Shown here: positions 1 through 64,000 of the stretch, piece after piece | Position numbering within the stretch: position 1 is the first letter of the stretch | Layout of the letters: every line of letters begins with the position of its first letter | Assembly: GCA_017302835.1 (NCBI GenBank) | Contig: JAFLCC010000004.1 | Location: 186,001-250,000, forward strand | Direction of reading: 5' to 3' | DNA length: 64,000 nt | Source of the DNA: Deltaproteobacteria bacterium | GTDB taxonomy: Bacteria; Bdellovibrionota; Bdellovibrionia; Bdellovibrionales; Bdellovibrionaceae | Position numbers and translations under genes: made by a program | The notes under the pieces: generated by a model | Database searches by the model: none | Seen by the model: the letters and a program-made list of their open reading frames with translations, nothing else | Told to the model about the DNA's origin: nothing

Positions 1-2832
1 AGCAAAGTAAACGCCCAACTTACAAGTGACAATGTTCCTTCGGGATTAACTATTGTAGCCTCTAGCGCCTCATCCATTTCACTTAAGTGGGCAAAAATTA
101 ATAATGCTACTCTCTATTACGTATACAAAGCGACAACCTCAGCAGGTCCTTACACTCTCGCCACAACAGTCTCTACTAATGAAGCTTTTGTCGGGGGATT
201 GATTGGTAATACAGATTATTATTTCAAAGTGGAATCAAAAGTGGGAACCCAGGTTTCAAATAAATCTAATTTCATCCAAGGTTTACCTGTGGATATGCCA
301 GAACAACCATCCTATGAAAAAGGAAATAACCAGATTAGTCTCTCATGGACGGCCCTTGCAGGTGCCACTTCCTATATTTTATACAGATCTTCTGATTTGA
401 TAAACTACACTCCCGTGTTGAGTTCTACCCTCAGCACCTCTTTTTCTGACGTGGGGGTGACGAACGGGAGTATCTATTTTTACAAACTAGAAGCTGTTTT
501 TTCCTTATATTCTTGGACTTCCGAGTCAACTAAGGGAATCACACCAGGTATAACCCCCGCTGCTCCTCAGGGACTTGCCCTAGTTGAAACCTTATCTTCA
601 ACTAGTGTTAAATTAAGTTGGACATCGGTATCAAGTGCTAATTTATATAAAGTATATCTTTCTTCGGTTAGTGGTGGCCCCTGGGGGACTGCCGTACTTA
701 GTAGTTCAGCAACCATTGGCATCGTCTTAACTGGTTTGACCACAGGGGCCGTTTACTATGCTTGTGTGACGGCATTAAATGGATTGCTTGAGTCTGGTTG
801 TTCCTCAGAAATTTCCTTCATTCCAATCACCCCACCCAGCGCCCCTCTTGTCGTTGCAACGGGTGTAGGTATTGACCTCAGCTGGGGAAGCGTCGCCGGA
901 GCGGCAACCTACGACATCTATCGATCCACAAACAAATTTATTTTTGAAATCATAGCTACTGGAATTGCCCCTACGGGATACTCTGATCTCACAGCAACAG
1001 CTGGTCAGCATTATTACTATAGATATGACCCATGGAATCCAAGTGGAAATCCGTATCCCTGGTCTGCCCCTTCAGTCGATATTGTCTTTGGATCATCCAT
1101 TGCTATTCCAGCAAGTCTTTCTCTGCTTTCCCTGGACGCAAGCAATGTTGTCTTAAATTGGGCTCCCTCTAGTCAAGCTGCCAACTATAAAATTTATAGA
1201 TCCCCAGTTTCGGGATCAGGACATGTATTAATTAACACGCTTAGTGCTTCTTTAAATGAATATACAGATTCTGGTCTATCCGCTGGAACAGATTATTATT
1301 ATACAGTGAGTGCGGTAAATTCTTCAGGCGTTGAATCTGGAAAATCAAATGAAGTTGGAATAAGAATGGTAACAGGACCAACTTCTATTAGTACATCAAA
1401 TGTAGCAAATAAAGTTCAAATATCTTGGAGCAGCCTAGCTGGAGCCAGCTCTTATGTGGTATCCAGAAGCGATTCCTCAGGAGGGCCCTATGGTTCTGTA
1501 GGGACAACAGCATCGAACAGTCTCCTGGATTCAAATATTGTTAATGGTAAAACATACTACTATGTCGTTGAAGCCAAATTTTCTGGAACGATAAAATCAG
1601 CTATTTCAAGTGAAAGTTCGATTTCTGCAATTAAAGTTATGAATCTTCAGGTCCCGATAGAGCTCACTGATCAAACACTGGCCTCGGACGTGATGGCGGT
1701 TACTTTTAATAGGGCGCAAGTAAGTTTAGATACTTCAGAATACGATGGAACCGTATCCTATGACTTTGAAATCCTAGCAACAAATGCAGATTCCAACAAT
1801 TCAAATGTCGAAATTGTAGATTCCTCTGGAATAACCAAAGCAACTGTCATCATACCTTCTGGAACCTCTTCATTTACCAGATTAAGAAGCAGTTTCATCC
1901 CAAATGCAGGATTTGATTTTTATCAATTGAAGCTTAGCGCAACTACAAATAATTCAGATGTCAAAATTGAACAGGCAAGAATTTTGGTTACCCAAGTAGG
2001 GGCCAGCAAAACAAAAGTTTTTATCCCTCTCTTAGCCTCATCTAGGACACCATCAAGCATTGATGGTAGTTTACCCGTTGAAAGTACAACCAATAATAAT
2101 TACTTTGTATTAAATAGTTCAACTGAATTTATCAGAGATTTAACCAAGTATTCAAAGTTAATAGCAAATAGCCCATGGGAATTTGAAGTCATCGTTAGTT
2201 CAAATGGCGGCAAAGGAGTTGTCTCCTTGTTTAACCAAAACCTTCAACTTCCTGTAGAAGACACAGAAATAGAATTTTCAGATAGTGCGTTAACGATTGT
2301 TAATTCACCTTTTAATGATGAAATTCAAAATTTTTCAAGTCCTGCAAATGATTTAAATATATTCAAAGTGGCAATGAGATGCACTAAAGATTGTAATTTA
2401 GGAGCTGTAAATATTTATAAAGCGGGAATCTGGATATCCTTGTCGGATCTTAGCAAAGTTGAGCTCATATTTAGAAATTCATTAGCAAAAGGCTCTCTCC
2501 TCACACCCTCTATAATGGAAGGAGGACGCACATTGATTGATCTTAGCCAATTTTCAAATCCAATATTCAATTTTCGAGTCATAGCCTCAGCGCCAGCTGG
2601 ACTTTCAGGAGACTTTATGTTGCTTACTGGTGGTGTTTTGGATAGCGGCACGGCAGGAACAAGTATCATTTCTGGAAGTAATTTATCTTTTAGTACAATG
2701 GCACCTCTATCCCAGCAAACAGTGGCACCGCTTTCCTTAATCGGTAATGACAGGTACATGATGAAAGCGGATCCCAACGGTGGTGAACTGTCCCTTCTAG
2801 AGTCAGCGATAACCGTTAATCTCTCTCCATAG
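1..2832 (+). CDS. Fibronectin type III repeat surface protein, 5' end outside window
   Basis: The reading frame is open from base 1, so the start lies upstream; 943 residues are visible. Roughly the first 545 residues are about six repeats of 85-95 residues, each with a core like YxIYRS (YILYRS, YDIYRS, YKIYRS) followed by a G-x-T-Y-Y-Y-x-V-x-A strand. That is the pattern of fibronectin type III domains. The last 400 residues are Ser/Thr/Asn-rich and look all-beta, without a recognised domain. Such proteins are usually secreted or attached to the outer surface and act in adhesion or as scaffolds. That role is inferred, because the signal sequence is not visible. The next gene is convergent and ends 24 bases away. 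Confidence 0.8.
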   Translation, partial: SKVNAQLTSDNVPSGLTIVASSASSISLKWAKINNATLYYVYKATTSAGPYTLATTVSTNEAFVGGLIGNTDYYFKVESKVGTQVSNKSNFIQGLPVDMPEQPSYEKGNNQISLSWTALAGATSYILYRSSDLINYTPVLSSTLSTSFSDVGVTNGSIYFYKLEAVFSLYSWTSESTKGITPGITPAAPQGLALVETLSSTSVKLSWTSVSSANLYKVYLSSVSGGPWGTAVLSSSATIGIVLTGLTTGAVYYACVTALNGLLESGCSSEISFIPITPPSAPLVVATGVGIDLSWGSVAGAATYDIYRSTNKFIFEIIATGIAPTGYSDLTATAGQHYYYRYDPWNPSGNPYPWSAPSVDIVFGSSIAIPASLSLLSLDASNVVLNWAPSSQAANYKIYRSPVSGSGHVLINTLSASLNEYTDSGLSAGTDYYYTVSAVNSSGVESGKSNEVGIRMVTGPTSISTSNVANKVQISWSSLAGASSYVVSRSDSSGGPYGSVGTTASNSLLDSNIVNGKTYYYVVEAKFSGTIKSAISSESSISAIKVMNLQVPIELTDQTLASDVMAVTFNRAQVSLDTSEYDGTVSYDFEILATNADSNNSNVEIVDSSGITKATVIIPSGTSSFTRLRSSFIPNAGFDFYQLKLSATTNNSDVKIEQARILVTQVGASKTKVFIPLLASSRTPSSIDGSLPVESTTNNNYFVLNSSTEFIRDLTKYSKLIANSPWEFEVIVSSNGGKGVVSLFNQNLQLPVEDTEIEFSDSALTIVNSPFNDEIQNFSSPANDLNIFKVAMRCTKDCNLGAVNIYKAGIWISLSDLSKVELIFRNSLAKGSLLTPSIMEGGRTLIDLSQFSNPIFNFRVIASAPAGLSGDFMLLTGGVLDSGTAGTSIISGSNLSFSTMAPLSQQTVAPLSLIGNDRYMMKADPNGGELSLLESAITVNLSP

Positions 2833-2856
2833 TTCCCATTCCCAATAGAATTGAAC

Positions 2857-4317
2857 TTATGCTAATGGAGGCATTGGCGGAGTTTCGCTCAAAATTCCTG
2901 AATTTAAAATTCTTTCAAGGGAACTACTTTTTGATTGCAAAAGATTTTCGCTCTTTCTGATTAATAGTGCTAGGTGATCTCGCTGCTCTATGAGCATGCC
3001 AATTGAAGTCTCTAATGATTTTCTGTTTCCTGAAAGAGTCGGAGTGATCTTAAGTTCCCATTCGAGCCTAGAGATTTCCTTTTCTGTAACTGAAAGGTAA
3101 TCATTTAAGGGATGCAAGGTAATGGCTTGCTGGATTTCTCTAGCTAACTGGGACACAATCTTTTGGTATTTCGATTTTTCTTGATTTTGAGATAAGACAA
3201 ATTGAGAAAACTGTTTTTCTCTTTGATTTAACTGTGCAGCAATGAGTGAGTGAGCACCCTTTTCTTTAGAAAGAAGCTCCGTTTGTTCTTTTAATTTGAG
3301 TTCTAAAGTGTGTTTTTCCTCAGACATGTGCTGCAAAGTGCCGGATAAACTGTTTTGATAGTCAATCAAATCCGAATTCTTTTCCTTTAGCTTGGATATT
3401 TCGCATTCAAATTGGCTAGCAACATTTTCGAAATATTTTTTTGATTTTTCAAACTGATCTTGATTTTCCTTTGCAGAGGCTTTAACCGCATCCTTCTCAC
3501 TCAGCAAAGAACTGATTTCACCCAGCAATGAGTTAATTTCAGTTTCATAGTATTGCTTTTCCATAATCCAGGTTTCTTTTGAAGTGCCATTCTCCAATTC
3601 CAATTTACTGACTTCATTTTTAAGAGCCAAAATATTTTCCTCTAAGGAAGCATTTATGCTCTCATGTCTTAAGTACTGTTCCTGTTTTTCATTTTCCATT
3701 GTCTTTAAAAGAGAAAGATTTTTGTCTAGCTCTGAATTGGCCTCGTCAAGAGTTTTACTCAGGTTTTGTTTCTCAGCTTTTAACTCAATTAAGTGAGCAG
3801 TATTTTGAGCTAACTCATGCTTGGTTTTTTCATTTAGTTCCATGGACAATTTAAGTTTAGAATTCAAATTATCCACTTCCGAAATCAAATTCGAGACTTT
3901 AGCACTATTTTCCTCTTTTTCAGTCCTAATTCTTTGAATTTCTTCACCTAAATTATTCTTTATTCTCTGAATTTCGTCACTAGAATTCATCTTTGCAGTT
4001 GTTATTTCACTATTTAAGGTATCAATTTTCGATTGTAATTCATGCACTTCTCGACTTGATCTTTGATATTCACTATCAATTCGAAGGCACTCATTCATTA
4101 CAGAGTTAAATTTATTTATTGTTGATTCCACTAATTCTTTATTAAATTGATTCTGCTCATTCTTTTTTGTTAGGATTTTATTGTCATTCTTTATCGAATC
4201 AATCTTTAGCTGTAATCGGCATATCTCTTCTTCAAGACCTTCAATATGGGAAAATACTTTTTCTATGGAACTTTCCTTGAATTTTTTTGGCGCCGAATTT
4301 GAATTTAGAATCTCCAT
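2857..4317 (-). CDS. Long coiled-coil protein, function unknown
   Basis: A 486-residue protein that is almost entirely heptad-like coiled coil from about residue 15 to 400, rich in Glu, Lys, Leu, Ser and Asn, with a short Pro-containing tail (ETPPMPPLA). There is no signal peptide or membrane segment, so a cytoplasmic location is likely. The start at 4317 is chosen over an in-frame start 45 bases upstream because AAGGAGG sits seven bases before this ATG. It lies opposite to the LysM-to-MotB run that begins at 4510 and may share its regulatory region. A scaffold or tether role for that envelope machine is possible but unproven. No family is recognised beyond coiled coil. Confidence 0.75.
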   Translation of the reverse strand: MEILNSNSAPKKFKESSIEKVFSHIEGLEEEICRLQLKIDSIKNDNKILTKKNEQNQFNKELVESTINKFNSVMNECLRIDSEYQRSSREVHELQSKIDTLNSEITTAKMNSSDEIQRIKNNLGEEIQRIRTEKEENSAKVSNLISEVDNLNSKLKLSMELNEKTKHELAQNTAHLIELKAEKQNLSKTLDEANSELDKNLSLLKTMENEKQEQYLRHESINASLEENILALKNEVSKLELENGTSKETWIMEKQYYETEINSLLGEISSLLSEKDAVKASAKENQDQFEKSKKYFENVASQFECEISKLKEKNSDLIDYQNSLSGTLQHMSEEKHTLELKLKEQTELLSKEKGAHSLIAAQLNQREKQFSQFVLSQNQEKSKYQKIVSQLAREIQQAITLHPLNDYLSVTEKEISRLEWELKITPTLSGNRKSLETSIGMLIEQRDHLALLIRKSENLLQSKSSSLERILNSGILSETPPMPPLA

Positions 4318-4509
4318 TACGAATCCTCCTTGAGAGTCATATTGAGACATGTCGGCCAACAAAATCCAAACTTGAGACAGTTTTTTGAAAATATTCTAAA
4401 ATTAAGACATTCTGCTAGAAATGATCCAGTCTCGTTCAGAATCACAAGACCAATCCGACTTAAGAATAAGATTCTTGATAGCAATGATTTATAAGACTTG
4501 GAGTCAATA

Positions 4510-5268
4510 ATGATTCATGAATTTAAAGCCAAATTAATAGTAGAATTGATTGTATTTTCAGTTCTATTGGTTTTAACTGGATGTAGTTTTTTTTCCTCTA
4601 AACCCATATCCAACCAGAATCAGTCGGCATTCCGCGCGACAGCTGCGCCAGTTGCTAATCCAATTCCAGTTCCCATTGAAGTTGCCACAGAAATATCAGA
4701 AATTATGCAGGGGAAAACAAAAAATGAAACTGGAAACAGAGAAACCAAGCAATTGATTGAAACTGAAAGATTAAGTGGTTCAGATTTCAAAAAAAAGCAG
4801 CAGGATGCTTCCAATAAAAAAGATCGAAAACCCTCGAATTCAAAAACTGAAAGATACGAAGTGAAACAAGGTGATACTTTGATGAAGATTGCTTTTGAAA
4901 AATATGCCAACATTTATCGATGGCGTGAAATCTATCAGACAAATAAGGGAAAAATTAAGGACTTCAATAGACTCGAATCTGGAACAGTACTGCTAATCGA
5001 AGGGGTTGAATACGTGTATATCGAAAAAAATGGAGAGGCCTATTTTATTATTAAAGATGATAGTTTGGTTAAAATTTCCAAAAAACTCTATGGCACGACA
5101 TCAAACTGGAAAGTTCTTTGGAAAAACAACCCTCAACTCATCACTGATCCGAATAAAATCTATGCTGGGTTTACCCTCTACTACCCCAAAATGAATAATC
5201 AGCCAGCGGATAACATCAGAACTCCGGCAAGTAGAAATACAAAGACACTTAGAATCAATAATAAATAA
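4510..5268 (+). CDS. LysM-repeat lipoprotein
   Basis: A 252-residue protein with a lipoprotein signal: hydrophobic residues 9-23 followed by the lipobox LTGC at about residue 25. A Ser/Lys/Glu-rich linker runs to about residue 110. Two LysM-like domains follow, at about 116-164 (YEVKQGDTLMKIA) and 177-227 (YFIIKDDSLVKIS). LysM domains bind peptidoglycan, so the protein probably tethers a lipid-anchored end to the cell wall. The ATG at 4510 is preferred to a TTG at 4498 because GGAG lies six bases before it. It starts the co-directional run that leads to the FliF-FliG-like protein and MotAB. A role as a wall anchor for that complex is inferred from position only. Confidence 0.8.
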   Translation: MIHEFKAKLIVELIVFSVLLVLTGCSFFSSKPISNQNQSAFRATAAPVANPIPVPIEVATEISEIMQGKTKNETGNRETKQLIETERLSGSDFKKKQQDASNKKDRKPSNSKTERYEVKQGDTLMKIAFEKYANIYRWREIYQTNKGKIKDFNRLESGTVLLIEGVEYVYIEKNGEAYFIIKDDSLVKISKKLYGTTSNWKVLWKNNPQLITDPNKIYAGFTLYYPKMNNQPADNIRTPASRNTKTLRINNK

Positions 5269-5340
5269 AATATAAGCAAGATTTCTCACAACGGATAAGA
5301 AATATTTGATTTTATTATTAGTTAACGAGATTATGAAAGT

Positions 5341-6411
5341 ATGATATTTTTTAGATTCATCTGTTTATTCCTTTTGATATTTGTACTAGAGGGCGTTTCT
5401 GCCCAGGAAAAAAATGAAGTTCAAAAACCTTTGCAAGAGTCTGTAAAAAGTCCAACTATCGATAATTCAAGTACCTGGGTGGCCCATCTCATTAGAGATA
5501 AGAATGTGAACCAAAGAATTTCTGACCTGCTGATAAAAGAAGGCACCATTCCCGTCACCATGATTTTTAAAGATCAAAAATTTAGACCCTTGGTTCAAAT
5601 TCCAATTGAGTTTGCTCGTCCTGGTTGGTCTGTATTTATCCAAGAGAAATTTCTTGCTCCAATTTCAGATCAACCTGGTTCATACAAATTGTTTGCCTAT
5701 CTTAATGATCGAGTCAACGAAGTCGAGATCGTTGTAAGAGGTCCGAAAAAAGAAATTGAAAGGGAGCGAGTTTATATCGTGTCTCCTGATGCACAGGAGT
5801 ATAAAATAGTAAGTCCTTGGGATGCCTTAAGGCTAGGATTAGGAAGTGCCTTAATCAGTTACAAGCAGACTGGTTATAACAGCTATCAAGCTTGGACTGG
5901 AGTTTTGGCCGTTCAGTTCCACAGTCCTGAGGAAAAATCTAAATTTGGATTAATTTCCGACTTATCTATGACTGCATTAACAGTGTCTTCCAGCAATGGC
6001 TTAAGTCCTCAATTATTACAATTTAACGGGGATATTATCTATTTTTTTCATTGGTCCCCAAACTCTCGATGGAGGAAACAAGCCTTAGTCGGTTTAGACT
6101 ACTTTACGATGCTTTCAAACGGCGCGCCGTTTGGATTTAAGGATTTAGTCACTCCTGAAGTTGGAGGAAGAGCCAGGTATATCGTAAATGAAAAAGAAGA
6201 TATAATCTTCGAGCTTCGATATTCTCCCTTAAGTGGAATCAGCAATTTTAAGGAACGTGGATATATCGTTTCCTACTCAAGAAGTTGGTTGCTACCAAAC
6301 CTTCATAGAGTTGAGGCTGGAATCAGACTCTTAGATTTCACCTATCAGTCAAACCCTAACATAACTGCCTCCGCCCAGACCTTATCATTGTTGCTTTCCT
6401 ACTCCCTATAG
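5341..6411 (+). CDS. Secreted protein with probable outer-membrane barrel domain
   Basis: A 356-residue protein with a clear signal peptide (residues 1-22, cleavage near VSA-QE). Residues 40-130 look like a soluble beta-rich domain. From about 160 to the end, alternating hydrophobic and polar strands with many aromatic residues, ending in LLLSYSL, suggest a small outer-membrane beta-barrel. No named family is recognised. It lies between the LysM lipoprotein (72 bases upstream) and the PEGA/TPR lipoprotein, all on the same strand, which suggests a joint envelope structure. An outer-membrane ring or anchor for the neighbouring motor-like proteins is a hypothesis. Confidence 0.65.
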   Translation: MIFFRFICLFLLIFVLEGVSAQEKNEVQKPLQESVKSPTIDNSSTWVAHLIRDKNVNQRISDLLIKEGTIPVTMIFKDQKFRPLVQIPIEFARPGWSVFIQEKFLAPISDQPGSYKLFAYLNDRVNEVEIVVRGPKKEIERERVYIVSPDAQEYKIVSPWDALRLGLGSALISYKQTGYNSYQAWTGVLAVQFHSPEEKSKFGLISDLSMTALTVSSSNGLSPQLLQFNGDIIYFFHWSPNSRWRKQALVGLDYFTMLSNGAPFGFKDLVTPEVGGRARYIVNEKEDIIFELRYSPLSGISNFKERGYIVSYSRSWLLPNLHRVEAGIRLLDFTYQSNPNITASAQTLSLLLSYSL

Positions 6412-6502
6412 AATCGATGTCTTGCTGCGGTGGCATCTCTTGACGTTTTTCCAGTTTCCACAGAAATGTTTAGCGCAGGACTTTTAATAACGAAGATTTT
6501 GA

Positions 6503-7171
6503 TTGAATCTAAAAAGGATGGCAAAGAATCCTTGGTTTGACTTATCTATTATTTTTCTCTGCATTTTGAATTATATTTTCTTGTGCGGTTGTTCAACACC
6601 TAGTTTTGTGGTTAAAAGCGATCCTCTTCAAGCTGACGTTTTTGTTCAAGATCCTAAATCAAGCGACAAAAAACCGATAGGCAAAACACCGCTACAACTA
6701 CCTCTGACTGAGGTGAGAAAAACACTTGGAAACTCTGTAGGTCCGGGTGAGTTTTTTAATGTTATTATTGAAAAACAAGGTTTTTTACCTCAGACCTATG
6801 CCGTCCCGGCTACAAAATTTGGGACCATGATAGTTCAATATGATATCAAACTAAAACCAGGAAATGCGCCAAAGGAAGTTAGAATAGCTAAAGAAATTTT
6901 GGATCATATTTTTGTGGCGCAAAAACTGGCATTGTTGCAGCAGTTCGAAAGGGCGCAAATTGAACTTGATAAAGTAATCATTCCGTTCCCAAATTTTGCG
7001 CGCGCACTTTCAATGAGAGCTTCCATCTATTTTGCTCAGAAAAATTATGTTGAGAGTTTGAAATGGTACGAAGAAGCAATTAAAAATGATCCGGAACTTG
7101 ATGATGCTATAAAGATGATTGCTAAAATTAAAACTCTAAATGGTTCCAATGCAAAGGGATCCAACTTATGA
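6503..7171 (+). CDS. PEGA/TPR-domain lipoprotein
   Basis: A 222-residue protein with a hydrophobic segment ending in the lipobox LCGC at about residue 30. Residues 35-110 have the PEGA pattern, a surface-layer-like beta domain starting SFVVKSDPLQADVFV and continuing through PIGKTPLQLP. Residues 135-215 form helical TPR-like repeats (FARALSMRASIYFAQKNY, then SLKWYEEAIKNDPELDDA). PEGA and TPR domains are typical of envelope assembly proteins. The start is uncertain: TTG at 6503 has GAAGA upstream, whereas ATG at 6518 has its AAGG directly adjacent. The stop overlaps the start of the FliF-FliG-like gene by four bases (ATGA), so the two are probably translationally coupled. Confidence 0.7.
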   Translation: MNLKRMAKNPWFDLSIIFLCILNYIFLCGCSTPSFVVKSDPLQADVFVQDPKSSDKKPIGKTPLQLPLTEVRKTLGNSVGPGEFFNVIIEKQGFLPQTYAVPATKFGTMIVQYDIKLKPGNAPKEVRIAKEILDHIFVAQKLALLQQFERAQIELDKVIIPFPNFARALSMRASIYFAQKNYVESLKWYEEAIKNDPELDDAIKMIAKIKTLNGSNAKGSNL

Positions 7172-8979
7172 AATTTAACAAGCATTTCATTTATTCATCA
7201 TTGATTTTGCCTCTCTTCTTTTTATGTAGACTTTCTTTGGCTGCAGATGATTCAACCCCTGATGAAATTGGGGCCAAAGCCCTTTTAGAAGAAATTTTGA
7301 TCAAAAGATATTCCCAGGGTTTGGCAACTCTTGTTGAAAAAAATTCCTTCAACGTTGGTGCACAAGTTCAATTAGTAAATGCCCCAAGTCCTCCGTCCGA
7401 AGAACCTCCCAAAAAAGCAGAGGTTGAAATACCTCAAGATTTATTAGTTGGTGTTTTAGATCCTGAGCAATTAATCAAGCAATCTGGCGTGGGCGAAGAA
7501 AAAAAAGCCATCGTCAGTTTGTTAACAACAAAAAGAATTAAGTCAGCATCTATTTCTGTTGGCCTGAGAGAGGATCTTGGCGCTGATGTAAAAAAAGATG
7601 TTGAAAGTTGGTTAGCCCTGCGGGTAAAAACCGAGTTTGGAAAAGCTGGAAAAAGCTCAGTGAGTTTTGTGAAATCAATTCAAGAAAAAAAGGTTGAGTC
7701 TCCGCCAAAGCAATGGTGGGATTGGGCGAATCAGTTTCAACACCTGATTGGGACAGCACTCCTAGCTTTAACTTTTCTAGTTGGGATTTTGTTTTGGCGG
7801 TTAACAACCTCGAAATCCTCAGTAAGTAAACAAAACCAAGGAGATTCTCCTTCTATTAAATTAACCTCCGAAGGTGCTATTGGAGAAAATAAAGATAATT
7901 CAAATAGAGTCACCGAAAAAGAAAGTGAAATCTCTGATGAAAAAATGAAGCTAATAAACAGTAAAGAGCTAGAATCGATAAATTCAAAAATAATTGGATT
8001 AGTTCCAAAGCTTTCCAAAGATTTTGAGTCTATCATAAGGTCTTGGTGCCAATCAGGTGAAGAGGGTTTATTCAAACTTGTATGCTTTTCAGAGGCCGTT
8101 GGAAAAGACATCGGAAGGCTTCCCATTCCTATTGATGCAATGAGTGATGTTGCCAATGTTTTTACCAGGATGTCTAAAATATCAACCAAAGAAAAAATCG
8201 AAACTTTGGAAAAATTATATTGGGATTTAGTTAGTGTTTTAAATTTAGGACCAGAAGTATTAAGTCAGCCCTTCGGATATTTATCAAGTGTCGATGCCGG
8301 AGTTATTAATCAACTTCTTATGGACCAAAATCCCAAAATGAAAACATTAGTATCGCTTTATTTGCCAGAAGAAGTTAGAAGAAGTTTTATTAAACCATTG
8401 TCTGAAGAAGAAAAACTAAAGATTTTGGAAAGTGCTGCTAATTTAACTGAAATCCCGAAATCTGAACTAAAAGGCATGGATACTACGATTATGGGTAAGA
8501 TGAAATCCGATGATACCAAGGATTCCATTCAATTTAAAATGAATATTGAAAAAATAGTATCTATGCTCACCGAAAAGGAACAGATCACATTGTTAGGTCA
8601 GATTAAAGGAAATAGTTTAATTGAATATAGAAAAAACAATCCCAGTTTGGCTTTCATCCATCTTTGGCCGGACCAGGAAATTTCAAAACTACTTGGCAAA
8701 GCCAATTCCGACGAGGCTTTAAGCTACATTCGTGTTAAACCTGAAAGTAAGGAGCGAATTATCACTTTATCTCCCCCGTTTTTATCTGAAATGATCATTG
8801 ATGAAGTGGATAAGCCAACGAAATCAACTTCAGAAGAAATGGATGGCCACTTACGATCGCTATTAACTAAATTAAAGGAACTTGTCGAAAGTAAAGAAAT
8901 AAACTTAAAAGAGATTTTTGAACAAATAGACTCTGAGAAGCCCGGGGAAAATAATGTTATTCCAATTAAAACGGCCTAA
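7168..8979 (+). CDS. FliF-FliG-like fusion: membrane ring segment joined to rotor switch protein
   Basis: A 603-residue protein with a signal peptide (1-25). Residues 38-75 resemble the part of FliF that begins the third ring-building motif (LLEEILIKRYSQGLATLVEK, then VGAQVQL). Residues 120-170 resemble its partner strand (RIKSASISVGL through SSVSFVKSI). A membrane helix lies at 186-211, preceded by WWDWA as in FliF. The cytoplasmic half follows FliG: an N-domain-like region at about 270-365, a middle domain at 370-445 (INQLLMDQNPKMKTLVSLYL) and a C-domain at 455-585 (AFIHLWPDQEISKLLGK). In flagella FliF and FliG are separate: FliF makes the MS ring, and FliG takes torque from MotAB. Here they appear fused, without the FliF N-terminal domains. 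MotA and MotB follow within 700 bases, so a rotor role is a strong inference. The assignment rests on pattern matching by eye. Confidence 0.6.
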   Translation: MKFNKHFIYSSLILPLFFLCRLSLAADDSTPDEIGAKALLEEILIKRYSQGLATLVEKNSFNVGAQVQLVNAPSPPSEEPPKKAEVEIPQDLLVGVLDPEQLIKQSGVGEEKKAIVSLLTTKRIKSASISVGLREDLGADVKKDVESWLALRVKTEFGKAGKSSVSFVKSIQEKKVESPPKQWWDWANQFQHLIGTALLALTFLVGILFWRLTTSKSSVSKQNQGDSPSIKLTSEGAIGENKDNSNRVTEKESEISDEKMKLINSKELESINSKIIGLVPKLSKDFESIIRSWCQSGEEGLFKLVCFSEAVGKDIGRLPIPIDAMSDVANVFTRMSKISTKEKIETLEKLYWDLVSVLNLGPEVLSQPFGYLSSVDAGVINQLLMDQNPKMKTLVSLYLPEEVRRSFIKPLSEEEKLKILESAANLTEIPKSELKGMDTTIMGKMKSDDTKDSIQFKMNIEKIVSMLTEKEQITLLGQIKGNSLIEYRKNNPSLAFIHLWPDQEISKLLGKANSDEALSYIRVKPESKERIITLSPPFLSEMIIDEVDKPTKSTSEEMDGHLRSLLTKLKELVESKEINLKEIFEQIDSEKPGENNVIPIKTA

Positions 8980-9580
8980 AGTAGAGCTTGTTTTCTTTGT
9001 TGCCCTTTTTACCACTATTTTTTCTCAAGCTGATTATAGGGTTGGAGGATTGCTCGGCTTGGGGAGCACAGGAATTTCCAGCGTTGAAACTATTAGTGGC
9101 ATTGAATTGAAAGTAAATCGAAGTGATGGACCAGGATATTTTGGTCTTTTTGTTGAAAAACTCATTTCTGATACGAACAGCCTGACTCTTGGACACAATC
9201 GCGGTTTTTTGTTTTCACCATTTTCATCTGGGATTGGGTTTACCGGCATCACTTACCGCTGGTTCTTTGGCGGTCCGGCGCCATCAATGGTTGAATCCGC
9301 ATCTGAACAATCCACAATGCTAATCAAAAGGTATGCTTTCTTCCTTGGCTTAGAAGGTGGAATTGCCAATGGAACAGTAGTTCGTTCCAACGACTTAGTG
9401 CCCGTAGTAAGTGGATCAGGTGCTTTTATGGGATTTCATGCGGGATGGGACATTCAAACTGAACCCAACTATGTTTATAGATATGAGTTTGTATATGGTT
9501 TGACTCCTCCTTCTTCAGGTTTTGTTAAGACAGATCTCAGTGAACTTGCCTTTACGGCGGGAATATATTTCATATATTGA
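8954..9580 (+). CDS. Small secreted protein, probable outer-membrane barrel
   Basis: A 208-residue protein with a signal peptide (about 1-26, FFVALFTTIFSQA). The rest is Gly- and aromatic-rich with alternating strand patterns (GIGFTGITYRWFFGG; YVYRYEFVYGL) and ends in FTAGIYFIY, an aromatic C-terminus typical of outer-membrane barrels. The start lies 26 bases inside the 3' end of the FliF-FliG-like gene, so the two are probably co-transcribed and coupled. No named family is recognised. Its position between rotor-like and stator genes suggests an outer-membrane part of the same machine, but this is guilt by association. Confidence 0.65.
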   Translation: MLFQLKRPKVELVFFVALFTTIFSQADYRVGGLLGLGSTGISSVETISGIELKVNRSDGPGYFGLFVEKLISDTNSLTLGHNRGFLFSPFSSGIGFTGITYRWFFGGPAPSMVESASEQSTMLIKRYAFFLGLEGGIANGTVVRSNDLVPVVSGSGAFMGFHAGWDIQTEPNYVYRYEFVYGLTPPSSGFVKTDLSELAFTAGIYFIY

Positions 9581-9679
9581 CTTCAGAATCGACCTCCTTA
9601 AGTCTAAATTTTCCTGTTTTTTATGAGTCTCATTGTTAGTGGAGCAAAAAAAAAATAAAATGAGATCTCCGAGGTCTAA

Positions 9680-10468
9680 ATGAACTTTTCTTCTTTATCA
9701 GGTCTTATAGCTGCCTTAGCTATTTTAATATTTGGAATTTTCGGCTCAGGCGCCTCACCAAAAGTATTTTTAGATGTGCATGGAATTCTTATTGTTTTCG
9801 GAGGTACTGCAGCCGCTGCTCTCATGTGTTTTCCCTTGCCGTTCTATGTACAGGTAGCAAAGGTTTTTGCCGCGAAATTTTTAGGGAAATACCGAGTCCG
9901 AAGAGAAATGGTGATCACTGAGCTGGTCGATCTGGCAAAGGGAGTAAGAGACACTCCTGATTATCTAAAAACAAAAGTGAAAACCATTAAAACACCTTTT
10001 CTTTCTGATGCCTTGGAATTAATAAATCAGGGTGGGATGTCTGAAAAAGAAATAGATGGCATCCTCTTAAAGAGGGCTTCAACGCTTTCAAAACGCTATG
10101 ATCAAGATGCCGGTGTGTTTAAAACCGTAGCTAAATTTCCTCCAGCATTTGGACTCATGGGAACCACTCTGGGAATGATTACATTGCTACAGTCACTTGG
10201 TGGAAAAGATGCACAAAAATTGTTGGGTCCAGCGATGGCTGTAGGACTCGTAGCCACGTTCTATGGTTTAACACTAGCCAATCTGGTTTTGATCCCTATT
10301 GCCGAAAACCTTTCCGCCTTAAATCGTGATGATGAAAACTTAAGGATTATTGTTATCGAGGGATTAAGACTAGTCAGACAAAAGCAACACCCTAAATATG
10401 TTGAGGAGTATTTAAAAAGCCACTTGCTGCCTTCTGAACGAGCTAGCTTCAAAAAAGGTTTGAAATGA
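9680..10468 (+). CDS. motA: MotA/TolQ-type stator protein MotA
   Basis: A 262-residue inner-membrane protein of normal MotA length. Four membrane segments lie at about 5-25, 33-54, 148-172 and 182-206, with a large cytoplasmic loop at 60-145. The third and fourth carry the family signatures FPPAFGLMGTTLGM and GPAMAVGLVATFYGLTLAN, which line the ion path. MotA forms the ring around MotB and pushes on FliG when ions flow. GAGG lies five bases before the ATG. The gene overlaps motB by four bases (ATGA). It lies 99 bases after a barrel-like gene that overlaps the FliF-FliG-like fusion, so the partner rotor may be that fusion and not a standard flagellar FliG. Confidence 0.9.
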   Translation: MNFSSLSGLIAALAILIFGIFGSGASPKVFLDVHGILIVFGGTAAAALMCFPLPFYVQVAKVFAAKFLGKYRVRREMVITELVDLAKGVRDTPDYLKTKVKTIKTPFLSDALELINQGGMSEKEIDGILLKRASTLSKRYDQDAGVFKTVAKFPPAFGLMGTTLGMITLLQSLGGKDAQKLLGPAMAVGLVATFYGLTLANLVLIPIAENLSALNRDDENLRIIVIEGLRLVRQKQHPKYVEEYLKSHLLPSERASFKKGLK

Positions 10469-11187
10469 AACATGAGGAAAGCGAGTCATCAGAAGTCGAT
10501 ATCACTGATCTCTCTTCCGATCATGGTCATGGTGGCGGAGGTGACCACGATGAAAGCAATTGGTTAATTTCCTATGCTGATTTAATGACTCTTTTGGTCG
10601 GTTTCTTCGTTATTCTATTAAGCTTTTCAAAAGTAGATCAAGATGAGTTTGAAAAAGCAAAGCAATCACTATCAAAACAGTTTGGAGGAAATTATCAAAA
10701 ACCATTTGCAGATATTGCTGATAAGATAAAAAATGCTATTGATAAAATAAATGCTGGAAATCAAGTCGAAATAAAAACAAATGAAACGGGAGTGAACATT
10801 TCCTTTATTGGTACTGTTTTCTTTAGCTCAGGGTCTGTAGATTTTAAAAATGAAGCAAAAAACATCTTAAATCAAATTCTACCAATTATAAAGCAAGAAG
10901 CTTCGGATTTTGGAATTGTCATCGAGGGACATACTGATGATGTTCCTCTGTCAGCTGGAGGAACATATAAAAACAATTGGGAACTTTCAAGCATCAGAGC
11001 CTGTAGGGTTTTGGAATATATGATAACTTTCGGGTTTTCTTCAGAAAATGTTGTTGCCGTCGGATACGGTGAAGCAAGACCTGTTGTGCCTAACAGAGAC
11101 GAAAATGGCATTCCAAATCCTATCAACCAAAGTCAAAATAGAAGAGTCATAATTAAGTTAATCAAAAATGGAGCTCAGACTATCTAA
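10465..11187 (+). CDS. motB: Stator protein MotB with OmpA-like peptidoglycan-binding domain
   Basis: A 240-residue protein. The N-terminus is acidic and His/Gly-rich (DHGHGGGGDHD). One membrane helix at about 33-55 carries the ion-binding aspartate, Asp39, in SYADLMTLL. A plug-like amphipathic stretch follows (KVDQDEFEKAKQSL). Residues 110-236 form an OmpA/MotB domain with the peptidoglycan-binding region IEGHTDDVPL, then WELSSIRACRVLEYM and NRRVIIKL. MotB anchors the stator to the cell wall and conducts ions. The helix resembles PomB-type, sodium-using sequences (ADLMTLL, FFVILLSFS), which is only a hint about the ion. It forms a coupled pair with motA. Confidence 0.92.
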   Translation: MKHEESESSEVDITDLSSDHGHGGGGDHDESNWLISYADLMTLLVGFFVILLSFSKVDQDEFEKAKQSLSKQFGGNYQKPFADIADKIKNAIDKINAGNQVEIKTNETGVNISFIGTVFFSSGSVDFKNEAKNILNQILPIIKQEASDFGIVIEGHTDDVPLSAGGTYKNNWELSSIRACRVLEYMITFGFSSENVVAVGYGEARPVVPNRDENGIPNPINQSQNRRVIIKLIKNGAQTI

Positions 11188-11240
11188 AGATAAAGTCTAG
11201 TTGGCCTTTTATTAAAAATCAAAATCTAATAGAATGAATA

Positions 11241-11285
11241 AACGGATTTAAAGTGAACGGATTTAAAGCAGATGGATTTAGATTT
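11241..11285 (+). repeat. Three 15-base tandem units across a start codon
   Basis: Two near-perfect 15-base units (AACGGATTTAAAGTG and AACGGATTTAAAGCA) are followed by a diverged third (GATGGATTTAGATTT) that contains the ATG of the next gene at 11272. Slippage at this repeat could change the leader or the start of that gene. No clear Shine-Dalgarno sequence is visible here. Confidence 0.6.
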
Positions 11286-12741
11286 AAGCAATAAAAGCCA
11301 TTCAAAAAAGTGGTATGTAAGTACTAATCAAGGCTGCTTGGGCCCCCTTTCCACTATTCAATTACTTAATATGGGAAAGAAAAATGAAATTAATTCGCAA
11401 AATTTCGTTTGGCATGAAGGCTGGAATGATTGGAAGGCAATATCACAAGTTTATGACCTAGAGCTTCTTTATGCAAATAATGACTCTATTGAATTGGAAT
11501 CGAAGGTAGGTTTAAAGGTAGATTCAAAATTAGGTTCAAAGGCAAAGTCAGAAGCAGAATTGGAAAATAAAGATTCATGGAATAGTAGCGACGAATTTTG
11601 GAAAGAAATCCATCAAGAGATTATAAATTTTTCGCCCGATGAATACACAAGGGTCGAAACAATATCAAAAGACAAGAATCAGTGTTCTTTAAACCTAGAA
11701 GTCCAGCCCGCCAAGAATATAAATCAGTTCAAAACAAACAAGATCATTCTGTTTTTGGTTTTGGCTTTATTGGCATGCTTCTTCATCATATTGAAGTTTA
11801 CAAGAGGAAATAGTTATAAAAAAAGTAGCTATAGAGAATATTTGGAAAAGTCATTGACTAGGAATGAATACCGAGAATTGATTTCAGCCATTGATGAATC
11901 ATTAGAAAAATCAGGTCCTGCGGCCAGTATCGGAATTATAAACAATAATGAGAGATCAAAAGGTCTGCAAATTTATTTTGCCGTAGGTACGAATTTACAA
12001 GATGGAACAGAGCTAAAATTGAACGTATGGAGTACGCCTGGAACACTTTTATCTTTAAACAACGTTTCTGTTGAATCAAAACTCTTTGTTAAAGACGGTA
12101 TCGCATTCTCCCCTGCTATGTATGGAAAAGAAGGAGGTCCTTTGGCTGAAGGCGAATATCAAGTCATGGTTAGATGTCAGAAATGCAAAAACATGCCTCT
12201 TGAAGAAAATAATTTAATAAAAAACCAGAATGAAAGAGAAATCACCTTAGCACATAAGGCCTATTTTATTGGTGGAAAGAAAGACAGCAATTACTTAGAA
12301 GAATTAAAAGTGATTCAAGATCAAATTAACCAAAAAAGCAAAGGGGAACTGATTGAAGCGGCTCAATTAATTGGTATAATTCGAAAACAATTTAATGAAT
12401 TGAGGGTAAACCAAATTCAACTCACTCAGGGGAAAAATAATAGGAATCGGAAGGAAAATCAAAACACCTATTCCAATTGGAATGAGTCTGATTGGATTCA
12501 AATCGACGAACAGTTATTTGTATTAATCGATAGATGGAAATCACTAACCCTCCATAATGAAGTCGTTCATAAAGAACTATTTGGTGAAATAGATAGAGCC
12601 TACTTAAAACTAAAAGAAATTTATGAAATTCAAACTAAATTCTCATTCCAGCAAAAAGAAGCTAAAATTCAATACGAAAAAATTGATTCGCTTTTTATTC
12701 AAACTGAGAAAGAGATTTCATCCATAGAAAAGAAGTTATAG
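11272..12741 (+). CDS. GYF_2-domain single-pass membrane protein
   Basis: A 489-residue protein. Residues 10-65 match the bacterial GYF_2 pattern (KKWYVSTNQGCLGPLSTIQL, then VWHEGWNDWKAI), a small module that usually binds proline-rich or partner peptides on the cytoplasmic side. A charged, repetitive linker follows (KVGLKVDSKLGSKAKSE). One membrane helix lies at about 157-176 (IILFLVLALLACFFIILKF). The C-terminal 300 residues, probably periplasmic, contain a beta-rich part and a long helical region from about 340. The specific function is unknown. It is the last gene of the same-strand run that includes MotAB, 84 bases after motB, and could be an accessory of that machine. A separate transcript is also possible. 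Confidence 0.65.
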   Translation: MDLDLSNKSHSKKWYVSTNQGCLGPLSTIQLLNMGKKNEINSQNFVWHEGWNDWKAISQVYDLELLYANNDSIELESKVGLKVDSKLGSKAKSEAELENKDSWNSSDEFWKEIHQEIINFSPDEYTRVETISKDKNQCSLNLEVQPAKNINQFKTNKIILFLVLALLACFFIILKFTRGNSYKKSSYREYLEKSLTRNEYRELISAIDESLEKSGPAASIGIINNNERSKGLQIYFAVGTNLQDGTELKLNVWSTPGTLLSLNNVSVESKLFVKDGIAFSPAMYGKEGGPLAEGEYQVMVRCQKCKNMPLEENNLIKNQNEREITLAHKAYFIGGKKDSNYLEELKVIQDQINQKSKGELIEAAQLIGIIRKQFNELRVNQIQLTQGKNNRNRKENQNTYSNWNESDWIQIDEQLFVLIDRWKSLTLHNEVVHKELFGEIDRAYLKLKEIYEIQTKFSFQQKEAKIQYEKIDSLFIQTEKEISSIEKKL

Positions 12742-12768
12742 CTTCATTAGCTTTTATCAAAAATAATC

Positions 12769-12795
12769 TGGAAGACGTTTGGCACCCGTCTTCCA
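12769..12795. terminator. Bidirectional hairpin terminator between convergent genes
   Basis: A perfect nine-base-pair stem (TGGAAGACG / CGTCTTCCA) with a nine-base loop lies between the stop of the GYF_2 gene and the stop of the convergent DJ-1/PfpI gene. T-rich stretches follow in both directions: eight Ts at 12805 on the plus strand, and a T-rich run just past the stem on the minus strand. Confidence 0.7.
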
Positions 12796-12820
12796 AATCA
12801 ATGCTTTTTTTTCTCTGATT

Positions 12821-13522
12821 TTACCTTGTTACTAAGACTTGCTTTAGTCCTTGTACAAAATAACCAAGATCGTCAGGTGAACGGCTCGTCACTAAATTTC
12901 TTTCAATAACCAAAGGTAAATTTTGATAGCGAGCTCCTGCATTTATTAAATCTTGCTTGATTACTGGCGACCCTGTGAGGTTAAAGCCACGAGTGAGACC
13001 CGCATTGATTAATACAGAGGATCCCGCACAGATAGCAGCTAAAGGCAGACCTTTTTGATACTGACTTCGTACTAGTTGCAAGGCCTTTTCATCACTTCTT
13101 ACCACCTGAGCGTTCCAAGCGCCTCCCGTAAGCACCACAAGATCATACTTGATCAGTAAGCCTTGAGTGAAAGTCCCAGAAGCCTTTACGAAAAGACTCG
13201 GCATCAAAAATCGAGAGGTAATGATCCCTTCGGGAGTCCAATCTGGAACTAAAATATCCACTTGAGCCCCCCTTTGAATTAAATAAGTGTAAGGGAATAC
13301 AATTTCACTTTCTTCAACACCATGGGAAGCTAAAATAGCGACTCTCTTTCCCATGAAAAGTTGAGCTGACTCTATAGGAGGTTGTTGCACATTAGGTGGA
13401 GTCCCCTGTGGAATTTGTTGCGAACTCACAGGGCTAAAAATGCTCCCGGAACGAAGGGGGCGCATTTGTGCGATACTTGCTAGAGCAAAGAATAAAGTTA
13501 AAATAATGCCTTTTGTTTTCAT
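12821..13522 (-). CDS. Exported DJ-1/PfpI family protein
   Basis: A 233-residue protein with a signal peptide (about 1-20). Residues 55-225 have the DJ-1/PfpI class I glutamine-amidotransferase-like fold: the conserved acidic residue in GVEESEI, and the nucleophile elbow AAICAGSSVL with its cysteine, preceded by DLVVLTGGAWNAQ. Family members are glyoxalases, chaperones or peptidase-like enzymes acting on damaged proteins. An exported form points to the periplasm or outside the cell. The exact reaction cannot be told. It lies 216 bases downstream of infC on the same strand but is probably separately expressed. Confidence 0.8.
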   Translation of the reverse strand: MKTKGIILTLFFALASIAQMRPLRSGSIFSPVSSQQIPQGTPPNVQQPPIESAQLFMGKRVAILASHGVEESEIVFPYTYLIQRGAQVDILVPDWTPEGIITSRFLMPSLFVKASGTFTQGLLIKYDLVVLTGGAWNAQVVRSDEKALQLVRSQYQKGLPLAAICAGSSVLINAGLTRGFNLTGSPVIKQDLINAGARYQNLPLVIERNLVTSRSPDDLGYFVQGLKQVLVTR

Positions 13523-13738
13523 ATTGAAATCCTTTTTTGTGTCAAAAATATATTGTTTATTGTTACTCTTGTTGAATCGATTCCAGAGTTAAATAGAATG
13601 ATTACAACTTCAGATCAATGCAATAAAATGCATTCGTAAAATGCATTTTTGTCAATTTACAAATTTTTTTGTTTCTACCGGACTCATTTTGATTATCTAC
13701 CAGACTTCCCACATTAGATCCATATTAGATATAGATCT

Positions 13739-14407
13739 TCACTCTTCTTCTTGGTCTTCAGGTTCATCTTTGAGTTCGGGGAGAACTTCTTTGGTCACCT
13801 TTGGGTTTTTCTTTTCATATTCTTTTATCTTTAAAGGGTCTGGAGCCAAGAGTGTAAACATTTGCTTGCCCTCAAAACGTGGAGAAGTTTCAATCAGGGC
13901 TAAGTCTTCAACGAACTTCACCGCTTTTTTCATTAAATTCATACCAAATTCTTGGTGGGCCAATTCTCTTCCTAAAAATCGCATATTGATTTTGACTTTG
14001 TCTCCATCCAAAAGAAAATTTCTGGCATGTTTCATTTTGGTTTCAAAATCATGTTGATCCGTTCTTGGTCGCATTTGAATTTCTTTGACCACAATGACGG
14101 TTTGCTTTTTTCTCGCAGCAGCCTGTTTCTTTTTATTTTCATATTTCCACTTGCCATAATCCATGATCTTACAAGTTGGAGGTGTTGCAGTTGGTGCAAT
14201 TTCCAAAAGATCCAATCCCTTATCTTCTGCAATCCTTAAGGCTTCAGGAACTGTCATTACCCCTAACATTTGCCCACTATCATCAATCACACGAATTTGA
14301 GGGGCTCGGATATCACGATTGACTCGTAATCCATCTTTGTCTTCTTTCTTTTTAAACCGATCAAAACCACCTTTTTTTAACTCGCCACGATTCTCAAACT
14401 TGTTAAT
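13739..14407 (-). CDS. infC: Translation initiation factor IF-3, with ATT start codon
   Basis: A 222-residue IF-3 with an extended basic N-terminus. The N-domain starts with VNRDIRAPQIRVIDDSG and the C-domain contains KEIQMRPRTDQHDFETK. A Glu/Asp-rich tail ends the protein. IF-3 binds the 30S subunit and checks the start codon. No ATG or GTG gives a full N-domain. The frame runs upstream to an ATT at 14407 preceded by AGGAGG with six bases of spacing, which gives 39 extra residues. An AUU start is the classic infC feature that lets IF-3 repress its own synthesis. The ATT overlaps the thrS stop (ATTAA). No rpmI or rplT follows, unlike the common thrS-infC-rpmI-rplT order. Confidence 0.93.
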   Translation of the reverse strand: MNKFENRGELKKGGFDRFKKKEDKDGLRVNRDIRAPQIRVIDDSGQMLGVMTVPEALRIAEDKGLDLLEIAPTATPPTCKIMDYGKWKYENKKKQAAARKKQTVIVVKEIQMRPRTDQHDFETKMKHARNFLLDGDKVKINMRFLGRELAHQEFGMNLMKKAVKFVEDLALIETSPRFEGKQMFTLLAPDPLKIKEYEKKNPKVTKEVLPELKDEPEDQEEE

Positions 14408-16367
14408 GGGAAACCTCCTGCTTTTGCATGTAGATAGAAATTAAATTCCTATTTTTTATATCTTGTTCTAAATTTTTTACGACTTGATCCAAATCAAGCT
14501 CTTGAAACATTTTTCCATCTTTAGTACGTAGGGACACTTTTCTCATCTCGGCTTCTTTGTCTCCGACGATAATCATATAGGGAATTTTTCCCATTTGCGC
14601 TTCTCTAATTTTGAAATTTAATTTTTCATTTCGAGAATCAAACTCCACACGTACCTTAGCTTGGTTTAGTTTTTCTTTTATCTCTAAACAAAATGGATTA
14701 ACTCGATCAGTTACATTAAGAATGACCGCCTGGGTTGGACACAACCAAGGTGGTAAATGACCAGCGGTATGCTCTAAAAAGACCCCAATAAATCTTTCGA
14801 GGCTGCCCAGAATCGCACGGTGAAGCATCACAGGACGATGTTCTTTATTATCTTCACCTGTGTATTTAAGATCAAAATTTTCAGGCAAATTAAAGTCACA
14901 TTGTAAGGTTCCTAGTTGCCAAGGTCTTCCAATGGCATCCACAAACATAATATCGAGTTTTGGACCATAAAAAGCCCCGTCTCCAGGATTGATGGTAAAA
15001 GGCAATCCCAGCTTATCCAATGCCTGGGACAAAGCCCCTTCAGCCTTATCCCACACTTCATCACTACCCATTCTCTTTTCTGGACGAGTGCTTAAAAATA
15101 TCTTGTAATTATCCATTCCCAAAGTTTTGTATACCCGATTGAGCATGACCATAAAATTTTCGATTTCAAGCTGGAGCTGATCAACCCGACAAAATATATG
15201 GGCATCGTCCTGACAGAAGGTACGTACCCTCGTTAACCCGTGCATAGCACCCGATTTTTCAAATCGATGAAGTCGGCCAAAATCAGCTATTCTTAATGGC
15301 AGCTCTCGATAAGAATGTTTTCCTGCATGGAACATCATGCAGTGTGAAGGACAGTTCATCGGTTTAGCCGAAAAATCTCTTTCATCTACCTTCATGAAAT
15401 ACATATTTTCTTTATAATTGGTGTAATGACCTGATTTATGAAAGAGGCTCACATCAAAAAATTGAGGAGTGATCACTTCTTGATAACCAAACTCCAAATA
15501 CAATTCCCTCATGAAACCTACTAATTGGTTATAAATGATCGTTCCCCTGCCTGTAAAAAAAGGAGAACCTGGGGCCCATTCATGGAACATAAATAAATCT
15601 AGTTCCTTACCAAGCTTTCGATGATCTCGTTTTTTTGCTTCTTCCAATTGCATGATGTAAAGATCTAGATCTTTCTTGTCAGCAAAGGCTGTGGCGTAGA
15701 TTCTTTGGAGCATGGGGTTTTTCTCATCCCCCCGCCAGTAGGCACCAGCAACACTTAATAGCTTGAAGGCCTTTACCTGACCCGTTGCCTGGACGTGGGG
15801 ACCACGGCACAAATCAAACCAATCGCCTTGGTCATAAATACTGACCTGGGTTTCCCCCTTGGAAGCCAGATCTTTGATAATCTCCACTTTAAAACGCTCT
15901 GACATTTTTTCAAAAACTGAAATAGCCTCACCGGTAGAAAGAAATCTTTTTACCAAAGGTTCATTGGCATCAATGATTTTTTGCATTTCTTTTTCTATTT
16001 TTTCAAAATGTTCTTCGGTAAACGAAAAAGGCGAATCAAAATCATAGAAGAAACCATTTTCAACAACGGGTCCAATGGTGACTTTCACCTCGGGCCAAAT
16101 TTTTTGTACAGCTTGAGCCATAATATGGGCACAGGAATGCCGAAGCACTTCATTTGCTTCTGGGCTTTTCACCGTTACAATTTGCAACTGAGTTTGGTCT
16201 TTGAGCTTGCTTCTTAAATCCAGAACCTCTGGATTCCCATTTATTTTTCCGCCCAACGTGTCTTTGGCTAGCCTTGGACCAATGGACTCTGCCACTTCTA
16301 ATACTGTTGGTTCCTGGTCAAAACATTTAACTGATTTATCGGGTAATATAATAGAAATTTGAGACAT
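14403..16367 (-). CDS. thrS: Threonine-tRNA ligase
   Basis: A 654-residue class II aminoacyl-tRNA synthetase that joins threonine to tRNA-Thr. It has the TGS domain (ISIILPDKSVKCF), the editing domain with HSCAHIMAQA and the zinc-type CRGPH motif near residue 190, the catalytic core with FSAKPMNCPSHC and RVRTFCQDDAHIF, and an anticodon-binding domain (LCPTQAVIL through IPYMIIVGDKE). The start at 16367 aligns with family members; an in-frame ATG 27 bases upstream is possible. Neither has a strong Shine-Dalgarno sequence. It overlaps infC by five bases and is surely co-transcribed with it. Confidence 0.95.
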   Translation of the reverse strand: MSQISIILPDKSVKCFDQEPTVLEVAESIGPRLAKDTLGGKINGNPEVLDLRSKLKDQTQLQIVTVKSPEANEVLRHSCAHIMAQAVQKIWPEVKVTIGPVVENGFFYDFDSPFSFTEEHFEKIEKEMQKIIDANEPLVKRFLSTGEAISVFEKMSERFKVEIIKDLASKGETQVSIYDQGDWFDLCRGPHVQATGQVKAFKLLSVAGAYWRGDEKNPMLQRIYATAFADKKDLDLYIMQLEEAKKRDHRKLGKELDLFMFHEWAPGSPFFTGRGTIIYNQLVGFMRELYLEFGYQEVITPQFFDVSLFHKSGHYTNYKENMYFMKVDERDFSAKPMNCPSHCMMFHAGKHSYRELPLRIADFGRLHRFEKSGAMHGLTRVRTFCQDDAHIFCRVDQLQLEIENFMVMLNRVYKTLGMDNYKIFLSTRPEKRMGSDEVWDKAEGALSQALDKLGLPFTINPGDGAFYGPKLDIMFVDAIGRPWQLGTLQCDFNLPENFDLKYTGEDNKEHRPVMLHRAILGSLERFIGVFLEHTAGHLPPWLCPTQAVILNVTDRVNPFCLEIKEKLNQAKVRVEFDSRNEKLNFKIREAQMGKIPYMIIVGDKEAEMRKVSLRTKDGKMFQELDLDQVVKNLEQDIKNRNLISIYMQKQEVSH

Positions 16368-16499
16368 TAATAAACCATTTATAACCTTTTTCATTCTTAA
16401 TTAACATAAAAATATATTCCACCAATAAAAATTCACAAAAATTGTGACTCAAAGCGCAGATTAGACTTAAAATGAGCGTTAAAATCTAAAATTTTAGAT

Positions 16500-17699
16500 C
16501 TAATAAGTCACATGATGATGAATAGCCTCGTGAAGTCTTGGATCTTTTAACGGTACCAATGAAAATTTCTTAAAAAAGGTGGTTAGACCAAATAAAAATA
16601 AACCTGCAAAACCAGCAAAGACACCAACTTCCCAAAAACCAAACTGAATTAAGCCCTCATTAAAGTTAGGGTAAACCATCCAGTAAATGTCTAAATACTG
16701 CATCATGAGAATTAAGATAGAAACAGCAATAACATGATTCTCATTTCTTTTGAGCCCTCGAGGTAAGAGAGCAATAAAAGGAACCACAAATCTAAAAATT
16801 AATAATAGGAAAGAAATAACCAACCATCCGTTCTGAGATCTTAGAATATAATATTCTGTTTCTTCTGGGATATTGGCGTACCAAATCAACATAAACTGTG
16901 AAAAGGCAATATAGGCCCAAAAAACCGTAAAACCTTTCATAAATTTTACAATATCGTGCTGGTGTTCGACATTAACATAGCCCTTTACAAATCCTGATCT
17001 TTTCAAAAAAATAAGAATCAAAGTGAGAACTGCAAAAGTACTTTGAAACAATCCCGAAAAACAATAAATACCAAATATAGTTGAATACCATGTTGGTGAC
17101 AGGGACATGAGCAAGTCCATGCTGAATAAAGTAAAGGTCAAAGCAAAAAATAAAACGAAAGCAATGGATAAGCCTACGTTTTTCAAAGTTAATTTGGGAT
17201 CTCCAGACTGATCTTGATTCAAAGAATTCCCAACAATAAACCATTTGAATCCCAACCAACCCAAAGCAAAAACAAGGATCCTCACTGCTAAAAATGGAAT
17301 ATTTAAGTAAGCTGTTTTAGCCTCCAACAATGGAGAAGAGTGAATGACCTCTGATTGGGTCCAAGGAAAAATAGACTTAGCTCCAAAAATTAAAACTATC
17401 CCACCGATAAGGATAAAAGGAACAAAGGAAGTCATCGCCTCTGCATATCTTCTAATGGAAGAGGACCACCCCGCTTTAGTGATATGCTGAATGGACGCAA
17501 AAAATAGGCCTCCCAAACCCAAACAAGAAAAGTAGAAAAAGGAAACCAAATAGGAAGTCCAGGCTCTTTCTTGATTCAAGAATAGACCCAAAGCAAAAGT
17601 GAGTAATCCTATCCCTAAAAGAGCGATAATTAAGATTTTTAGTTTTGGTGATGTTTGAAAGGGTTTTACTTCAAGTTCATGATGTTCAAAATTTGCCAT
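16500..17699 (-). CDS. actF: Alternative complex III membrane subunit ActF
   Basis: A 399-residue polytopic membrane protein with about ten hydrophobic segments, matching the quinol:cytochrome c oxidoreductase membrane subunit (ActF, related to ActC/NrfD). It contains the typical stretch WYSTIFGIYCFSGLFQS and the loop with MLIWYANIPEETEYY. In alternative complex III it helps form the quinol site and possible proton path in the inner membrane. It is the last gene of actABCDEF and starts eight bases after actE. The C-terminus is His-rich (HEAIHHHVTY). No cytochrome oxidase genes follow; thrS is next. Confidence 0.88.
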   Translation of the reverse strand: MANFEHHELEVKPFQTSPKLKILIIALLGIGLLTFALGLFLNQERAWTSYLVSFFYFSCLGLGGLFFASIQHITKAGWSSSIRRYAEAMTSFVPFILIGGIVLIFGAKSIFPWTQSEVIHSSPLLEAKTAYLNIPFLAVRILVFALGWLGFKWFIVGNSLNQDQSGDPKLTLKNVGLSIAFVLFFALTFTLFSMDLLMSLSPTWYSTIFGIYCFSGLFQSTFAVLTLILIFLKRSGFVKGYVNVEHQHDIVKFMKGFTVFWAYIAFSQFMLIWYANIPEETEYYILRSQNGWLVISFLLLIFRFVVPFIALLPRGLKRNENHVIAVSILILMMQYLDIYWMVYPNFNEGLIQFGFWEVGVFAGFAGLFLFGLTTFFKKFSLVPLKDPRLHEAIHHHVTY

Positions 17700-17707
17700 A
17701 TTTTTTC

Positions 17708-18265
17708 CTATTTTTTTGCTTCTTTTTGTAAATGCCTTATATAGTTAACAACTTGCCATCTGTATTTCTGTGGAATGTGATGATCATAAGCTCCCATTAA
17801 CCCCTGCCCCTTAGAAATAACAAAATAAATATGAGCATCAGTCCAAGAAGAAATTTTCTCGTTATTGATAGCCGGAGGTTTTAAAGCCATGAATTCACCA
17901 ATACTGCTTTTAGCTTCGACAGCCCCTTCACCTTTTTGTCCATGACAAAGGGCACAGTTTGTCACATAAAATTTATTTCCAGTCATCAATACATCTTTAG
18001 ACATGTCTCCAACTAAAGGATTCTTAATTTCTTTTTCAACTATCGCTAAATCTGTCAAGTTTTCAGAAATAAAACCCACAGGAATCGTTCCTTTGACGGG
18101 CTCTCGCAGCCCGATCCCATTGGGTGCTGTGGGATCCGACTCCTGTGGCTTAACTCCAGGAGATTCCATCATGTCTTGAACTAATTCAATATTAGGTACG
18201 GACTTGTCGATATTACAAGAAACTAAAAATAAAATTATTGGGAATAAACCTAATTTTATAAACAT
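17708..18265 (-). CDS. actE: Alternative complex III monoheme cytochrome c, ActE
   Basis: A 185-residue lipoprotein (lipobox LVSC near residue 17) with one cytochrome c domain. The heme motif CALCH lies at about residue 106 and a distal Met is likely in GLMGAYDHH, followed by YRWQVVNYIRHLQ. ActE passes electrons from the complex to a downstream acceptor such as a cytochrome oxidase. It is two bases from actD and eight from actF. Confidence 0.9.
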   Translation of the reverse strand: MFIKLGLFPIILFLVSCNIDKSVPNIELVQDMMESPGVKPQESDPTAPNGIGLREPVKGTIPVGFISENLTDLAIVEKEIKNPLVGDMSKDVLMTGNKFYVTNCALCHGQKGEGAVEAKSSIGEFMALKPPAINNEKISSWTDAHIYFVISKGQGLMGAYDHHIPQKYRWQVVNYIRHLQKEAKK

Positions 18266-18267
18266 GA

Positions 18268-18792
18268 TTAATACTCCATCACTTTCTTAACTTCACTAGC
18301 TCCAAGCCCCTTATAGAAAGTTTCTAATTTTTGCACATTATACCCAGCTTCATTTTCAGGAACGAAAATCGCAAATTTATGGGAAGTTAAATCGGGATCT
18401 ATCGTGGGTGGATCTATTCTTGGAATTCCACTATAATAAAACAAACCTGCCACTGAACACAAAGCTGCAAACAAAACAGTTAACTCAAACAAGATGGGAA
18501 TGAATGCAGGCAAAGAAAACAAAGGTTTTCCACCCACATTGATCGGCCAATCCGCAACCGAAGTGTACCAAGTTACAAAAAGACCTACTAATAAACCCGT
18601 GATCCCAGCACCAAAAGTCATGTAAGGAATGGGGGATCTTTTAATTCCACAAGCCTCTTCCATTCCATGAATAGGATAAGGGGAAATGGCATCAAATTTA
18701 GTCATGCCCATGTCTCGCGACTTTCTAGCAGCGGATAAAACCAAATTTTCCTCTTCAAAAATGGCCGCAATTCCAGATACTGTTTTTGCCAT
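18268..18792 (-). CDS. actD: Alternative complex III membrane subunit ActD (DUF3341)
   Basis: A 174-residue protein with the DUF3341 pattern. The N-terminal soluble part (AAIFEEENLVLSAARKSRD, then FDAISPYPIHGMEEA) is followed by two membrane helices at about 58-78 and 95-120, with the signature GGKPLFSLPAFIPILFE. A short periplasmic or cytoplasmic tail ends the protein. ActD is a structural membrane subunit of alternative complex III. Its start overlaps the actC stop by one base. Confidence 0.92.
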   Translation of the reverse strand: MAKTVSGIAAIFEEENLVLSAARKSRDMGMTKFDAISPYPIHGMEEACGIKRSPIPYMTFGAGITGLLVGLFVTWYTSVADWPINVGGKPLFSLPAFIPILFELTVLFAALCSVAGLFYYSGIPRIDPPTIDPDLTSHKFAIFVPENEAGYNVQKLETFYKGLGASEVKKVMEY

Positions 18793-20168
18793 TAGTGACC
18801 TCCTTTTTGATCATCTCGACCCACATTTAACATGGGCTTGATCTCTGCGATGGAAATAGCTGGGAATAATCGTAAATAGAGTAAAAATAAAGTTAAGAAC
18901 ATTCCAAAACTTCCGACCAAAACTCCGGCATCCCAAATACTCCAAGCATAGTTTCCCCAATTAGATGGCAGGAAATCATTGTGAAGCGAAGTGATCGTGA
19001 TCACAAAACGTTCAAACCACATTCCAATATTAACGAAAATACTGATAACAAACATCACGGGAATACTTCGTCGCGCCCACTTCATCCAAAAAATTTGCGG
19101 AATAACCACATTACAACAAACCATAATCCAGTAGGACCAAGCATAATCACCTGAAGTTCCAGGCAAGCCGGCTCGGTTCATAAAAACATAGCGTTCATAG
19201 GGATTTCCAGAATACCAGGCGATAAAAAATTCTGTCGCATAGGCATAGCCCACCATTAACCCCGTAGACATGATTATTTTATTCATGACTTCCATATGAT
19301 CAATGGTGATGTAATCTTTAAACTGAGGGAATCCAATTCGTACCAAAGTCATTAAAGTTACCACCATGGCAAATCCAGAAAAAATCGCACCCGCTACAAA
19401 GTAAGGAGGAAAAATAGTAGTATGCCATCCAGGTAAACCAGCGACAGCAAAGTCAAAAGAAACGATCGTGTGAACTGATAACACCAAGGGTGTCGACAAG
19501 CCTGCTAAAATTAAATAGAGCATTTCATAGTGACTCCAATTTCTAGCTGTTCCTCTCCACCCAAGGGACAAAATCCCATAAATCAATTTTCTGGCTTTAT
19601 TCTTTGCTCTGTCTTTGATGGTTGCAAAGTCGGGAACTAACCCCACATACCAAAAGATAATTGAAACAGTGGCATAAGTAGATACTGCAAAAACATCCCA
19701 AAGCAAGGGCGATCTGAAATTCACCCACAAAGGACCACGTTGATTAGGATAAGGAAATAACCAAAAATCAAGCCAAGGCCTTCCGGTATGAAGCAAGGGA
19801 AATAGACCTGCTGTCATCACCGCAAAAACCGTCATCGCCTCGGCAGTTCTGGCTACTGAAGTTCTCCACTTTTGGCGAAATAGAAACAAGATAGCTGATA
19901 TCAAAGTTCCCGCGTGGCCAATACCGATCCAGAAAACGAAGGTGATAATCATCGTTCCCCACGCATTAGGATGATTGACCCCCAAAAGTCCCATCCCATT
20001 TGCCATCACAAAACCCAAAACAAAAAGATAACAAATCAATAAACTTTTAGCACTTAGGAACAAAGCCACCCAACCTTTTCCTGGAAGCTTCTCAACAGGT
20101 GCACAAATATCATCGGTGATATCTTTGAGATTTTTATTTCCTAAAATCAGCTGATTTCTTTTAATCAT
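18792..20168 (-). CDS. actC: Alternative complex III membrane subunit ActC (NrfD-like)
   Basis: A 458-residue NrfD/PsrC-type protein with about ten membrane helices. Family features include [15 protein letters not shown], the [11 protein letters not shown] loop, [14 protein letters not shown] and [14 protein letters not shown]. ActC binds quinol next to the iron-sulfur part of ActB and is thought to couple its oxidation to charge movement. The start overlaps the end of actB by four bases (ATGA). Confidence 0.93.
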
Positions 20169-23100
20169 ACATGTCCACCTTTATCACTTTCAGGCTTAGT
20201 TTTATTTAATACTTTTGCATCCTTGCCATTGTTTCGAATTTTAGCCATGTACCTCACCGATGGAGCCGCATGCCACTCCTCAAGAAGAGCGTAGGACCGA
20301 TCATTCTTAAACAGTTTTGAAACCTGAGATTCCGGATTATTCATATCTCCAAAAACAATGGCCTTCGTAGGACAAGAAGTTTGGCAAGCTGTTTTAATCT
20401 CACCATCTTTCAAAACTCTTTTTTCTAATTTAGCTTTATTCTTACCCTCTTTAATTCGTTGTACGCAGAAGGTACATTTTTCCATAACCCCTCGCACGCG
20501 AACCGTGACATCAGGATTGAGAGCCAAATGAAGGGGCTTCTCGATTTTTTTAGTCCATGCAAACCAATTAAATCTTCGAACCTTGTAGGGACAGTTGTTG
20601 GAACAATATCTAGTTCCCACACAGCGGTTATAAACCATTTCATTTAAACCCTCTGAAGAGTGAACCGTTGCCAACACGGGGCAAACAGTTTCACAAGGGG
20701 CATTATCACAGTGCTGACACATGACTGGCTGGAACACCACCTCAGCATTTTCAGGAGTGCCTGTAAAATACCGATCGATACGGATCCAGTGCATTTCACG
20801 ACCTTCAATCACGTATTTTTTTCCAACAACAGGAATATTATTTTCCGACTGACAAGCCACCATGCAGGCTGAGCAGCCTGTACAAGAATTCAAATCTATT
20901 GCCATTCCCCACTTGTGTCCATTGTACTGATGCCCTGACCAAATGGACCAAATGGGGTGTTTATGAATTAAATGAGACTTTTTTTCTTGATATTCTTTAA
21001 GCGTCGCCTCGACAACTATCTGTCGGCCTTCCATAGAATGATGGGTTTGAGTTTGCGCAAGAACATACTTTTTATTCGTTACTTTCGCTTCAACTCTAGA
21101 GCCTGTTAATAAAATAGCATTCTTTTCAAATTTTGCTAATTGATAAGTATTTTTTCCAACATGATTAGTGACTTCTCCACCATGAGTTCGTCCATAACCT
21201 ATGGCCACAGCAAGCACCTCATCGTGAAGTCCTGGTTGAATATGAAGTGGCAACTCCATCTTTTCACCTTGAACATTTAATTCCAGGATTTGACCTTCTT
21301 TGGCATTTAATTTTATGGCTGTCGCAAGGGACACCGACACATAGTTATCCCATACAATTTTAGTGATGGGATCCGGGAGCTCATGCAACCAAGAAATGTT
21401 GGAATTCAACCCATCCCCAATCTGAACTGTTGGGTAAAAAACCATTTCATAAGAAGCAGAGCTTGATTCAACCGAAGATGCCTGCAGACTTGATTTTTGA
21501 ACTAAAGACAAAGCCTCTAATTCAAAACTTCTGGAAGAGCTTTTTCCTTCAATCTCTCCAAGGCTCCCCTTTTGAAGTGCTTCTTCCCAGAATCCTTGAA
21601 AAGTTTTTCCCTTGCCCAAAACAGGATAGAGCTCGGTCTTCCAAAAATTTCTTAAATAATCATAGAACGTTTCAAATTCTTGAATTCTCTTTGGCCCTTG
21701 CTTGGCTTGAAAGGCCCAGTTCATTAAGGTTAATTGAAAGGACTGAGTGTCATACATAGGGCGAAGAGTGGGTTGCTGAATCGAATACAATCCACTCACC
21801 GCCTCAAAATCTCCCCAGGTTTCCAAGGCATGGTTTTCCGGCAGAACGATTTGGGAATGCTGAGCCATCTCATCCATTTTATCGCCGATATAAACCACTA
21901 ATCCCACATTTTTCAGCGCCGATATAAATTCAGACTTTTCAGACAAAGCAAACGCGGGGTTAGATCGATGAATAATCATCGTTTTTACTTTTTTAGCTTT
22001 CATCTCTTGGATCAAATCCAACATTTCTGTGTAGGAAGACTGGGTCGTCAAAACAGCAGGTTTAGATAAAATAGTTTTTCCCTCATTTTCCAATAGGGAA
22101 TTTAAAAAATTAACAGCTACTTGCAATTCCAAGGATTGCCTGGAGTGGGCTGAAATTCCTCCGGCAACAACTAAACTTTCACCCTTGTTATCCCAAAGAT
22201 CCTTAGCAATCTCTTTAATTAACGCTGGCTCTACAGCCAATCCCTGGGTCAGAGAACCCGAAGAAGAACCCTCAGAGGAACTAAATTGAGAAATCCAATT
22301 CTTAACCTTTGCATTTCCTGCAGCATTTCCTGCATAGAATGACTTTTCTTGAACCACGAGGATTTCATGAATCAACGCCACCACTACCTGCAGCTGCTGG
22401 GACGGCTTGATGCGAATACGGATATCACTGTTGGCTCCTGTTAGTGAATAATTGGAATCAAAAGTGACCAATCTGGACATTTTAGCAAGGTCTTTTCTTG
22501 TTTTAGAAAATTGCTTTGTAAATACAGTTGGCATCAACCAAGTCCCAAGGAAATCGGCGTCCACAGACACTATCATTTTTGCCTTATCAAAACGATAAAA
22601 GGGAACAAGCGAAGACTTATAACACTTCGCTTGGCCAAGCTTTATATCCTCATAACTTAAGGGTTCCCAAGATACATGCTTTACCTTGAAAGCTTCAGAA
22701 AAATCCTTTATGAGAGCTTTTGTTGAAGGTGAGGCTTCGTTCCCAGTTAGCAAAACCACTTCACCTTTTTTTAATTCAGAGACAATAGCCTTATCTGCGT
22801 CTTCCCACTTTATCGAAATGGTGTCCTTATTTGTTCTACTCTCATTAAATAAATTCTTTTTAGGCGAAGTTAATCTATCTGGATCATACAAGGACAAAAT
22901 ACTTGCCTGAGCCCGAACAGAAGTCCCACCTTCATTCAGAGGATAAGAACTCAAACCCTCTAATTTTATAGGACGCCCTTCTCTGGTTTTAACTAAAACC
23001 CCCAATACTTCCTGACCATCGTAATAGGCAGAGGTATAGTAATTGGGAACACCCAGGGTTATTTCTTCAGGTTGTTTGCTATAAGGAATAATCTTTTGCA

Positions 23101-23347
23101 CGGGCCGTCGCACGCAACTTGCAGCACTTAATGCCAATGAGGCGCCCATGAGTTTCAAAAATTCACGACGTGCCCAGGGCTCTTCTTTATCTTCTCGCAA
23201 GGGTGAGGATAAAAATTCTGTCTCTGCTAACTTTTTCATTTCAGGATCTTGATAATAATTTTCTAAACTGAGCCAATAATTATTATCGGTCTCAATCACA
23301 GGCTTCTTAGAATTTTTCGCAGTTTCTTCAATATGATTTTCAGACAT
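20165..23347 (-). CDS. actB: Alternative complex III iron-sulfur subunit ActB
   Basis: A 1060-residue periplasmic protein with a twin-arginine signal ([16 protein letters not shown], near residues 60-76). The long N-terminal part has the molybdopterin-oxidoreductase fold. As in known ActB, it probably lacks a metal cofactor. The C-terminal part is a four-cluster ferredoxin domain with cysteine groups [35 protein letters not shown] and CTFCVQRI followed by CQTSCP. It carries electrons from the quinol site in ActC to the hemes of ActA and ActE. Full length for the family. Confidence 0.95.
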
Positions 23348-23368
23348 AATCTTATTTCCTTAATCTTC

Positions 23369-23932
23369 TTAATGATGGCAAGTGGTACAATTAAGTGAGG
23401 CTTTATTCTCTGGCTGGCGATGACAATTCACACACCAACCCATTGACAGATCAGCATGCTGAGCCACACGACTCATGGTTTCGATAGGTCCATGGCAGGT
23501 TTGACAGTTCACACCCTTGCTTAAGTGTGCCGAGTGATTAAACTGAACATGATCGGGAAGCATGTGAACTTTCACCCACTCGATGGATTTTCCATTATCA
23601 TAGGCATCACGCAATTTTTGAATAAAAGGAGAATCTGTCTTCACCTGTAAATGACAATTCATGCAGGTCTGCAAACTAGGAATATTGGCGTGCTTAGAAC
23701 GCTCGACTTGATTGTGACAATATTGACATTGCATGCCATGTTTTCCCACATGAAGTTCATGGGAAAAAGGGATGGGCTGCTCTGGGGAATACCCTTTATT
23801 GTATCCAAGACTTGGCTGGAACTTACAACCTGATAAGGTCAAAATAAAGATCACAGAAGTACAAATAAAAAGAATCAAAGGTTTCTTCCAACCCTTGATG
23901 GCTCTAGGAAATACAGCTTTTTTTGAAAACAT
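23369..23932 (-). CDS. actA: Alternative complex III pentaheme cytochrome c, ActA
   Basis: A 187-residue protein with an N-terminal membrane anchor at about 17-35 that ends in a lipobox-like LSGC. Five heme c motifs follow: CQYCH, CMNCH, CQTCH, CVNCH and CTTCH. This is the pentaheme count expected for ActA. It begins the actABCDEF operon, so the promoter should lie in the 23933-24120 region. Heme attachment needs the System II proteins encoded at 29883-32908. Confidence 0.93.
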   Translation of the reverse strand: MFSKKAVFPRAIKGWKKPLILFICTSVIFILTLSGCKFQPSLGYNKGYSPEQPIPFSHELHVGKHGMQCQYCHNQVERSKHANIPSLQTCMNCHLQVKTDSPFIQKLRDAYDNGKSIEWVKVHMLPDHVQFNHSAHLSKGVNCQTCHGPIETMSRVAQHADLSMGWCVNCHRQPENKASLNCTTCHH

Positions 23933-24518
23933 GAAAAACCCTATAACTTTGTTAATAGTTTAAGTACAGTTTTAAGATCAACTTCGGTTTTAGTTTGAGA
24001 CCTGCGACCAAGGTTAAATCAAAATTTTTATTATCGTTTAATTTAAAATCCGAAACTTAAAAATTTGCAAGATTCTTTTTACAAACCAACTAAAAATAAG
24101 TCCTTGCTTCCTAACTGCCCATAGAGCGAGCAGTTATTCTGAAGCCAAGAAAAATATTTCCTTAAAAAAGAAATATTTTTTTCTATTTATAAAAATGAAT
24201 TCACCTCAGAGAGGCGATTAAATTGGCTTTAAGAAAGTCAGTTTATCTCAGATTTACCTCTGACAAGCGTCTCATCTTTTAGCGATCTCATAATGAGCCA
24301 AGCCCTTGGTCTCAAGTTCCTCCCAAAGATACTGGGTAATTTGTGATGAAAATCTCAAAAAGGGATCCTATTATTGATACGAAAACTTCAAAGGTTTGAA
24401 AAATTTGTACTCACCAATTATACTAAGAAAATCTTTTTATGCTGTAACTTTTATGGAAACATTTTGATTAAGTTTTTGTTTACTATCGCCGACAGATCTA
24501 TTGACAGGAGAAATAAGC
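23933..24518. other. Long divergent intergenic region
   Basis: 586 bases separate actA (minus strand) from the lipoprotein gene at 24519. The right half holds the first copy of a duplicated leader (24124-24348). The left part is AT-rich and should contain the actA promoter, but no confident sigma-70 boxes could be picked. Short plus-strand reading frames here have no coding look. Confidence 0.5.
24124..24348 (+). repeat. Duplicated leader, copy 1 (detached)
   Basis: Aligns without gaps to 26910-27134 at an offset of exactly 2786. The first 209 bases differ at eight positions (about 96% identity); the last 16 are more diverged but keep the ATG in register. It contains a perfect 11-base-pair AT-only hairpin (24150-24180) followed by Ts. 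In this copy the aligned ATG at 24346 opens only a 17-codon frame, so the gene start that belonged to it has decayed or been replaced. The next real gene starts 170 bases further on. Confidence 0.85.
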
Positions 24519-26855
24519 ATGAATCCACGAGTTGTCCTTATTGGAAAAATATTTTTAGCCTTTTTATTTATGTTATTTTTACCTTTGGGGTTTCAGAACT
24601 GCTCCTCCTCCTTTACTACCTCCCAGCAGGATCCATCACCTATTCCTGTTCCGGGACCTACAGCGAGTCCCACCGCTCAAAATGAAGTTGCTGCCCCACC
24701 AAAGACATTTAATATTAACGAAACTGTTCTTAAACTCAAATCTCAGCCGGATTTGGCTACGAATACTTCTGACGCTTTCTTTGAACTTACCGTGAGTGAA
24801 GAAAGGCAAGAAATTGTGAATGAGTTATTGTATAAACTTGATGATGGTAAATGGTCCTCAACAACAGAATCTTTACAATTAAATGACCTTCCCCATGGTA
24901 ATCATCAAGTTCAATTTAAAGCAATTTCCAAAAGTGGCACCGAATCTTCGGTTCTCATTTATCAATGGATGGTAGACTTAAAGAAGCCAAAAATTGCGTT
25001 TAGTTTGACACCGCAATCTATCGCTGGTCGTAACAAAGTAAAATTTCTTTACGTCATTCAAGAGGAACTAAGCGGCATTCATCAAGTGTCTTGTCTACTT
25101 AATGAAACTGCCCTGCCTAATTGTGGTCAGGATGGCGAGATTATTTTGTCTGGTTTGAGTCCTGGGGTACAGACTTTTAAGGTCAATGTTTCTGACAAAG
25201 CCGGTAATACGTCGGACCTGGCTCAGTTTTCATTCACAGTAAATCTGCAAGCACCTTGGATAGAACTCACACAGCATCCCGAAGGATTTTCAAATGCTGC
25301 GAATGCTATTTTTAGTTTTAGCTCGACCTCTATAGGCAATGCTATAACTTCCTTTGAGTGCAAGTTAGATTCCGCCGAATTTCAAACTTGCGTAAGTCCG
25401 GTCAGCATCAATATTCCTTCACAGGGCAGCCATCTCTTCTCTGTAAGAGGTGTTACCGATGATGGTTTCGCTTCTGAACCGCTAAACTACCAGTGGATTT
25501 TTGATGCAACTGCCCCTACCCTTGTCATTGATACCAAAGACTCATTGCTTCAGCAGCTGAGTTTTCAATTTAATGGATCAGATGTAAATGGAAGTGGGAT
25601 CAAAAGCTATGAATGTGGATCAGCTTCAGAGGGCCCATTTTCTCCCTGCACCAGTCCCTTTGATGGGACTACATTATTTTCTAACCTTCACCCAGGTGAA
25701 AATAGATTTTTTGTAAAAGCAATAGATAATGCAGGAAATGTTTCAGAAAAAGTAAGCCACCCATTCTTTCTTCAGGAAAAAAATATTCCTTTCATTACCT
25801 TAAATCTTTCGGGAGGAGCAGCGCTTTCTAGCAATGTAATACCTCTCAATGCAAATAAGAAACTGCTCAGGTCTTACTCTAAAATGGGAATGGGTCTTTC
25901 AAGTTCCATTTTGATTAGTGAGGCTTTTGGAGCTCCATGGTATGGAGGATCATTCTTCGTTCCGGAAAACGAAAGCGGCATATTGAAAGGAATCAGATCG
26001 GAGGTTGAATATTCGAACTTCGATCAGGTGAAGGTTTTTTCTATTGCAAACAAGAGTAAATGCGATACACACACTAACAAGCTGGATGCTTCAGGAATGA
26101 TTCAAAAAGCAGGCCTCAGAGGAACCTACATTGGCAACCTTGGGACTATAGACTCCCATACTGGCGTTGGTCAAGACTTTGCTGTGATAGAACCGAAAAA
26201 ACCCACCATTGTGGAAAATGTTCTCAATTTTCTTCAGGGTAAAGAAGCAAATCAGCATTTTAATCCATCTGACGATTCTACTTTTTCTTCAATTTGGAAT
26301 ATTCCTAGCACACCATCGATTATTGGCTCTTCTGAAAGCGTGTTTAGAACAATAGTCTACAATTCCCTCAATCATAATGCAGGTCCAATTGGGCTCCATA
26401 TGGGCGGGTTTGACTATCATGATGGAACTCGAAGTACTGGTGATGGAAGAGATTTCGTGGCCGGGGTCTTGTTGGGAAAAATCATTAAGTCAGCACTAAA
26501 AATGGGTCCTGCTTTTATAAGTGTCACAACAGATGGAGGGAATATCAGCAAAGAAGATGAACGAGGCGGAACACCATGGATAGCAGATAACTGCAATAAC
26601 TCAACCCAACTTTTTTTCATTGTCGATCCATCCAAATCGTATTCTTACAAAAATTATTTTATTGGTGCATTCGATGAAAACCAAACTGTTGACGATAGTT
26701 CCATTGCTGCAAATTCAACTGAAAAGGCAGCTGCCATAGTTGTATGTAATTATATGAAGTTCAATGGAAATAAAGATTGTTCTTCTGTAATTGGCAATAC
26801 ATTAACCAAGGAAGAAATTGTTCAAAGTACGATTTTAGAAGCTATATTTAAATAA
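24519..26855 (+). CDS. Large lipoprotein with Ig-like repeats and a DUF1501-like C-terminal region
   Basis: A 778-residue protein. The start at 24519 has AGGAG eight bases upstream and gives a lipoprotein signal ending GFQNC (Cys28). Residues 50-425 hold about four Ig-like beta domains with Cys pairs and repeated IYQWMVD / NYQWIFD and DKAGNTSD / DNAGNVSE motifs, as in bacterial surface proteins. The C-terminal 350 residues look enzymatic: HMGGFDYHDGTRSTGDGRDF followed by FISVTTDGG resembles the DUF1501 (alkaline-phosphatase-superfamily-like) core. Probably an outer-membrane-anchored protein acting outside the cell. The DUF1501 link is tentative. Confidence 0.65.
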   Translation: MNPRVVLIGKIFLAFLFMLFLPLGFQNCSSSFTTSQQDPSPIPVPGPTASPTAQNEVAAPPKTFNINETVLKLKSQPDLATNTSDAFFELTVSEERQEIVNELLYKLDDGKWSSTTESLQLNDLPHGNHQVQFKAISKSGTESSVLIYQWMVDLKKPKIAFSLTPQSIAGRNKVKFLYVIQEELSGIHQVSCLLNETALPNCGQDGEIILSGLSPGVQTFKVNVSDKAGNTSDLAQFSFTVNLQAPWIELTQHPEGFSNAANAIFSFSSTSIGNAITSFECKLDSAEFQTCVSPVSINIPSQGSHLFSVRGVTDDGFASEPLNYQWIFDATAPTLVIDTKDSLLQQLSFQFNGSDVNGSGIKSYECGSASEGPFSPCTSPFDGTTLFSNLHPGENRFFVKAIDNAGNVSEKVSHPFFLQEKNIPFITLNLSGGAALSSNVIPLNANKKLLRSYSKMGMGLSSSILISEAFGAPWYGGSFFVPENESGILKGIRSEVEYSNFDQVKVFSIANKSKCDTHTNKLDASGMIQKAGLRGTYIGNLGTIDSHTGVGQDFAVIEPKKPTIVENVLNFLQGKEANQHFNPSDDSTFSSIWNIPSTPSIIGSSESVFRTIVYNSLNHNAGPIGLHMGGFDYHDGTRSTGDGRDFVAGVLLGKIIKSALKMGPAFISVTTDGGNISKEDERGGTPWIADNCNNSTQLFFIVDPSKSYSYKNYFIGAFDENQTVDDSSIAANSTEKAAAIVVCNYMKFNGNKDCSSVIGNTLTKEEIVQSTILEAIFK

Positions 26856-26909
26856 AACATAGCTAATCAACTTAAACAAAAGAGCCTCTTAAACAATTAA
26901 TCACCTTCG

Positions 26910-27134
26910 GAGCGAGCAGTTATTCTGAAACCAAGAAAAATATTTCCTTAAAAAAGAAATATTTTTTTCTATTTATAAAAATGAATTTACCTCAGAGAGA
27001 CGATTAAATTGGCTTTAAGAAAGTCAATTTATCTCAGATTTATCTCTGACAAGCGTCTCATCTTTTAGCGATCTCATAATGAGCCAAGCCCTTGGTCTAA
27101 AGGTCCTTCCAAAGATACCGATTTTAGTGAGATG
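26910..27134 (+). repeat. Duplicated leader, copy 2 (attached to a lipoprotein gene)
   Basis: Second copy of the leader at 24124-24348. Here it runs directly into the ATG of the lipoprotein gene at 27132, so it probably carries that gene's promoter or 5' untranslated region. The AT-only hairpin is conserved without change. Confidence 0.85.
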
Positions 27135-28916
27135 AAATTTAGTCTCGCCATCCTTACTGCTATTACTGCTTCTTTAAGTTTGAGTGGTTGCACGCCAAAT
27201 GAAGTCTCTTGGTCTTCTAATAATTACGACCAAATGAAGTACCTTTTTTCTGCAGAAAATAAAACTAGCTCCGAGAGTCTGTATCTATCTGGTAATAATT
27301 TTGAACTCAGCTATTTAAGTACTGATACTATCGGAATTGATACCAAATTGAAGTTGAATATTTTGGTGGAGGGATCTCAAACCTCTCCAACAACCAGCTT
27401 TCAAGTGAATGATATTTTCGAAAATTTAAATACAGAAATGGTCCTAAAAGCTTCAAGCAATAAACTGGTATTGCCATTTAAAATCAAATCGCAACTTCCC
27501 TATGCTGAATCATTTAAAATTAATATAACGCTCTCGGATGAAAACGATAGCATCCAGTTCTCACCGAGCCCTATAGAAATTAAAATAACGAACGATAATT
27601 ATCCCCAAACACCCGTGGTTTTTTCCCCTTCGAGTGGCTCTTATTTCCGCGATCATATTACCATCAAGGGATCTTGTTCAGGAAATAATGACATTAAGGT
27701 TTCAGCAAGCTTCTCGGCTGCAAATTTAGATAACCCAGCACTTTCTATTCAAGACTCTTTTACTTGCAGCAAAGAGGAATTTTTAATCCCCATGGACTTA
27801 ACTAGTTTGGCCGATGGTCTTGTCTATTTGAGTGTCTCTCAAGAAAGCTTTTATTCGAACAAAGCTCCGCCATTTTTCTTTACCTTACAAAAAGATACAC
27901 AAAACCCCTTTGATCTCTCCCTGATTATCAATAACAATTCAAAATATACCGGAAGTAACAAAGTGGACCTCGCCTTATCAGCAAAAAATGCAGATTATAT
28001 GTACCTCTCCAACGATCCTAGCTGCCTTGCCGGCGGCAGTTGGCAGGCCTATTCGACTTTTGTAACTCAGTGGGAAATTTTCTCTTCAACTGGGCCTATT
28101 CCGGCTTCAGGGACAAGTCTTTTCGTTTCAGTCAAATTTAAAGATAATGCTGGAAATGAATCAGCCTGCATCTCAAGCTCCATCAAATTTAATTTCTTGG
28201 CTCCATCCACACCCCTTCCAAGTAATTTTTACACCGATCAATTTTTGGCAGAAATATTTTCAGCGCCTCTTAATTTTAATGGGACAGCCACCTTTTTTGC
28301 CAGCGCAGAAGATTTATCATCAACGAATAAATTTACTATTTCTGTTTGGGTAAAACCGACTTCAGACAGTGGATTCTATACCCATATTTCCCATCTCTTC
28401 TGGGAGGGAAACCACGAAGGAAATGGTTTTGGCTATACCTTAGCAACCCCGCGCCAGGAAATGAGCTTATCTATTGGTAATGTTTGTTTACTTGGACAAG
28501 CCTTCCCTTGTTCTCCCCTACAAACAACTGACTACACCTACAAAACTGTCTTGGCATTTCATATGGGAGATGTTTTAAAATCAGAGAGCCCAGATGTGCT
28601 AAATGTAGTCGTCCCCTTTGATGTAAGTTTATCCCAACCCCAAATGATCACTGTAACCGTGGATCTGGATGCGACCCCTCCCAAAGCAGAGATTTATAAA
28701 GATGGCATATTCATGGGCTCCGACACCGGTGGGCTTGTTCGATTACAACGCAACAAATGGGACACTCCTCTCCGTTTTGGCAAATCGGGAAAATCAGATA
28801 GATATTTTAAGGGCGATATTTTTAGTACTTTGGTTTATTCCAAGGTCATGACCTCTTCGGACATCAAACAACTCTGCTGGGAGAAACAAGATCTTTACGG
28901 AAATGTTTGTAACTAG
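27132..28916 (+). CDS. Lipoprotein with C-terminal LamG/concanavalin-like domain
   Basis: A 594-residue protein with a lipoprotein signal (LSLSGC, Cys20). Residues 40-350 are beta-rich, with an Ig-like section that includes KDNAGNESACISS. Residues 385-590 look like a LamG_3/concanavalin-like jelly roll: FTISVWVKPTSDSGFYTH, then MITVTVDLDATPPKAEIYKDG, then YFKGDIFSTLVYSKVMT. Such domains bind glycans or other surfaces. It shares its leader sequence and the Ig-like motif with the lipoprotein upstream, which suggests related expression. The substrate is unknown. Confidence 0.7.
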   Translation: MKFSLAILTAITASLSLSGCTPNEVSWSSNNYDQMKYLFSAENKTSSESLYLSGNNFELSYLSTDTIGIDTKLKLNILVEGSQTSPTTSFQVNDIFENLNTEMVLKASSNKLVLPFKIKSQLPYAESFKINITLSDENDSIQFSPSPIEIKITNDNYPQTPVVFSPSSGSYFRDHITIKGSCSGNNDIKVSASFSAANLDNPALSIQDSFTCSKEEFLIPMDLTSLADGLVYLSVSQESFYSNKAPPFFFTLQKDTQNPFDLSLIINNNSKYTGSNKVDLALSAKNADYMYLSNDPSCLAGGSWQAYSTFVTQWEIFSSTGPIPASGTSLFVSVKFKDNAGNESACISSSIKFNFLAPSTPLPSNFYTDQFLAEIFSAPLNFNGTATFFASAEDLSSTNKFTISVWVKPTSDSGFYTHISHLFWEGNHEGNGFGYTLATPRQEMSLSIGNVCLLGQAFPCSPLQTTDYTYKTVLAFHMGDVLKSESPDVLNVVVPFDVSLSQPQMITVTVDLDATPPKAEIYKDGIFMGSDTGGLVRLQRNKWDTPLRFGKSGKSDRYFKGDIFSTLVYSKVMTSSDIKQLCWEKQDLYGNVCN

Positions 28917-29109
28917 TTCACGTCATCAATCTCCTAATTCCAAGTATTTTTTTCAGAGCATTTTTTACTGTCTAAACCTTAACAGCTGCAAAGATTCTGA
29001 AGTCTGGTAAACCCTTTCTACTTTAAGAAAAACAACAACCCACAACCTAAACACATTTATTTATTTTAATCACATTTATTTGTTACAGGTTGTCTAACGA
29101 AAGGACTTT

Positions 29110-29775
29110 ATGAATACTTTATTTAAATCACTTTTAGCACTTGTTGCTATTTCGACACTTGCCAAAGCAGATTATCTTGGCAGATTCGATATGACTTACG
29201 ATAATTACAAAAGAATCACTCTTAGCGAATGCGAGGGCTTTGCCACGGTTTCAGCACAACGTAACACTTTAACTCTTAGCGTTTTTGGAAATAACAATTG
29301 CTCACGAGTGGTTGTCAATGGTCAAACTTTTACTTCTGAAGAAAATTACGCAGGAGATAGAAGCGCTAGAATTAATATTAACTTGGTATCAGGCTACAAT
29401 ACAACAAATGTAGAAATCACATCAAAGTCAGGAAAAACAAAAGACACCATGACTCTTGTGAAAAACAATAGTCACCATACTCCTGTATTAACAGATGAGG
29501 ACTGGGTTTACCTTCCTCGTTGTGGCGGATCAGCTAAATTTGACGTTCAAAATGGGCAGGCTAATTTAAAACTCAAAGGTATATCAACTTATACCTGTGA
29601 CTCTATAACTATTAGCGCCAATGGTGAATCAAGAACTTACAATTTAAATAGTTCAAATTCTAGCTTTACTGTACCAAGATCGATGATTGACTATGGATCA
29701 AATAGTGTACGAGTTAAACTTTCTAGCTCTGGTTATGCCGTAGAAACTGTTGTCTTAAAATTCAGAGCTTACTAA
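29110..29775 (+). CDS. Small secreted protein with two similar beta domains
   Basis: A 221-residue protein with a signal peptide (about 1-20, cleaved near AKA-DY). The mature part has two halves of similar plan, each with one pair of cysteines: SECEGFATV with NNCSRVVVNG, and PRCGGSAKFDV with YTCDSITISANG. This points to an internal duplication of a small beta-sandwich. AAAGGA precedes the ATG. No named family is recognised; periplasmic or released. A hairpin terminator follows at 29820. Confidence 0.7.
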   Translation: MNTLFKSLLALVAISTLAKADYLGRFDMTYDNYKRITLSECEGFATVSAQRNTLTLSVFGNNNCSRVVVNGQTFTSEENYAGDRSARININLVSGYNTTNVEITSKSGKTKDTMTLVKNNSHHTPVLTDEDWVYLPRCGGSAKFDVQNGQANLKLKGISTYTCDSITISANGESRTYNLNSSNSSFTVPRSMIDYGSNSVRVKLSSSGYAVETVVLKFRAY

Positions 29776-29819
29776 AGGTTTTTAAAGCTTACTAAATATT
29801 TCCATATTGAAGAAATTTA

Positions 29820-29853
29820 GCCAAAGACCTCTATGAATTTAGGGGTCTTTGGC
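29820..29853. terminator. Hairpin between convergent genes
   Basis: A 13-base-pair stem (GCCAAAGACCTCT / AGGGGTCTTTGGC, one G-T pair) with an eight-base loop lies between the stops of the secreted-protein gene and ccsA. There is no good T tract on either side, so it may act as a weak or factor-assisted terminator or as an mRNA end protector for both genes. Confidence 0.6.
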
Positions 29854-29882
29854 AGAGTTCTCAAAATGAGAATATTCGGATA

Positions 29883-31535
29883 TTAACTCTCGAGTCTGTT
29901 TTTTCTTAATACCGTTACATAAATGACTAAAAGGATATGGGCCATCACAAAGCCAGCGACATATTCGACCCCACCTGCTCCAAAACCGTAGGAATGAAGT
30001 CCTGCCCCCAAAACAAAATTCACTCCGTACCAGGCCATAATGACCAAAGAAAAAGTAATTACGCCACTGACGACCATTCCAAAATCCTTGATCCATCCAA
30101 CCAATCTTGCATGGAGTACGAGAATATAACCCAATAAAGCAATCAGAGCCCAGGTTTCCTTAGGATCCCAACCCCAAAATCGCCCCCAAGAATAATCGGC
30201 CCAAATGCCTCCTAAAATAATTCCTGGAGCTAAAAAAACAACTCCAATTTGTATGGCTTTGTATGTGGCCATCACTATGGCTTTAATTTTATCATGATTT
30301 TTCTTTTCACCTTTCAAAAAATAAATCAATCCTATATCCCCCAAAGCAAAAGCTAAGAAAAAAGCAGAATAGCTAATGGTGATGGTCATCACATGAATGG
30401 TCAGCCAATAATTACTTCTTAAGACTGGCTCTAATGGCTGCAGCGCTGGATCTAAAACAACTGGGGTTGAATCCGCAATAATCATTCCAAAACCAGCAAC
30501 AATGGAGCCAGCGAGCAAGGTAAATTTAAATTTGTAGATCTTTTCTAAAATCCCAGCGAATAAAAGACTTCCCCAAGAAACCCAAACAACGGTTTCATAC
30601 ATGTTCGTAACAGGAGCTCTTCCCATCAGGTAAGATCTTAATCCAAATCCATATATATGCAGAAAAAAACCACAGCCTAAAACAAGCCAGGCTAGGGTCA
30701 TTGCCCTTTCATTACTGGTAATCCAAGAGAACAAAACCAAAAGGGCTCCTATGATATAAAATATATAGGCCCATCGAAAAGGATGAAATAAATTATAATG
30801 AATTTCAGCATCAATGCGAAACGGATCAGGATAAAGGGTCGGATTATTTTGTTTTGCGATCTCTTTGAACTTTGCTACTTGAGTATCTAATTTTATTTTT
30901 TTAACCTCTAAAGAATCCGTGCCTTCTGTGTTATTGGAAACCCCATAAGAAATCACCGAAATAAAGGCTTTACTTAATTCTAAAAACTGAGCCTGCAACT
31001 CGCCGTCAAGTTGGGACACCGGAAGCCAATCCTTACCTTCTTTAGGTGGAACCATTTTGATCATCCGACCAGAGGCGATTTCACTAAAAATAAAAAACTG
31101 ATTCTCTAATCTTTGGAGCGCCTGAAAATAGGGATTTAATTTTTCTTTTGATTCCCGTTTGATATTTAGATCGGCCCTTAAATCATTAAATTTGGCATTT
31201 GAAAAAAGTTCATCTCCTTTGAAGTATCTTTTTGTCAAATCCATTCCCAGATTTTTTAGAACTTCATGATTTCGAACTTCAAATAGCTCTTTCGAAGCCC
31301 AAGCCTGAGGAGCCAACATCCATGTAAGGATTATCTCGTAAGCATCCCGACCTTCATATTTTTGCTTACCATAAACAAGCTCCAGCATTTCTCTGGCAAA
31401 GCTATCAAAAGGTTTCAGGCGTCCATCCGACTGTACAGGCAAGGCTCTTAGCGCTTCGCCATCTTTCAAAGCCAGAGCTTGCGAAAATGAAGTTAATATA
31501 AAAACGAAGAGAACTAGTAATCTGATCTGACTCAT
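29883..31535 (-). CDS. ccsA: Cytochrome c biogenesis protein CcsA/ResC
   Basis: A 550-residue membrane protein. After a signal-like segment come about 230 periplasmic residues opening with RALPVQSDGRLKPFDSFARE, a start seen in large ResC forms. About eight membrane helices follow, with the heme-handling WWD motif WGRFWGWDPKETWALI near residue 450. CcsA with ResB exports heme and attaches it to CxxCH motifs outside the inner membrane (System II). It overlaps resB by four bases. Likely clients in this window are ActA and ActE. Confidence 0.9.
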   Translation of the reverse strand: MSQIRLLVLFVFILTSFSQALALKDGEALRALPVQSDGRLKPFDSFAREMLELVYGKQKYEGRDAYEIILTWMLAPQAWASKELFEVRNHEVLKNLGMDLTKRYFKGDELFSNAKFNDLRADLNIKRESKEKLNPYFQALQRLENQFFIFSEIASGRMIKMVPPKEGKDWLPVSQLDGELQAQFLELSKAFISVISYGVSNNTEGTDSLEVKKIKLDTQVAKFKEIAKQNNPTLYPDPFRIDAEIHYNLFHPFRWAYIFYIIGALLVLFSWITSNERAMTLAWLVLGCGFFLHIYGFGLRSYLMGRAPVTNMYETVVWVSWGSLLFAGILEKIYKFKFTLLAGSIVAGFGMIIADSTPVVLDPALQPLEPVLRSNYWLTIHVMTITISYSAFFLAFALGDIGLIYFLKGEKKNHDKIKAIVMATYKAIQIGVVFLAPGIILGGIWADYSWGRFWGWDPKETWALIALLGYILVLHARLVGWIKDFGMVVSGVITFSLVIMAWYGVNFVLGAGLHSYGFGAGGVEYVAGFVMAHILLVIYVTVLRKNRLES

Positions 31536-32908
31536 TTTGAAGCTCCTTTTTTTTGGCCAATACCCATTTTCTTAAAATAGAAAAGCAAAACTATACCGAG
31601 GGTCATAATCAACGAGCCCAAATATTTTAACCATCTCCCAGGATCTTTGTTAATTGAAAATATAGAAGCAACGGGCTTCCCCATAGGACCATCTTGAAAG
31701 CTCGCCTGGTAAATAGTTAATCCCATATGCTTCAAAGGTTCATTCATTGAAATTTCAAAATCACCCTTCCCTGGAATCACCACATGGGATTTATAGGCCA
31801 TGGCTCTAGAGGTCCCTTCATATTTATCAACAACAAAATTATCTAATTGAAGATTAAACCCAATATCCAATCTTCTATTAGCATAGGTTAAAAAATAAAC
31901 GGCTGTATCTGAAAAAAACTTCATCGTGTCATTTAACAGTATCCATTGGCTCTTCCCTTGATACTCTACCTGAAGAGCTTCGGTGGTCAAAGGCGTCGGG
32001 AAATCTTTTTTTTCAATTTTCCAATTCTCTTCAGCTTGAGGAAAATATCTTAAAATTCGCAATTCTAATCCCATCCAACCTGTGGGAACTGACTTTCCTT
32101 CTTCAATGAAGCCTTCTTGTTTAGGATCTACTGATTCTTTAGCGTAAAACACATACTTAATCTTACCATTTTCTTCAGGTTTGAGATAAATTTCATTTTG
32201 ACCTATTCCTGCATATGGCAAAGGACCCAAATGAACTTTTAAAGGGCCTAAATCCACCAAGGCTTTACTATGAGGGCTTCTTTGCACTAACCATTCTATA
32301 AAGTTAGCTTTTCCGTTTGAAATTTGAATACGAACACCTGCTCCCAATTTTTTATTTTCGGAAGCCGTAATTTCTTTGCTCGCTAAAGCATAGCGATAAT
32401 AATCTTTTAATTTAATATTGACCTGTTCTGGCAAAATAACTTCTGGTTTTTCAGGTGTCGGCGGCTCACGAAAAAAATCCACTTCTTTTTCTAAAATTTT
32501 AGTATAGTTATTTCCGTCATAAGAGGAATACAAAATGAGATCCGTTTGCGGAAGCTGAATTAAACGCGCATCACCTCCAATTTCCACACGCATCGAACCG
32601 TCTATTCCTAATTTAGAAGTCATTAGCTGCCCCAACATGAGGGTTAAAATTCCAATATGTGCAAAAATAAAAGGTATATGACGAATTTTCCAAGGCCAAC
32701 GATCCACCATAACCGCCGTTAAATTAATGGCAAAGACCGTCATGATAATATTCATATAAACCGAATCATAGACTAGTTTCTTCGCAGCTGTGGCATCAAA
32801 TTTAGCTTCCACAAAAGTACCTACAGCCGTGATAATAGCGATCGAAGCTATGACTAATACCGCCAACTTAATGGAGGCAAGAAATTTTAATATTTTTTGA
32901 AAATTCAT
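31532..32908 (-). CDS. resB: Cytochrome c biogenesis protein ResB
   Basis: A 458-residue ResB-family protein. The N-terminal helices contain LASIKLAVLVIASIAIITAV and the HIPFIFAHIGILTLMLGQLM region. A large periplasmic domain follows at about 110-420, and a last helix ends the protein (WLKYLGSLIMTLGIVLLFYF). The periplasmic GLTIYQASFQDG motif is typical of the family. It is the partner of CcsA in heme delivery. First gene of a two-gene operon. Confidence 0.9.
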   Translation of the reverse strand: MNFQKILKFLASIKLAVLVIASIAIITAVGTFVEAKFDATAAKKLVYDSVYMNIIMTVFAINLTAVMVDRWPWKIRHIPFIFAHIGILTLMLGQLMTSKLGIDGSMRVEIGGDARLIQLPQTDLILYSSYDGNNYTKILEKEVDFFREPPTPEKPEVILPEQVNIKLKDYYRYALASKEITASENKKLGAGVRIQISNGKANFIEWLVQRSPHSKALVDLGPLKVHLGPLPYAGIGQNEIYLKPEENGKIKYVFYAKESVDPKQEGFIEEGKSVPTGWMGLELRILRYFPQAEENWKIEKKDFPTPLTTEALQVEYQGKSQWILLNDTMKFFSDTAVYFLTYANRRLDIGFNLQLDNFVVDKYEGTSRAMAYKSHVVIPGKGDFEISMNEPLKHMGLTIYQASFQDGPMGKPVASIFSINKDPGRWLKYLGSLIMTLGIVLLFYFKKMGIGQKKGASK

Positions 32909-32972
32909 TGACAGATTTTCTCCCCCAAACTGGCGTGGTTACTATAATAAATCAAGTAGTTACTTTAATAAA

Positions 32973-33770
32973 TCAAACTGGTAAATTATGAAAAACATAT
33001 TCGATGGCTCTTGCTAGTTTTTCTTTTACGAGAGCAAAATTATCTATTGTTTTTTTACTCACCTCATCCATATACAATTTTCGATTCAATTCGACCTGAA
33101 TAACTTGCTGACCTTTTTCAGGTCTTCCATAATGCTGAGAAAGGCGCCCTCCCTTGTAGGGCCAGTTATAGCCGACTTTAAAACCAGAAATGGCATAGGC
33201 AGCAATTACTAAATCTCGAAATTTTGAATGACAACTTTTTTGTTCACAGTCACTCACTACCACATCGGCCCGCAGCTCTCCAGGGTCTAAGTGCATTTTG
33301 GTTCCAAGAGATGGCATCGAATGCAAGTCCATTTGATAAATGGTATGAACGTTCAATTCCTTTCGAAGTTGATGATAACATCCTTCAACCTTTAAGTGAA
33401 AAGGATCATAAACAATTTTTCTTAAATCTTCATGAACTGATTTTTTCATAGGTGCGGGCAAAATTTTTTCATTTAAAGTCGTTACCGACCAATGAAAGCC
33501 TCGTTCGTGACCTTTGGCTAGGCTTGCTTCAACAACTGTTGATTGATCCACATCCTCTGGCAGCCGATTTAAATCAACGGCATAGCGATGCCATTCGGTG
33601 GTGATGTGTGGGATTTTTAATTTTTCCAATATTGGTAAATACAACCGATCCACATAGCGATCTACATCCCTCATCAAAATCTCTTCCGAAAGGTTTTGCA
33701 ACCACTCCGCAGGGGCTGGGATTTTTTCACCCGAATGTGGGATAGTTACAAAAAAAGGTTTTTGACTCAA
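32973..33770 (-). CDS. N-formylglutamate amidohydrolase family protein
   Basis: A 265-residue protein with the family pattern: VTIPHSGEKIP at the start, a DRYVDRLY segment, YAVDLNRLPED, and the metal-site-like DLHSMPSLG. Members hydrolyse N-formyl-L-glutamate or related amides, often at the end of histidine breakdown. An arginase/formiminoglutamase-family gene lies 28 kb away at 61674, which would fit such a route but does not prove it. Transcribed divergently from the cobalamin adenosyltransferase with a 29-base gap. Confidence 0.82.
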   Translation of the reverse strand: MSQKPFFVTIPHSGEKIPAPAEWLQNLSEEILMRDVDRYVDRLYLPILEKLKIPHITTEWHRYAVDLNRLPEDVDQSTVVEASLAKGHERGFHWSVTTLNEKILPAPMKKSVHEDLRKIVYDPFHLKVEGCYHQLRKELNVHTIYQMDLHSMPSLGTKMHLDPGELRADVVVSDCEQKSCHSKFRDLVIAAYAISGFKVGYNWPYKGGRLSQHYGRPEKGQQVIQVELNRKLYMDEVSKKTIDNFALVKEKLARAIEYVFHNLPV

Positions 33771-33799
33771 CTCAACCTCCTTGAGACAATAACAACATC

Positions 33800-34417
33800 A
33801 TGTCTGAGGAATTTAAAAAATCAAGAATATACACAAAGAAAGGGGACCAAGGCAAAACTTTTTTGGTCAGCGGATCCTGCGTTGAAAAATTCAACGTTCG
33901 TGTTGAAGCCTATGGAACCATTGATGAGCTAAATTCTCAATTAGGGCTTTTGCGCTTTCACTTAAAATCCCTACCAAAAACTTCAAATCTTCGATTTCCA
34001 GAGGGTCCAAAGCAACAGGATATACTTCTTGAGAAAATTCAAAATCATTTATTCTGCATTGGAAGTTTGTTAGCCTGTGAGGATCTACAAATTCAAAAAA
34101 ACCTCCCCCAGCTTACGGATTCTCAAATTCAATTTCTTGAAATGGAAATTGATAAATATGATTCCCCCCTGCCTGAGTTAAAACAGTTTATTCTACCCTC
34201 AGGAGGGCTTTTTTCTAATTATTACCATGTGGCTCGCACTTTTTGTCGACGCTCAGAAAGAAGAACTGCCGAAATTTTTTCATCTGCACCCCATGCAGAA
34301 TTAATTCATAAGTCTTTGATTTATTTAAACCGCTTGAGTGATCTCTTCTTTGTTTTGGCTCGGTGGAATAATTGGAATGAAAATATAGAAGACGCTCTTT
34401 GGGATAAAACAAAATGA
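33800..34417 (+). CDS. PduO-type cob(I)alamin adenosyltransferase
   Basis: A 205-residue protein with the PduO/MMAB signature: the ATP-binding start IYTKKGDQGKTFL, then VEAYGTIDELNSQLG, HVARTFCRRSERRTAE and YLNRLSDLFFVLARW. It transfers the adenosyl group of ATP to cobalamin to make coenzyme B12 for radical enzymes. The stop overlaps the next start by four bases. Confidence 0.93.
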   Translation: MSEEFKKSRIYTKKGDQGKTFLVSGSCVEKFNVRVEAYGTIDELNSQLGLLRFHLKSLPKTSNLRFPEGPKQQDILLEKIQNHLFCIGSLLACEDLQIQKNLPQLTDSQIQFLEMEIDKYDSPLPELKQFILPSGGLFSNYYHVARTFCRRSERRTAEIFSSAPHAELIHKSLIYLNRLSDLFFVLARWNNWNENIEDALWDKTK

Positions 34418-35541
34418 ATTTAGAAGTTGCCCAACCCCAAAACAATGAAGAGCTTTTAGAGTTCTATCGTAGCTTTCCACTAGACGGTCTTATCCATTTG
34501 CGATTAGATCGAAGTCAGGATTTCTTTAAATACTATGGACTTCAGTCAGATCAATACTTGACCTATATTCTTAGATCCTCAAATAGAATCATGGGCGTGG
34601 TGAGCTTTATCATTGATCATGTAGTCATTGAAGGAAAATTAACCACCATAGCCTGGGCCAGAGACTTAAGAATTGCCCATGACCGTATGGCTATCCTTGG
34701 CTGGGCCGAACACACCCAATTTGTTTTTGAAGAGATTAAAAAAATATTCAAAGTAGAACACTTTTTCTCGACCCTGAATCTTTCCGAAGAAAAACCACTC
34801 AATACTTTTATTCGTCCTAGATCGCAAAAAAGAGCCCTACCTAAATACCATCTCTATCGTAAGTTTCAGCTTGTTAGTGCCCATGGATTTTATCCTTGGG
34901 CTCGCCAAACTTGGCCTCAACTTAAAATCCGCAGAGGCAACGAGAAAAATCAAGATGCCCTTTTAGAATATCTTGTAAAATCTTCTCAAAATTATTCCTT
35001 TCATTCGGCGGTTAGCAAGGATTTATTACTTGAAAAATTAGATCGCTGGATTGGCTTTGATTGGAATGATTTTATTATTGCCTATGATCGAAAAGACAAT
35101 ATTGTGGGAACCCTTTCAAGTTGGTCTTCCGCAGGAATACAGGATTTTATTCCCTTAAGATATTCCTTTCGGGCCCATAACTTCAGACAATTTTTAAAAT
35201 TCGCCCATCTCCTTGGGTGGTCCCGAACCTTAACAAAGCCTTACCATCGTATCAAAATTGAATCTTCTTTAAACTTTAGATTGCTAAATTATATCCGAGT
35301 CGATCATCCTGATGTTTTTTCAAGTTTAATGACCAGTGCCTATCACGAGTCTAAAGAAAATGAATTTTTACTTTTTTTTCGGGATCAAAAGAATATCCAA
35401 TTAAAAGCCCCACGGGGTTGGATATCCGCAGAACAAACCTACGGATTATTCTGTCCTGTTTTACCTAACGAACAAACACCCGATTTTCTTCACCCTAAAT
35501 ATGACGGTTTTGCTGATATTGAAACCACTCGGATCATTTAG
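34414..35541 (+). CDS. GNAT-like acyltransferase-fold protein
   Basis: A 375-residue protein with a distant GNAT look: a strand and loop IMGVVSFIIDHVVIEGKLTT followed by ARDLRIAHDRMAILGW in the first half, and a second possible GNAT-like half (DFIIAYDRKDNIVGTLSSW). Substrate unknown. It is translationally coupled to the cobalamin adenosyltransferase, with no obvious functional link. Confidence 0.55.
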   Translation: MNLEVAQPQNNEELLEFYRSFPLDGLIHLRLDRSQDFFKYYGLQSDQYLTYILRSSNRIMGVVSFIIDHVVIEGKLTTIAWARDLRIAHDRMAILGWAEHTQFVFEEIKKIFKVEHFFSTLNLSEEKPLNTFIRPRSQKRALPKYHLYRKFQLVSAHGFYPWARQTWPQLKIRRGNEKNQDALLEYLVKSSQNYSFHSAVSKDLLLEKLDRWIGFDWNDFIIAYDRKDNIVGTLSSWSSAGIQDFIPLRYSFRAHNFRQFLKFAHLLGWSRTLTKPYHRIKIESSLNFRLLNYIRVDHPDVFSSLMTSAYHESKENEFLLFFRDQKNIQLKAPRGWISAEQTYGLFCPVLPNEQTPDFLHPKYDGFADIETTRII

Positions 35542-35611
35542 TGAAAACGTAATTGAAAAAACTTTTCGAACAACCTCTCAGAAATTTTCAAGAGCCTGTC
35601 CCCAAAAGGTC

Positions 35612-36034
35612 CTATACAAGCCGGTAATTTATTATTTTCTCTACGTCAGGCTTACATGTTCCACAGGCTGTGGAACTTCCTGTCCAAAGGGAAACTAAAT
35701 CACTCGAATGGGCCCCGTTAAGAATTGCCTCATCGATGGTTTGCGTGCTGACATGACGGCAATGACAAAGCTCTTCATCCTTATAGGGATAATCCCATTT
35801 TCCTTGAAGCTTAAGAATCATTTCTCGAATTAAGATTTCAGAATGATTATTTCCCTTAGGGATTGGCCAAGTTGAAATGTCCACACCAAAATTTTTTTTA
35901 AATAAATTCATTAACGCCGTAAATTCATGACAAGCCTTAAATACAACATGTGTTTTATCATCTTTTTTTTCAATTTGAATAAAATCCCGGCCCGGGATAT
36001 TAATAGTCATATTGCCTAATTGTTCTATGCTCAT
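35612..36034 (-). CDS. BFD-like [2Fe-2S] protein
   Basis: A 140-residue protein. The C-terminal 60 residues match the BFD-type [2Fe-2S] domain: CHCRHVSTQTIDEAI, then STACGTCKPDVEKII, giving four cysteines in a C-x-C ... C-x2-C arrangement. The N-terminal 80 residues are an unrecognised alpha/beta domain. The start at 36034 (MSIEQ) is chosen over a longer frame because the extension looks non-coding. It may transfer electrons or handle iron-sulfur clusters. Divergent from the ATP-grasp gene with a 30-base gap. Confidence 0.7.
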   Translation of the reverse strand: MSIEQLGNMTINIPGRDFIQIEKKDDKTHVVFKACHEFTALMNLFKKNFGVDISTWPIPKGNNHSEILIREMILKLQGKWDYPYKDEELCHCRHVSTQTIDEAILNGAHSSDLVSLWTGSSTACGTCKPDVEKIINYRLV

Positions 36035-36064
36035 AGTCTCGCAGTATAACACAAGGAATGTTAA

Positions 36065-36997
36065 ATGAAACAACCTCTAGACCTTGATATAGTCGTGATT
36101 TCTTGGTTACCTAGTTTATATTCAAATACCCGATTTATTGCAGAGGGCAATAAGAATAATTTAAAAATAAAAATTCTTTCTCCCTTTGAAATCACTTTAG
36201 AACATTCCAAGAAATATTCTCAGATTCCTCATATTTTAAGAATTGGCGATTTCCGTTATCACGAAACCATCTCTCATTTACAACAGTTTGATCTGAACTA
36301 TATCAACAACATTTTAAGCTTTACGAAATACCGAAATAAAATGACTACCTATAAAATATGGTCAAAAGAACAAATACCGTTTCCTGAAACCTATACTCTT
36401 TCTTTTTCTACAAATGAAATACTCAATAGCCAACTTGAAACTATAGACGAGATCAAAAAAAATAATATTTCGTTATTATATGGAAAAATTCAAAATTTAT
36501 TTATTCATAGTAAAAACAATTCCAAACCCATTGAATTTAAAGCGTCCCGGGGATCTGAACCCTTTGTTCTCAAGCACCCCTATGGCTTGAAGGGAAAAAA
36601 TGTTCATTTAATTAAAACTCCGTCAGAACTAGAAACCTATTCTCAAAATGCAGACTACCTTATCCTACAAAAATACCATCCTGAATGCTATGGAGTTGAT
36701 TACAGAACTTTCCTGATTCAAGATCAGATTTTTACCATCCAAAGAACAAATCCAAATGATTTTAGAAGTAATCTCTCTTTGGGAGCTACTGCAAAAGCCT
36801 TTCAACTGAGCTCCTCAGAGATCAATCAATGTAAAAATATTTTCAAGCTTTCTGGTCTTTGTTACGCTGGTATTGACATGATCCAAACCAATGAAGGGGC
36901 AAAGTTTTTAGAAATCAATGTAAGTCCAGGATTTGAGGGAATTGAAAAAAACTATGGCGTTAACATCGCAAAACTTATTTTTTCAAACACGCTCTAA
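36065..36997 (+). CDS. RimK-like ATP-grasp ligase
   Basis: A 310-residue protein with ATP-grasp features: the lysine-containing strand FVLKHPYGLKGKNVHLI, the strand LILQKYHPECYGVDYRTFLI, and the metal/ATP region GIDMIQTNEGAKFLEINVSP that ends with GFEGIE, as in RimK and other glutamate ligases. Such enzymes join a carboxylate to an amine using ATP, for example tailing proteins or cofactors with glutamate. The first 120 residues are less conserved. Substrate unknown. Confidence 0.78.
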   Translation: MKQPLDLDIVVISWLPSLYSNTRFIAEGNKNNLKIKILSPFEITLEHSKKYSQIPHILRIGDFRYHETISHLQQFDLNYINNILSFTKYRNKMTTYKIWSKEQIPFPETYTLSFSTNEILNSQLETIDEIKKNNISLLYGKIQNLFIHSKNNSKPIEFKASRGSEPFVLKHPYGLKGKNVHLIKTPSELETYSQNADYLILQKYHPECYGVDYRTFLIQDQIFTIQRTNPNDFRSNLSLGATAKAFQLSSSEINQCKNIFKLSGLCYAGIDMIQTNEGAKFLEINVSPGFEGIEKNYGVNIAKLIFSNTL

Positions 36998-36999
36998 AA

Positions 37000-37122
37000 C
37001 AGGGGTTACGCCTATGCGTCAAATCGAGGCCGCAGGAGGGCGGCGACAGAGGCTTGGCAAAGCCAAGTCGCAGGGAGTCCTACCGACGAGAACGAAGAGT
37101 TGAGGCATAGGCGTAACCCCTG
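37000..37122. repeat. GC-rich inverted-repeat element
   Basis: A 123-base element with perfect 18-base inverted ends (CAGGGGTTACGCCTATGC at 37000-37017 and its complement at 37105-37122), extended by four more bases after one mismatch. Inside is a tight hairpin (CTTGGC AAA GCCAAG). It is much richer in G and C than its surroundings and sits exactly between two convergent genes. It looks like a MITE- or REP-type repeat and could also act as a terminator. Confidence 0.7.
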
Positions 37123-37125
37123 GCT

Positions 37126-37473
37126 CTAATACTCTTTACCCTCTTCCTTTGCAACGGCATAGATACCACCAATTTGAGATTTTTTATTAAATGTTTGTTC
37201 ATCAACACAAAGTATTTCGATGGGATGAATTATCGTTGGCCGAGGGATATTATATAACTTTCGTCTTGCTAAATCTGCCTCTTGTGGAGTCTTATAAATG
37301 GCCACCACATCAATATCTGACTGTGCATCAAAACTTTCTTTTAAAATGGATCCAAAAACAATCGTTTTTATTGGTGTTGTCTCATTTTTAATAAAATTAA
37401 CAGTCGTTGAAATTAATTTTTGTTTTTCTTCAATTGAAATTTTTGGTAACTTAAGACGTCCCAAGTTCCTCAT
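37126..37473 (-). CDS. MNT-type nucleotidyltransferase, partner of HEPN protein
   Basis: A 115-residue protein with the minimal nucleotidyltransferase signature: Gly41-Ser42 and Asp53-x-Asp55 in FGSILKESFDAQSDID. In HEPN/MNT modules the MNT protein is usually the antitoxin and can add AMP to its HEPN partner. It overlaps the upstream HEPN gene by four bases (ATGA). Its stop is four bases from the GC-rich inverted-repeat element. Confidence 0.82.
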   Translation of the reverse strand: MRNLGRLKLPKISIEEKQKLISTTVNFIKNETTPIKTIVFGSILKESFDAQSDIDVVAIYKTPQEADLARRKLYNIPRPTIIHPIEILCVDEQTFNKKSQIGGIYAVAKEEGKEY

Positions 37474-37871
37474 TCAATCATTTCCTGCCGAGCCCATTTT
37501 AATACGTTTTCAGCAGCAGAAAGAGCATTCACCACATCATTTTCATCTATGATGTAATTCCCCTCTTCATATCTTTTTATGGTAGCAAAGGGAGTTAAAT
37601 CATGAAGTGAATAGCCACCAGGAGGCATCTCTGTAGAATCAAATCTTTGTATCAAAGAATACAAATCATGAGTAAACGGAATTGGCCTTCCTTTATAACA
37701 AAGGACTGCTTTTAAACTTTTCTCAACAACTTGTTCAATATGAAACAGAACCGTTTCTTTTCGAACTTCTTTGCTCTGACTTAATAGTTTACTGGTAATC
37801 AAGTCATTTTCAGCAATCAGCAATAATTCTTTTGAATAATCCTTCTTAAAGATTTTTTCATTTGGTCCCAT
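37470..37871 (-). CDS. HEPN-domain protein, partner of MNT nucleotidyltransferase
   Basis: A 133-residue, all-helical HEPN-domain protein (LLLIAENDLITSKLLSQ, then EKSLKAVLCYKGRPIPFTHD). The motif around the possible active site is Arg62-x5-His68 followed by Asp-Leu, which is the PF05168 style, not the RX4HXY of well-studied HepT toxins. RNase activity is therefore not certain. It is the first gene of a coupled pair with the MNT protein and is probably a toxin-antitoxin-like module. Confidence 0.8.
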   Translation of the reverse strand: MGPNEKIFKKDYSKELLLIAENDLITSKLLSQSKEVRKETVLFHIEQVVEKSLKAVLCYKGRPIPFTHDLYSLIQRFDSTEMPPGGYSLHDLTPFATIKRYEEGNYIIDENDVVNALSAAENVLKWARQEMIE

Positions 37872-37910
37872 TATTTGGATGGTAACCTACTAAAAGATCT
37901 AGATCAAAAC

Positions 37911-38948
37911 TTATTTTTTCATTTTAAAGATCCGCTGACTCAGTACTTTTCTGAGCATTCCATCATCATCTTCATCATAAATATCACCAATTATTTCTTC
38001 AAAAATATCTTCCAAGGTGACAATTCCTAGCTTTTCATCACCGCTCAGAACCATTGCCATATGACTTTTCTTTTCCTGCATCAATCGAAGAGTCTTTAAT
38101 ATCCCCTCGTTTGGCCCCACCTTTAAAATTGGTCTTATGATATTTTTCCAGTTTTCATCACCGGAAGAAATAAAGGTTATAAACTCTTTTGAATGCAAAA
38201 TACCTACAACTTCGTTATCTGAAATGACCGGCAATCTTGTATGACCACTTTTTATAACCATAGATAAAACTTCATTTAAATTACTAGAAGAATAAATCAC
38301 ATTCACCTGATCCCAAGGCAACATGATTTCGCGCATTTTCTTAGTTTCAATATGAACTAAATTGATCACATATTGTTGATGAGTGTTTGATAGATAAGAA
38401 ATATTCAAAGACTCTGCATTTTCAGAATTTTGGCTTGAACTTTTTGGAAGAAATGAAAAAAGTTTTAAACAAATTTGAGTTGATTTTTCTAGCACTTCGA
38501 CAAAAGGAGAAAGAAATCGTTGAGCCACGTTCAAAGCATAAACCGATCTTAAAGAGATTTTCATTGGAAACCTCAAGGCTAAGGTTTTGGGAACAAGTTC
38601 ACCAATCACGGTATTGATATATGTTAATGGCACGACTACTAAAACAACAGCTACAAACTTTGCAATAGACTCTGAAAGCCCCATATTTTGAATATAAGGC
38701 GAAATCTTGTCATCAGCACCAATTCCACCAACAGCAGCAGATATTCCCCCAACAACCGTGATCCCAATTTGCAAAACTGAAAGTGTCTGTTCCGGTTTCT
38801 CGCGAAATTTCAATAATTTTAAAGCCATGGGATTGTTTTTTGATAAACTTTTAAGTTCTGACTTAGAAACACTCACAAAAGCCATCTCAACCAAAGCCAG
38901 TAAGGCATTTAATAAAATACAGATAAGAATAATAATAATTTCAACCAT
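37911..38948 (-). CDS. CNNM/CorC-type membrane protein with CBS pair
   Basis: A 345-residue protein with a DUF21 membrane part (about residues 1-140, three to four helices, with VGGISAAVGGIGA) and a CBS-domain pair (about 195-320, HTRLPVISDNEVVGILHSK and MAMVLSGDEKLGIVTLEDI) that ends GDIYDEDDD. The C-terminal CorC_HlyC domain found in many homologues is absent. Family members are tied to magnesium or cobalt efflux. A single gene with no obvious partners. Confidence 0.85.
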   Translation of the reverse strand: MVEIIIILICILLNALLALVEMAFVSVSKSELKSLSKNNPMALKLLKFREKPEQTLSVLQIGITVVGGISAAVGGIGADDKISPYIQNMGLSESIAKFVAVVLVVVPLTYINTVIGELVPKTLALRFPMKISLRSVYALNVAQRFLSPFVEVLEKSTQICLKLFSFLPKSSSQNSENAESLNISYLSNTHQQYVINLVHIETKKMREIMLPWDQVNVIYSSSNLNEVLSMVIKSGHTRLPVISDNEVVGILHSKEFITFISSGDENWKNIIRPILKVGPNEGILKTLRLMQEKKSHMAMVLSGDEKLGIVTLEDIFEEIIGDIYDEDDDGMLRKVLSQRIFKMKK

Positions 38949-39202
38949 AGATGATCTAAATTAAATCAAGACTTTGATGTGAATCATATCTATTACGCAA
39001 TGCTCTTTAAAAATGCCCAACAAAATAGATACATAAGAATACAAACAGAAGCGAAAAATTAAATGATCTCTTTCAATCACTCAAAGTTATATAATAAATT
39101 TAAATTTCTCAGAACTTACACGCGGTCTGCTCACGCCTTTAAACAATATTATTGAAATTCATTGAGAATTGCAAACCCTTGCTTACAATTTCACCCTCTT
39201 TA

Positions 39203-39712
39203 CTACTTTATTTTTTCTACCAGTGTTTTAACTTTTTTCCTTGTTTTGGAGTTAAATCCTTTGATGCTATCGACTAATTCCCACTTACCATTAAAAATAG
39301 CCATGTAGGGTATGAAATCAAAATTCAGCTTTTTCATAAATATTTTCGATTTATCCCAATAGGAAGGAAAAGTTGTTGGAAATTCTTTCAAGAATTTTAA
39401 AGCTGGTTCTTTTTCATCATCCAAATTAATTGAAATAAACAAAATATTTTTATCTTTTTTTTCTTTAATTAATTTCTCATAGAACGGGAAACTTTCTTTA
39501 CAGGGATCACACCAACTTGCCCAAAAATCAACAACGATAAGTTCATAATTCTTATTCATATCCATCGATGACTGTCCGATACTTTCTAAAGATAAAATAT
39601 CCTTTTTCATAGTCTTTGTTTCTGCGAAGCCTAATTGAAAAAAAGAAAAAATTAAAATGAGAACTATTCCTGGTAAAAATCTATGAATCACTTGTCCCCC
39701 TCGTTCGATCAT
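39203..39712 (-). CDS. TlpA/ResA-like thioredoxin protein
   Basis: A 169-residue exported thioredoxin-fold protein. The signal or anchor segment is FLPGIVLILIFSFFQLGFAE, and the redox motif WASWCDPCKESFPFYEKL lies at about residues 67-84. TlpA/ResA proteins reduce disulfides outside the inner membrane, for example apocytochrome c cysteines before heme attachment by ResB/CcsA. That link is inferred. The start lies 32 bases inside the nucleotidyltransferase gene. Confidence 0.83.
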   Translation of the reverse strand: MIERGGQVIHRFLPGIVLILIFSFFQLGFAETKTMKKDILSLESIGQSSMDMNKNYELIVVDFWASWCDPCKESFPFYEKLIKEKKDKNILFISINLDDEKEPALKFLKEFPTTFPSYWDKSKIFMKKLNFDFIPYMAIFNGKWELVDSIKGFNSKTRKKVKTLVEKIK

Positions 39713-40331
39713 TGAATTCCAATATGTCTATCTTTTGAGCTTTAAGATTTAAGGTTTTAATACGATGATCAAAAGTAGACTCTAAATGAGCCTTAAATAA
39801 AGCATTCCCTGCTTCCTTAGTAAAGGCAATTATTCCCCAGGCTTCATAATCGTGTAAAAAGTGAATTGGCTTTTCACATAAGGAAAGACCATTGTTCGTA
39901 TTTACAAATCCCCAATTTAATTTTCTAGTTTTAAACACACCATAAACAACTTCCATCGATGGAATTCTTATCTTTTCTGAAATGTCCTTTAATAAAGGCG
40001 CTGGTTTCCAATCTGTATCTGGCAGCAACAAAATGTTTTTATCTCCCCATAAAGACTCTGATCTTAATACGGTCTCTGGCCACTCTGAAGAAGGAGAAAT
40101 TTCTAAAATTTCCAAAGAAAGAAAGTTCTGCCTACAATAATCAATAGCCCAATTCTTAAGTGCCTTTTTTTCTTCCCTGATAATTAGTACAATGGGAGCA
40201 TCTAACATCCGAGCCTGAGAAAAAGAAAATTCGATAAAGGGTTTTCCTGTATAAGGATTTATAAGTAATTCCTTAGCTTCTGGCGAACCCATTCTTGTTC
40301 CATATCCAGCGGCAGGAATAATGACGTTCAA
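39681..40331 (-). CDS. Sugar-1-phosphate nucleotidyltransferase-like protein
   Basis: A 216-residue protein that opens with the nucleotide-binding signature VIIPAAGYGTRMGSPEAKE, followed by KPFIEFSFSQARMLDAPIVL and an LLLPDTDWKP strand in the place of the usual metal-site Asp. It is shorter than full RmlA-type enzymes and probably activates a sugar for surface polysaccharide, which would fit the divergent glycosyltransferase gene 74 bases away. Substrate unknown. Confidence 0.75.
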   Translation of the reverse strand: MNVIIPAAGYGTRMGSPEAKELLINPYTGKPFIEFSFSQARMLDAPIVLIIREEKKALKNWAIDYCRQNFLSLEILEISPSSEWPETVLRSESLWGDKNILLLPDTDWKPAPLLKDISEKIRIPSMEVVYGVFKTRKLNWGFVNTNNGLSLCEKPIHFLHDYEAWGIIAFTKEAGNALFKAHLESTFDHRIKTLNLKAQKIDILEFNDRTRGTSDS

Positions 40332-40405
40332 ATTTTACCTTGCCTCTCTACAAAAATAAATGTTAGCACTACTATTTTAATGTTCGCACTGACTATTTTA
40401 ATATT

Positions 40406-41305
40406 ATGAGTCGTTTTGGATTTGTTATTTTGTCTTTTAATCACCTACAACATACCTCTGAATGCCTTCATTCCGTTTTAAATTTGTGTTCAACTGCTAG
40501 AATTTATTTAGTCCATAATGGAAGCGATAAAAAGCAAATTCTTCAATTAAAAAATCAATTTAGCTTACCACAAGTTCAACATTTTATTTTAGAACAAAAC
40601 CAAGGGTATTCAGGTGGCGCGAACTATGGTCTTAAAATGGCCTTTTTAATGGAAGATTGGGTCCTATTTTTGACAAATGATACCTTACTCGATCAGCTTC
40701 CATCCCACTTGCCAAGAAATAAAGGTCTTTATGCTCCTCTGATTTTCATGAAACGAAATAGAAAAGTAGACTCTCTCGGTGGAGGTCTTACTCTTTCCAA
40801 CGGACACCTCTACCATATTAAAGATGATCCCACTTTCCAGAAATTAAAACCAAAAGATAAAAACCAAAGAAGAAATACATTTTCATTTCATAACGATTTG
40901 CTTTATGTTCCAGGCACCGCGTTCTTAATTGATAAAGAAACATTTGAAAAAGTGGGTGGCTTTGATGCTCGCTTAGGAACCTATTGGGAAGATGTGGATT
41001 TTTCATTAAAATTGCAACAAAAAGGTCTTATCCTAGAGACATTCCCAGAACTAAAGGTTCTACATAAAGTAGGGAAAACCTGTCACAAAGATACCTACTA
41101 TTCAACTTATTTATTTCAAAGAAATCGCCTCATCATTTCTTGGAAATACGCTTCACTGTTTGAAAAATTATCATTAATTGCAAGTATTATTTCTGAAATC
41201 CCAAAACGATTTTTTCGGGATTTCAAATATAAGAAACTATCCCTATTTCTGTTGTATTTGAAGGCTCTCTTCCAGGCCTTTAAAATGATAGTAACAAATA
41301 AATAA
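40406..41305 (+). CDS. Family 2 glycosyltransferase
   Basis: A 299-residue GT-A enzyme of the rhamnosyltransferase-like GT2 group: FVILSFNHLQHTSECLHSVL at the start, NQGYSGGANYGLKMA, the acidic metal motif LTNDTLLD, and the acceptor region VPGTAFLIDKETFEKVGGFD with YWEDVDFSLKLQQKG. It transfers a sugar from a nucleotide donor to a cell-surface glycan. The 3' end overlaps the convergent ctaA gene by 63 bases. Confidence 0.87.
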   Translation: MSRFGFVILSFNHLQHTSECLHSVLNLCSTARIYLVHNGSDKKQILQLKNQFSLPQVQHFILEQNQGYSGGANYGLKMAFLMEDWVLFLTNDTLLDQLPSHLPRNKGLYAPLIFMKRNRKVDSLGGGLTLSNGHLYHIKDDPTFQKLKPKDKNQRRNTFSFHNDLLYVPGTAFLIDKETFEKVGGFDARLGTYWEDVDFSLKLQQKGLILETFPELKVLHKVGKTCHKDTYYSTYLFQRNRLIISWKYASLFEKLSLIASIISEIPKRFFRDFKYKKLSLFLLYLKALFQAFKMIVTNK

Positions 41306-42244
41306 TGCCCAAAGAAGATGCGCCCAAGTTAAATGAAGGATCTTTAAAGCCAGAGGTGATAAAGTCAACAGAGTGATTATCCCAATAACGATTGCTAAAG
41401 TTATTGCCATGGAGGTCAGAAATGAAGTTTTATATAACAAATAATGAAGCCTACTCTGAGTTGAAAGAGAAAAGTAATGCTGTGATTTTTTATAAAAGAA
41501 AATCGCCATGGAACTTCCTAAAAGAATTCCTAAAATAGGATGTGTCACTCTGATTTTAAGCAGATAATGAGAATCTGCAGAAAAATCTTTTAATAAGCCC
41601 TCCAGCAAACTTATCGATGGAAACAAGGTTGTTGATAAAGCGGCCCAGGCACCGGTCATCGCCAAAAAAAGTATAAAATACAAAGGCAAAGGAAACCTTA
41701 GATTTTTTATTTTTCCTTTGAAAGTAATTTCTGATTTGCCTCCCTCTAACCCCCACTCTAGTGAAGAACAATACAATCTGACTGTAAAGGCGACTAATAA
41801 AAAACTATTCAATTGATGAAGAGACATCGCGACAAGTCTCCAAACAGAGTCATTTTGGTTAACTAAATGAAATAAAACTAACTTCGCTCCTAATAAAGCT
41901 TCCGTGATCATGAAAAGCAACACGAGGCGGGCCCACTTCAAAGAGGAGCTCTTAAATATCACCTCGGTGCGACTGGAAAAATTTCTTTTAATCCAAAAAT
42001 AGATACCGACGACCAAAACCCCATAGAGACCACTTGTAAATCGATGGCTGTATTCTACCCAAGTTTTTTGCACAGCCTCCTGAGGGATCAGCTTTCCCTG
42101 GCACAAGGGCCAAGTATCTCCGCAGCCATCACCCGAATGGGAAATCCTCACCCAGGCTCCCCATAAAATAACTAACAAGGTATAAAGTATCAATCCCATG
42201 GAAACTTGATTTAACCGTGAATAAATTTTTTCGTTAAGAGACAC
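41243..42244 (-). CDS. ctaA: Heme A synthase (COX15/CtaA)
   Basis: A 333-residue membrane protein with eight helices and the four heme-ligand histidines of the family: EYSHRFTSGLYG, SLHQLNSF, RVTHPILGIL and LTWAHLLW. A Cys pair lies in the first loop (CGDTWPLCQG). It oxidises heme O to heme A for aa3-type oxidases, so such an oxidase should exist elsewhere in the genome. The oxidase genes are not in this window. Confidence 0.9.
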   Translation of the reverse strand: MSLNEKIYSRLNQVSMGLILYTLLVILWGAWVRISHSGDGCGDTWPLCQGKLIPQEAVQKTWVEYSHRFTSGLYGVLVVGIYFWIKRNFSSRTEVIFKSSSLKWARLVLLFMITEALLGAKLVLFHLVNQNDSVWRLVAMSLHQLNSFLLVAFTVRLYCSSLEWGLEGGKSEITFKGKIKNLRFPLPLYFILFLAMTGAWAALSTTLFPSISLLEGLLKDFSADSHYLLKIRVTHPILGILLGSSMAIFFYKKSQHYFSLSTQSRLHYLLYKTSFLTSMAITLAIVIGIITLLTLSPLALKILHLTWAHLLWALFICYYHFKGLEESLQIQQK

Positions 42245-42373
42245 TTGCCGTTCCTTTCCTAAAATTCAAACAAAACCATAGAAGTCAGTAACCGCGATTT
42301 GAAGTTTTTACCCTATTCCGGTGACTAAAAATCTACACTGGTTTTTGGCACTGTTTACTATAAAACCTCCCAC

Positions 42374-44368
42374 ATGAAAAGAATTCATCTTCATTTTGTT
42401 TTAACAGTCCAAGTCAGTATTTTTTTCTTGGTGCCATTAAGCCTCTGGGGTTCAAGCATTACTCCTAACATTTCAAGCTTCAATCCTAACAGTTGTTATT
42501 CAATCTATTCTCCAAAAAAAGATTTAACAAAATTCAACTCTTATTTTACTGCCCCCAATTTTACTGGCCCAAATTTTACTACTTCAGATCAAATAACCAA
42601 TTCCGCACTTGCTAATCAGATACGTCAGACTCTATTTTCAACAAAAAATTACATACAGCAAATAGAGAAGCTCAACTCATCGCTCAAAGAATATGAAAAG
42701 TATTTATTTTTTATTCGCCCTTCATTTGGAACTTATAATGGAAAAAAATATTTTGATTTTTATCGAAATCCTGATTTTTTGAGTGATGTGGAATATAAAG
42801 TTTCCAATCACACTCACCTTTTTAAAAACCAGTTTGTTTATGGATATCATAAATCACACCATGACATGATGGAAAAGCAACTTGGCAGGATACTCGATAT
42901 TGAGTTAACCCCCGCAGGTCAGATCAAATCCTTAACCTTCAGTTCTGAAAAACAACGCGATCATTTTAAAAAACATTTCTTAGGTGTTGAGTTTACAAAA
43001 AGAAGAAAAGATCGAATACTCAAAATCAATACTGAAATCTTTAACCAATTGAGAAATATCCCGGCTGCGAATGAAAAAGTTATTGAATTTGAAAAGTCTC
43101 GGGGTTGGCCTGCTGGTACAGCTGAAAAGCTAGGATTGGTCTATTATTCTCGTGAACTATTTGATATTAAGACTTGGGCTCGTGAAAAGTGGCTTCGTGA
43201 AAAAACTCCAATCAGTTACAATGATCTTGTGGACGCCGGTTGGCTCAACGTTGAATTTCGAAATGATGGTAGAGCCGTTTATCGCGAAAACTATGACGAT
43301 TCAATTAAAATTCCTCTCTATGATTTAAATTCTTCAAGTCAAAGTCAAAAAAGTCAAATTGCCTCATGGCGAACTCGTAACCTCAAAAGTCGACCAAATT
43401 TGCCTAAGTATTTAAGCTGGCCTAAGGACCGATCTTTGATTGAAGTGGAGCCCCTCATTGAAGAGTTTTATAACTCCTGGCAATTAGAAAAAGCGAAGGG
43501 ACAGAAATTAGTCATTACTGAAGGTGAATTTAAATGCGCCATCGGGCAAATGTACACGGGTATTCTCCATCTTGGATTACCTGGAATCTCACAATTTAAT
43601 ACCTCAATAAAAAATAAAATTCTGGCTGCAAGTCCTTCTGAGGTCATTGTTTTATTTGATCGTGACCCGAAAGGAAAGGCCCTCTTCCGAATAGATCTTG
43701 TTACTGATAGCGAGAGAGCCTCGTACCTTATTGCCAAAGAGCTTGAAGCAGCTGGAATCAAAGTTAAAGTGGCTTATCTTCCTGATGTTAACTCCGGAGG
43801 AAAAGTAGGAATAGATGATCTTATTTTAGAGAAAGGCGCAGATGCCTATTTAAAATCCCTTGACCAGGCGGTCTCGCCTGATGAATTTGCTCAGATTAAA
43901 AATATGGATACCACTCTAACGGAGTTAAGTTCTAGAAAAAATAAAATCAACAAAACCATTCAAACTTATGAGCAGGCTCTGGATTCCACTTTGGGCTTTT
44001 CCAATTTATCGGATCATGAGGTATTAAATGAATTAAAAAAACAATTAGCTCTTCTGGAAAAAACTCTTGAAAAATATATGAATTCTTCTTATCCAGGAAG
44101 AAAAGGAATTCTCCATATCAACCCTAAGTTTTCATTTATTTTACAGAAAAGACATTCAAACAATTCGGCTCTTGATAAAGTCCTTATTTTGGATAAGAAA
44201 ATAATTGATCCAGAATTAAGCTCTATTGAATTTTCTAACTACTTAAAATCTATTTTTCCATCCGATGATTACACGTTTGTTGAGAACGTTTCTTCTGAAA
44301 ATCAAAACTACCCTCTTTTAATTGTTAAAAAAGACAACTCAACAGCGGTGGCATTAGTAAAATTTTAA
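42374..44368 (+). CDS. Apparently exported protein with Toprim/DUF3854-like domain
   Basis: A 664-residue protein. Residues 1-27 look like a signal peptide (basic start, hydrophobic core, WGSS cleavage region). The middle, about 375-495, is Toprim-like in the DUF3854 manner: KLVITEGEFKCAIGQM with the catalytic-type Glu, then VIVLFDRDPKGK with the DxD metal motif, then GIDDLILEKGADAYLKSL. Toprim domains cut, join or prime DNA or RNA and are normally cytoplasmic, which makes export odd. The N-terminal 370 and C-terminal 170 residues are unrecognised. No clear Shine-Dalgarno sequence precedes the ATG. The 3' end overlaps the convergent Lon-N-like gene by four bases. Confidence 0.65.
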   Translation: MKRIHLHFVLTVQVSIFFLVPLSLWGSSITPNISSFNPNSCYSIYSPKKDLTKFNSYFTAPNFTGPNFTTSDQITNSALANQIRQTLFSTKNYIQQIEKLNSSLKEYEKYLFFIRPSFGTYNGKKYFDFYRNPDFLSDVEYKVSNHTHLFKNQFVYGYHKSHHDMMEKQLGRILDIELTPAGQIKSLTFSSEKQRDHFKKHFLGVEFTKRRKDRILKINTEIFNQLRNIPAANEKVIEFEKSRGWPAGTAEKLGLVYYSRELFDIKTWAREKWLREKTPISYNDLVDAGWLNVEFRNDGRAVYRENYDDSIKIPLYDLNSSSQSQKSQIASWRTRNLKSRPNLPKYLSWPKDRSLIEVEPLIEEFYNSWQLEKAKGQKLVITEGEFKCAIGQMYTGILHLGLPGISQFNTSIKNKILAASPSEVIVLFDRDPKGKALFRIDLVTDSERASYLIAKELEAAGIKVKVAYLPDVNSGGKVGIDDLILEKGADAYLKSLDQAVSPDEFAQIKNMDTTLTELSSRKNKINKTIQTYEQALDSTLGFSNLSDHEVLNELKKQLALLEKTLEKYMNSSYPGRKGILHINPKFSFILQKRHSNNSALDKVLILDKKIIDPELSSIEFSNYLKSIFPSDDYTFVENVSSENQNYPLLIVKKDNSTAVALVKF

Positions 44369-44982
44369 GTTAAAATTTCATTAGATTCAACAAGACGGTA
44401 GAGTAATTCAATTTTTTCATTGATATCATTTAACTCTAAAACCATTTGTTGAAAGTCATAGTCTTTAACAAGATACGCGGTAAAGGCCGAAACAATAGCT
44501 TCTGGTCCTTCTAAATTTCTAATAAACATTTCAGCTTGAGTTGGATTTCCAAAGTACTTGGTTATCCATGAAACGAGTATTTTATTAAGAACAGTAATTT
44601 TATTTTTTAAATTTGGATTTGGGATATTATTTTCTTCTATACCTGTAGCTTCACAGACATAATAAGGATTCTTCTTGTCAAGGACTTTGCCAATCTTCGC
44701 TTTCCCAACTCCATTTAAAAAAACCAACAAAAATCCATTTGCTCTCTCTTCAACTATTTGCACTTTTCCATATCCAACTACAGGGCTAATAAAATGGAGG
44801 TACTCACCTGGTGATGTGGGAACAATCAAGGATGGATCTTGAATATGACCTACAGCAATCATTTGGTTGTTCTTAATAGCATCTTTCACCATTTGAACAT
44901 AACGTGGTTCGAAAATATTTAAGGGTTTCGTCGTTTTTGGAAAGAGGGTCACATTGACCAAAGGGAAAACAAGTAACTCCAT
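44365..44982 (-). CDS. Lon N-terminal (substrate-binding) domain protein
   Basis: A 205-residue protein made of the Lon substrate-binding (PUA-like) domain without protease or ATPase parts: PLVNVTLFPKTTKPLNIFEP, RYVQMVKDAIKNNQMIAVG, then GKVQIVEERANGFLLVFLNG. Stand-alone LON-domain proteins are common and poorly understood; a role in protein quality control is suggested. Confidence 0.85.
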   Translation of the reverse strand: MELLVFPLVNVTLFPKTTKPLNIFEPRYVQMVKDAIKNNQMIAVGHIQDPSLIVPTSPGEYLHFISPVVGYGKVQIVEERANGFLLVFLNGVGKAKIGKVLDKKNPYYVCEATGIEENNIPNPNLKNKITVLNKILVSWITKYFGNPTQAEMFIRNLEGPEAIVSAFTAYLVKDYDFQQMVLELNDINEKIELLYRLVESNEILT

Positions 44983-45103
44983 TGTCTAAGTCTACCTTTC
45001 TTAAATATTTAGGCAAGAAGGAATATTTCTGGATGATGGTCGAGTGAATCTGGAAGTTGATTAAAAGATATATTTTTAAATGAAATCTTTATAAAATCAA
45101 AAC

Positions 45104-45844
45104 ATGTTCACGACCCTTATTCATGAAGATAGTTATTCTGGCAAAAAATTTTTAATTTGGACTGCTTTTTCCTTCCAAGCTGGTTGCATCAATGTGGGAG
45201 GCTTTTTAGCCTGCCATCGATTCGTCACACATACGACCGGTTTTGCCACTCTATTTGGAGCAGAAATGGCAGAAGGAAACGTTAAAAATGCCCTTGGCTA
45301 CTTAGCCGTGCCATTTTTATTTTTATTAGGAGCCATGTTTTCAGCTTTTTTTACCGATAGAAGAAGCCTTCACCAACACAAACCAAATTATATCATTGTC
45401 TTCGCTGGAATGTGGATATGTTTTTTACTAGTATCCATTCTGGGGATTTCAAATTACTTTGGCGATTTCGGCAATGAATTAAATCTTTCAAGGGATTTTT
45501 TACTATTGGCTTTATTAAGCCTCGCCTCTGGAATTCAAAATGCGATGATTACTTCCGTATCAAAGGCGGTGGTGCGAACAACCCATTTGACTGGGCTAAC
45601 GACAGATCTGGGCATTGGCTTAATCCGTATTTTTTCTTCTCCCCTTAACCAGCATCAACAGATGGAATTTTTAGCGACATTGATGCGATTGGGAATTATC
45701 GTCTCTTTTATTTTGGGAAGCTGGCTTGCCGCCAGTATTTTTAATAAACATCACTATCTTGGTTTTTTTATTCCCTTAATGATGACGAGCATTTTTCTCG
45801 GGATGAGTATTAATAATCGTTTTCAAAAAAATAGAGAAAATTAG
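45104..45844 (+). CDS. YoaK/DUF1275 family membrane protein
   Basis: A 246-residue protein with about six membrane helices and the DUF1275 start: FQAGCINVGGFLACHRFVTH, TTGFATLFGAEMAEG, and the later LASGIQNAMITSVSKAVVRT with THLTGLTTDLGI. Transporter-like, with unknown substrate. It is followed at once by the remains of a DUF486 gene. Confidence 0.85.
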   Translation: MFTTLIHEDSYSGKKFLIWTAFSFQAGCINVGGFLACHRFVTHTTGFATLFGAEMAEGNVKNALGYLAVPFLFLLGAMFSAFFTDRRSLHQHKPNYIIVFAGMWICFLLVSILGISNYFGDFGNELNLSRDFLLLALLSLASGIQNAMITSVSKAVVRTTHLTGLTTDLGIGLIRIFSSPLNQHQQMEFLATLMRLGIIVSFILGSWLAASIFNKHHYLGFFIPLMMTSIFLGMSINNRFQKNREN

Positions 45845-45853
45845 GATGAACAC

Positions 45854-45970
45854 ATGTTTTTAACCATTTTTTTATTAACGCTATCTAATATTTTCATGAC
45901 CTTTGCATGGTACGGTCATCTTAAAACCCTTAAAAATGGATTTTTTATACGCAGGTCTATGCCTTTGTGA
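45854..45970 (+). pseudogene. Truncated DUF486 (DMT-like) gene
   Basis: A 38-codon frame starts at the ATG at 45854 and encodes FLLTLSNIFMTFAWYGHLK, the conserved start of DUF486 four-helix membrane proteins. The match stops after about 30 residues and runs to a TGA at 45970. The remaining 80 or so residues of a normal DUF486 protein are not found downstream, so this is probably a deletion remnant. Confidence 0.65.
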
Positions 45971-46003
45971 GGCGGTGTATTTTATTTTTAGATCTTAGGG
46001 CCC

Positions 46004-46570
46004 TTAGAGGCTTCGAACCTTCATTGTTGCTTCCATAATGGTGTCAAACTCAGTTTGGAATTTCTTCAAAACCTTTTTAGCCAAAACTTCAGGCTCAATT
46101 TTAAGATCTTCGAGACAAAGAGTTTTAACTGGTGTTCCCTCATTGGTCACATTCACTGCAAAATGAATTTGTGTTGATAAGACGCTTTGTGAAGCAATGC
46201 TTATGGATAACTTTCTATCCAGGCTATAAATATCATCTCCATCTCGAAATAATTTATATTTGCTTTTCTTAACAGCTAACATTTCCATTATTTCATCTTT
46301 AACAATGGACGCGAATAGTCTTTGTAAAATGACGCCAGAAAAAAGATTCTGATGAAAAATTTCAACAATGAAGTGCAACATAAAACCACCACGAATAGGA
46401 CTAACCGCAAGTACATCCTCAAGATCTTTCATGTTTGAAAAAGGAATTTCACATGGCCCAAGCCAGGCAAGCACGGAGTTACCTAAAATATTAAAATTTT
46501 CATACGCAAACAATGGCCTCAACTGAGACCCATCATATTTAATAATTTTATTTATCCATTTTGTTTTCAT
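46004..46570 (-). CDS. DUF366 family protein
   Basis: A 188-residue protein that fits the DUF366 pattern: LGNSVLAWLGPCEIPFSNM, then MKDLEDVLAV, MLHFIVEIFHQNL, the DRKLSISIASQSVLSTQIHF core, and EGTPVKTLCLEDLKIEP. The function is unknown. It follows queC by 18 bases and ends the long mscS-queA-tgt-yajC-secDF-recJ-queC run, so a link to 7-deazaguanine (queuosine) metabolism is suggested by position. Confidence 0.7.
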   Translation of the reverse strand: MKTKWINKIIKYDGSQLRPLFAYENFNILGNSVLAWLGPCEIPFSNMKDLEDVLAVSPIRGGFMLHFIVEIFHQNLFSGVILQRLFASIVKDEIMEMLAVKKSKYKLFRDGDDIYSLDRKLSISIASQSVLSTQIHFAVNVTNEGTPVKTLCLEDLKIEPEVLAKKVLKKFQTEFDTIMEATMKVRSL

Positions 46571-46588
46571 TTAGAAAATTCTTTCAGC

Positions 46589-47308
46589 TTAAATTCTAAA
46601 ATAAGAATGTAGATCTAATTTATTTGCAATTAATGCCCGTTTGAATCGCTTACAAGACTCACACTCCCCACACCATTTCTCCGCAGTTAAGTAACAGGGC
46701 CATAATTCTTTAAATGGCAGTTGTAACTGCATCCCCATGCTTACAATTTCAGTTTTGTTTAAATTCACAGTAAAACAAAATGTTTCTACTTTGTTTTGGG
46801 TCGAAAAACTAAAACTATGATCTAAAGCCTTCATAAACTCTAGGGAATTATCAGGAAAAGTGGTGGCTTCTTCCAAATTAAAACCGGGTATTAAATATTT
46901 AACTCCCAGGGATTCAGCAAAACCTGCACCGATATTTAAGAAAATTCCATTTCTGTTTGGAACCCACACGGACTTAGCAGTTTGCAAGGAAGTATTGTGA
47001 TCATCGATACTAACTTCAGACTTTGGAATAGCCAAAGAATTATCAATCAATGAAGACTTTCCAAAGAGCTTCATCCATTGAAGGTCAATAACTTGATGTT
47101 TAATTCCCAAATTTTGTGTCAACTTCTGCGAAGCTTGAATCTCTTTCTCAAAAGCCCTCTGCCCGTAATTAAAGGTCAATGCCAGTTCCACCTTCGTTTG
47201 TTGAGCAGCTAAATATAAATTAACCGAAGAATCTAATCCCCCGGAAAGGATCACCACTGTTTTATCTGATTTTTTAATATCAGGTTTGTTAATTTTTAAA
47301 AGACTCAT
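46589..47308 (-). CDS. queC: 7-cyano-7-deazaguanine synthase QueC
   Basis: A 239-residue protein with the PP-loop VVILSGGLDSSVNLYLA, the conserved LTFNYGQRAFEKEIQA and PNRNGIFLNIGAGFAESLG segments, and the zinc-binding cysteines in WCGECESCKRF. QueC turns 7-carboxy-7-deazaguanine into preQ0 with ATP and ammonia. The start at 47308 fits family alignment and overlaps the recJ end by 20 bases; longer frames extend into recJ. Later pathway genes tgt and queA are upstream on the same strand. Confidence 0.9.
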   Translation of the reverse strand: MSLLKINKPDIKKSDKTVVILSGGLDSSVNLYLAAQQTKVELALTFNYGQRAFEKEIQASQKLTQNLGIKHQVIDLQWMKLFGKSSLIDNSLAIPKSEVSIDDHNTSLQTAKSVWVPNRNGIFLNIGAGFAESLGVKYLIPGFNLEEATTFPDNSLEFMKALDHSFSFSTQNKVETFCFTVNLNKTEIVSMGMQLQLPFKELWPCYLTAEKWCGECESCKRFKRALIANKLDLHSYFRI

Positions 47309-49058
47309 GTCTGCAAACATCCTCAATAAGTAATTGTATTTTGTTCTGGTTTCTAAACTTATCTCTTTTAATTTTAACAACCACGTCCAAATTATCAAGG
47401 CCTTCCGTGATCAGTCTTCTTTGAAAGGAATTAGGATTAAACAGAAGAAAATCATTTTTTTCATTATGACTGGAATCAATGGCCACGAGCTTAAAATGTT
47501 TATTTTTTAAAAGAGTGAGTTGAATAAAGGAGACATTTTTAATTAAAAACCGAGGTTCTTCAAAGCCCACTCCAAATGGCTCCATAAACTCAAGCCAAAG
47601 ATAATTTTTAAAATGCAAGTCCTTCCAGTTGATCTCGGCATCAAATTTTAGTTGATGCTCTGGATGCGGCTTTTCAATAACAATGTCTAACTGATTGTCT
47701 AACTGATTCTTCAAGAAATAATGAGTTGCGAGTTTATGAATCCGACTCGCTTCGTCCAAATGAAACTCAAATCCTATGGCACAAGAATGACCTCCGCCAT
47801 CACAGGTTTCAGATTTAATACTAGAAATAAATTCCACCAGACTCCCAGGGGAATCCTCTGGTTTTCGTCCCGAAGAAATCACCGTTCCTGTTTCTGGATT
47901 CACGCTTCCAATAAGGCAAGCGACACCCAATTCCGTCATGAAGTGATTAGCAATAAGTCCTGTGACTCCTGGATGAATTTTATCAGAAAAAAAATAAAGA
48001 AAATGATCTCTCTTGATACTCTCTTCTAAATTATTTTCCAAAATATGCTGTTCTACGATATTCACACCCTTATCCTGAAAGGCTCTTCGCTTGGTATTCA
48101 AGTCAAGCAACTCTTCGACATAGGCATTTGCCTGTATTTCATTTTCAAGAAAAAGTAATTCCATGGGTTGCTTGTCTTTTTCAAGTCTGCCGAGGGCGTT
48201 TATTTTGGGGGCTAACTTTATCCCAATATCCTCAACATCCAATTTCTTGCCCTTTAAATCCAATTTGGATAAAAGAGCCGTGAGTCCCTTATTTTCTACT
48301 TTTTTAAAAGATTCAAAGGCAAACTTTAATAACAATCTATTGTCCTTTATCAACGGGACCATATCAGTGATGGTAGCGATGGCGTAATAAGGCAGAAGTT
48401 CTTTGATATCAAAGGATGTAGAATACCCTAGATCTAGCATTTTTTTTCTTAAGGCACGAATAAGATATAACGCCACTCCCGCACCACAAAGATAATTCAA
48501 TCCAGATTTGTCGCCTTCTTGATTGGGATTCACAATACAAAATGCCGATGGCAACCGATCCTGTGGCAAATGATGATCGGTCACAATCACATCCACGCCT
48601 AAGTCCTTAGCCTTATCGCAAGCCTCATTAGCTGTGATTCCGACATCCACAGTAAGAATCAAATGACAGCCTCTTGATTTTATTTCCTCCACATAATGGG
48701 AGTGAAGGCCATAGCCATCACGATGACGTAAGGGCTGAAAGGGAATAATGAATTTAAATCCTAATTTTTCTAACCCTTCTTTGAGTAAAATAAGCCCAAA
48801 GGTACCGTCTAAATCATAGTCCCCATAAATCGCAATTTTTTCTTGACTGTCCAAAGCGAGAAGCAATCTCTGAACTGCCTTATCCATATTTAAGACTAAA
48901 AAAGGATCACTTAATGTCGAAATTTTAGGATAAAGAAACTCCTTTATTTCTTGAGAGGATTTGAAACCTCTGGCGATCAGGAATTTTAATAAAAAATCAG
49001 GAATCTTTAAAGATTCCTGACTTAAAAGAGGATTTACTTCCATTGTTGTTATGGCCAC
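47289..49058 (-). CDS. recJ: Single-stranded-DNA exonuclease RecJ
   Basis: A 589-residue DHH/DHHA1 phosphoesterase. Metal motifs are YGDYDLDGTFG, ILTVDVGITAN and VIVTDHHLP; the DHHA1 part has CDGGGHSCAIGFEF, and an OB-like C-terminal region follows. RecJ degrades single-stranded DNA 5' to 3' in repair and recombination. The start is GTG at 49058, which overlaps the secF stop (TAGTG), with AAGG four bases before it. Confidence 0.93.
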   Translation of the reverse strand: MAITTMEVNPLLSQESLKIPDFLLKFLIARGFKSSQEIKEFLYPKISTLSDPFLVLNMDKAVQRLLLALDSQEKIAIYGDYDLDGTFGLILLKEGLEKLGFKFIIPFQPLRHRDGYGLHSHYVEEIKSRGCHLILTVDVGITANEACDKAKDLGVDVIVTDHHLPQDRLPSAFCIVNPNQEGDKSGLNYLCGAGVALYLIRALRKKMLDLGYSTSFDIKELLPYYAIATITDMVPLIKDNRLLLKFAFESFKKVENKGLTALLSKLDLKGKKLDVEDIGIKLAPKINALGRLEKDKQPMELLFLENEIQANAYVEELLDLNTKRRAFQDKGVNIVEQHILENNLEESIKRDHFLYFFSDKIHPGVTGLIANHFMTELGVACLIGSVNPETGTVISSGRKPEDSPGSLVEFISSIKSETCDGGGHSCAIGFEFHLDEASRIHKLATHYFLKNQLDNQLDIVIEKPHPEHQLKFDAEINWKDLHFKNYLWLEFMEPFGVGFEEPRFLIKNVSFIQLTLLKNKHFKLVAIDSSHNEKNDFLLFNPNSFQRRLITEGLDNLDVVVKIKRDKFRNQNKIQLLIEDVCRHESFKN

Positions 49059-50005
49059 TAAGCCTTTGCCAGATACTTTAATTTTTCAAAAACAATAATA
49101 AATGGAGCCGCCACATAAATTGAAGAATAGGTTCCAAAGAAAATACCAATACAAAGCGCAAAAGCGATATCACCCACCGTGCCGCCAGCAAAAGCGTACA
49201 AACTTAAAGCTGAAATGAAAACAGTGCCTGAGGTGATTATGGTTCTGCTCAACATATCATTTATGGCCTTGTTAATAAGAAATGAAATGGGTTTATTTTT
49301 ATAAGCTTCTTCTGTTTCACGAATTCTATCAAATACCACAATGGTATCATTTAAAGAAAATCCGATTAGAGTCAGAATAGCTGCCAGAATGGGCACATTG
49401 ACTTCCTTACCAACTAAAACAAATATTCCCAGAGTAATGACGGCATCATGAAACAAACAAATGACCGCACCCGGAGCGTACTTATAATCAAAGCGTAGAG
49501 AAATATAAATTAATATCACTAGTAAACAATAAAACACAGAAAGAAAACCGTTCTTTTTTAGCTCCGCTCCCACCTGTGGCCCAACGGAATCAACTCTTCG
49601 GATATCTGGCTTTTGCGCACCAAACTCGACCTCGATCATGGTCTTTACTTTAGCAATCGACTGGTTCAGAATATCATTTGTTTCTTTATCCGTAGCTCCA
49701 ATTTTTCCCTGAAAGCGAATGACAAACTCATTGGTATCACCAAAACTCTGAATTCCAATATCACCAATACCTAATTTTTCTGAGCTGTTTCTTAAACTAT
49801 CAATGGATACTGGATTTACAAACTTCACTTGAATTTCTGTTCCGCCTCGGAAATCAATTCCATAATTTATTCCACGAATGGCTAAATAAATTAATGAAAC
49901 AATAACCAAGACCAATGAAATTCCTCCGAAGAGACCAATATTTTTAACAAAATCAAAGCGACCAAAATCATCTTCTTTAACTTTTACATTATTTGTTGTT
50001 TTCAT
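49058..50005 (-). CDS. secF: Protein translocase subunit SecF
   Basis: A 315-residue RND-type membrane protein with six helices. The first periplasmic part starts INYGIDFRGGTEIQVKF, and the later membrane motifs are SLNDTIVVFDRIRE and LSRTIITSGTVF. With SecD it pulls proteins through the Sec channel using the ion gradient. It starts 15 bases after secD. Confidence 0.95.
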   Translation of the reverse strand: MKTTNNVKVKEDDFGRFDFVKNIGLFGGISLVLVIVSLIYLAIRGINYGIDFRGGTEIQVKFVNPVSIDSLRNSSEKLGIGDIGIQSFGDTNEFVIRFQGKIGATDKETNDILNQSIAKVKTMIEVEFGAQKPDIRRVDSVGPQVGAELKKNGFLSVFYCLLVILIYISLRFDYKYAPGAVICLFHDAVITLGIFVLVGKEVNVPILAAILTLIGFSLNDTIVVFDRIRETEEAYKNKPISFLINKAINDMLSRTIITSGTVFISALSLYAFAGGTVGDIAFALCIGIFFGTYSSIYVAAPFIIVFEKLKYLAKA

Positions 50006-50020
50006 TTTTTTCCTACGTCC

Positions 50021-51742
50021 TTAATTGGGTTTAACAGGCAAACCGATGGATATTTGTTTATAGTTCCACTTAAAAATCAAAGTATCTACAATGAGTTTTG
50101 AGACAAACACATTTGCAAAAAGTGTTGTTACAATTCCAATAAGTAAAGTCACTGCAAATCCTTTTACGGGTCCCGTTCCAAAATAAAGCAGGATTCCTCC
50201 GGTAGCAGCAACTGTCACATTCGAATCTAGAATGGCTGACATGGCTCGATGATACCCTTCTTTAATGGCCAACTTCCAACTTGCCCCCTTCAAAAGCTCT
50301 TCTTTAATCCGTTCTTGAATAAGAACATTCGCATCGACGGCAAATCCCACAGTTAACGCAATCCCTGCTATACCAGGTAAGGTGAGGGTAGCTCCCAAGG
50401 CAGTTAGTAATCCAAATACAGAGAGAATATTCACGGCCATGGACACTGTCGCCACAACACCCATTCCACGATAATAAAAAAGCATGAAGAGAATGACCAG
50501 AAGACTTCCTACAAAGGCTCCCAATTCGGCCTTCCTAATAGAATCTCCTCCCAGACTGGGCCCAACTCTTCTTTCTTCTAGCTGTTCTAAACTTGCTGGT
50601 AAGGACCCAGCTCGTAATGCGGTGGAAATCATTTTTGCTTCAGCTAAGGATTCATCTCGATTCCTTACGGAACCCAAAGTGATCCTCGCATGCCCATCTC
50701 CAATCTTGGTTTGTATATTTGGTGCCGATTTAACGACTTTATCTAAAACAATGGCCATTTGTTGACCTACGTTAGCCCCAGTAATATCCGCAAACTTAGC
50801 CGCACCCACCGGGTTAAACACCAAGGTCACTTCAGGCTCACCAAATTGTCCAAAGGCAATGGAAGCATCTTCCAAACTAGAACCACCTAAGTCCGTGTCA
50901 GATTTCAACAGGTAAGGTCGAGCTCCAGCATTTATATTTGTAGCATTTTCGGTTTTACCAAAATAGACCACTGTTTTTTCTGGGATCTTTCCCTTAAGGT
51001 CTAAATTAATTTTATTTGTATATTCGGAATACTTCATTGTCTGAATCGAATAATTTCCTGCTTTTTCAGCTTCCTGAATCCACTTTTGTAAATCAGCAGG
51101 ACTGACATCTCGATTGACAATCATAAAATCCAATTTAGCCGTTGTGTTGATAAGTTTTTTGGCATTTTCCGCATCGGTCATGCCTGGCAATTGCACCAGG
51201 ATTCTATCCAAACCCTGCTGAGAAATACTGGGTTCGGCAACTCCAAATTCATCAATCCTATTACGGATAGTTTCGATGGACTGAGCTATCACTTTGGACT
51301 TTGTTTCTGCCAATTGATTTTCAAGATATCTTAAAACCAAAATTCTATCTGTTTTTGCAAATTCTTGAAGTAAAACCCCGTGTTTTTCCATAATTTGCTT
51401 TGATGCTTTGTCTACATCCAAAGCCGTTGGCAATTCAAATGTGATTTCACCTTTTTCACCATTGGTTATTTTAAAATCAGTGATCGCAACAGGCTCTTTA
51501 CTCGTGCTTAATTCTTTTTTGATTGAATTTGCTAGACGGGTTGCCGTTTCCGTCATCACCCCATTAACATCCACACCCATAACCAAGTGCAGACCACCTT
51601 GAATATCTAATCCGTAATTTAATTTTTTTTGAGCTGGCCACCAAGAAATTTTACCCGTATTAAATACATTGGGTGTTAACAAAATAACGGCTGTGAAAAC
51701 TCCTAAAAGAGTGGCCGTTAAACGCCATCGATAATTTTCCAT
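50021..51742 (-). CDS. secD: Protein translocase subunit SecD
   Basis: A 573-residue protein. The first helix is followed by LNYGLDIQGGLHLVMGVDV, a large periplasmic domain (about 60-380) with SQQGLDRILVQLPGM, and five membrane helices with TLPGIAGIALTVGFAVDANV and LIQERIKEEL. Works with SecF and YajC. Typical gene order yajC-secD-secF. Confidence 0.95.
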   Translation of the reverse strand: MENYRWRLTATLLGVFTAVILLTPNVFNTGKISWWPAQKKLNYGLDIQGGLHLVMGVDVNGVMTETATRLANSIKKELSTSKEPVAITDFKITNGEKGEITFELPTALDVDKASKQIMEKHGVLLQEFAKTDRILVLRYLENQLAETKSKVIAQSIETIRNRIDEFGVAEPSISQQGLDRILVQLPGMTDAENAKKLINTTAKLDFMIVNRDVSPADLQKWIQEAEKAGNYSIQTMKYSEYTNKINLDLKGKIPEKTVVYFGKTENATNINAGARPYLLKSDTDLGGSSLEDASIAFGQFGEPEVTLVFNPVGAAKFADITGANVGQQMAIVLDKVVKSAPNIQTKIGDGHARITLGSVRNRDESLAEAKMISTALRAGSLPASLEQLEERRVGPSLGGDSIRKAELGAFVGSLLVILFMLFYYRGMGVVATVSMAVNILSVFGLLTALGATLTLPGIAGIALTVGFAVDANVLIQERIKEELLKGASWKLAIKEGYHRAMSAILDSNVTVAATGGILLYFGTGPVKGFAVTLLIGIVTTLFANVFVSKLIVDTLIFKWNYKQISIGLPVKPN

Positions 51743-51862
51743 ACAACTTCCTTATGAATAACTTTTAATGAAATAAAACCCAAATCCTTTCATCAGAACA
51801 AGAAAGGATTTAGCTTCGAAATGTAATTTGAATATCCAAGTACTTAAAAGTCAAAAAGAAAA

Positions 51863-52237
51863 TTAGTTTTTGCTGCTTTCTTTTTGCGCAGACTGAATTG
51901 CTAGTTGGGCACTTCCTGCTATTTGAGATCTTAACATTTTAATTCTGACACTGTCAGCTATTTCTAAGGTCACAAATTGATCGGTTAATCCTTCAATTTT
52001 TCCTAATATTCCAGAATGAGTGATCACCTCATCGCCTCTTTTTAATGAAGAGACAAAGGTCTGTTGTTGTTTTTGTTTTTTCATTTGGGGACGCAATAGC
52101 ATGAAGTACAAAATCACAAACATGACAATAAACGGAAACACAGCTTCGAGCATTGAAGGCTGTTGTCCAGCCGCAGGAGCTGGCGTCGTCGCCGTCTGAG
52201 CCAACACAAAGTTTGAAAACAAAATAAATTTCAACAT
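51863..52237 (-). CDS. yajC: Sec translocase accessory protein YajC
   Basis: A 124-residue protein. Unusually, a signal-like start (FILFSNFVLAQ) and an Ala/Pro linker precede the single YajC helix (VFPFIVMFVILYFMLLRPQM). The cytoplasmic part carries the family motif SLKRGDEVITHSGILGKIEG. It sits between tgt and secD as in many proteobacteria. Confidence 0.92.
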   Translation of the reverse strand: MLKFILFSNFVLAQTATTPAPAAGQQPSMLEAVFPFIVMFVILYFMLLRPQMKKQKQQQTFVSSLKRGDEVITHSGILGKIEGLTDQFVTLEIADSVRIKMLRSQIAGSAQLAIQSAQKESSKN

Positions 52238-52373
52238 AAAAACTCCTTATAACAAAAGTGATAATCTACAACTTATAACTAGATAAAAACCAGATTTTAA
52301 AAAAACTGAATATCAGGTTATTAAGGGCCCGTCTAGAACTTAGTCAAAGCTCCTTAATGACTTGGAGCAAGAA

Positions 52374-54590
<2,217 letters not shown>

Positions 54591-54594
<4 letters not shown>

Positions 54595-55631
54595 TCAGGA
54601 ATCCGTGCAAAAGAAATTTTATTCATAGCCAGGGGCACTCCAGAGTTCTGCAAGGTGCTCATGATGTCTTGAATGACCTCATCACCGATAGAGTATTTAC
54701 GAGAAAAGTCTTCTATCGAATAAAAAACTTTAACTGTCAGCCAGGACTCCGTTGTCTCAATAATCAGTACCCTTGGAGCTGGGTCTTTCACCACATCTGG
54801 ATTTTTTAACATTGATTCCAAAAGCAAAGCTTTAATCTTGCGAATGTCTGCGGAAAAATCAATTCGAAAAGTATGAGAATGTCTAACTTGTTTCACATTA
54901 TTTGAATAAATTAAAATCTGACTCTGAGCCATGATTTTGTTTGGAATCATGATCCACTCATTTGAAAAAGTATTGATAAAGGTGGCTCGCCAAGTAATTT
55001 CTTGAACTTGCCCTGTCCATTTATTACCTGCATTTTGAATTTCAACCCAATCCCCAATGGTAAAGGGATTCCCAATTTGCAAGGCCACTCCTGAAAATAA
55101 ATTTCCTAAGGTATCCTGCAAGGCCAAGCCCAGAACAATCGAGAAAACGGCTGATGTTGCGAGCATGGCTGTTAAATTTATAGAAAAAACTTCAGACATT
55201 AAATAAATAAAAACAATGAGTGAAAATATAAATGTAAATAAATTTGCCAACAACCTAGGGATACCAACACTTTTATTTTTAAAAAATAAATACAGATAGG
55301 CCAAGATCTGGGCCACTTTAACAAAGGTCACCGCCGACAAGCTGATGGTTAGATATAAAAAAACCGTGTAAATCCTTTGTATCCATCCACTTTGACCCAT
55401 CTCTAGGCTGAGATAAAATCTATTGGCCAAAGAAAATAGGAAACTCACAAGCAAGAGATAAAAAGTAGACCGGAATCGAGCTTGAAGATTCTTGTGTCTC
55501 TTTTCAGTAATTTGAGTTAAATGAAACTTGTAAAACCCTAATCCAAAAAATAAAACTATAGTTAAAATAATGTAGTACTCTAAATGAATAAAGGCTTGAA
55601 TTTTATCGCTAGCTGAAGGAAAGGACGTCAT
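54591..55631 (-). CDS. MscS-family mechanosensitive channel
   Basis: A 346-residue protein. Five hydrophobic helices run to about residue 170, ending with the pore-like AMLATSAVFSIVLGLALQD. The MscS core follows: TLGNLFSGVALQIGNPFTIG, DWVEIQNAGNKWTGQVQEIT and WIMIPNKIMAQSQI. It should release solutes under low-osmolarity stress. The ATG at 55631 is preferred to one 24 bases upstream because AAGGA lies seven bases before it. Its stop overlaps queA by four bases. A structured RNA with terminator lies upstream. Confidence 0.9.
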
Positions 55632-55773
55632 CACTTTTTCCTTGATGAAAAACATTTAGATTCATTCGGTTGGCAAATTCCTTAATCGCCAGGCTGACTC
55701 GGTAGCCAGCATTTAATATGAATCTTTGTTAATGTAAATAGGAGAGTTTGATTTGTCGAGAGGCGCACTGAAT

Positions 55774-55804
55774 AAAAAAAAGCGGAAGGCTTTAAACCTT
55801 CCGC
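55774..55804 (-). terminator. Intrinsic terminator of the structured RNA
   Basis: A perfect eight-base-pair GC-rich stem GCGGAAGG/CCTTCCGC (55782-55804) with a seven-base loop, followed on the minus strand by eight Ts (55774-55781). It is the most canonical terminator in the window. Confidence 0.85.
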
Positions 55805-56010
55805 AGGAGATTATACCCACCAGGGGAACCACCAAACCCTGATGGAGTAAATTCTCCAAAACAAATTTAAATTTCCACTTTCCACCTTCCACCTTAGGAA
55901 GACTAAACCATCCTAGTTTAGAAGTCTCTTCCTTAGGGTGGAATAAGAACCCAGGCACCTCATCCTTGATATGCCTTTCATAAGCTAAGACTGACGAACC
56001 GAGTTCCACG
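55774..56010 (-). ncRNA. Candidate structured RNA (small RNA or attenuated leader)
   Basis: Several hairpins lie in series on the minus strand and end in an intrinsic terminator. The largest (55887-55943) has paired blocks TTCCACC/GGTGGAA, GGAAGA/TCTTCC and CTAAAC/GTTTAG. The next (55817-55845) pairs CCATCAGGG with CCCTGGTGG; it holds a G-U pair only if read from the minus strand, and a C-A mismatch otherwise. That supports minus-strand transcription. The 5' end is not defined. It could be an independent small RNA (6S-like size, about 200-230 bases) or a riboswitch-like leader for mscS 120 bases downstream. No known RNA family is recognised. Confidence 0.55.
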
Positions 56011-56046
56011 GTTAAAAAAAACTCATCTTTTAAATTTTTGAGAGTG

Positions 56047-56075
56047 TTGACAGTCTAGGAACTCCTCTATATTAA
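56047..56075 (+). promoter_or_regulatory. Sigma-70-like promoter
   Basis: TTGACA at 56047 and TATTAA at 56070 are separated by 17 bases. This would start a transcript near 56082 with a leader of about 70 bases for the lipoprotein gene at 56151. Confidence 0.6.
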
Positions 56076-56150
56076 TTATATTAATGTAATCGATAACAAT
56101 AAACTCATTAAGAATTCCAAAAATTCATTAATTAACTAAAGGAGATCCCT

Positions 56151-56642
56151 ATGAAAGCATTATTTTTAAACACCCTACTTGGAATGATAGCTCTCAGTTT
56201 TATGAGCGCTTGTTCCTCCACTCCAAAAACAACAGCCGCAGCTGAAACGAAGGCAACAACCCCTGCTCCCGAAGTAACTGCAAAAACAGAAACTAAAGCT
56301 CCAGAAAAGATGGCGGCCCCCACAGCCAGCGCTCCTTCCAAAAAATCAAGCAAATCTAAAGCAAAAGTAGCCAAGGCTTCAGCTGCACCAACCGCTCCAG
56401 CCACTCCTTCTGAAAAAACAACAGCAGGTAGCGAAGGCCAAGGAAAAGTAACATGCAAATCAGGTTCTGAAGTGCGAACTCTTGAAGTGAAAGCTGGAGG
56501 ACAAAAGGCTTGTGAAGTTTTGTACACTAAGTCTGGAGAATCAAAGTCCATCGCAAGTGCCATCTCTGATACTGCTTTTTGCAATAACGTGACTCAAAAA
56601 GTTTCTAAAAATTTGCAAGCTGCCGGCTATAAATGTGAGTAA
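56151..56642 (+). CDS. Small lipoprotein with Ala/Lys/Pro-rich linker
   Basis: A 163-residue protein with a lipoprotein signal (FMSACSS, Cys21). Residues 25-95 are an Ala/Thr/Lys/Pro-rich linker, the kind used to span peptidoglycan. The C-terminal 65 residues are a small domain with four cysteines (VTCKSGSEV, KACEVLYTKSG, TAFCNNV, GYKCE) that could form two disulfides. GGAGAT precedes the ATG by six bases, and a good promoter lies upstream. No family is recognised. Confidence 0.75.
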   Translation: MKALFLNTLLGMIALSFMSACSSTPKTTAAAETKATTPAPEVTAKTETKAPEKMAAPTASAPSKKSSKSKAKVAKASAAPTAPATPSEKTTAGSEGQGKVTCKSGSEVRTLEVKAGGQKACEVLYTKSGESKSIASAISDTAFCNNVTQKVSKNLQAAGYKCE

Positions 56643-56703
56643 CTAAATTGCAATTAATTAAAATTAGCTAAAGGGTGCCATTTTCAAGAATCCCGAATTG
56701 AAT

Positions 56704-57381
56704 TTAGTAAATTAATCTTGCAATCACAATAAAATGTAAAATAGCTGCCACGATGGTTAAAATATGAAAGATCTCGTGGTAGCCAAAAATCAAAGGCCAA
56801 GGATTTGGCCTTTTTAGAGCATAGACAAGAGCTCCTATCGAGTAAATTACCCCGCCAATAACTATCAGGGAAACACTTAAATTTCCAAGCGCCACTTTCA
56901 ATTCTGAAATATAAGGAGCTGCCAACCATCCCATTGCCAAATACAAAATGGCCGACAAGTATTTTGGGGCTTTGATCCAAAAAAGTGTTTGCATGACACC
57001 TAGAAAAGCCGCCCCCCAAATCAAGACTAAAAGAGTCTTACCCCCAGTTTCTGAAATGGCCAATAAACAAAGGGGAGTCCCCGTACCTGCAATCATTATA
57101 AAAATAGCCGCATGGTCCAAACGCCTCATCCATTGACGGTTCTGTGGGCTCCATTGCCGCCGATGATATAGAGAACTGACTCCAAAAAGAGTCACCACTC
57201 CGAAAGAATAAATAAATACAGAAATAAGAGAATTAAAATTTTTTGCCAGGGATAGCAACATACCACAAGCACCCAGGCTGAAAAAAAAAGCCGCTTGGTG
57301 AAAAAAACCCCTCAACTTAGGCTTAACCAAAGAGAAATCATTTTTTTCCGTAGAAGAAAAAGATAGCTGAATTGAGGACAT
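56704..57381 (-). CDS. Hemolysin III / PAQR family membrane protein
   Basis: A 225-residue protein with seven membrane helices and the family histidines: SSLYHRRQWSPQNRQWMRRL with DHAAIFIMIAGTGTPLCL, and the C-terminal FGYHEIFHILTIVAAILHFI. PAQR proteins are thought to be metal-dependent membrane hydrolases; the hemolysin name is historical. Confidence 0.9.
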   Translation of the reverse strand: MSSIQLSFSSTEKNDFSLVKPKLRGFFHQAAFFFSLGACGMLLSLAKNFNSLISVFIYSFGVVTLFGVSSLYHRRQWSPQNRQWMRRLDHAAIFIMIAGTGTPLCLLAISETGGKTLLVLIWGAAFLGVMQTLFWIKAPKYLSAILYLAMGWLAAPYISELKVALGNLSVSLIVIGGVIYSIGALVYALKRPNPWPLIFGYHEIFHILTIVAAILHFIVIARLIY

Positions 57382-57421
57382 TTATAACTTACCTTGCTTT
57401 TTAGATCCTACTTTTCAAATC

Positions 57422-57637
57422 CTAAGGTTTTTTATCTTCTACTTTTTTGTCTTCGGTTTTCTTCACTTCTGGAGCTTGATTCATTTTGCAACCGTCTTTA
57501 TCTGCATCCATCATTTTACATCCACCCTCTTTACATTTACTTGCGCAACAGCCTCTTTTATGAGCACATGATGACAAACCTAAACTTAAAGCCACAAAAC
57601 CTACTAAAGCCAAATTTTTTAAAAATAATGTTTTCAA
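57422..57637 (-). CDS. Small cysteine-rich lipoprotein
   Basis: A 71-residue protein with a lipoprotein signal (LSSCAH, Cys24). Five further cysteines follow within 27 residues (CCASKCKEGGCKMM, then DGCKMN), and the tail is Lys/Glu/Asp-rich. The cysteine spacing suggests metal binding. GAGGAG lies just before the ATG. No named family is recognised. Confidence 0.75.
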   Translation of the reverse strand: MKTLFLKNLALVGFVALSLGLSSCAHKRGCCASKCKEGGCKMMDADKDGCKMNQAPEVKKTEDKKVEDKKP

Positions 57638-57710
57638 ATAAACTCCTCTTTTTTAATTTTAAAAAAGCACCAGACTTCTTTTGTGTATTTTATATCCTGA
57701 GGTTTTTAAA

Positions 57711-58349
57711 TCAAGGATTAGTTTCATATTCTTTTTGGCTTAAAAGAATAACGCCTTCTGTTTTTAAAATGAACAATCGTTCTTTTATCTTATCCTTTGG
57801 AATCTTGTAAGCTGGACTTAAGTCTTCAATGATCTGGACTCTGTACCCTAACTCTCTGGCATCCAAAGCTGTTTGCGTGATTCCCAAATCCAAAGCTAGT
57901 CCGGCAAGGACAATTTCATTTACTTGTTTATACTGCAAGTAATCATGAAGTTGGGTTTTTTCAAGCCTGCTCTTATCAAAAAAGGCCGAAGAGGAATCAA
58001 ACATCGGGTTCATACCTTTTCTGACCACAAAATGAATACATTGAATCTCTAAGGCGGGATGAAAGCTCGCTCCCGGAGTGTTCTGCACGCAGTGGTCAGG
58101 CCACAACACTTGCCTTTGACTGTGCAATTCTATTTTTTCTTCTAACTTTTTACCCGGATTATTCGAAGCAAAAGAATGGTGATGAGGTAAATGATAGTCT
58201 TGGCTTAAAACATTAAGATCATTTTTTTTTCCACTATAACTAAGAAGTTGATTTATCCTATCCATATAGTTAGCGGGCTTTGGAACATTCATCGTTCCAT
58301 TTTGAAAAAAATCATTTTGCAAATCATGAAGCAACAAACATCTCACCAA
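57711..58349 (-). CDS. Nicotinamidase-like protein lacking the catalytic cysteine
   Basis: A 212-residue isochorismatase-fold protein closest to PncA. It keeps Asp9 (HDLQNDFF), the metal ligands in SQDYHLPHHHSF and WPDHCVQNTPGASF, and Lys111 in VRKGMNPM. The segment where PncA has its cysteine nucleophile (usually D-Y-C-V-x-x-T) reads GLALDLGITQTALDA, with Gly156 (GGA codon) in its place. Classical nicotinamidase activity is therefore unlikely; it may bind nicotinamide or act on another substrate. Next to nadE, 38 bases downstream of it on the same strand. Confidence 0.75.
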   Translation of the reverse strand: MVRCLLLHDLQNDFFQNGTMNVPKPANYMDRINQLLSYSGKKNDLNVLSQDYHLPHHHSFASNNPGKKLEEKIELHSQRQVLWPDHCVQNTPGASFHPALEIQCIHFVVRKGMNPMFDSSSAFFDKSRLEKTQLHDYLQYKQVNEIVLAGLALDLGITQTALDARELGYRVQIIEDLSPAYKIPKDKIKERLFILKTEGVILLSQKEYETNP

Positions 58350-58387
58350 ATCATTATGAGTTAACTCTTTTCACTGAGCAAAAATTT

Positions 58388-60391
58388 TTAATTAGGATAT
58401 GTTTTTTCTAGACCTCTGATCTCTTCCTCAAACTGAGATGTCAAAATGGGATAGCGACACCAAGTCTTAGGATCCAAAGACTCGTCGTCCAGATGAAAAG
58501 CAGGAGCATATCTTTCTCTCTTCCATTGATTCCTAGACCATAACTTCAAAAATTTAATTACAAAGAGCGACAATTCTCTTGGCTGAAAATGGGGGAACTC
58601 CGAATGCAAACATTCGACAATATCTTGAGGGCTTTTTCTGTCTCGAATAAACTCCTTTTCAATTCTATCAAGAATAGGATAGGGCATCAGATCTTTTTCA
58701 TCTTCTTGCGCATAACTAGATGGCCTAAGCTCTGCTGTCGGCGGCATCTTGAAAACGTCTTTAAGACTAGAAATAGGCCCCACACCACGAGGACCACTTA
58801 CGGCACACCATCTTACCCATTGATTTAAGAAATCTTTGGAAACTCCTGCGATGGGGCTCAGCCCTCCAGAAGTGTCTCCATCCATGGTCGCATACCCAAC
58901 AGCGGCTTCTGATCGATTGCTAGTTGATAGCAATAAGGAATTTTTAAGATTTGCAAGTAACCATATCCCTGGCGAACGACTTCTGGCTTGAATGTTTTGC
59001 AAAGAAAGGTCATCGGTCTCCCAAGTTAATTTTCTCTGCAAAACATCTTCGACTGTCTGAATATAAGCTTTTAAAATGGGATCAATATCCCATTCATAAA
59101 ATGAAATATTTAACTCTTGAGCTAACCCTTTCGCCGCCAGGTTAGTGCCTTGCGATGACTGGGCGGTAGCTTGGTAAGCCACATGGATAAAACTTTTAAT
59201 CCAATCCTTATTTTTTAGTAAGTTTGGAGTTTCTTTAATATAAGCCAATTTTATTGCTAATTTTTCATCGCCTAAATTTTTCTGAGCTTCTAACAACGAG
59301 TAAGTCGCTAGAAGAGTGACAACGGATGAATCCACCCCACCACTCAGTGAAATAACGAACCCATGGGATCTACTTTTCCTTAAATAATCAAATAAACCCA
59401 AAGTGACTGCATGGAAAAATTCTTCATATTTTAAATCCTTGTTTTGAGGATAAGTAGATTCCAAAAACGACGCCTGGGGTTTTAAAAAATTCCATTGAAA
59501 ATCAACTTCAATCTGATCAATTTCTGATTGACCAAATTCTGGTTTATGGTGAGCACTTTGTTGCCTTTTTATTTTATTTCCATCGATATCTACGACACAG
59601 TCATTGATTTCAAAGTCTGCGAAAGAAAATCTTTGATTTTCTAAAAGAATTTTCCCATCTGTGGCGACTAAACAAGCCCCATCAAAAATAATTCTTCCCG
59701 ATTCGTTTCCCAAAAGATTTGACAAAATATAGGCCACACCAAAGGCCCTTGACCCTTCAGCAACGAAACGTTTTCTGATTTCTTGCTTTCCGAAGGAAAA
59801 ATGAGAGGCGCTTGGATTCAAAATAACGTCCACTCCTTTTTGCGAAAGTGTCGCACCTACTCTTTTGGCAACCCAGGCTTCCTCACAAATTTCTAATCCA
59901 AATTTAATTCCTCCGATATTAAAGTAAAAATCACCAATTGGAATTTCTAATTTTTTTTTATTTACAGGATTCTGAATTTCTATCGTTTCGCGAACGCCTG
60001 AATCCCAGGCCTTAAACCATCTGTTTTCATAATAAACACCGTCCCCCGCTAATATTTTCTTAGGAACAAAAGCGATGAGCTCCTTGTCAACTATCAGCGC
60101 TATCACGTTAAAAAGTGATCCTTTAAATAAAAGTGGCAGACCAAGGGCGACAACTTGATTCGCAGTAAAAGGCAATAAATTAAACAACAGACGTAACGAA
60201 TTTTCAACGACAAAGGGCGAATAAAAAGCATCTTCGCAGCCATAACCTGAAAGGCATAACTCTGGGAAACAAAGGACCTGAACTTTTTTTTCTTCAGATT
60301 CCTTTAATGCTGAAAAAATTCTCTCTTCATTCCCCTTCCAATCCAATGGGGTTTGATTGATGGCCACAGCAGCTATTTTAATATTTCTCAT
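58388..60391 (-). CDS. nadE: Glutamine-dependent NAD+ synthetase
   Basis: A 667-residue two-domain enzyme. The N-terminal nitrilase-type glutaminase (about 1-290) has the Glu in CFPELCLSGYG and the Cys in FGLEICEEAW. The C-terminal synthetase has the ATP loop VISLSGGVDSSVVTLLA and later SNRSEAAVGYATMDGD. It makes NAD from deamido-NAD, taking ammonia from glutamine. Full length. A nicotinamidase-like gene follows. Confidence 0.94.
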   Translation of the reverse strand: MRNIKIAAVAINQTPLDWKGNEERIFSALKESEEKKVQVLCFPELCLSGYGCEDAFYSPFVVENSLRLLFNLLPFTANQVVALGLPLLFKGSLFNVIALIVDKELIAFVPKKILAGDGVYYENRWFKAWDSGVRETIEIQNPVNKKKLEIPIGDFYFNIGGIKFGLEICEEAWVAKRVGATLSQKGVDVILNPSASHFSFGKQEIRKRFVAEGSRAFGVAYILSNLLGNESGRIIFDGACLVATDGKILLENQRFSFADFEINDCVVDIDGNKIKRQQSAHHKPEFGQSEIDQIEVDFQWNFLKPQASFLESTYPQNKDLKYEEFFHAVTLGLFDYLRKSRSHGFVISLSGGVDSSVVTLLATYSLLEAQKNLGDEKLAIKLAYIKETPNLLKNKDWIKSFIHVAYQATAQSSQGTNLAAKGLAQELNISFYEWDIDPILKAYIQTVEDVLQRKLTWETDDLSLQNIQARSRSPGIWLLANLKNSLLLSTSNRSEAAVGYATMDGDTSGGLSPIAGVSKDFLNQWVRWCAVSGPRGVGPISSLKDVFKMPPTAELRPSSYAQEDEKDLMPYPILDRIEKEFIRDRKSPQDIVECLHSEFPHFQPRELSLFVIKFLKLWSRNQWKRERYAPAFHLDDESLDPKTWCRYPILTSQFEEEIRGLEKTYPN

Positions 60392-60451
60392 GAATATTTC
60401 CTCATCTTACAGGAGTTACGCTTAGGACTCAACTTAAGACCATTTCGGATT

Positions 60452-61033
60452 TTAAAAAGCATAACCTATTTTAACCTGAGGAAAAGTCTCACTTACTTTT
60501 CTTTTATTCTCAATAAAGTCTTGCCCATCAAAGTATTTCTTATAATCGACAGCTCTGTATACCCACTGAAATCCCCAAAACACTCCCAAATTTCCTAAAC
60601 TTAAAAAACATAAACTAACTTGATATCCAGAACCTTCTTTCCATTTTTGGGAAGCGCTGGAATTAGGACTGTATTCCATTTGACTTAATGCGGTTCCTTC
60701 TAAGACCCAAGATCCAAATAAATATCCCAATGAGGGCCCGTAACCAGTTACTTTTTCAATTTGAGTCCCACTATCTGTTGAATCACTAATCGAATTCACA
60801 CCTAAAATAAATCTCGAACTAGTGAGATAACTTATATTAAGACTTAAAAATGACTGCGTCGAATCTGTTACCGTGTCATCACTATGAATGATATTTTTAT
60901 TGTAATAAAATCCATTTAAGCTGGTGAGAATGGCACCAGCTTGAGAAGACAAACTAGAGTTCACTAAAAAAGCGATCAAAATAAGAGAAATTGATTTTCT
61001 AGATCTCAAATTAAGTTCTTTATTTTTTTTCAT
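60452..61033 (-). CDS. Secreted, probable outer-membrane barrel protein
   Basis: A 193-residue protein with a signal peptide (hydrophobic SISLILIAFLVNSSLSS, cleavage near QAGA). The mature part has alternating strand patterns (NISYLTSSRFILGVN, GPSLGYLFGSWVLEG, LGVFWGFQWVYRAVD) and ends in KIGYAF with a terminal Phe, as small outer-membrane barrels do. No family is recognised. Confidence 0.65.
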   Translation of the reverse strand: MKKNKELNLRSRKSISLILIAFLVNSSLSSQAGAILTSLNGFYYNKNIIHSDDTVTDSTQSFLSLNISYLTSSRFILGVNSISDSTDSGTQIEKVTGYGPSLGYLFGSWVLEGTALSQMEYSPNSSASQKWKEGSGYQVSLCFLSLGNLGVFWGFQWVYRAVDYKKYFDGQDFIENKRKVSETFPQVKIGYAF

Positions 61034-61125
61034 TAGCTCTCATTACATCAAAATATATCAAAGGCGTCATTATTTTTTTTTTGACTTCAGACAGTTGTTT
61101 GTGATTCATCATAATGAGAGGACCT

Positions 61126-61677
61126 ATGAAGCATCTATTCTTTTTCTCTTGCTTAATCTATTTCTTGGACACACTGGCCTTTGAATCTTTTTCTGGTTAT
61201 ATTATAAATCAAAACCAACAAAAATTTATTAAAACAACTTCTGGAGAGTTTAGTCTTTTAGCAGAAGACAGCATCCTTAAAGCTCAAATTTTAAAATTAA
61301 ATACTAACGATTTTATTTCAGCGGTTGGAACTAAAAAATCACCTAATTGCTTTGTTATTGAAAGTATAGATTATATAGGCCTAAATAGATTCCTTGGGTT
61401 GTGGATGTCCTCATTGGGTCTTTTACAGGTTAATGATTTTAGCCATTTGCATATTTACAATTCTCAAGGAAACCCTCCCAGCAAATCCTCTGCCTCAAAT
61501 CTCAACTACTCTATCACTCCTGGCCAAGGTGATAGTTGGGTTTTATTTTTATCTGATGACAGTCAAATTTATTATTCAGATCTCTACATGGCAGAAAACA
61601 AAGCCCTCATTCGATTCTACAGCACAACCACTGGCGCTTTTATCAACGAAGTGACCATGAACAAATTGGTTCCATGA
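61126..61677 (+). CDS. Small secreted protein of unknown function
   Basis: A 183-residue protein. The ATG at 61126 is chosen over one at 61114 because AGAGG lies four bases before it. It has a signal peptide (FFFSCLIYFLDTLA), a mature beta-rich domain and two Cys-free halves apart from one Cys in KSPNCFVIESI. The stop overlaps the next gene by four bases (ATGA), so it is translated together with the arginase-family gene. No family is recognised. Confidence 0.65.
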   Translation: MKHLFFFSCLIYFLDTLAFESFSGYIINQNQQKFIKTTSGEFSLLAEDSILKAQILKLNTNDFISAVGTKKSPNCFVIESIDYIGLNRFLGLWMSSLGLLQVNDFSHLHIYNSQGNPPSKSSASNLNYSITPGQGDSWVLFLSDDSQIYYSDLYMAENKALIRFYSTTTGAFINEVTMNKLVP

Positions 61678-62675
61678 ATTCTGGAAAAAATCTTGCTAAC
61701 TTTAAAGAAAAAATTCAACCCACATCTACTGATTTGTTTTTTTCTAAAAAAGACCCCTTAGATCCAAGGCTGGGTGATTTGTTTAAACCCTTCATCGTTT
61801 CTGACAACTATCCTAACCATTCTTTGGTCGTACTTGGATATCAAGATGATCGAGGAATTAAAAACAATGGAGGAAGAGCTGGAGCTCATCTGGGCCCTTC
61901 TGGCATTCGTAATTTATTTTATCGATTAACTTCTAATTCTTGCGAAAAAAATGTTTTTATAGATTTAGGAAATTGGGAAACCTCATTTCTACCTTCATTA
62001 GAAGAAACCCAAAATGGTCTAAAAAAAGAAATCGAGCACCTTCACGATCAAAAGAATTTTATTATCAGCCTTGGTGGAGGACACGACTATGGATATCCAG
62101 ATGCCCATGGATTTATCTCTTCTTGTTTAAAAAAAAATCCATCGGTAAAACCATTAATTCTAAATTTTGATGCTCATTTGGATGTCAGATCTGACAACTC
62201 TGGAATTAACTCAGGAACTCCCTTCTATAAAATCTTAAAAGAATTTTCTCAAAAAATTGATTTTTATGAAGTGGGGATTCAAGAGCATTGCAATTCAAGT
62301 TATCATGCCCATTTTGTTAAAAATCATCTAGGAAAAGTGATCAGCATTGAAGACATTCATACTCACTCTCTTTCTTATTTTTTAAATCTGATATTTAAAT
62401 CCCATGGGGATCAACCTCTTTTTGTGAGCTTAGATATTGACGTCTTAAGCTCTCAAGAAGCACCTGGCTGTTCGCAATCTTGGCCTATCGGATTACAAGT
62501 CCGAGATTTATTGTCAGGTCTTTCTATTTTGAGCCACTTTAAAAATTGGCAACATCTGGGCATTTACGAAGTATCTCCCCCCTTAGACCTTAATTCTAAC
62601 ACCCAAAGAGCCGCTGCCCTTTTTATGAATCAATATTTTAAATATTTTAAGGAGAACCATTATGAGTCTTGTTAG
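61674..62675 (+). CDS. Arginase/formiminoglutamase family protein
   Basis: A 333-residue ureohydrolase with all manganese-ligand motifs: SLGGGHDYGYPDAHG, LNFDAHLDVRSD and SLDIDVLSSQEAPGCSQ. The family removes urea, formamide or guanidine groups from arginine, agmatine or N-formimino-glutamate. The N-terminal GGRAGAHLGPSGIRN is also typical. Closest in look to formiminoglutamase-type members, but the substrate is not settled. It overlaps the aldolase gene by 14 bases. Confidence 0.87.
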   Translation: MNSGKNLANFKEKIQPTSTDLFFSKKDPLDPRLGDLFKPFIVSDNYPNHSLVVLGYQDDRGIKNNGGRAGAHLGPSGIRNLFYRLTSNSCEKNVFIDLGNWETSFLPSLEETQNGLKKEIEHLHDQKNFIISLGGGHDYGYPDAHGFISSCLKKNPSVKPLILNFDAHLDVRSDNSGINSGTPFYKILKEFSQKIDFYEVGIQEHCNSSYHAHFVKNHLGKVISIEDIHTHSLSYFLNLIFKSHGDQPLFVSLDIDVLSSQEAPGCSQSWPIGLQVRDLLSGLSILSHFKNWQHLGIYEVSPPLDLNSNTQRAAALFMNQYFKYFKENHYESC

Positions 62676-63717
62676 AGGTTTTGGAAGCGACAATCATGCC
62701 GAAGTTCATCCTGATATCTTCAATTCAATGCTCCAGGCAAATCAGGGCCATGCGCACAGTTATGGATTCGATGAAAATACCGAAGCTGTTGAAAAGAAAA
62801 TAAAAGACTTATTTGGTCTATCCCATTCAAATAATCTGGCCTCTACATCTTCTTATTTTGTTTATAATGGAACTGCCGCTAATATTTTGGCACTCAAGGC
62901 TTGCCTTGAGTCCTTCAACTCTGTCATTTGTAGTGATATTGCCCATATCAATGTCGACGAATGCGGGGGACCTGAGGTCTATGGAGGATTTAAATTAATT
63001 CCGGTGAAATCAAAAAATGGAAAAATTTCTTTAGAAGATATCAAAGCTCAGTTTGTTCGTAAAGGTGACCAACATTTCTCACAAGTCAAAGTGATCAGCT
63101 TAACCCAACCAACAGAACTTGGTACCTGTTACAGCTTAAAAGAAATAAAAGAAATTTGTGATTGGGCCCACCAGAATAAGCTCTACGTTCATGTTGATGG
63201 AGCTCGATTTGCAAATGCCTGTGTTTACCTAAAGAGTAGTTTTTCTGAAATGACCACTCATTTAGGAGTTGATGTTATTTCCTTTGGGGGAACAAAAAAT
63301 GGGCTCTTGGCTGGTGAAATTGTGATTTTTATAAATCCCCATTTAGGAAATAACTTTAAATACTTTCGAAAACAATTTGGACAACTTCCTTCTAAATCCA
63401 GATTTATTGCAGCTCAATTTCAAGCTTATTTTGATAATAACCTATGGCATCAGATTGCAAGCCACTCTTTAAAAATGGCCAAATACTTAGAGGAAAAATT
63501 ATCAAACTTTTCAGAAATTAAAATCATTTATCCTGTGGAATCAAACTCAGTATTTGTTTTATTTCCTAAGATCCATATAAAAGAACTAAAAAATTCAAAG
63601 TTTTTTTATATCTGGGACGAACTCACTTTCTCAGCAAGACTCATGCTTTCATGGGATTCCAAACCCTCTGATGTCGATGAATTTATCGAGAAAATGAATT
63701 CTCTTGGAATAAAATAG
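62662..63717 (+). CDS. Threonine-aldolase family PLP enzyme
   Basis: A 351-residue fold-type I enzyme of the low-specificity threonine aldolase / beta-eliminating lyase family: FVYNGTAANILALKACLES, HINVDECGGPE, LYVHVDGARFANACV, and the cofactor lysine in VISFGGTKNGLLAGE. It probably splits beta-hydroxy amino acids to glycine and an aldehyde. AAGGAG lies seven bases before the ATG, inside the arginase-family gene, so the two are coupled. Confidence 0.88.
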   Translation: MSLVRGFGSDNHAEVHPDIFNSMLQANQGHAHSYGFDENTEAVEKKIKDLFGLSHSNNLASTSSYFVYNGTAANILALKACLESFNSVICSDIAHINVDECGGPEVYGGFKLIPVKSKNGKISLEDIKAQFVRKGDQHFSQVKVISLTQPTELGTCYSLKEIKEICDWAHQNKLYVHVDGARFANACVYLKSSFSEMTTHLGVDVISFGGTKNGLLAGEIVIFINPHLGNNFKYFRKQFGQLPSKSRFIAAQFQAYFDNNLWHQIASHSLKMAKYLEEKLSNFSEIKIIYPVESNSVFVLFPKIHIKELKNSKFFYIWDELTFSARLMLSWDSKPSDVDEFIEKMNSLGIK

Positions 63718-63722
63718 TTTTA

Positions 63723-63992
63723 TTAATTAATAAAATCTGAGTATTGTTTTATTCCATCCGTGTAAAAAGTGCTTATTTTTACTCTTGACGTATTAGTAAT
63801 TTTATTTAGTTCAGAATTTTTTGATTTATCAACACTTAAAATTAAAGTGTTATTATTTAAATTTAAATAGGTATCACTGAGCAAATTATTAACAAAATAT
63901 TGAAAAATCTTCTTTTGTTCCTAAAAACTATTTTCAATTTGTACTGCAAAAAATACATGAACAGACCTGCCTTTTCGAATCGAAATTAACTA
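63723..63992 (-). pseudogene. C-terminal remnant of a broken minus-strand gene
   Basis: Read from the right edge, one minus-strand frame gives a protein-like stretch (KGRSVHVFFAVQIENSF), then an in-frame TAG, then about 60 more protein-like residues (YLNLNNNTLILSVDKSKNSE, ending QYSDFIN) to a TAA at 63723-63725. A second TAG lies near the right end. No start codon fits the last part. It looks like the decayed end of a gene; the family is not recognised. Confidence 0.35.
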
Positions 63993-64000
63993 TCTAAAGG

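Follow-up and report, generated by a model that had tools for sequence, protein, structure and literature searches.

A FliF-FliG fusion encoded beside motAB in Bdellovibrionota: a candidate rotor-stator locus tied to outer-membrane lipoproteins

FliG is the torque partner of MotAB, and FliF holds FliG in the membrane; to our knowledge, no role of FliG other than that of flagellar rotor has been described. What, then, would a FliG be doing when it is joined to part of FliF in one polypeptide and encoded close to motA and motB, among genes for lipoproteins of the outer envelope? The question is raised by a stretch of 64,000 nucleotides from a member of the Bdellovibrionaceae (contig JAFLCC010000004.1; hereafter the window), in which a sequence-only reading had proposed a self-contained, ion-driven motor without the flagellar rod, hook, FliM or FliN. 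A literature search returned no description of a non-flagellar FliF-FliG fusion paired with MotAB, an absence that counts as weak evidence given the incomplete coverage of the search.

Gene content of the locus

The gene coordinates of the sequence-only reading were all correct. The fusion, a protein of 603 amino acids and the proposed rotor subunit, is encoded at positions 7168 to 8979 (forward strand, as are all features below unless stated) and contains, from the N- to the C-terminus, a signal peptide, the FliF ring-building motif RBM3, a membrane helix, and the three FliG domains. It is directly preceded by the gene for a PEGA/TPR outer-envelope lipoprotein (6503 to 7171; TPR, 8.8e-8), the lipobox cysteine of which is invariant and the PEGA domain of which was matched in two relatives (best 8.3e-7). 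Further upstream lie a LysM lipoprotein (4498 to 5268; Pfam LysM, 9.5e-7), probably a peptidoglycan-binding part, with relatives in 10 loci that are accompanied every time by the MotAB or fusion gene set, and a secreted beta-rich protein of 356 amino acids (5341 to 6411) with relatives in 7 loci, for which a Pfam scan gave no match and which is possibly an outer-membrane barrel. On the reverse strand, a coiled-coil protein of 501 amino acids (2857 to 4362), with no signal peptide seen and coiled-coil-type Pfam matches only, has relatives of 299-1350 amino acids in 11 loci.

The 877-residue FN3 reading frame at 199 to 2832 needs one correction: it belongs to the C-terminal part (1 to 2832) of an FN3-type secreted lipoprotein of 2337 amino acids, the intact reading frame of which (G000:C4:181819-188832) begins 4.2 kb outside the window, at window position -4181; the locus is thus larger than the sequence-only reading could show. 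This lipoprotein, a candidate surface or adhesin load, is 46% identical over its length to a 2321-residue protein beside another fusion, and relatives were found at 17 of the scanned loci.

Downstream of the fusion, motA starts 701 bases past its end, in agreement with the spacing first noted, with a single gene in between. The latter (8954 to 9580) encodes a small outer-membrane beta-barrel of the OmpA/NspA/Ail type, modelled by AlphaFold2 (pTM 0.74) as a signal helix followed by barrel strands, matched by Foldseek to OmpA (2.3e-7), and having relatives in 31 loci. MotA (9680 to 10468; Pfam MotA_ExbB, 4.6e-19) is followed by MotB (10465 to 11187; MotB_plug, 1.9e-17), which carries a proton-channel helix with Asp39 and an OmpA-type peptidoglycan-binding domain (2.6e-16). 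A GYF-domain protein with a membrane helix (11272 to 12741; GYF_2, 1.2e-11), with relatives in 13 loci, matches weakly the GYF stretch of the gliding protein GltJ. The proposed link to the LysM, PEGA/TPR, and barrel proteins was borne out, as these and the GYF neighbour recur together in other genomes. A HAMP-SpoIIE phosphatase sensor adjoins several loci. No export gate, rod, hook, or switch genes (FliM, FliN) were found among the genes of the locus; the flagellar genes of the same genome lie on another contig (L042).

The two halves of the fusion protein

The assignment of the cytoplasmic half to FliG had to be weighed against a chance resemblance, in which this half would be a helical domain of some generic armadillo or MgtE_N-like kind. 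As a single sequence, the fusion matched Pfam FliG_C (E=0.0017) and FliG_M (0.11) weakly, had no NCBIfam match, and had one match in the PDB, to full-length FliG (3hjl, E=0.005); together with MgtE_N matches in 7 of 13 relatives, such weak hits lend the chance reading what weight it has. FliG_C was nevertheless matched by 12 of the 13 relatives (best 1.6e-13), and the fusion-family profile found solved FliG with E=1.3e-25 over the M and C domains and nothing else of such strength. With 55 fusion homologues, hhalign (a one-on-one comparison, the E-values of which count as a single test) aligned residues 280-597 with FliG 1-344 at 98.8% and residues 297-580 (8056 to 8907) with FliG 13-334 at 97.8%, colinear over all of FliG. 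Structure comparison with FliG M and C gave Z scores of about 12-13, and the C domain superimposed on that of FliG bound to MotAB (8ucs) with Z 11.8 and an rmsd of 2.2 over 87 residues. The profile match, the structure, and the colinear alignment contradict an MgtE_N or generic armadillo identity; given also that the other half adopts the fold of FliF RBM3, that the order is the right one, and that MotAB is encoded next door, a chance resemblance is considered very improbable. The fusion is thus homologous to FliG over the N, M, and C domains, for the N domain mainly on the profile alignment, as the sequence-only reading had it.

The periplasmic and membrane half had been likened to the C-terminal part of FliF. 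The AlphaFold2 model of the fusion (mean pLDDT 70.8) displays the RBM order alpha-beta-beta-alpha-beta at residues 31-168, within an RBM3 region assigned to residues 28-171 (7249 to 7680), and a membrane helix at residues 183-214 (7714 to 7809). The RBM was superimposed on FliF RBM3 with Z 10.5 and an rmsd of 3.0 over 99 residues; an injectisome ring protein was rejected, since FliF fits better (Z 10.5 versus 7.4). Using the 55 homologues, hhalign aligned residues 1-299 with FliF 183-549 at a probability of 92.7% in global and 78.9% in local mode, and the single membrane helix with the FliF TM2 region; an earlier alignment with 3-10 sequences per group had given 0.2-25%. The sequence match to FliF is therefore moderate, and it is the fold that carries the assignment. 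RBM3, TM2, and the cytoplasmic tail of FliF are thus present in this order. TM1, RBM1, RBM2, and the beta-collar of FliF are absent from the fusion: the mature protein starts at RBM3, and FliF 229-438 matches just 99 fusion residues, the collar insert being missing. The likeness to C-terminal FliF is hence upheld, and the predicted fold as a whole is that of a ring motif plus FliG helices.

At the level of single residues, the EHPQ motif that binds FliM does not vary among 12 flagellar FliGs and is lost in the fusions: of 55, 1 retains the His and 2 the Gln. The torque-helix positions were acidic in 52/55 (Asp289) and 32/55 (Asp288), and basic in 32/55 (Arg281) and 29/55 (Lys264), which suggests that the classic FliG-MotA charge pairs are kept in part only and counts against a rotor-stator reading. 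It favours instead a static or pulling machine, in which the fusion would be a fixed envelope scaffold or force sensor and MotAB would pull or gate in a Tol/Ton-like manner with no rotor turning; PEGA, TPR, LysM, and OmpA-type parts are typical of envelope links, and the phosphatase sensor beside several loci would also suit it. A full FliG, the C domain of which resembles the MotAB-bound form, and a full MotA/MotB with the channel Asp and plug region nevertheless exceed the needs of a tether, and the Asp289 position has stayed acidic in nearly every fusion. This static alternative is regarded as rather improbable.

Linkage, stators and survival without a flagellum

The fusion was found in 53 of the 369 genomes of the phylum. 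Within about 8 kb at the 57 fusion loci, the PEGA/TPR lipoprotein was the most constant partner (52/57), and MotA with MotB were present in 38/57, several of the loci lacking them being cut by contig ends; the fusion-motAB surroundings are accordingly conserved. A peptide-pattern scan of the genome collection recovered 9 loci only, far below the profile survey, and no relative was found in the plasmid collection. Distances between fusion, MotA, and PEGA sequences correlate with r of 0.91-0.93 over 34 loci, a correlation that common descent alone could produce.

The locus MotAB is of the PomA/MotA type. As expected of a MotAB stator, its MotA matches the MotA/TolQ/ExbB channel family, and its MotB has the channel Asp and a peptidoglycan-binding domain. 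The proton-channel Asp is present in 52/52 locus MotBs; in the locus MotAs, the column equivalent to Glu98 is not acidic, a further departure from the classic charge pairs, though a basic residue stands beside the Arg90 position in 45/51. The MotAs of fusion loci form their own clade, apart from MotA1 and MotA3 of Bdellovibrio HD100, and this clade occurs in 40 of the 42 genomes with the fusion and in 3 of the 102 others; those three (G062, G040, and G113) possess a divergent version of the fusion gene beside that MotAB. Fusion genomes thus have a dedicated stator; in G047, G053, G108, and G127 its genes stand apart from the fusion, which counts against the rotor-stator reading.

Could this stator clade simply drive the normal flagellum, with the fusion imitating FliG at the membrane as a store, anchor, or brake for these stators? 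Nearly all fusion genomes are flagellate. The title of Morehouse 2011, as given in the reference list of PMC11323537, names all three motAB pairs of HD100 as contributors to single-flagellum motility, and HD100 very probably has a fusion copy, at G060:C1:2913438-2915150 on the minus strand, beside the second pair, motAB2. Against such an accessory role, G127 (99% complete) and G125 (97%) retain the fusion and its MotA clade and have no FlhA, FliF_C, or flagellar FliG, which makes a purely flagellar role unlikely; the fusion-locus MotA is a separate clade, and outer-membrane and FN3 lipoproteins are the constant partners. A role confined to flagella was set aside on the strength of the two genomes without FlhA and FliF, and the accessory reading as a whole is judged unlikely. 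The notion of a self-contained motor gains support, since fusion and stator outlive the flagellum in both.

A proposed machine and its relation to known motors

The likeliest reading, considered reasonably probable, is that these genes specify a rotor-stator machine that is ion-driven and self-contained, descends from the core of the flagellar motor, and passes force to outer-membrane lipoproteins. We infer that the RBM3 domains would assemble in the periplasm into a ring resembling the S-ring of FliF, with every subunit crossing the membrane once and contributing its FliG part to a cytoplasmic ring. MotA5-MotB2 units of the dedicated clade, which MotB would tether to the wall, would contact and roll on the FliG_C ring, turning it. 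Given that the locus is without RBM1/2, collar, rod, export gate, FliM, and FliN, torque would leave the RBM3 ring for proteins of the outer envelope, namely the small barrel and the PEGA/TPR, LysM, and giant FN3 lipoproteins. The likeliest use would be the shifting of a surface lipoprotein for slow surface motility or adhesion, which is a guess, as are gliding, prey entry, and envelope remodelling, the processes suggested by the sequence-only reading.

The proposed machine shares with the flagellar motor homologous FliF RBM3 and TM2, FliG N-M-C, and a MotA5B2-type stator, as well as the FliF-then-FliG order of the flagellar operon. It differs in having FliF and FliG as one protein, devoid of RBM1/2, TM1, and collar and of the FliM-binding motif, in lacking the export gate, rod, hook, FliM, and FliN, in being tied to outer-membrane lipoproteins, and in occurring in genomes without a flagellum. 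The AglRQS-Glt system of Myxococcus likewise couples an ion-driven motor of the MotA/TolQ type to lipoproteins of the outer envelope and to TPR and barrel proteins, and includes a GYF-domain protein, GltJ, but this last similarity is one small domain (the NCBIfam GltJ match covers GYF only, at 23 bits versus a cut-off of 450). GltG, GltJ, and AglRQS homologues were not found as a set at the locus, and AglRQS contains nothing of FliG or FliF, whereas the locus pairs a true MotAB stator with a partner of FliG type. GldLM of the type IX system in Bacteroidota is also an ion-driven motor of the inner membrane, with the proposed task of moving adhesins bound to outer-membrane lipoproteins, yet it lacks a FliG-type rotor and falls outside the MotAB sequence family (PMC13104615, PMC9389320). 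The injectisome inner ring (PrgK/YscJ, MxiJ) is also periplasmic and built on the ring-building motif fold, whereas the locus lacks a secretin, export gate, and ATPase, and its fusion carries FliG and pairs with MotAB.

A 2026 review describes the machinery behind Bdellovibrio gliding as unidentified and counts the search for its motor, its adhesins, and its means of force transmission among the major challenges (PMC13104615). The conserved fusion and MotAB set may represent a motor not described so far, which might serve surface movement. In a Bdellovibrio-like genus (g6), the fusion is present in 11 of 24 genomes and absent from 13, a patchiness that argues against a role needed by every Bdellovibrio and means that it cannot be the sole gliding motor. 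A complete, flagellum-independent, FliG-based rotary motor driving outer-membrane surface lipoproteins could be one of the missing surface-movement motors of Bdellovibrionota predators, a proposal put forward tentatively and at slightly less than an even chance. As HD100 very probably carries a copy, the idea is testable now. A natural FliF-FliG fusion with its own MotAB, kept after loss of the flagellum, would reveal the core of the flagellar motor as a portable module and, if true, add a further use of that core besides the flagellum; the fusion system is a concrete candidate for the gliding-motor problem in Bdellovibrio.

A truncated FliF joined to a complete FliG

The 603-aa product of 7168-8979 (+) had been read from the sequence alone as the C-terminal part of FliF followed by all three FliG domains, and this was borne out by profile alignments and the predicted fold. 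As a single sequence, it gave a weak match to FliG_C of Pfam (E=0.0017) and, among PDB sequences, matched FliG 3hjl only (E=0.005). FliG_C was nevertheless matched by 12 of 13 family members, and a profile of the fusion relatives retrieved solved FliG at 1.3e-25, with FliG-type chains only down to E ~1e-3. Using hhalign with 55 fusions, residues 280-597 were aligned with FliG over its entire length (98.8%) and residues 1-299 with FliF 183-549 (92.7% global, 78.9% local). In an AlphaFold2 model built from nine sequences, structure comparison placed residues 28-171 on FliF RBM3 (Z 10.5, rmsd 3.0 over 99 residues), while the model matched FliG M/C with Z 12-13 and its C domain matched FliG of the MotAB-bound complex 8ucs with an rmsd of 2.2 over 87 residues. 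TM1, RBM1, RBM2, and the collar of FliF, which hold the export gate and rod in established flagellar structures, are absent, making the fusion a ring protein devoid of the gate- and rod-holding part. The flagellar fliF and fliG of the same genome, located on another contig (L042), overlap by 4 bases, so that a head-to-tail fusion is easily pictured.

In this 3.6-Mb genome, which among named relatives is nearest to Bdellovibrionaceae MAGs, all genes of 4498-12741 lie on one strand, in the order LysM lipoprotein, secreted beta-rich protein, PEGA/TPR lipoprotein, fusion, small barrel, MotA, MotB, and GYF-domain protein; the overlapping ends of PEGA/fusion, fusion/barrel, and motA/motB indicate an operon-like arrangement. 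The FN3 ORF at the left edge of the window is the 3' end of an intact gene for a 2337-aa lipoprotein, starting 4.2 kb outside.

Conservation and a dedicated stator

The fusion profile was run against 369 genomes of the phylum; tallied from the resulting table, full-length fusions (roughly 570-700 aa) were present in 53 genomes, or 56 counting fragments. They occur in several families of the class but patchily, being present in 11 of 24 genomes of the Bdellovibrio-like genus and detected by this profile in none of about 130 genomes of the large family f12. The fusion-motAB neighbourhood proved to be conserved, with the PEGA lipoprotein at 52 of 57 fusion loci and both MotA and MotB at 38 of 57 within about 8 kb; further recurrent members of window-like loci are the FN3 giant, the coiled coil, the LysM lipoprotein, the GYF protein, and the barrel. 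The same layout is seen in more divergent relatives outside the survey set, one of them being a second locus carried by the window's own genome (L244, G000:C13:14000-30000, 5229-9667), which encodes a PEGA lipoprotein, MotA, MotB, a 571-aa fusion relative ending in KAA, and a 183-aa small secreted protein, with giant lipoproteins flanking.

The MotAs of the fusion loci form one clade, separate from MotA1 and MotA3 of G060, a genome which we take to be B. bacteriovorus HD100. Scored with the window MotA at E<=1e-55, this clade occurred in 40 of the 42 genomes of the class that have the fusion (a tally in which four partial fusions count as present) versus 3 of 102 others, a co-occurrence count inflated by shared ancestry. 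In those three, a divergent fusion gene adjoins the MotAB; the two fusion genomes without the clade carry a divergent type (G048) or a fragmented fusion (G089). The split nevertheless persisted within the Bdellovibrio-like genus, at 11/11 fusion genomes versus 1/13 others.

Several other gene arrangements were observed. A longer relative lies beside MotAB in L198 (3462-5741, G342:C199), with similar ORFs of 726-823 aa in G343, G308, and G325; such 720-820 aa relatives, matching the fusion profile only partly, are possibly a further type. In several loci (L159 5673-7424, L030 13283-14776, and L034 12035-13744), the fusion is neighboured by a HAMP-containing membrane sensor that carries a SpoIIE-type phosphatase domain and may regulate the system. 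Upstream of one locus type lies a von Willebrand A-domain protein with a 359-aa secreted partner (L035 5831-7192; also L036, L037, and L034). In L041 (8663-9508, G000:C18:46839-47147), a FliG_C-like domain is found in a 281-aa protein that neighbours Ppx/GppA-like, PhoU-like, and response-regulator-like genes, and similar 230-290 aa FliG_C proteins occur in most relatives.

Residues bearing on possible rotation

The channel Asp of MotB is kept in 52/52, and its peptidoglycan-binding domain is present. The published flagellar charge pairs are MotA Arg90-FliG Asp289 and MotA Glu98-FliG Arg281 (PMC7564593). An acidic residue occupies the Asp289 position in 52 of 55 fusions, and 45 of 51 locus MotAs retain a basic residue next to the Arg90 position; the Arg281 and Lys264 positions are basic in about half of the fusions and the Glu98 position is not acidic. 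Judging from these residues, one MotA-FliG pair could persist while the other has changed. The EHPQ motif is lost in the fusions, which would fit a rotor without FliM/FliN. Rotation itself is a proposal, the residue evidence falling short of proof.

Ala-Ala terminates 27 of 55 fusions, and two small residues 45 of 55; many locus MotAs and HD100 MotA3 end in KAA or AA (L027-L198), an ending not found in flagellar FliG, FliF, or MotB. Its resemblance to a ClpXP-type degradation tag could point to regulated turnover.

Relation to the flagellum and possible role

The three MotA genes of G060 presumably correspond to Bd0144/5, Bd3020/1, and Bd3253/4, sitting where these are expected from locus numbers, and the fusion adjoins the middle one. 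According to the title of a 2011 study (reference in PMC11323537), all three HD100 motAB pairs contribute to the motility of one flagellum, and this weighs most heavily against a purely non-flagellar role there. A role as flagellar accessory is opposed most strongly by G127 (99% complete) and G125 (97%), where fusion and stator are present and flagellar FliG was not found with a FliG-containing profile; FlhA and FliF_C, both detected in G000 and G060 as controls, were likewise absent. This independence rests on two genomes of several contigs each, with assembly gaps as a residual risk.

On balance, the locus probably encodes a self-contained rotor-stator, any particular cellular role being held with much less confidence. 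Its patchy distribution argues for an accessory function. The GYF protein recalls GltJ of the gliding machinery, although GYF domains are common. The gliding motor of Bdellovibrio was called unidentified in a 2026 review (PMC13104615), and a motor anchored in the wall and linked to surface lipoproteins of the LysM, PEGA/TPR, and FN3 types would be a reasonable candidate for surface movement.
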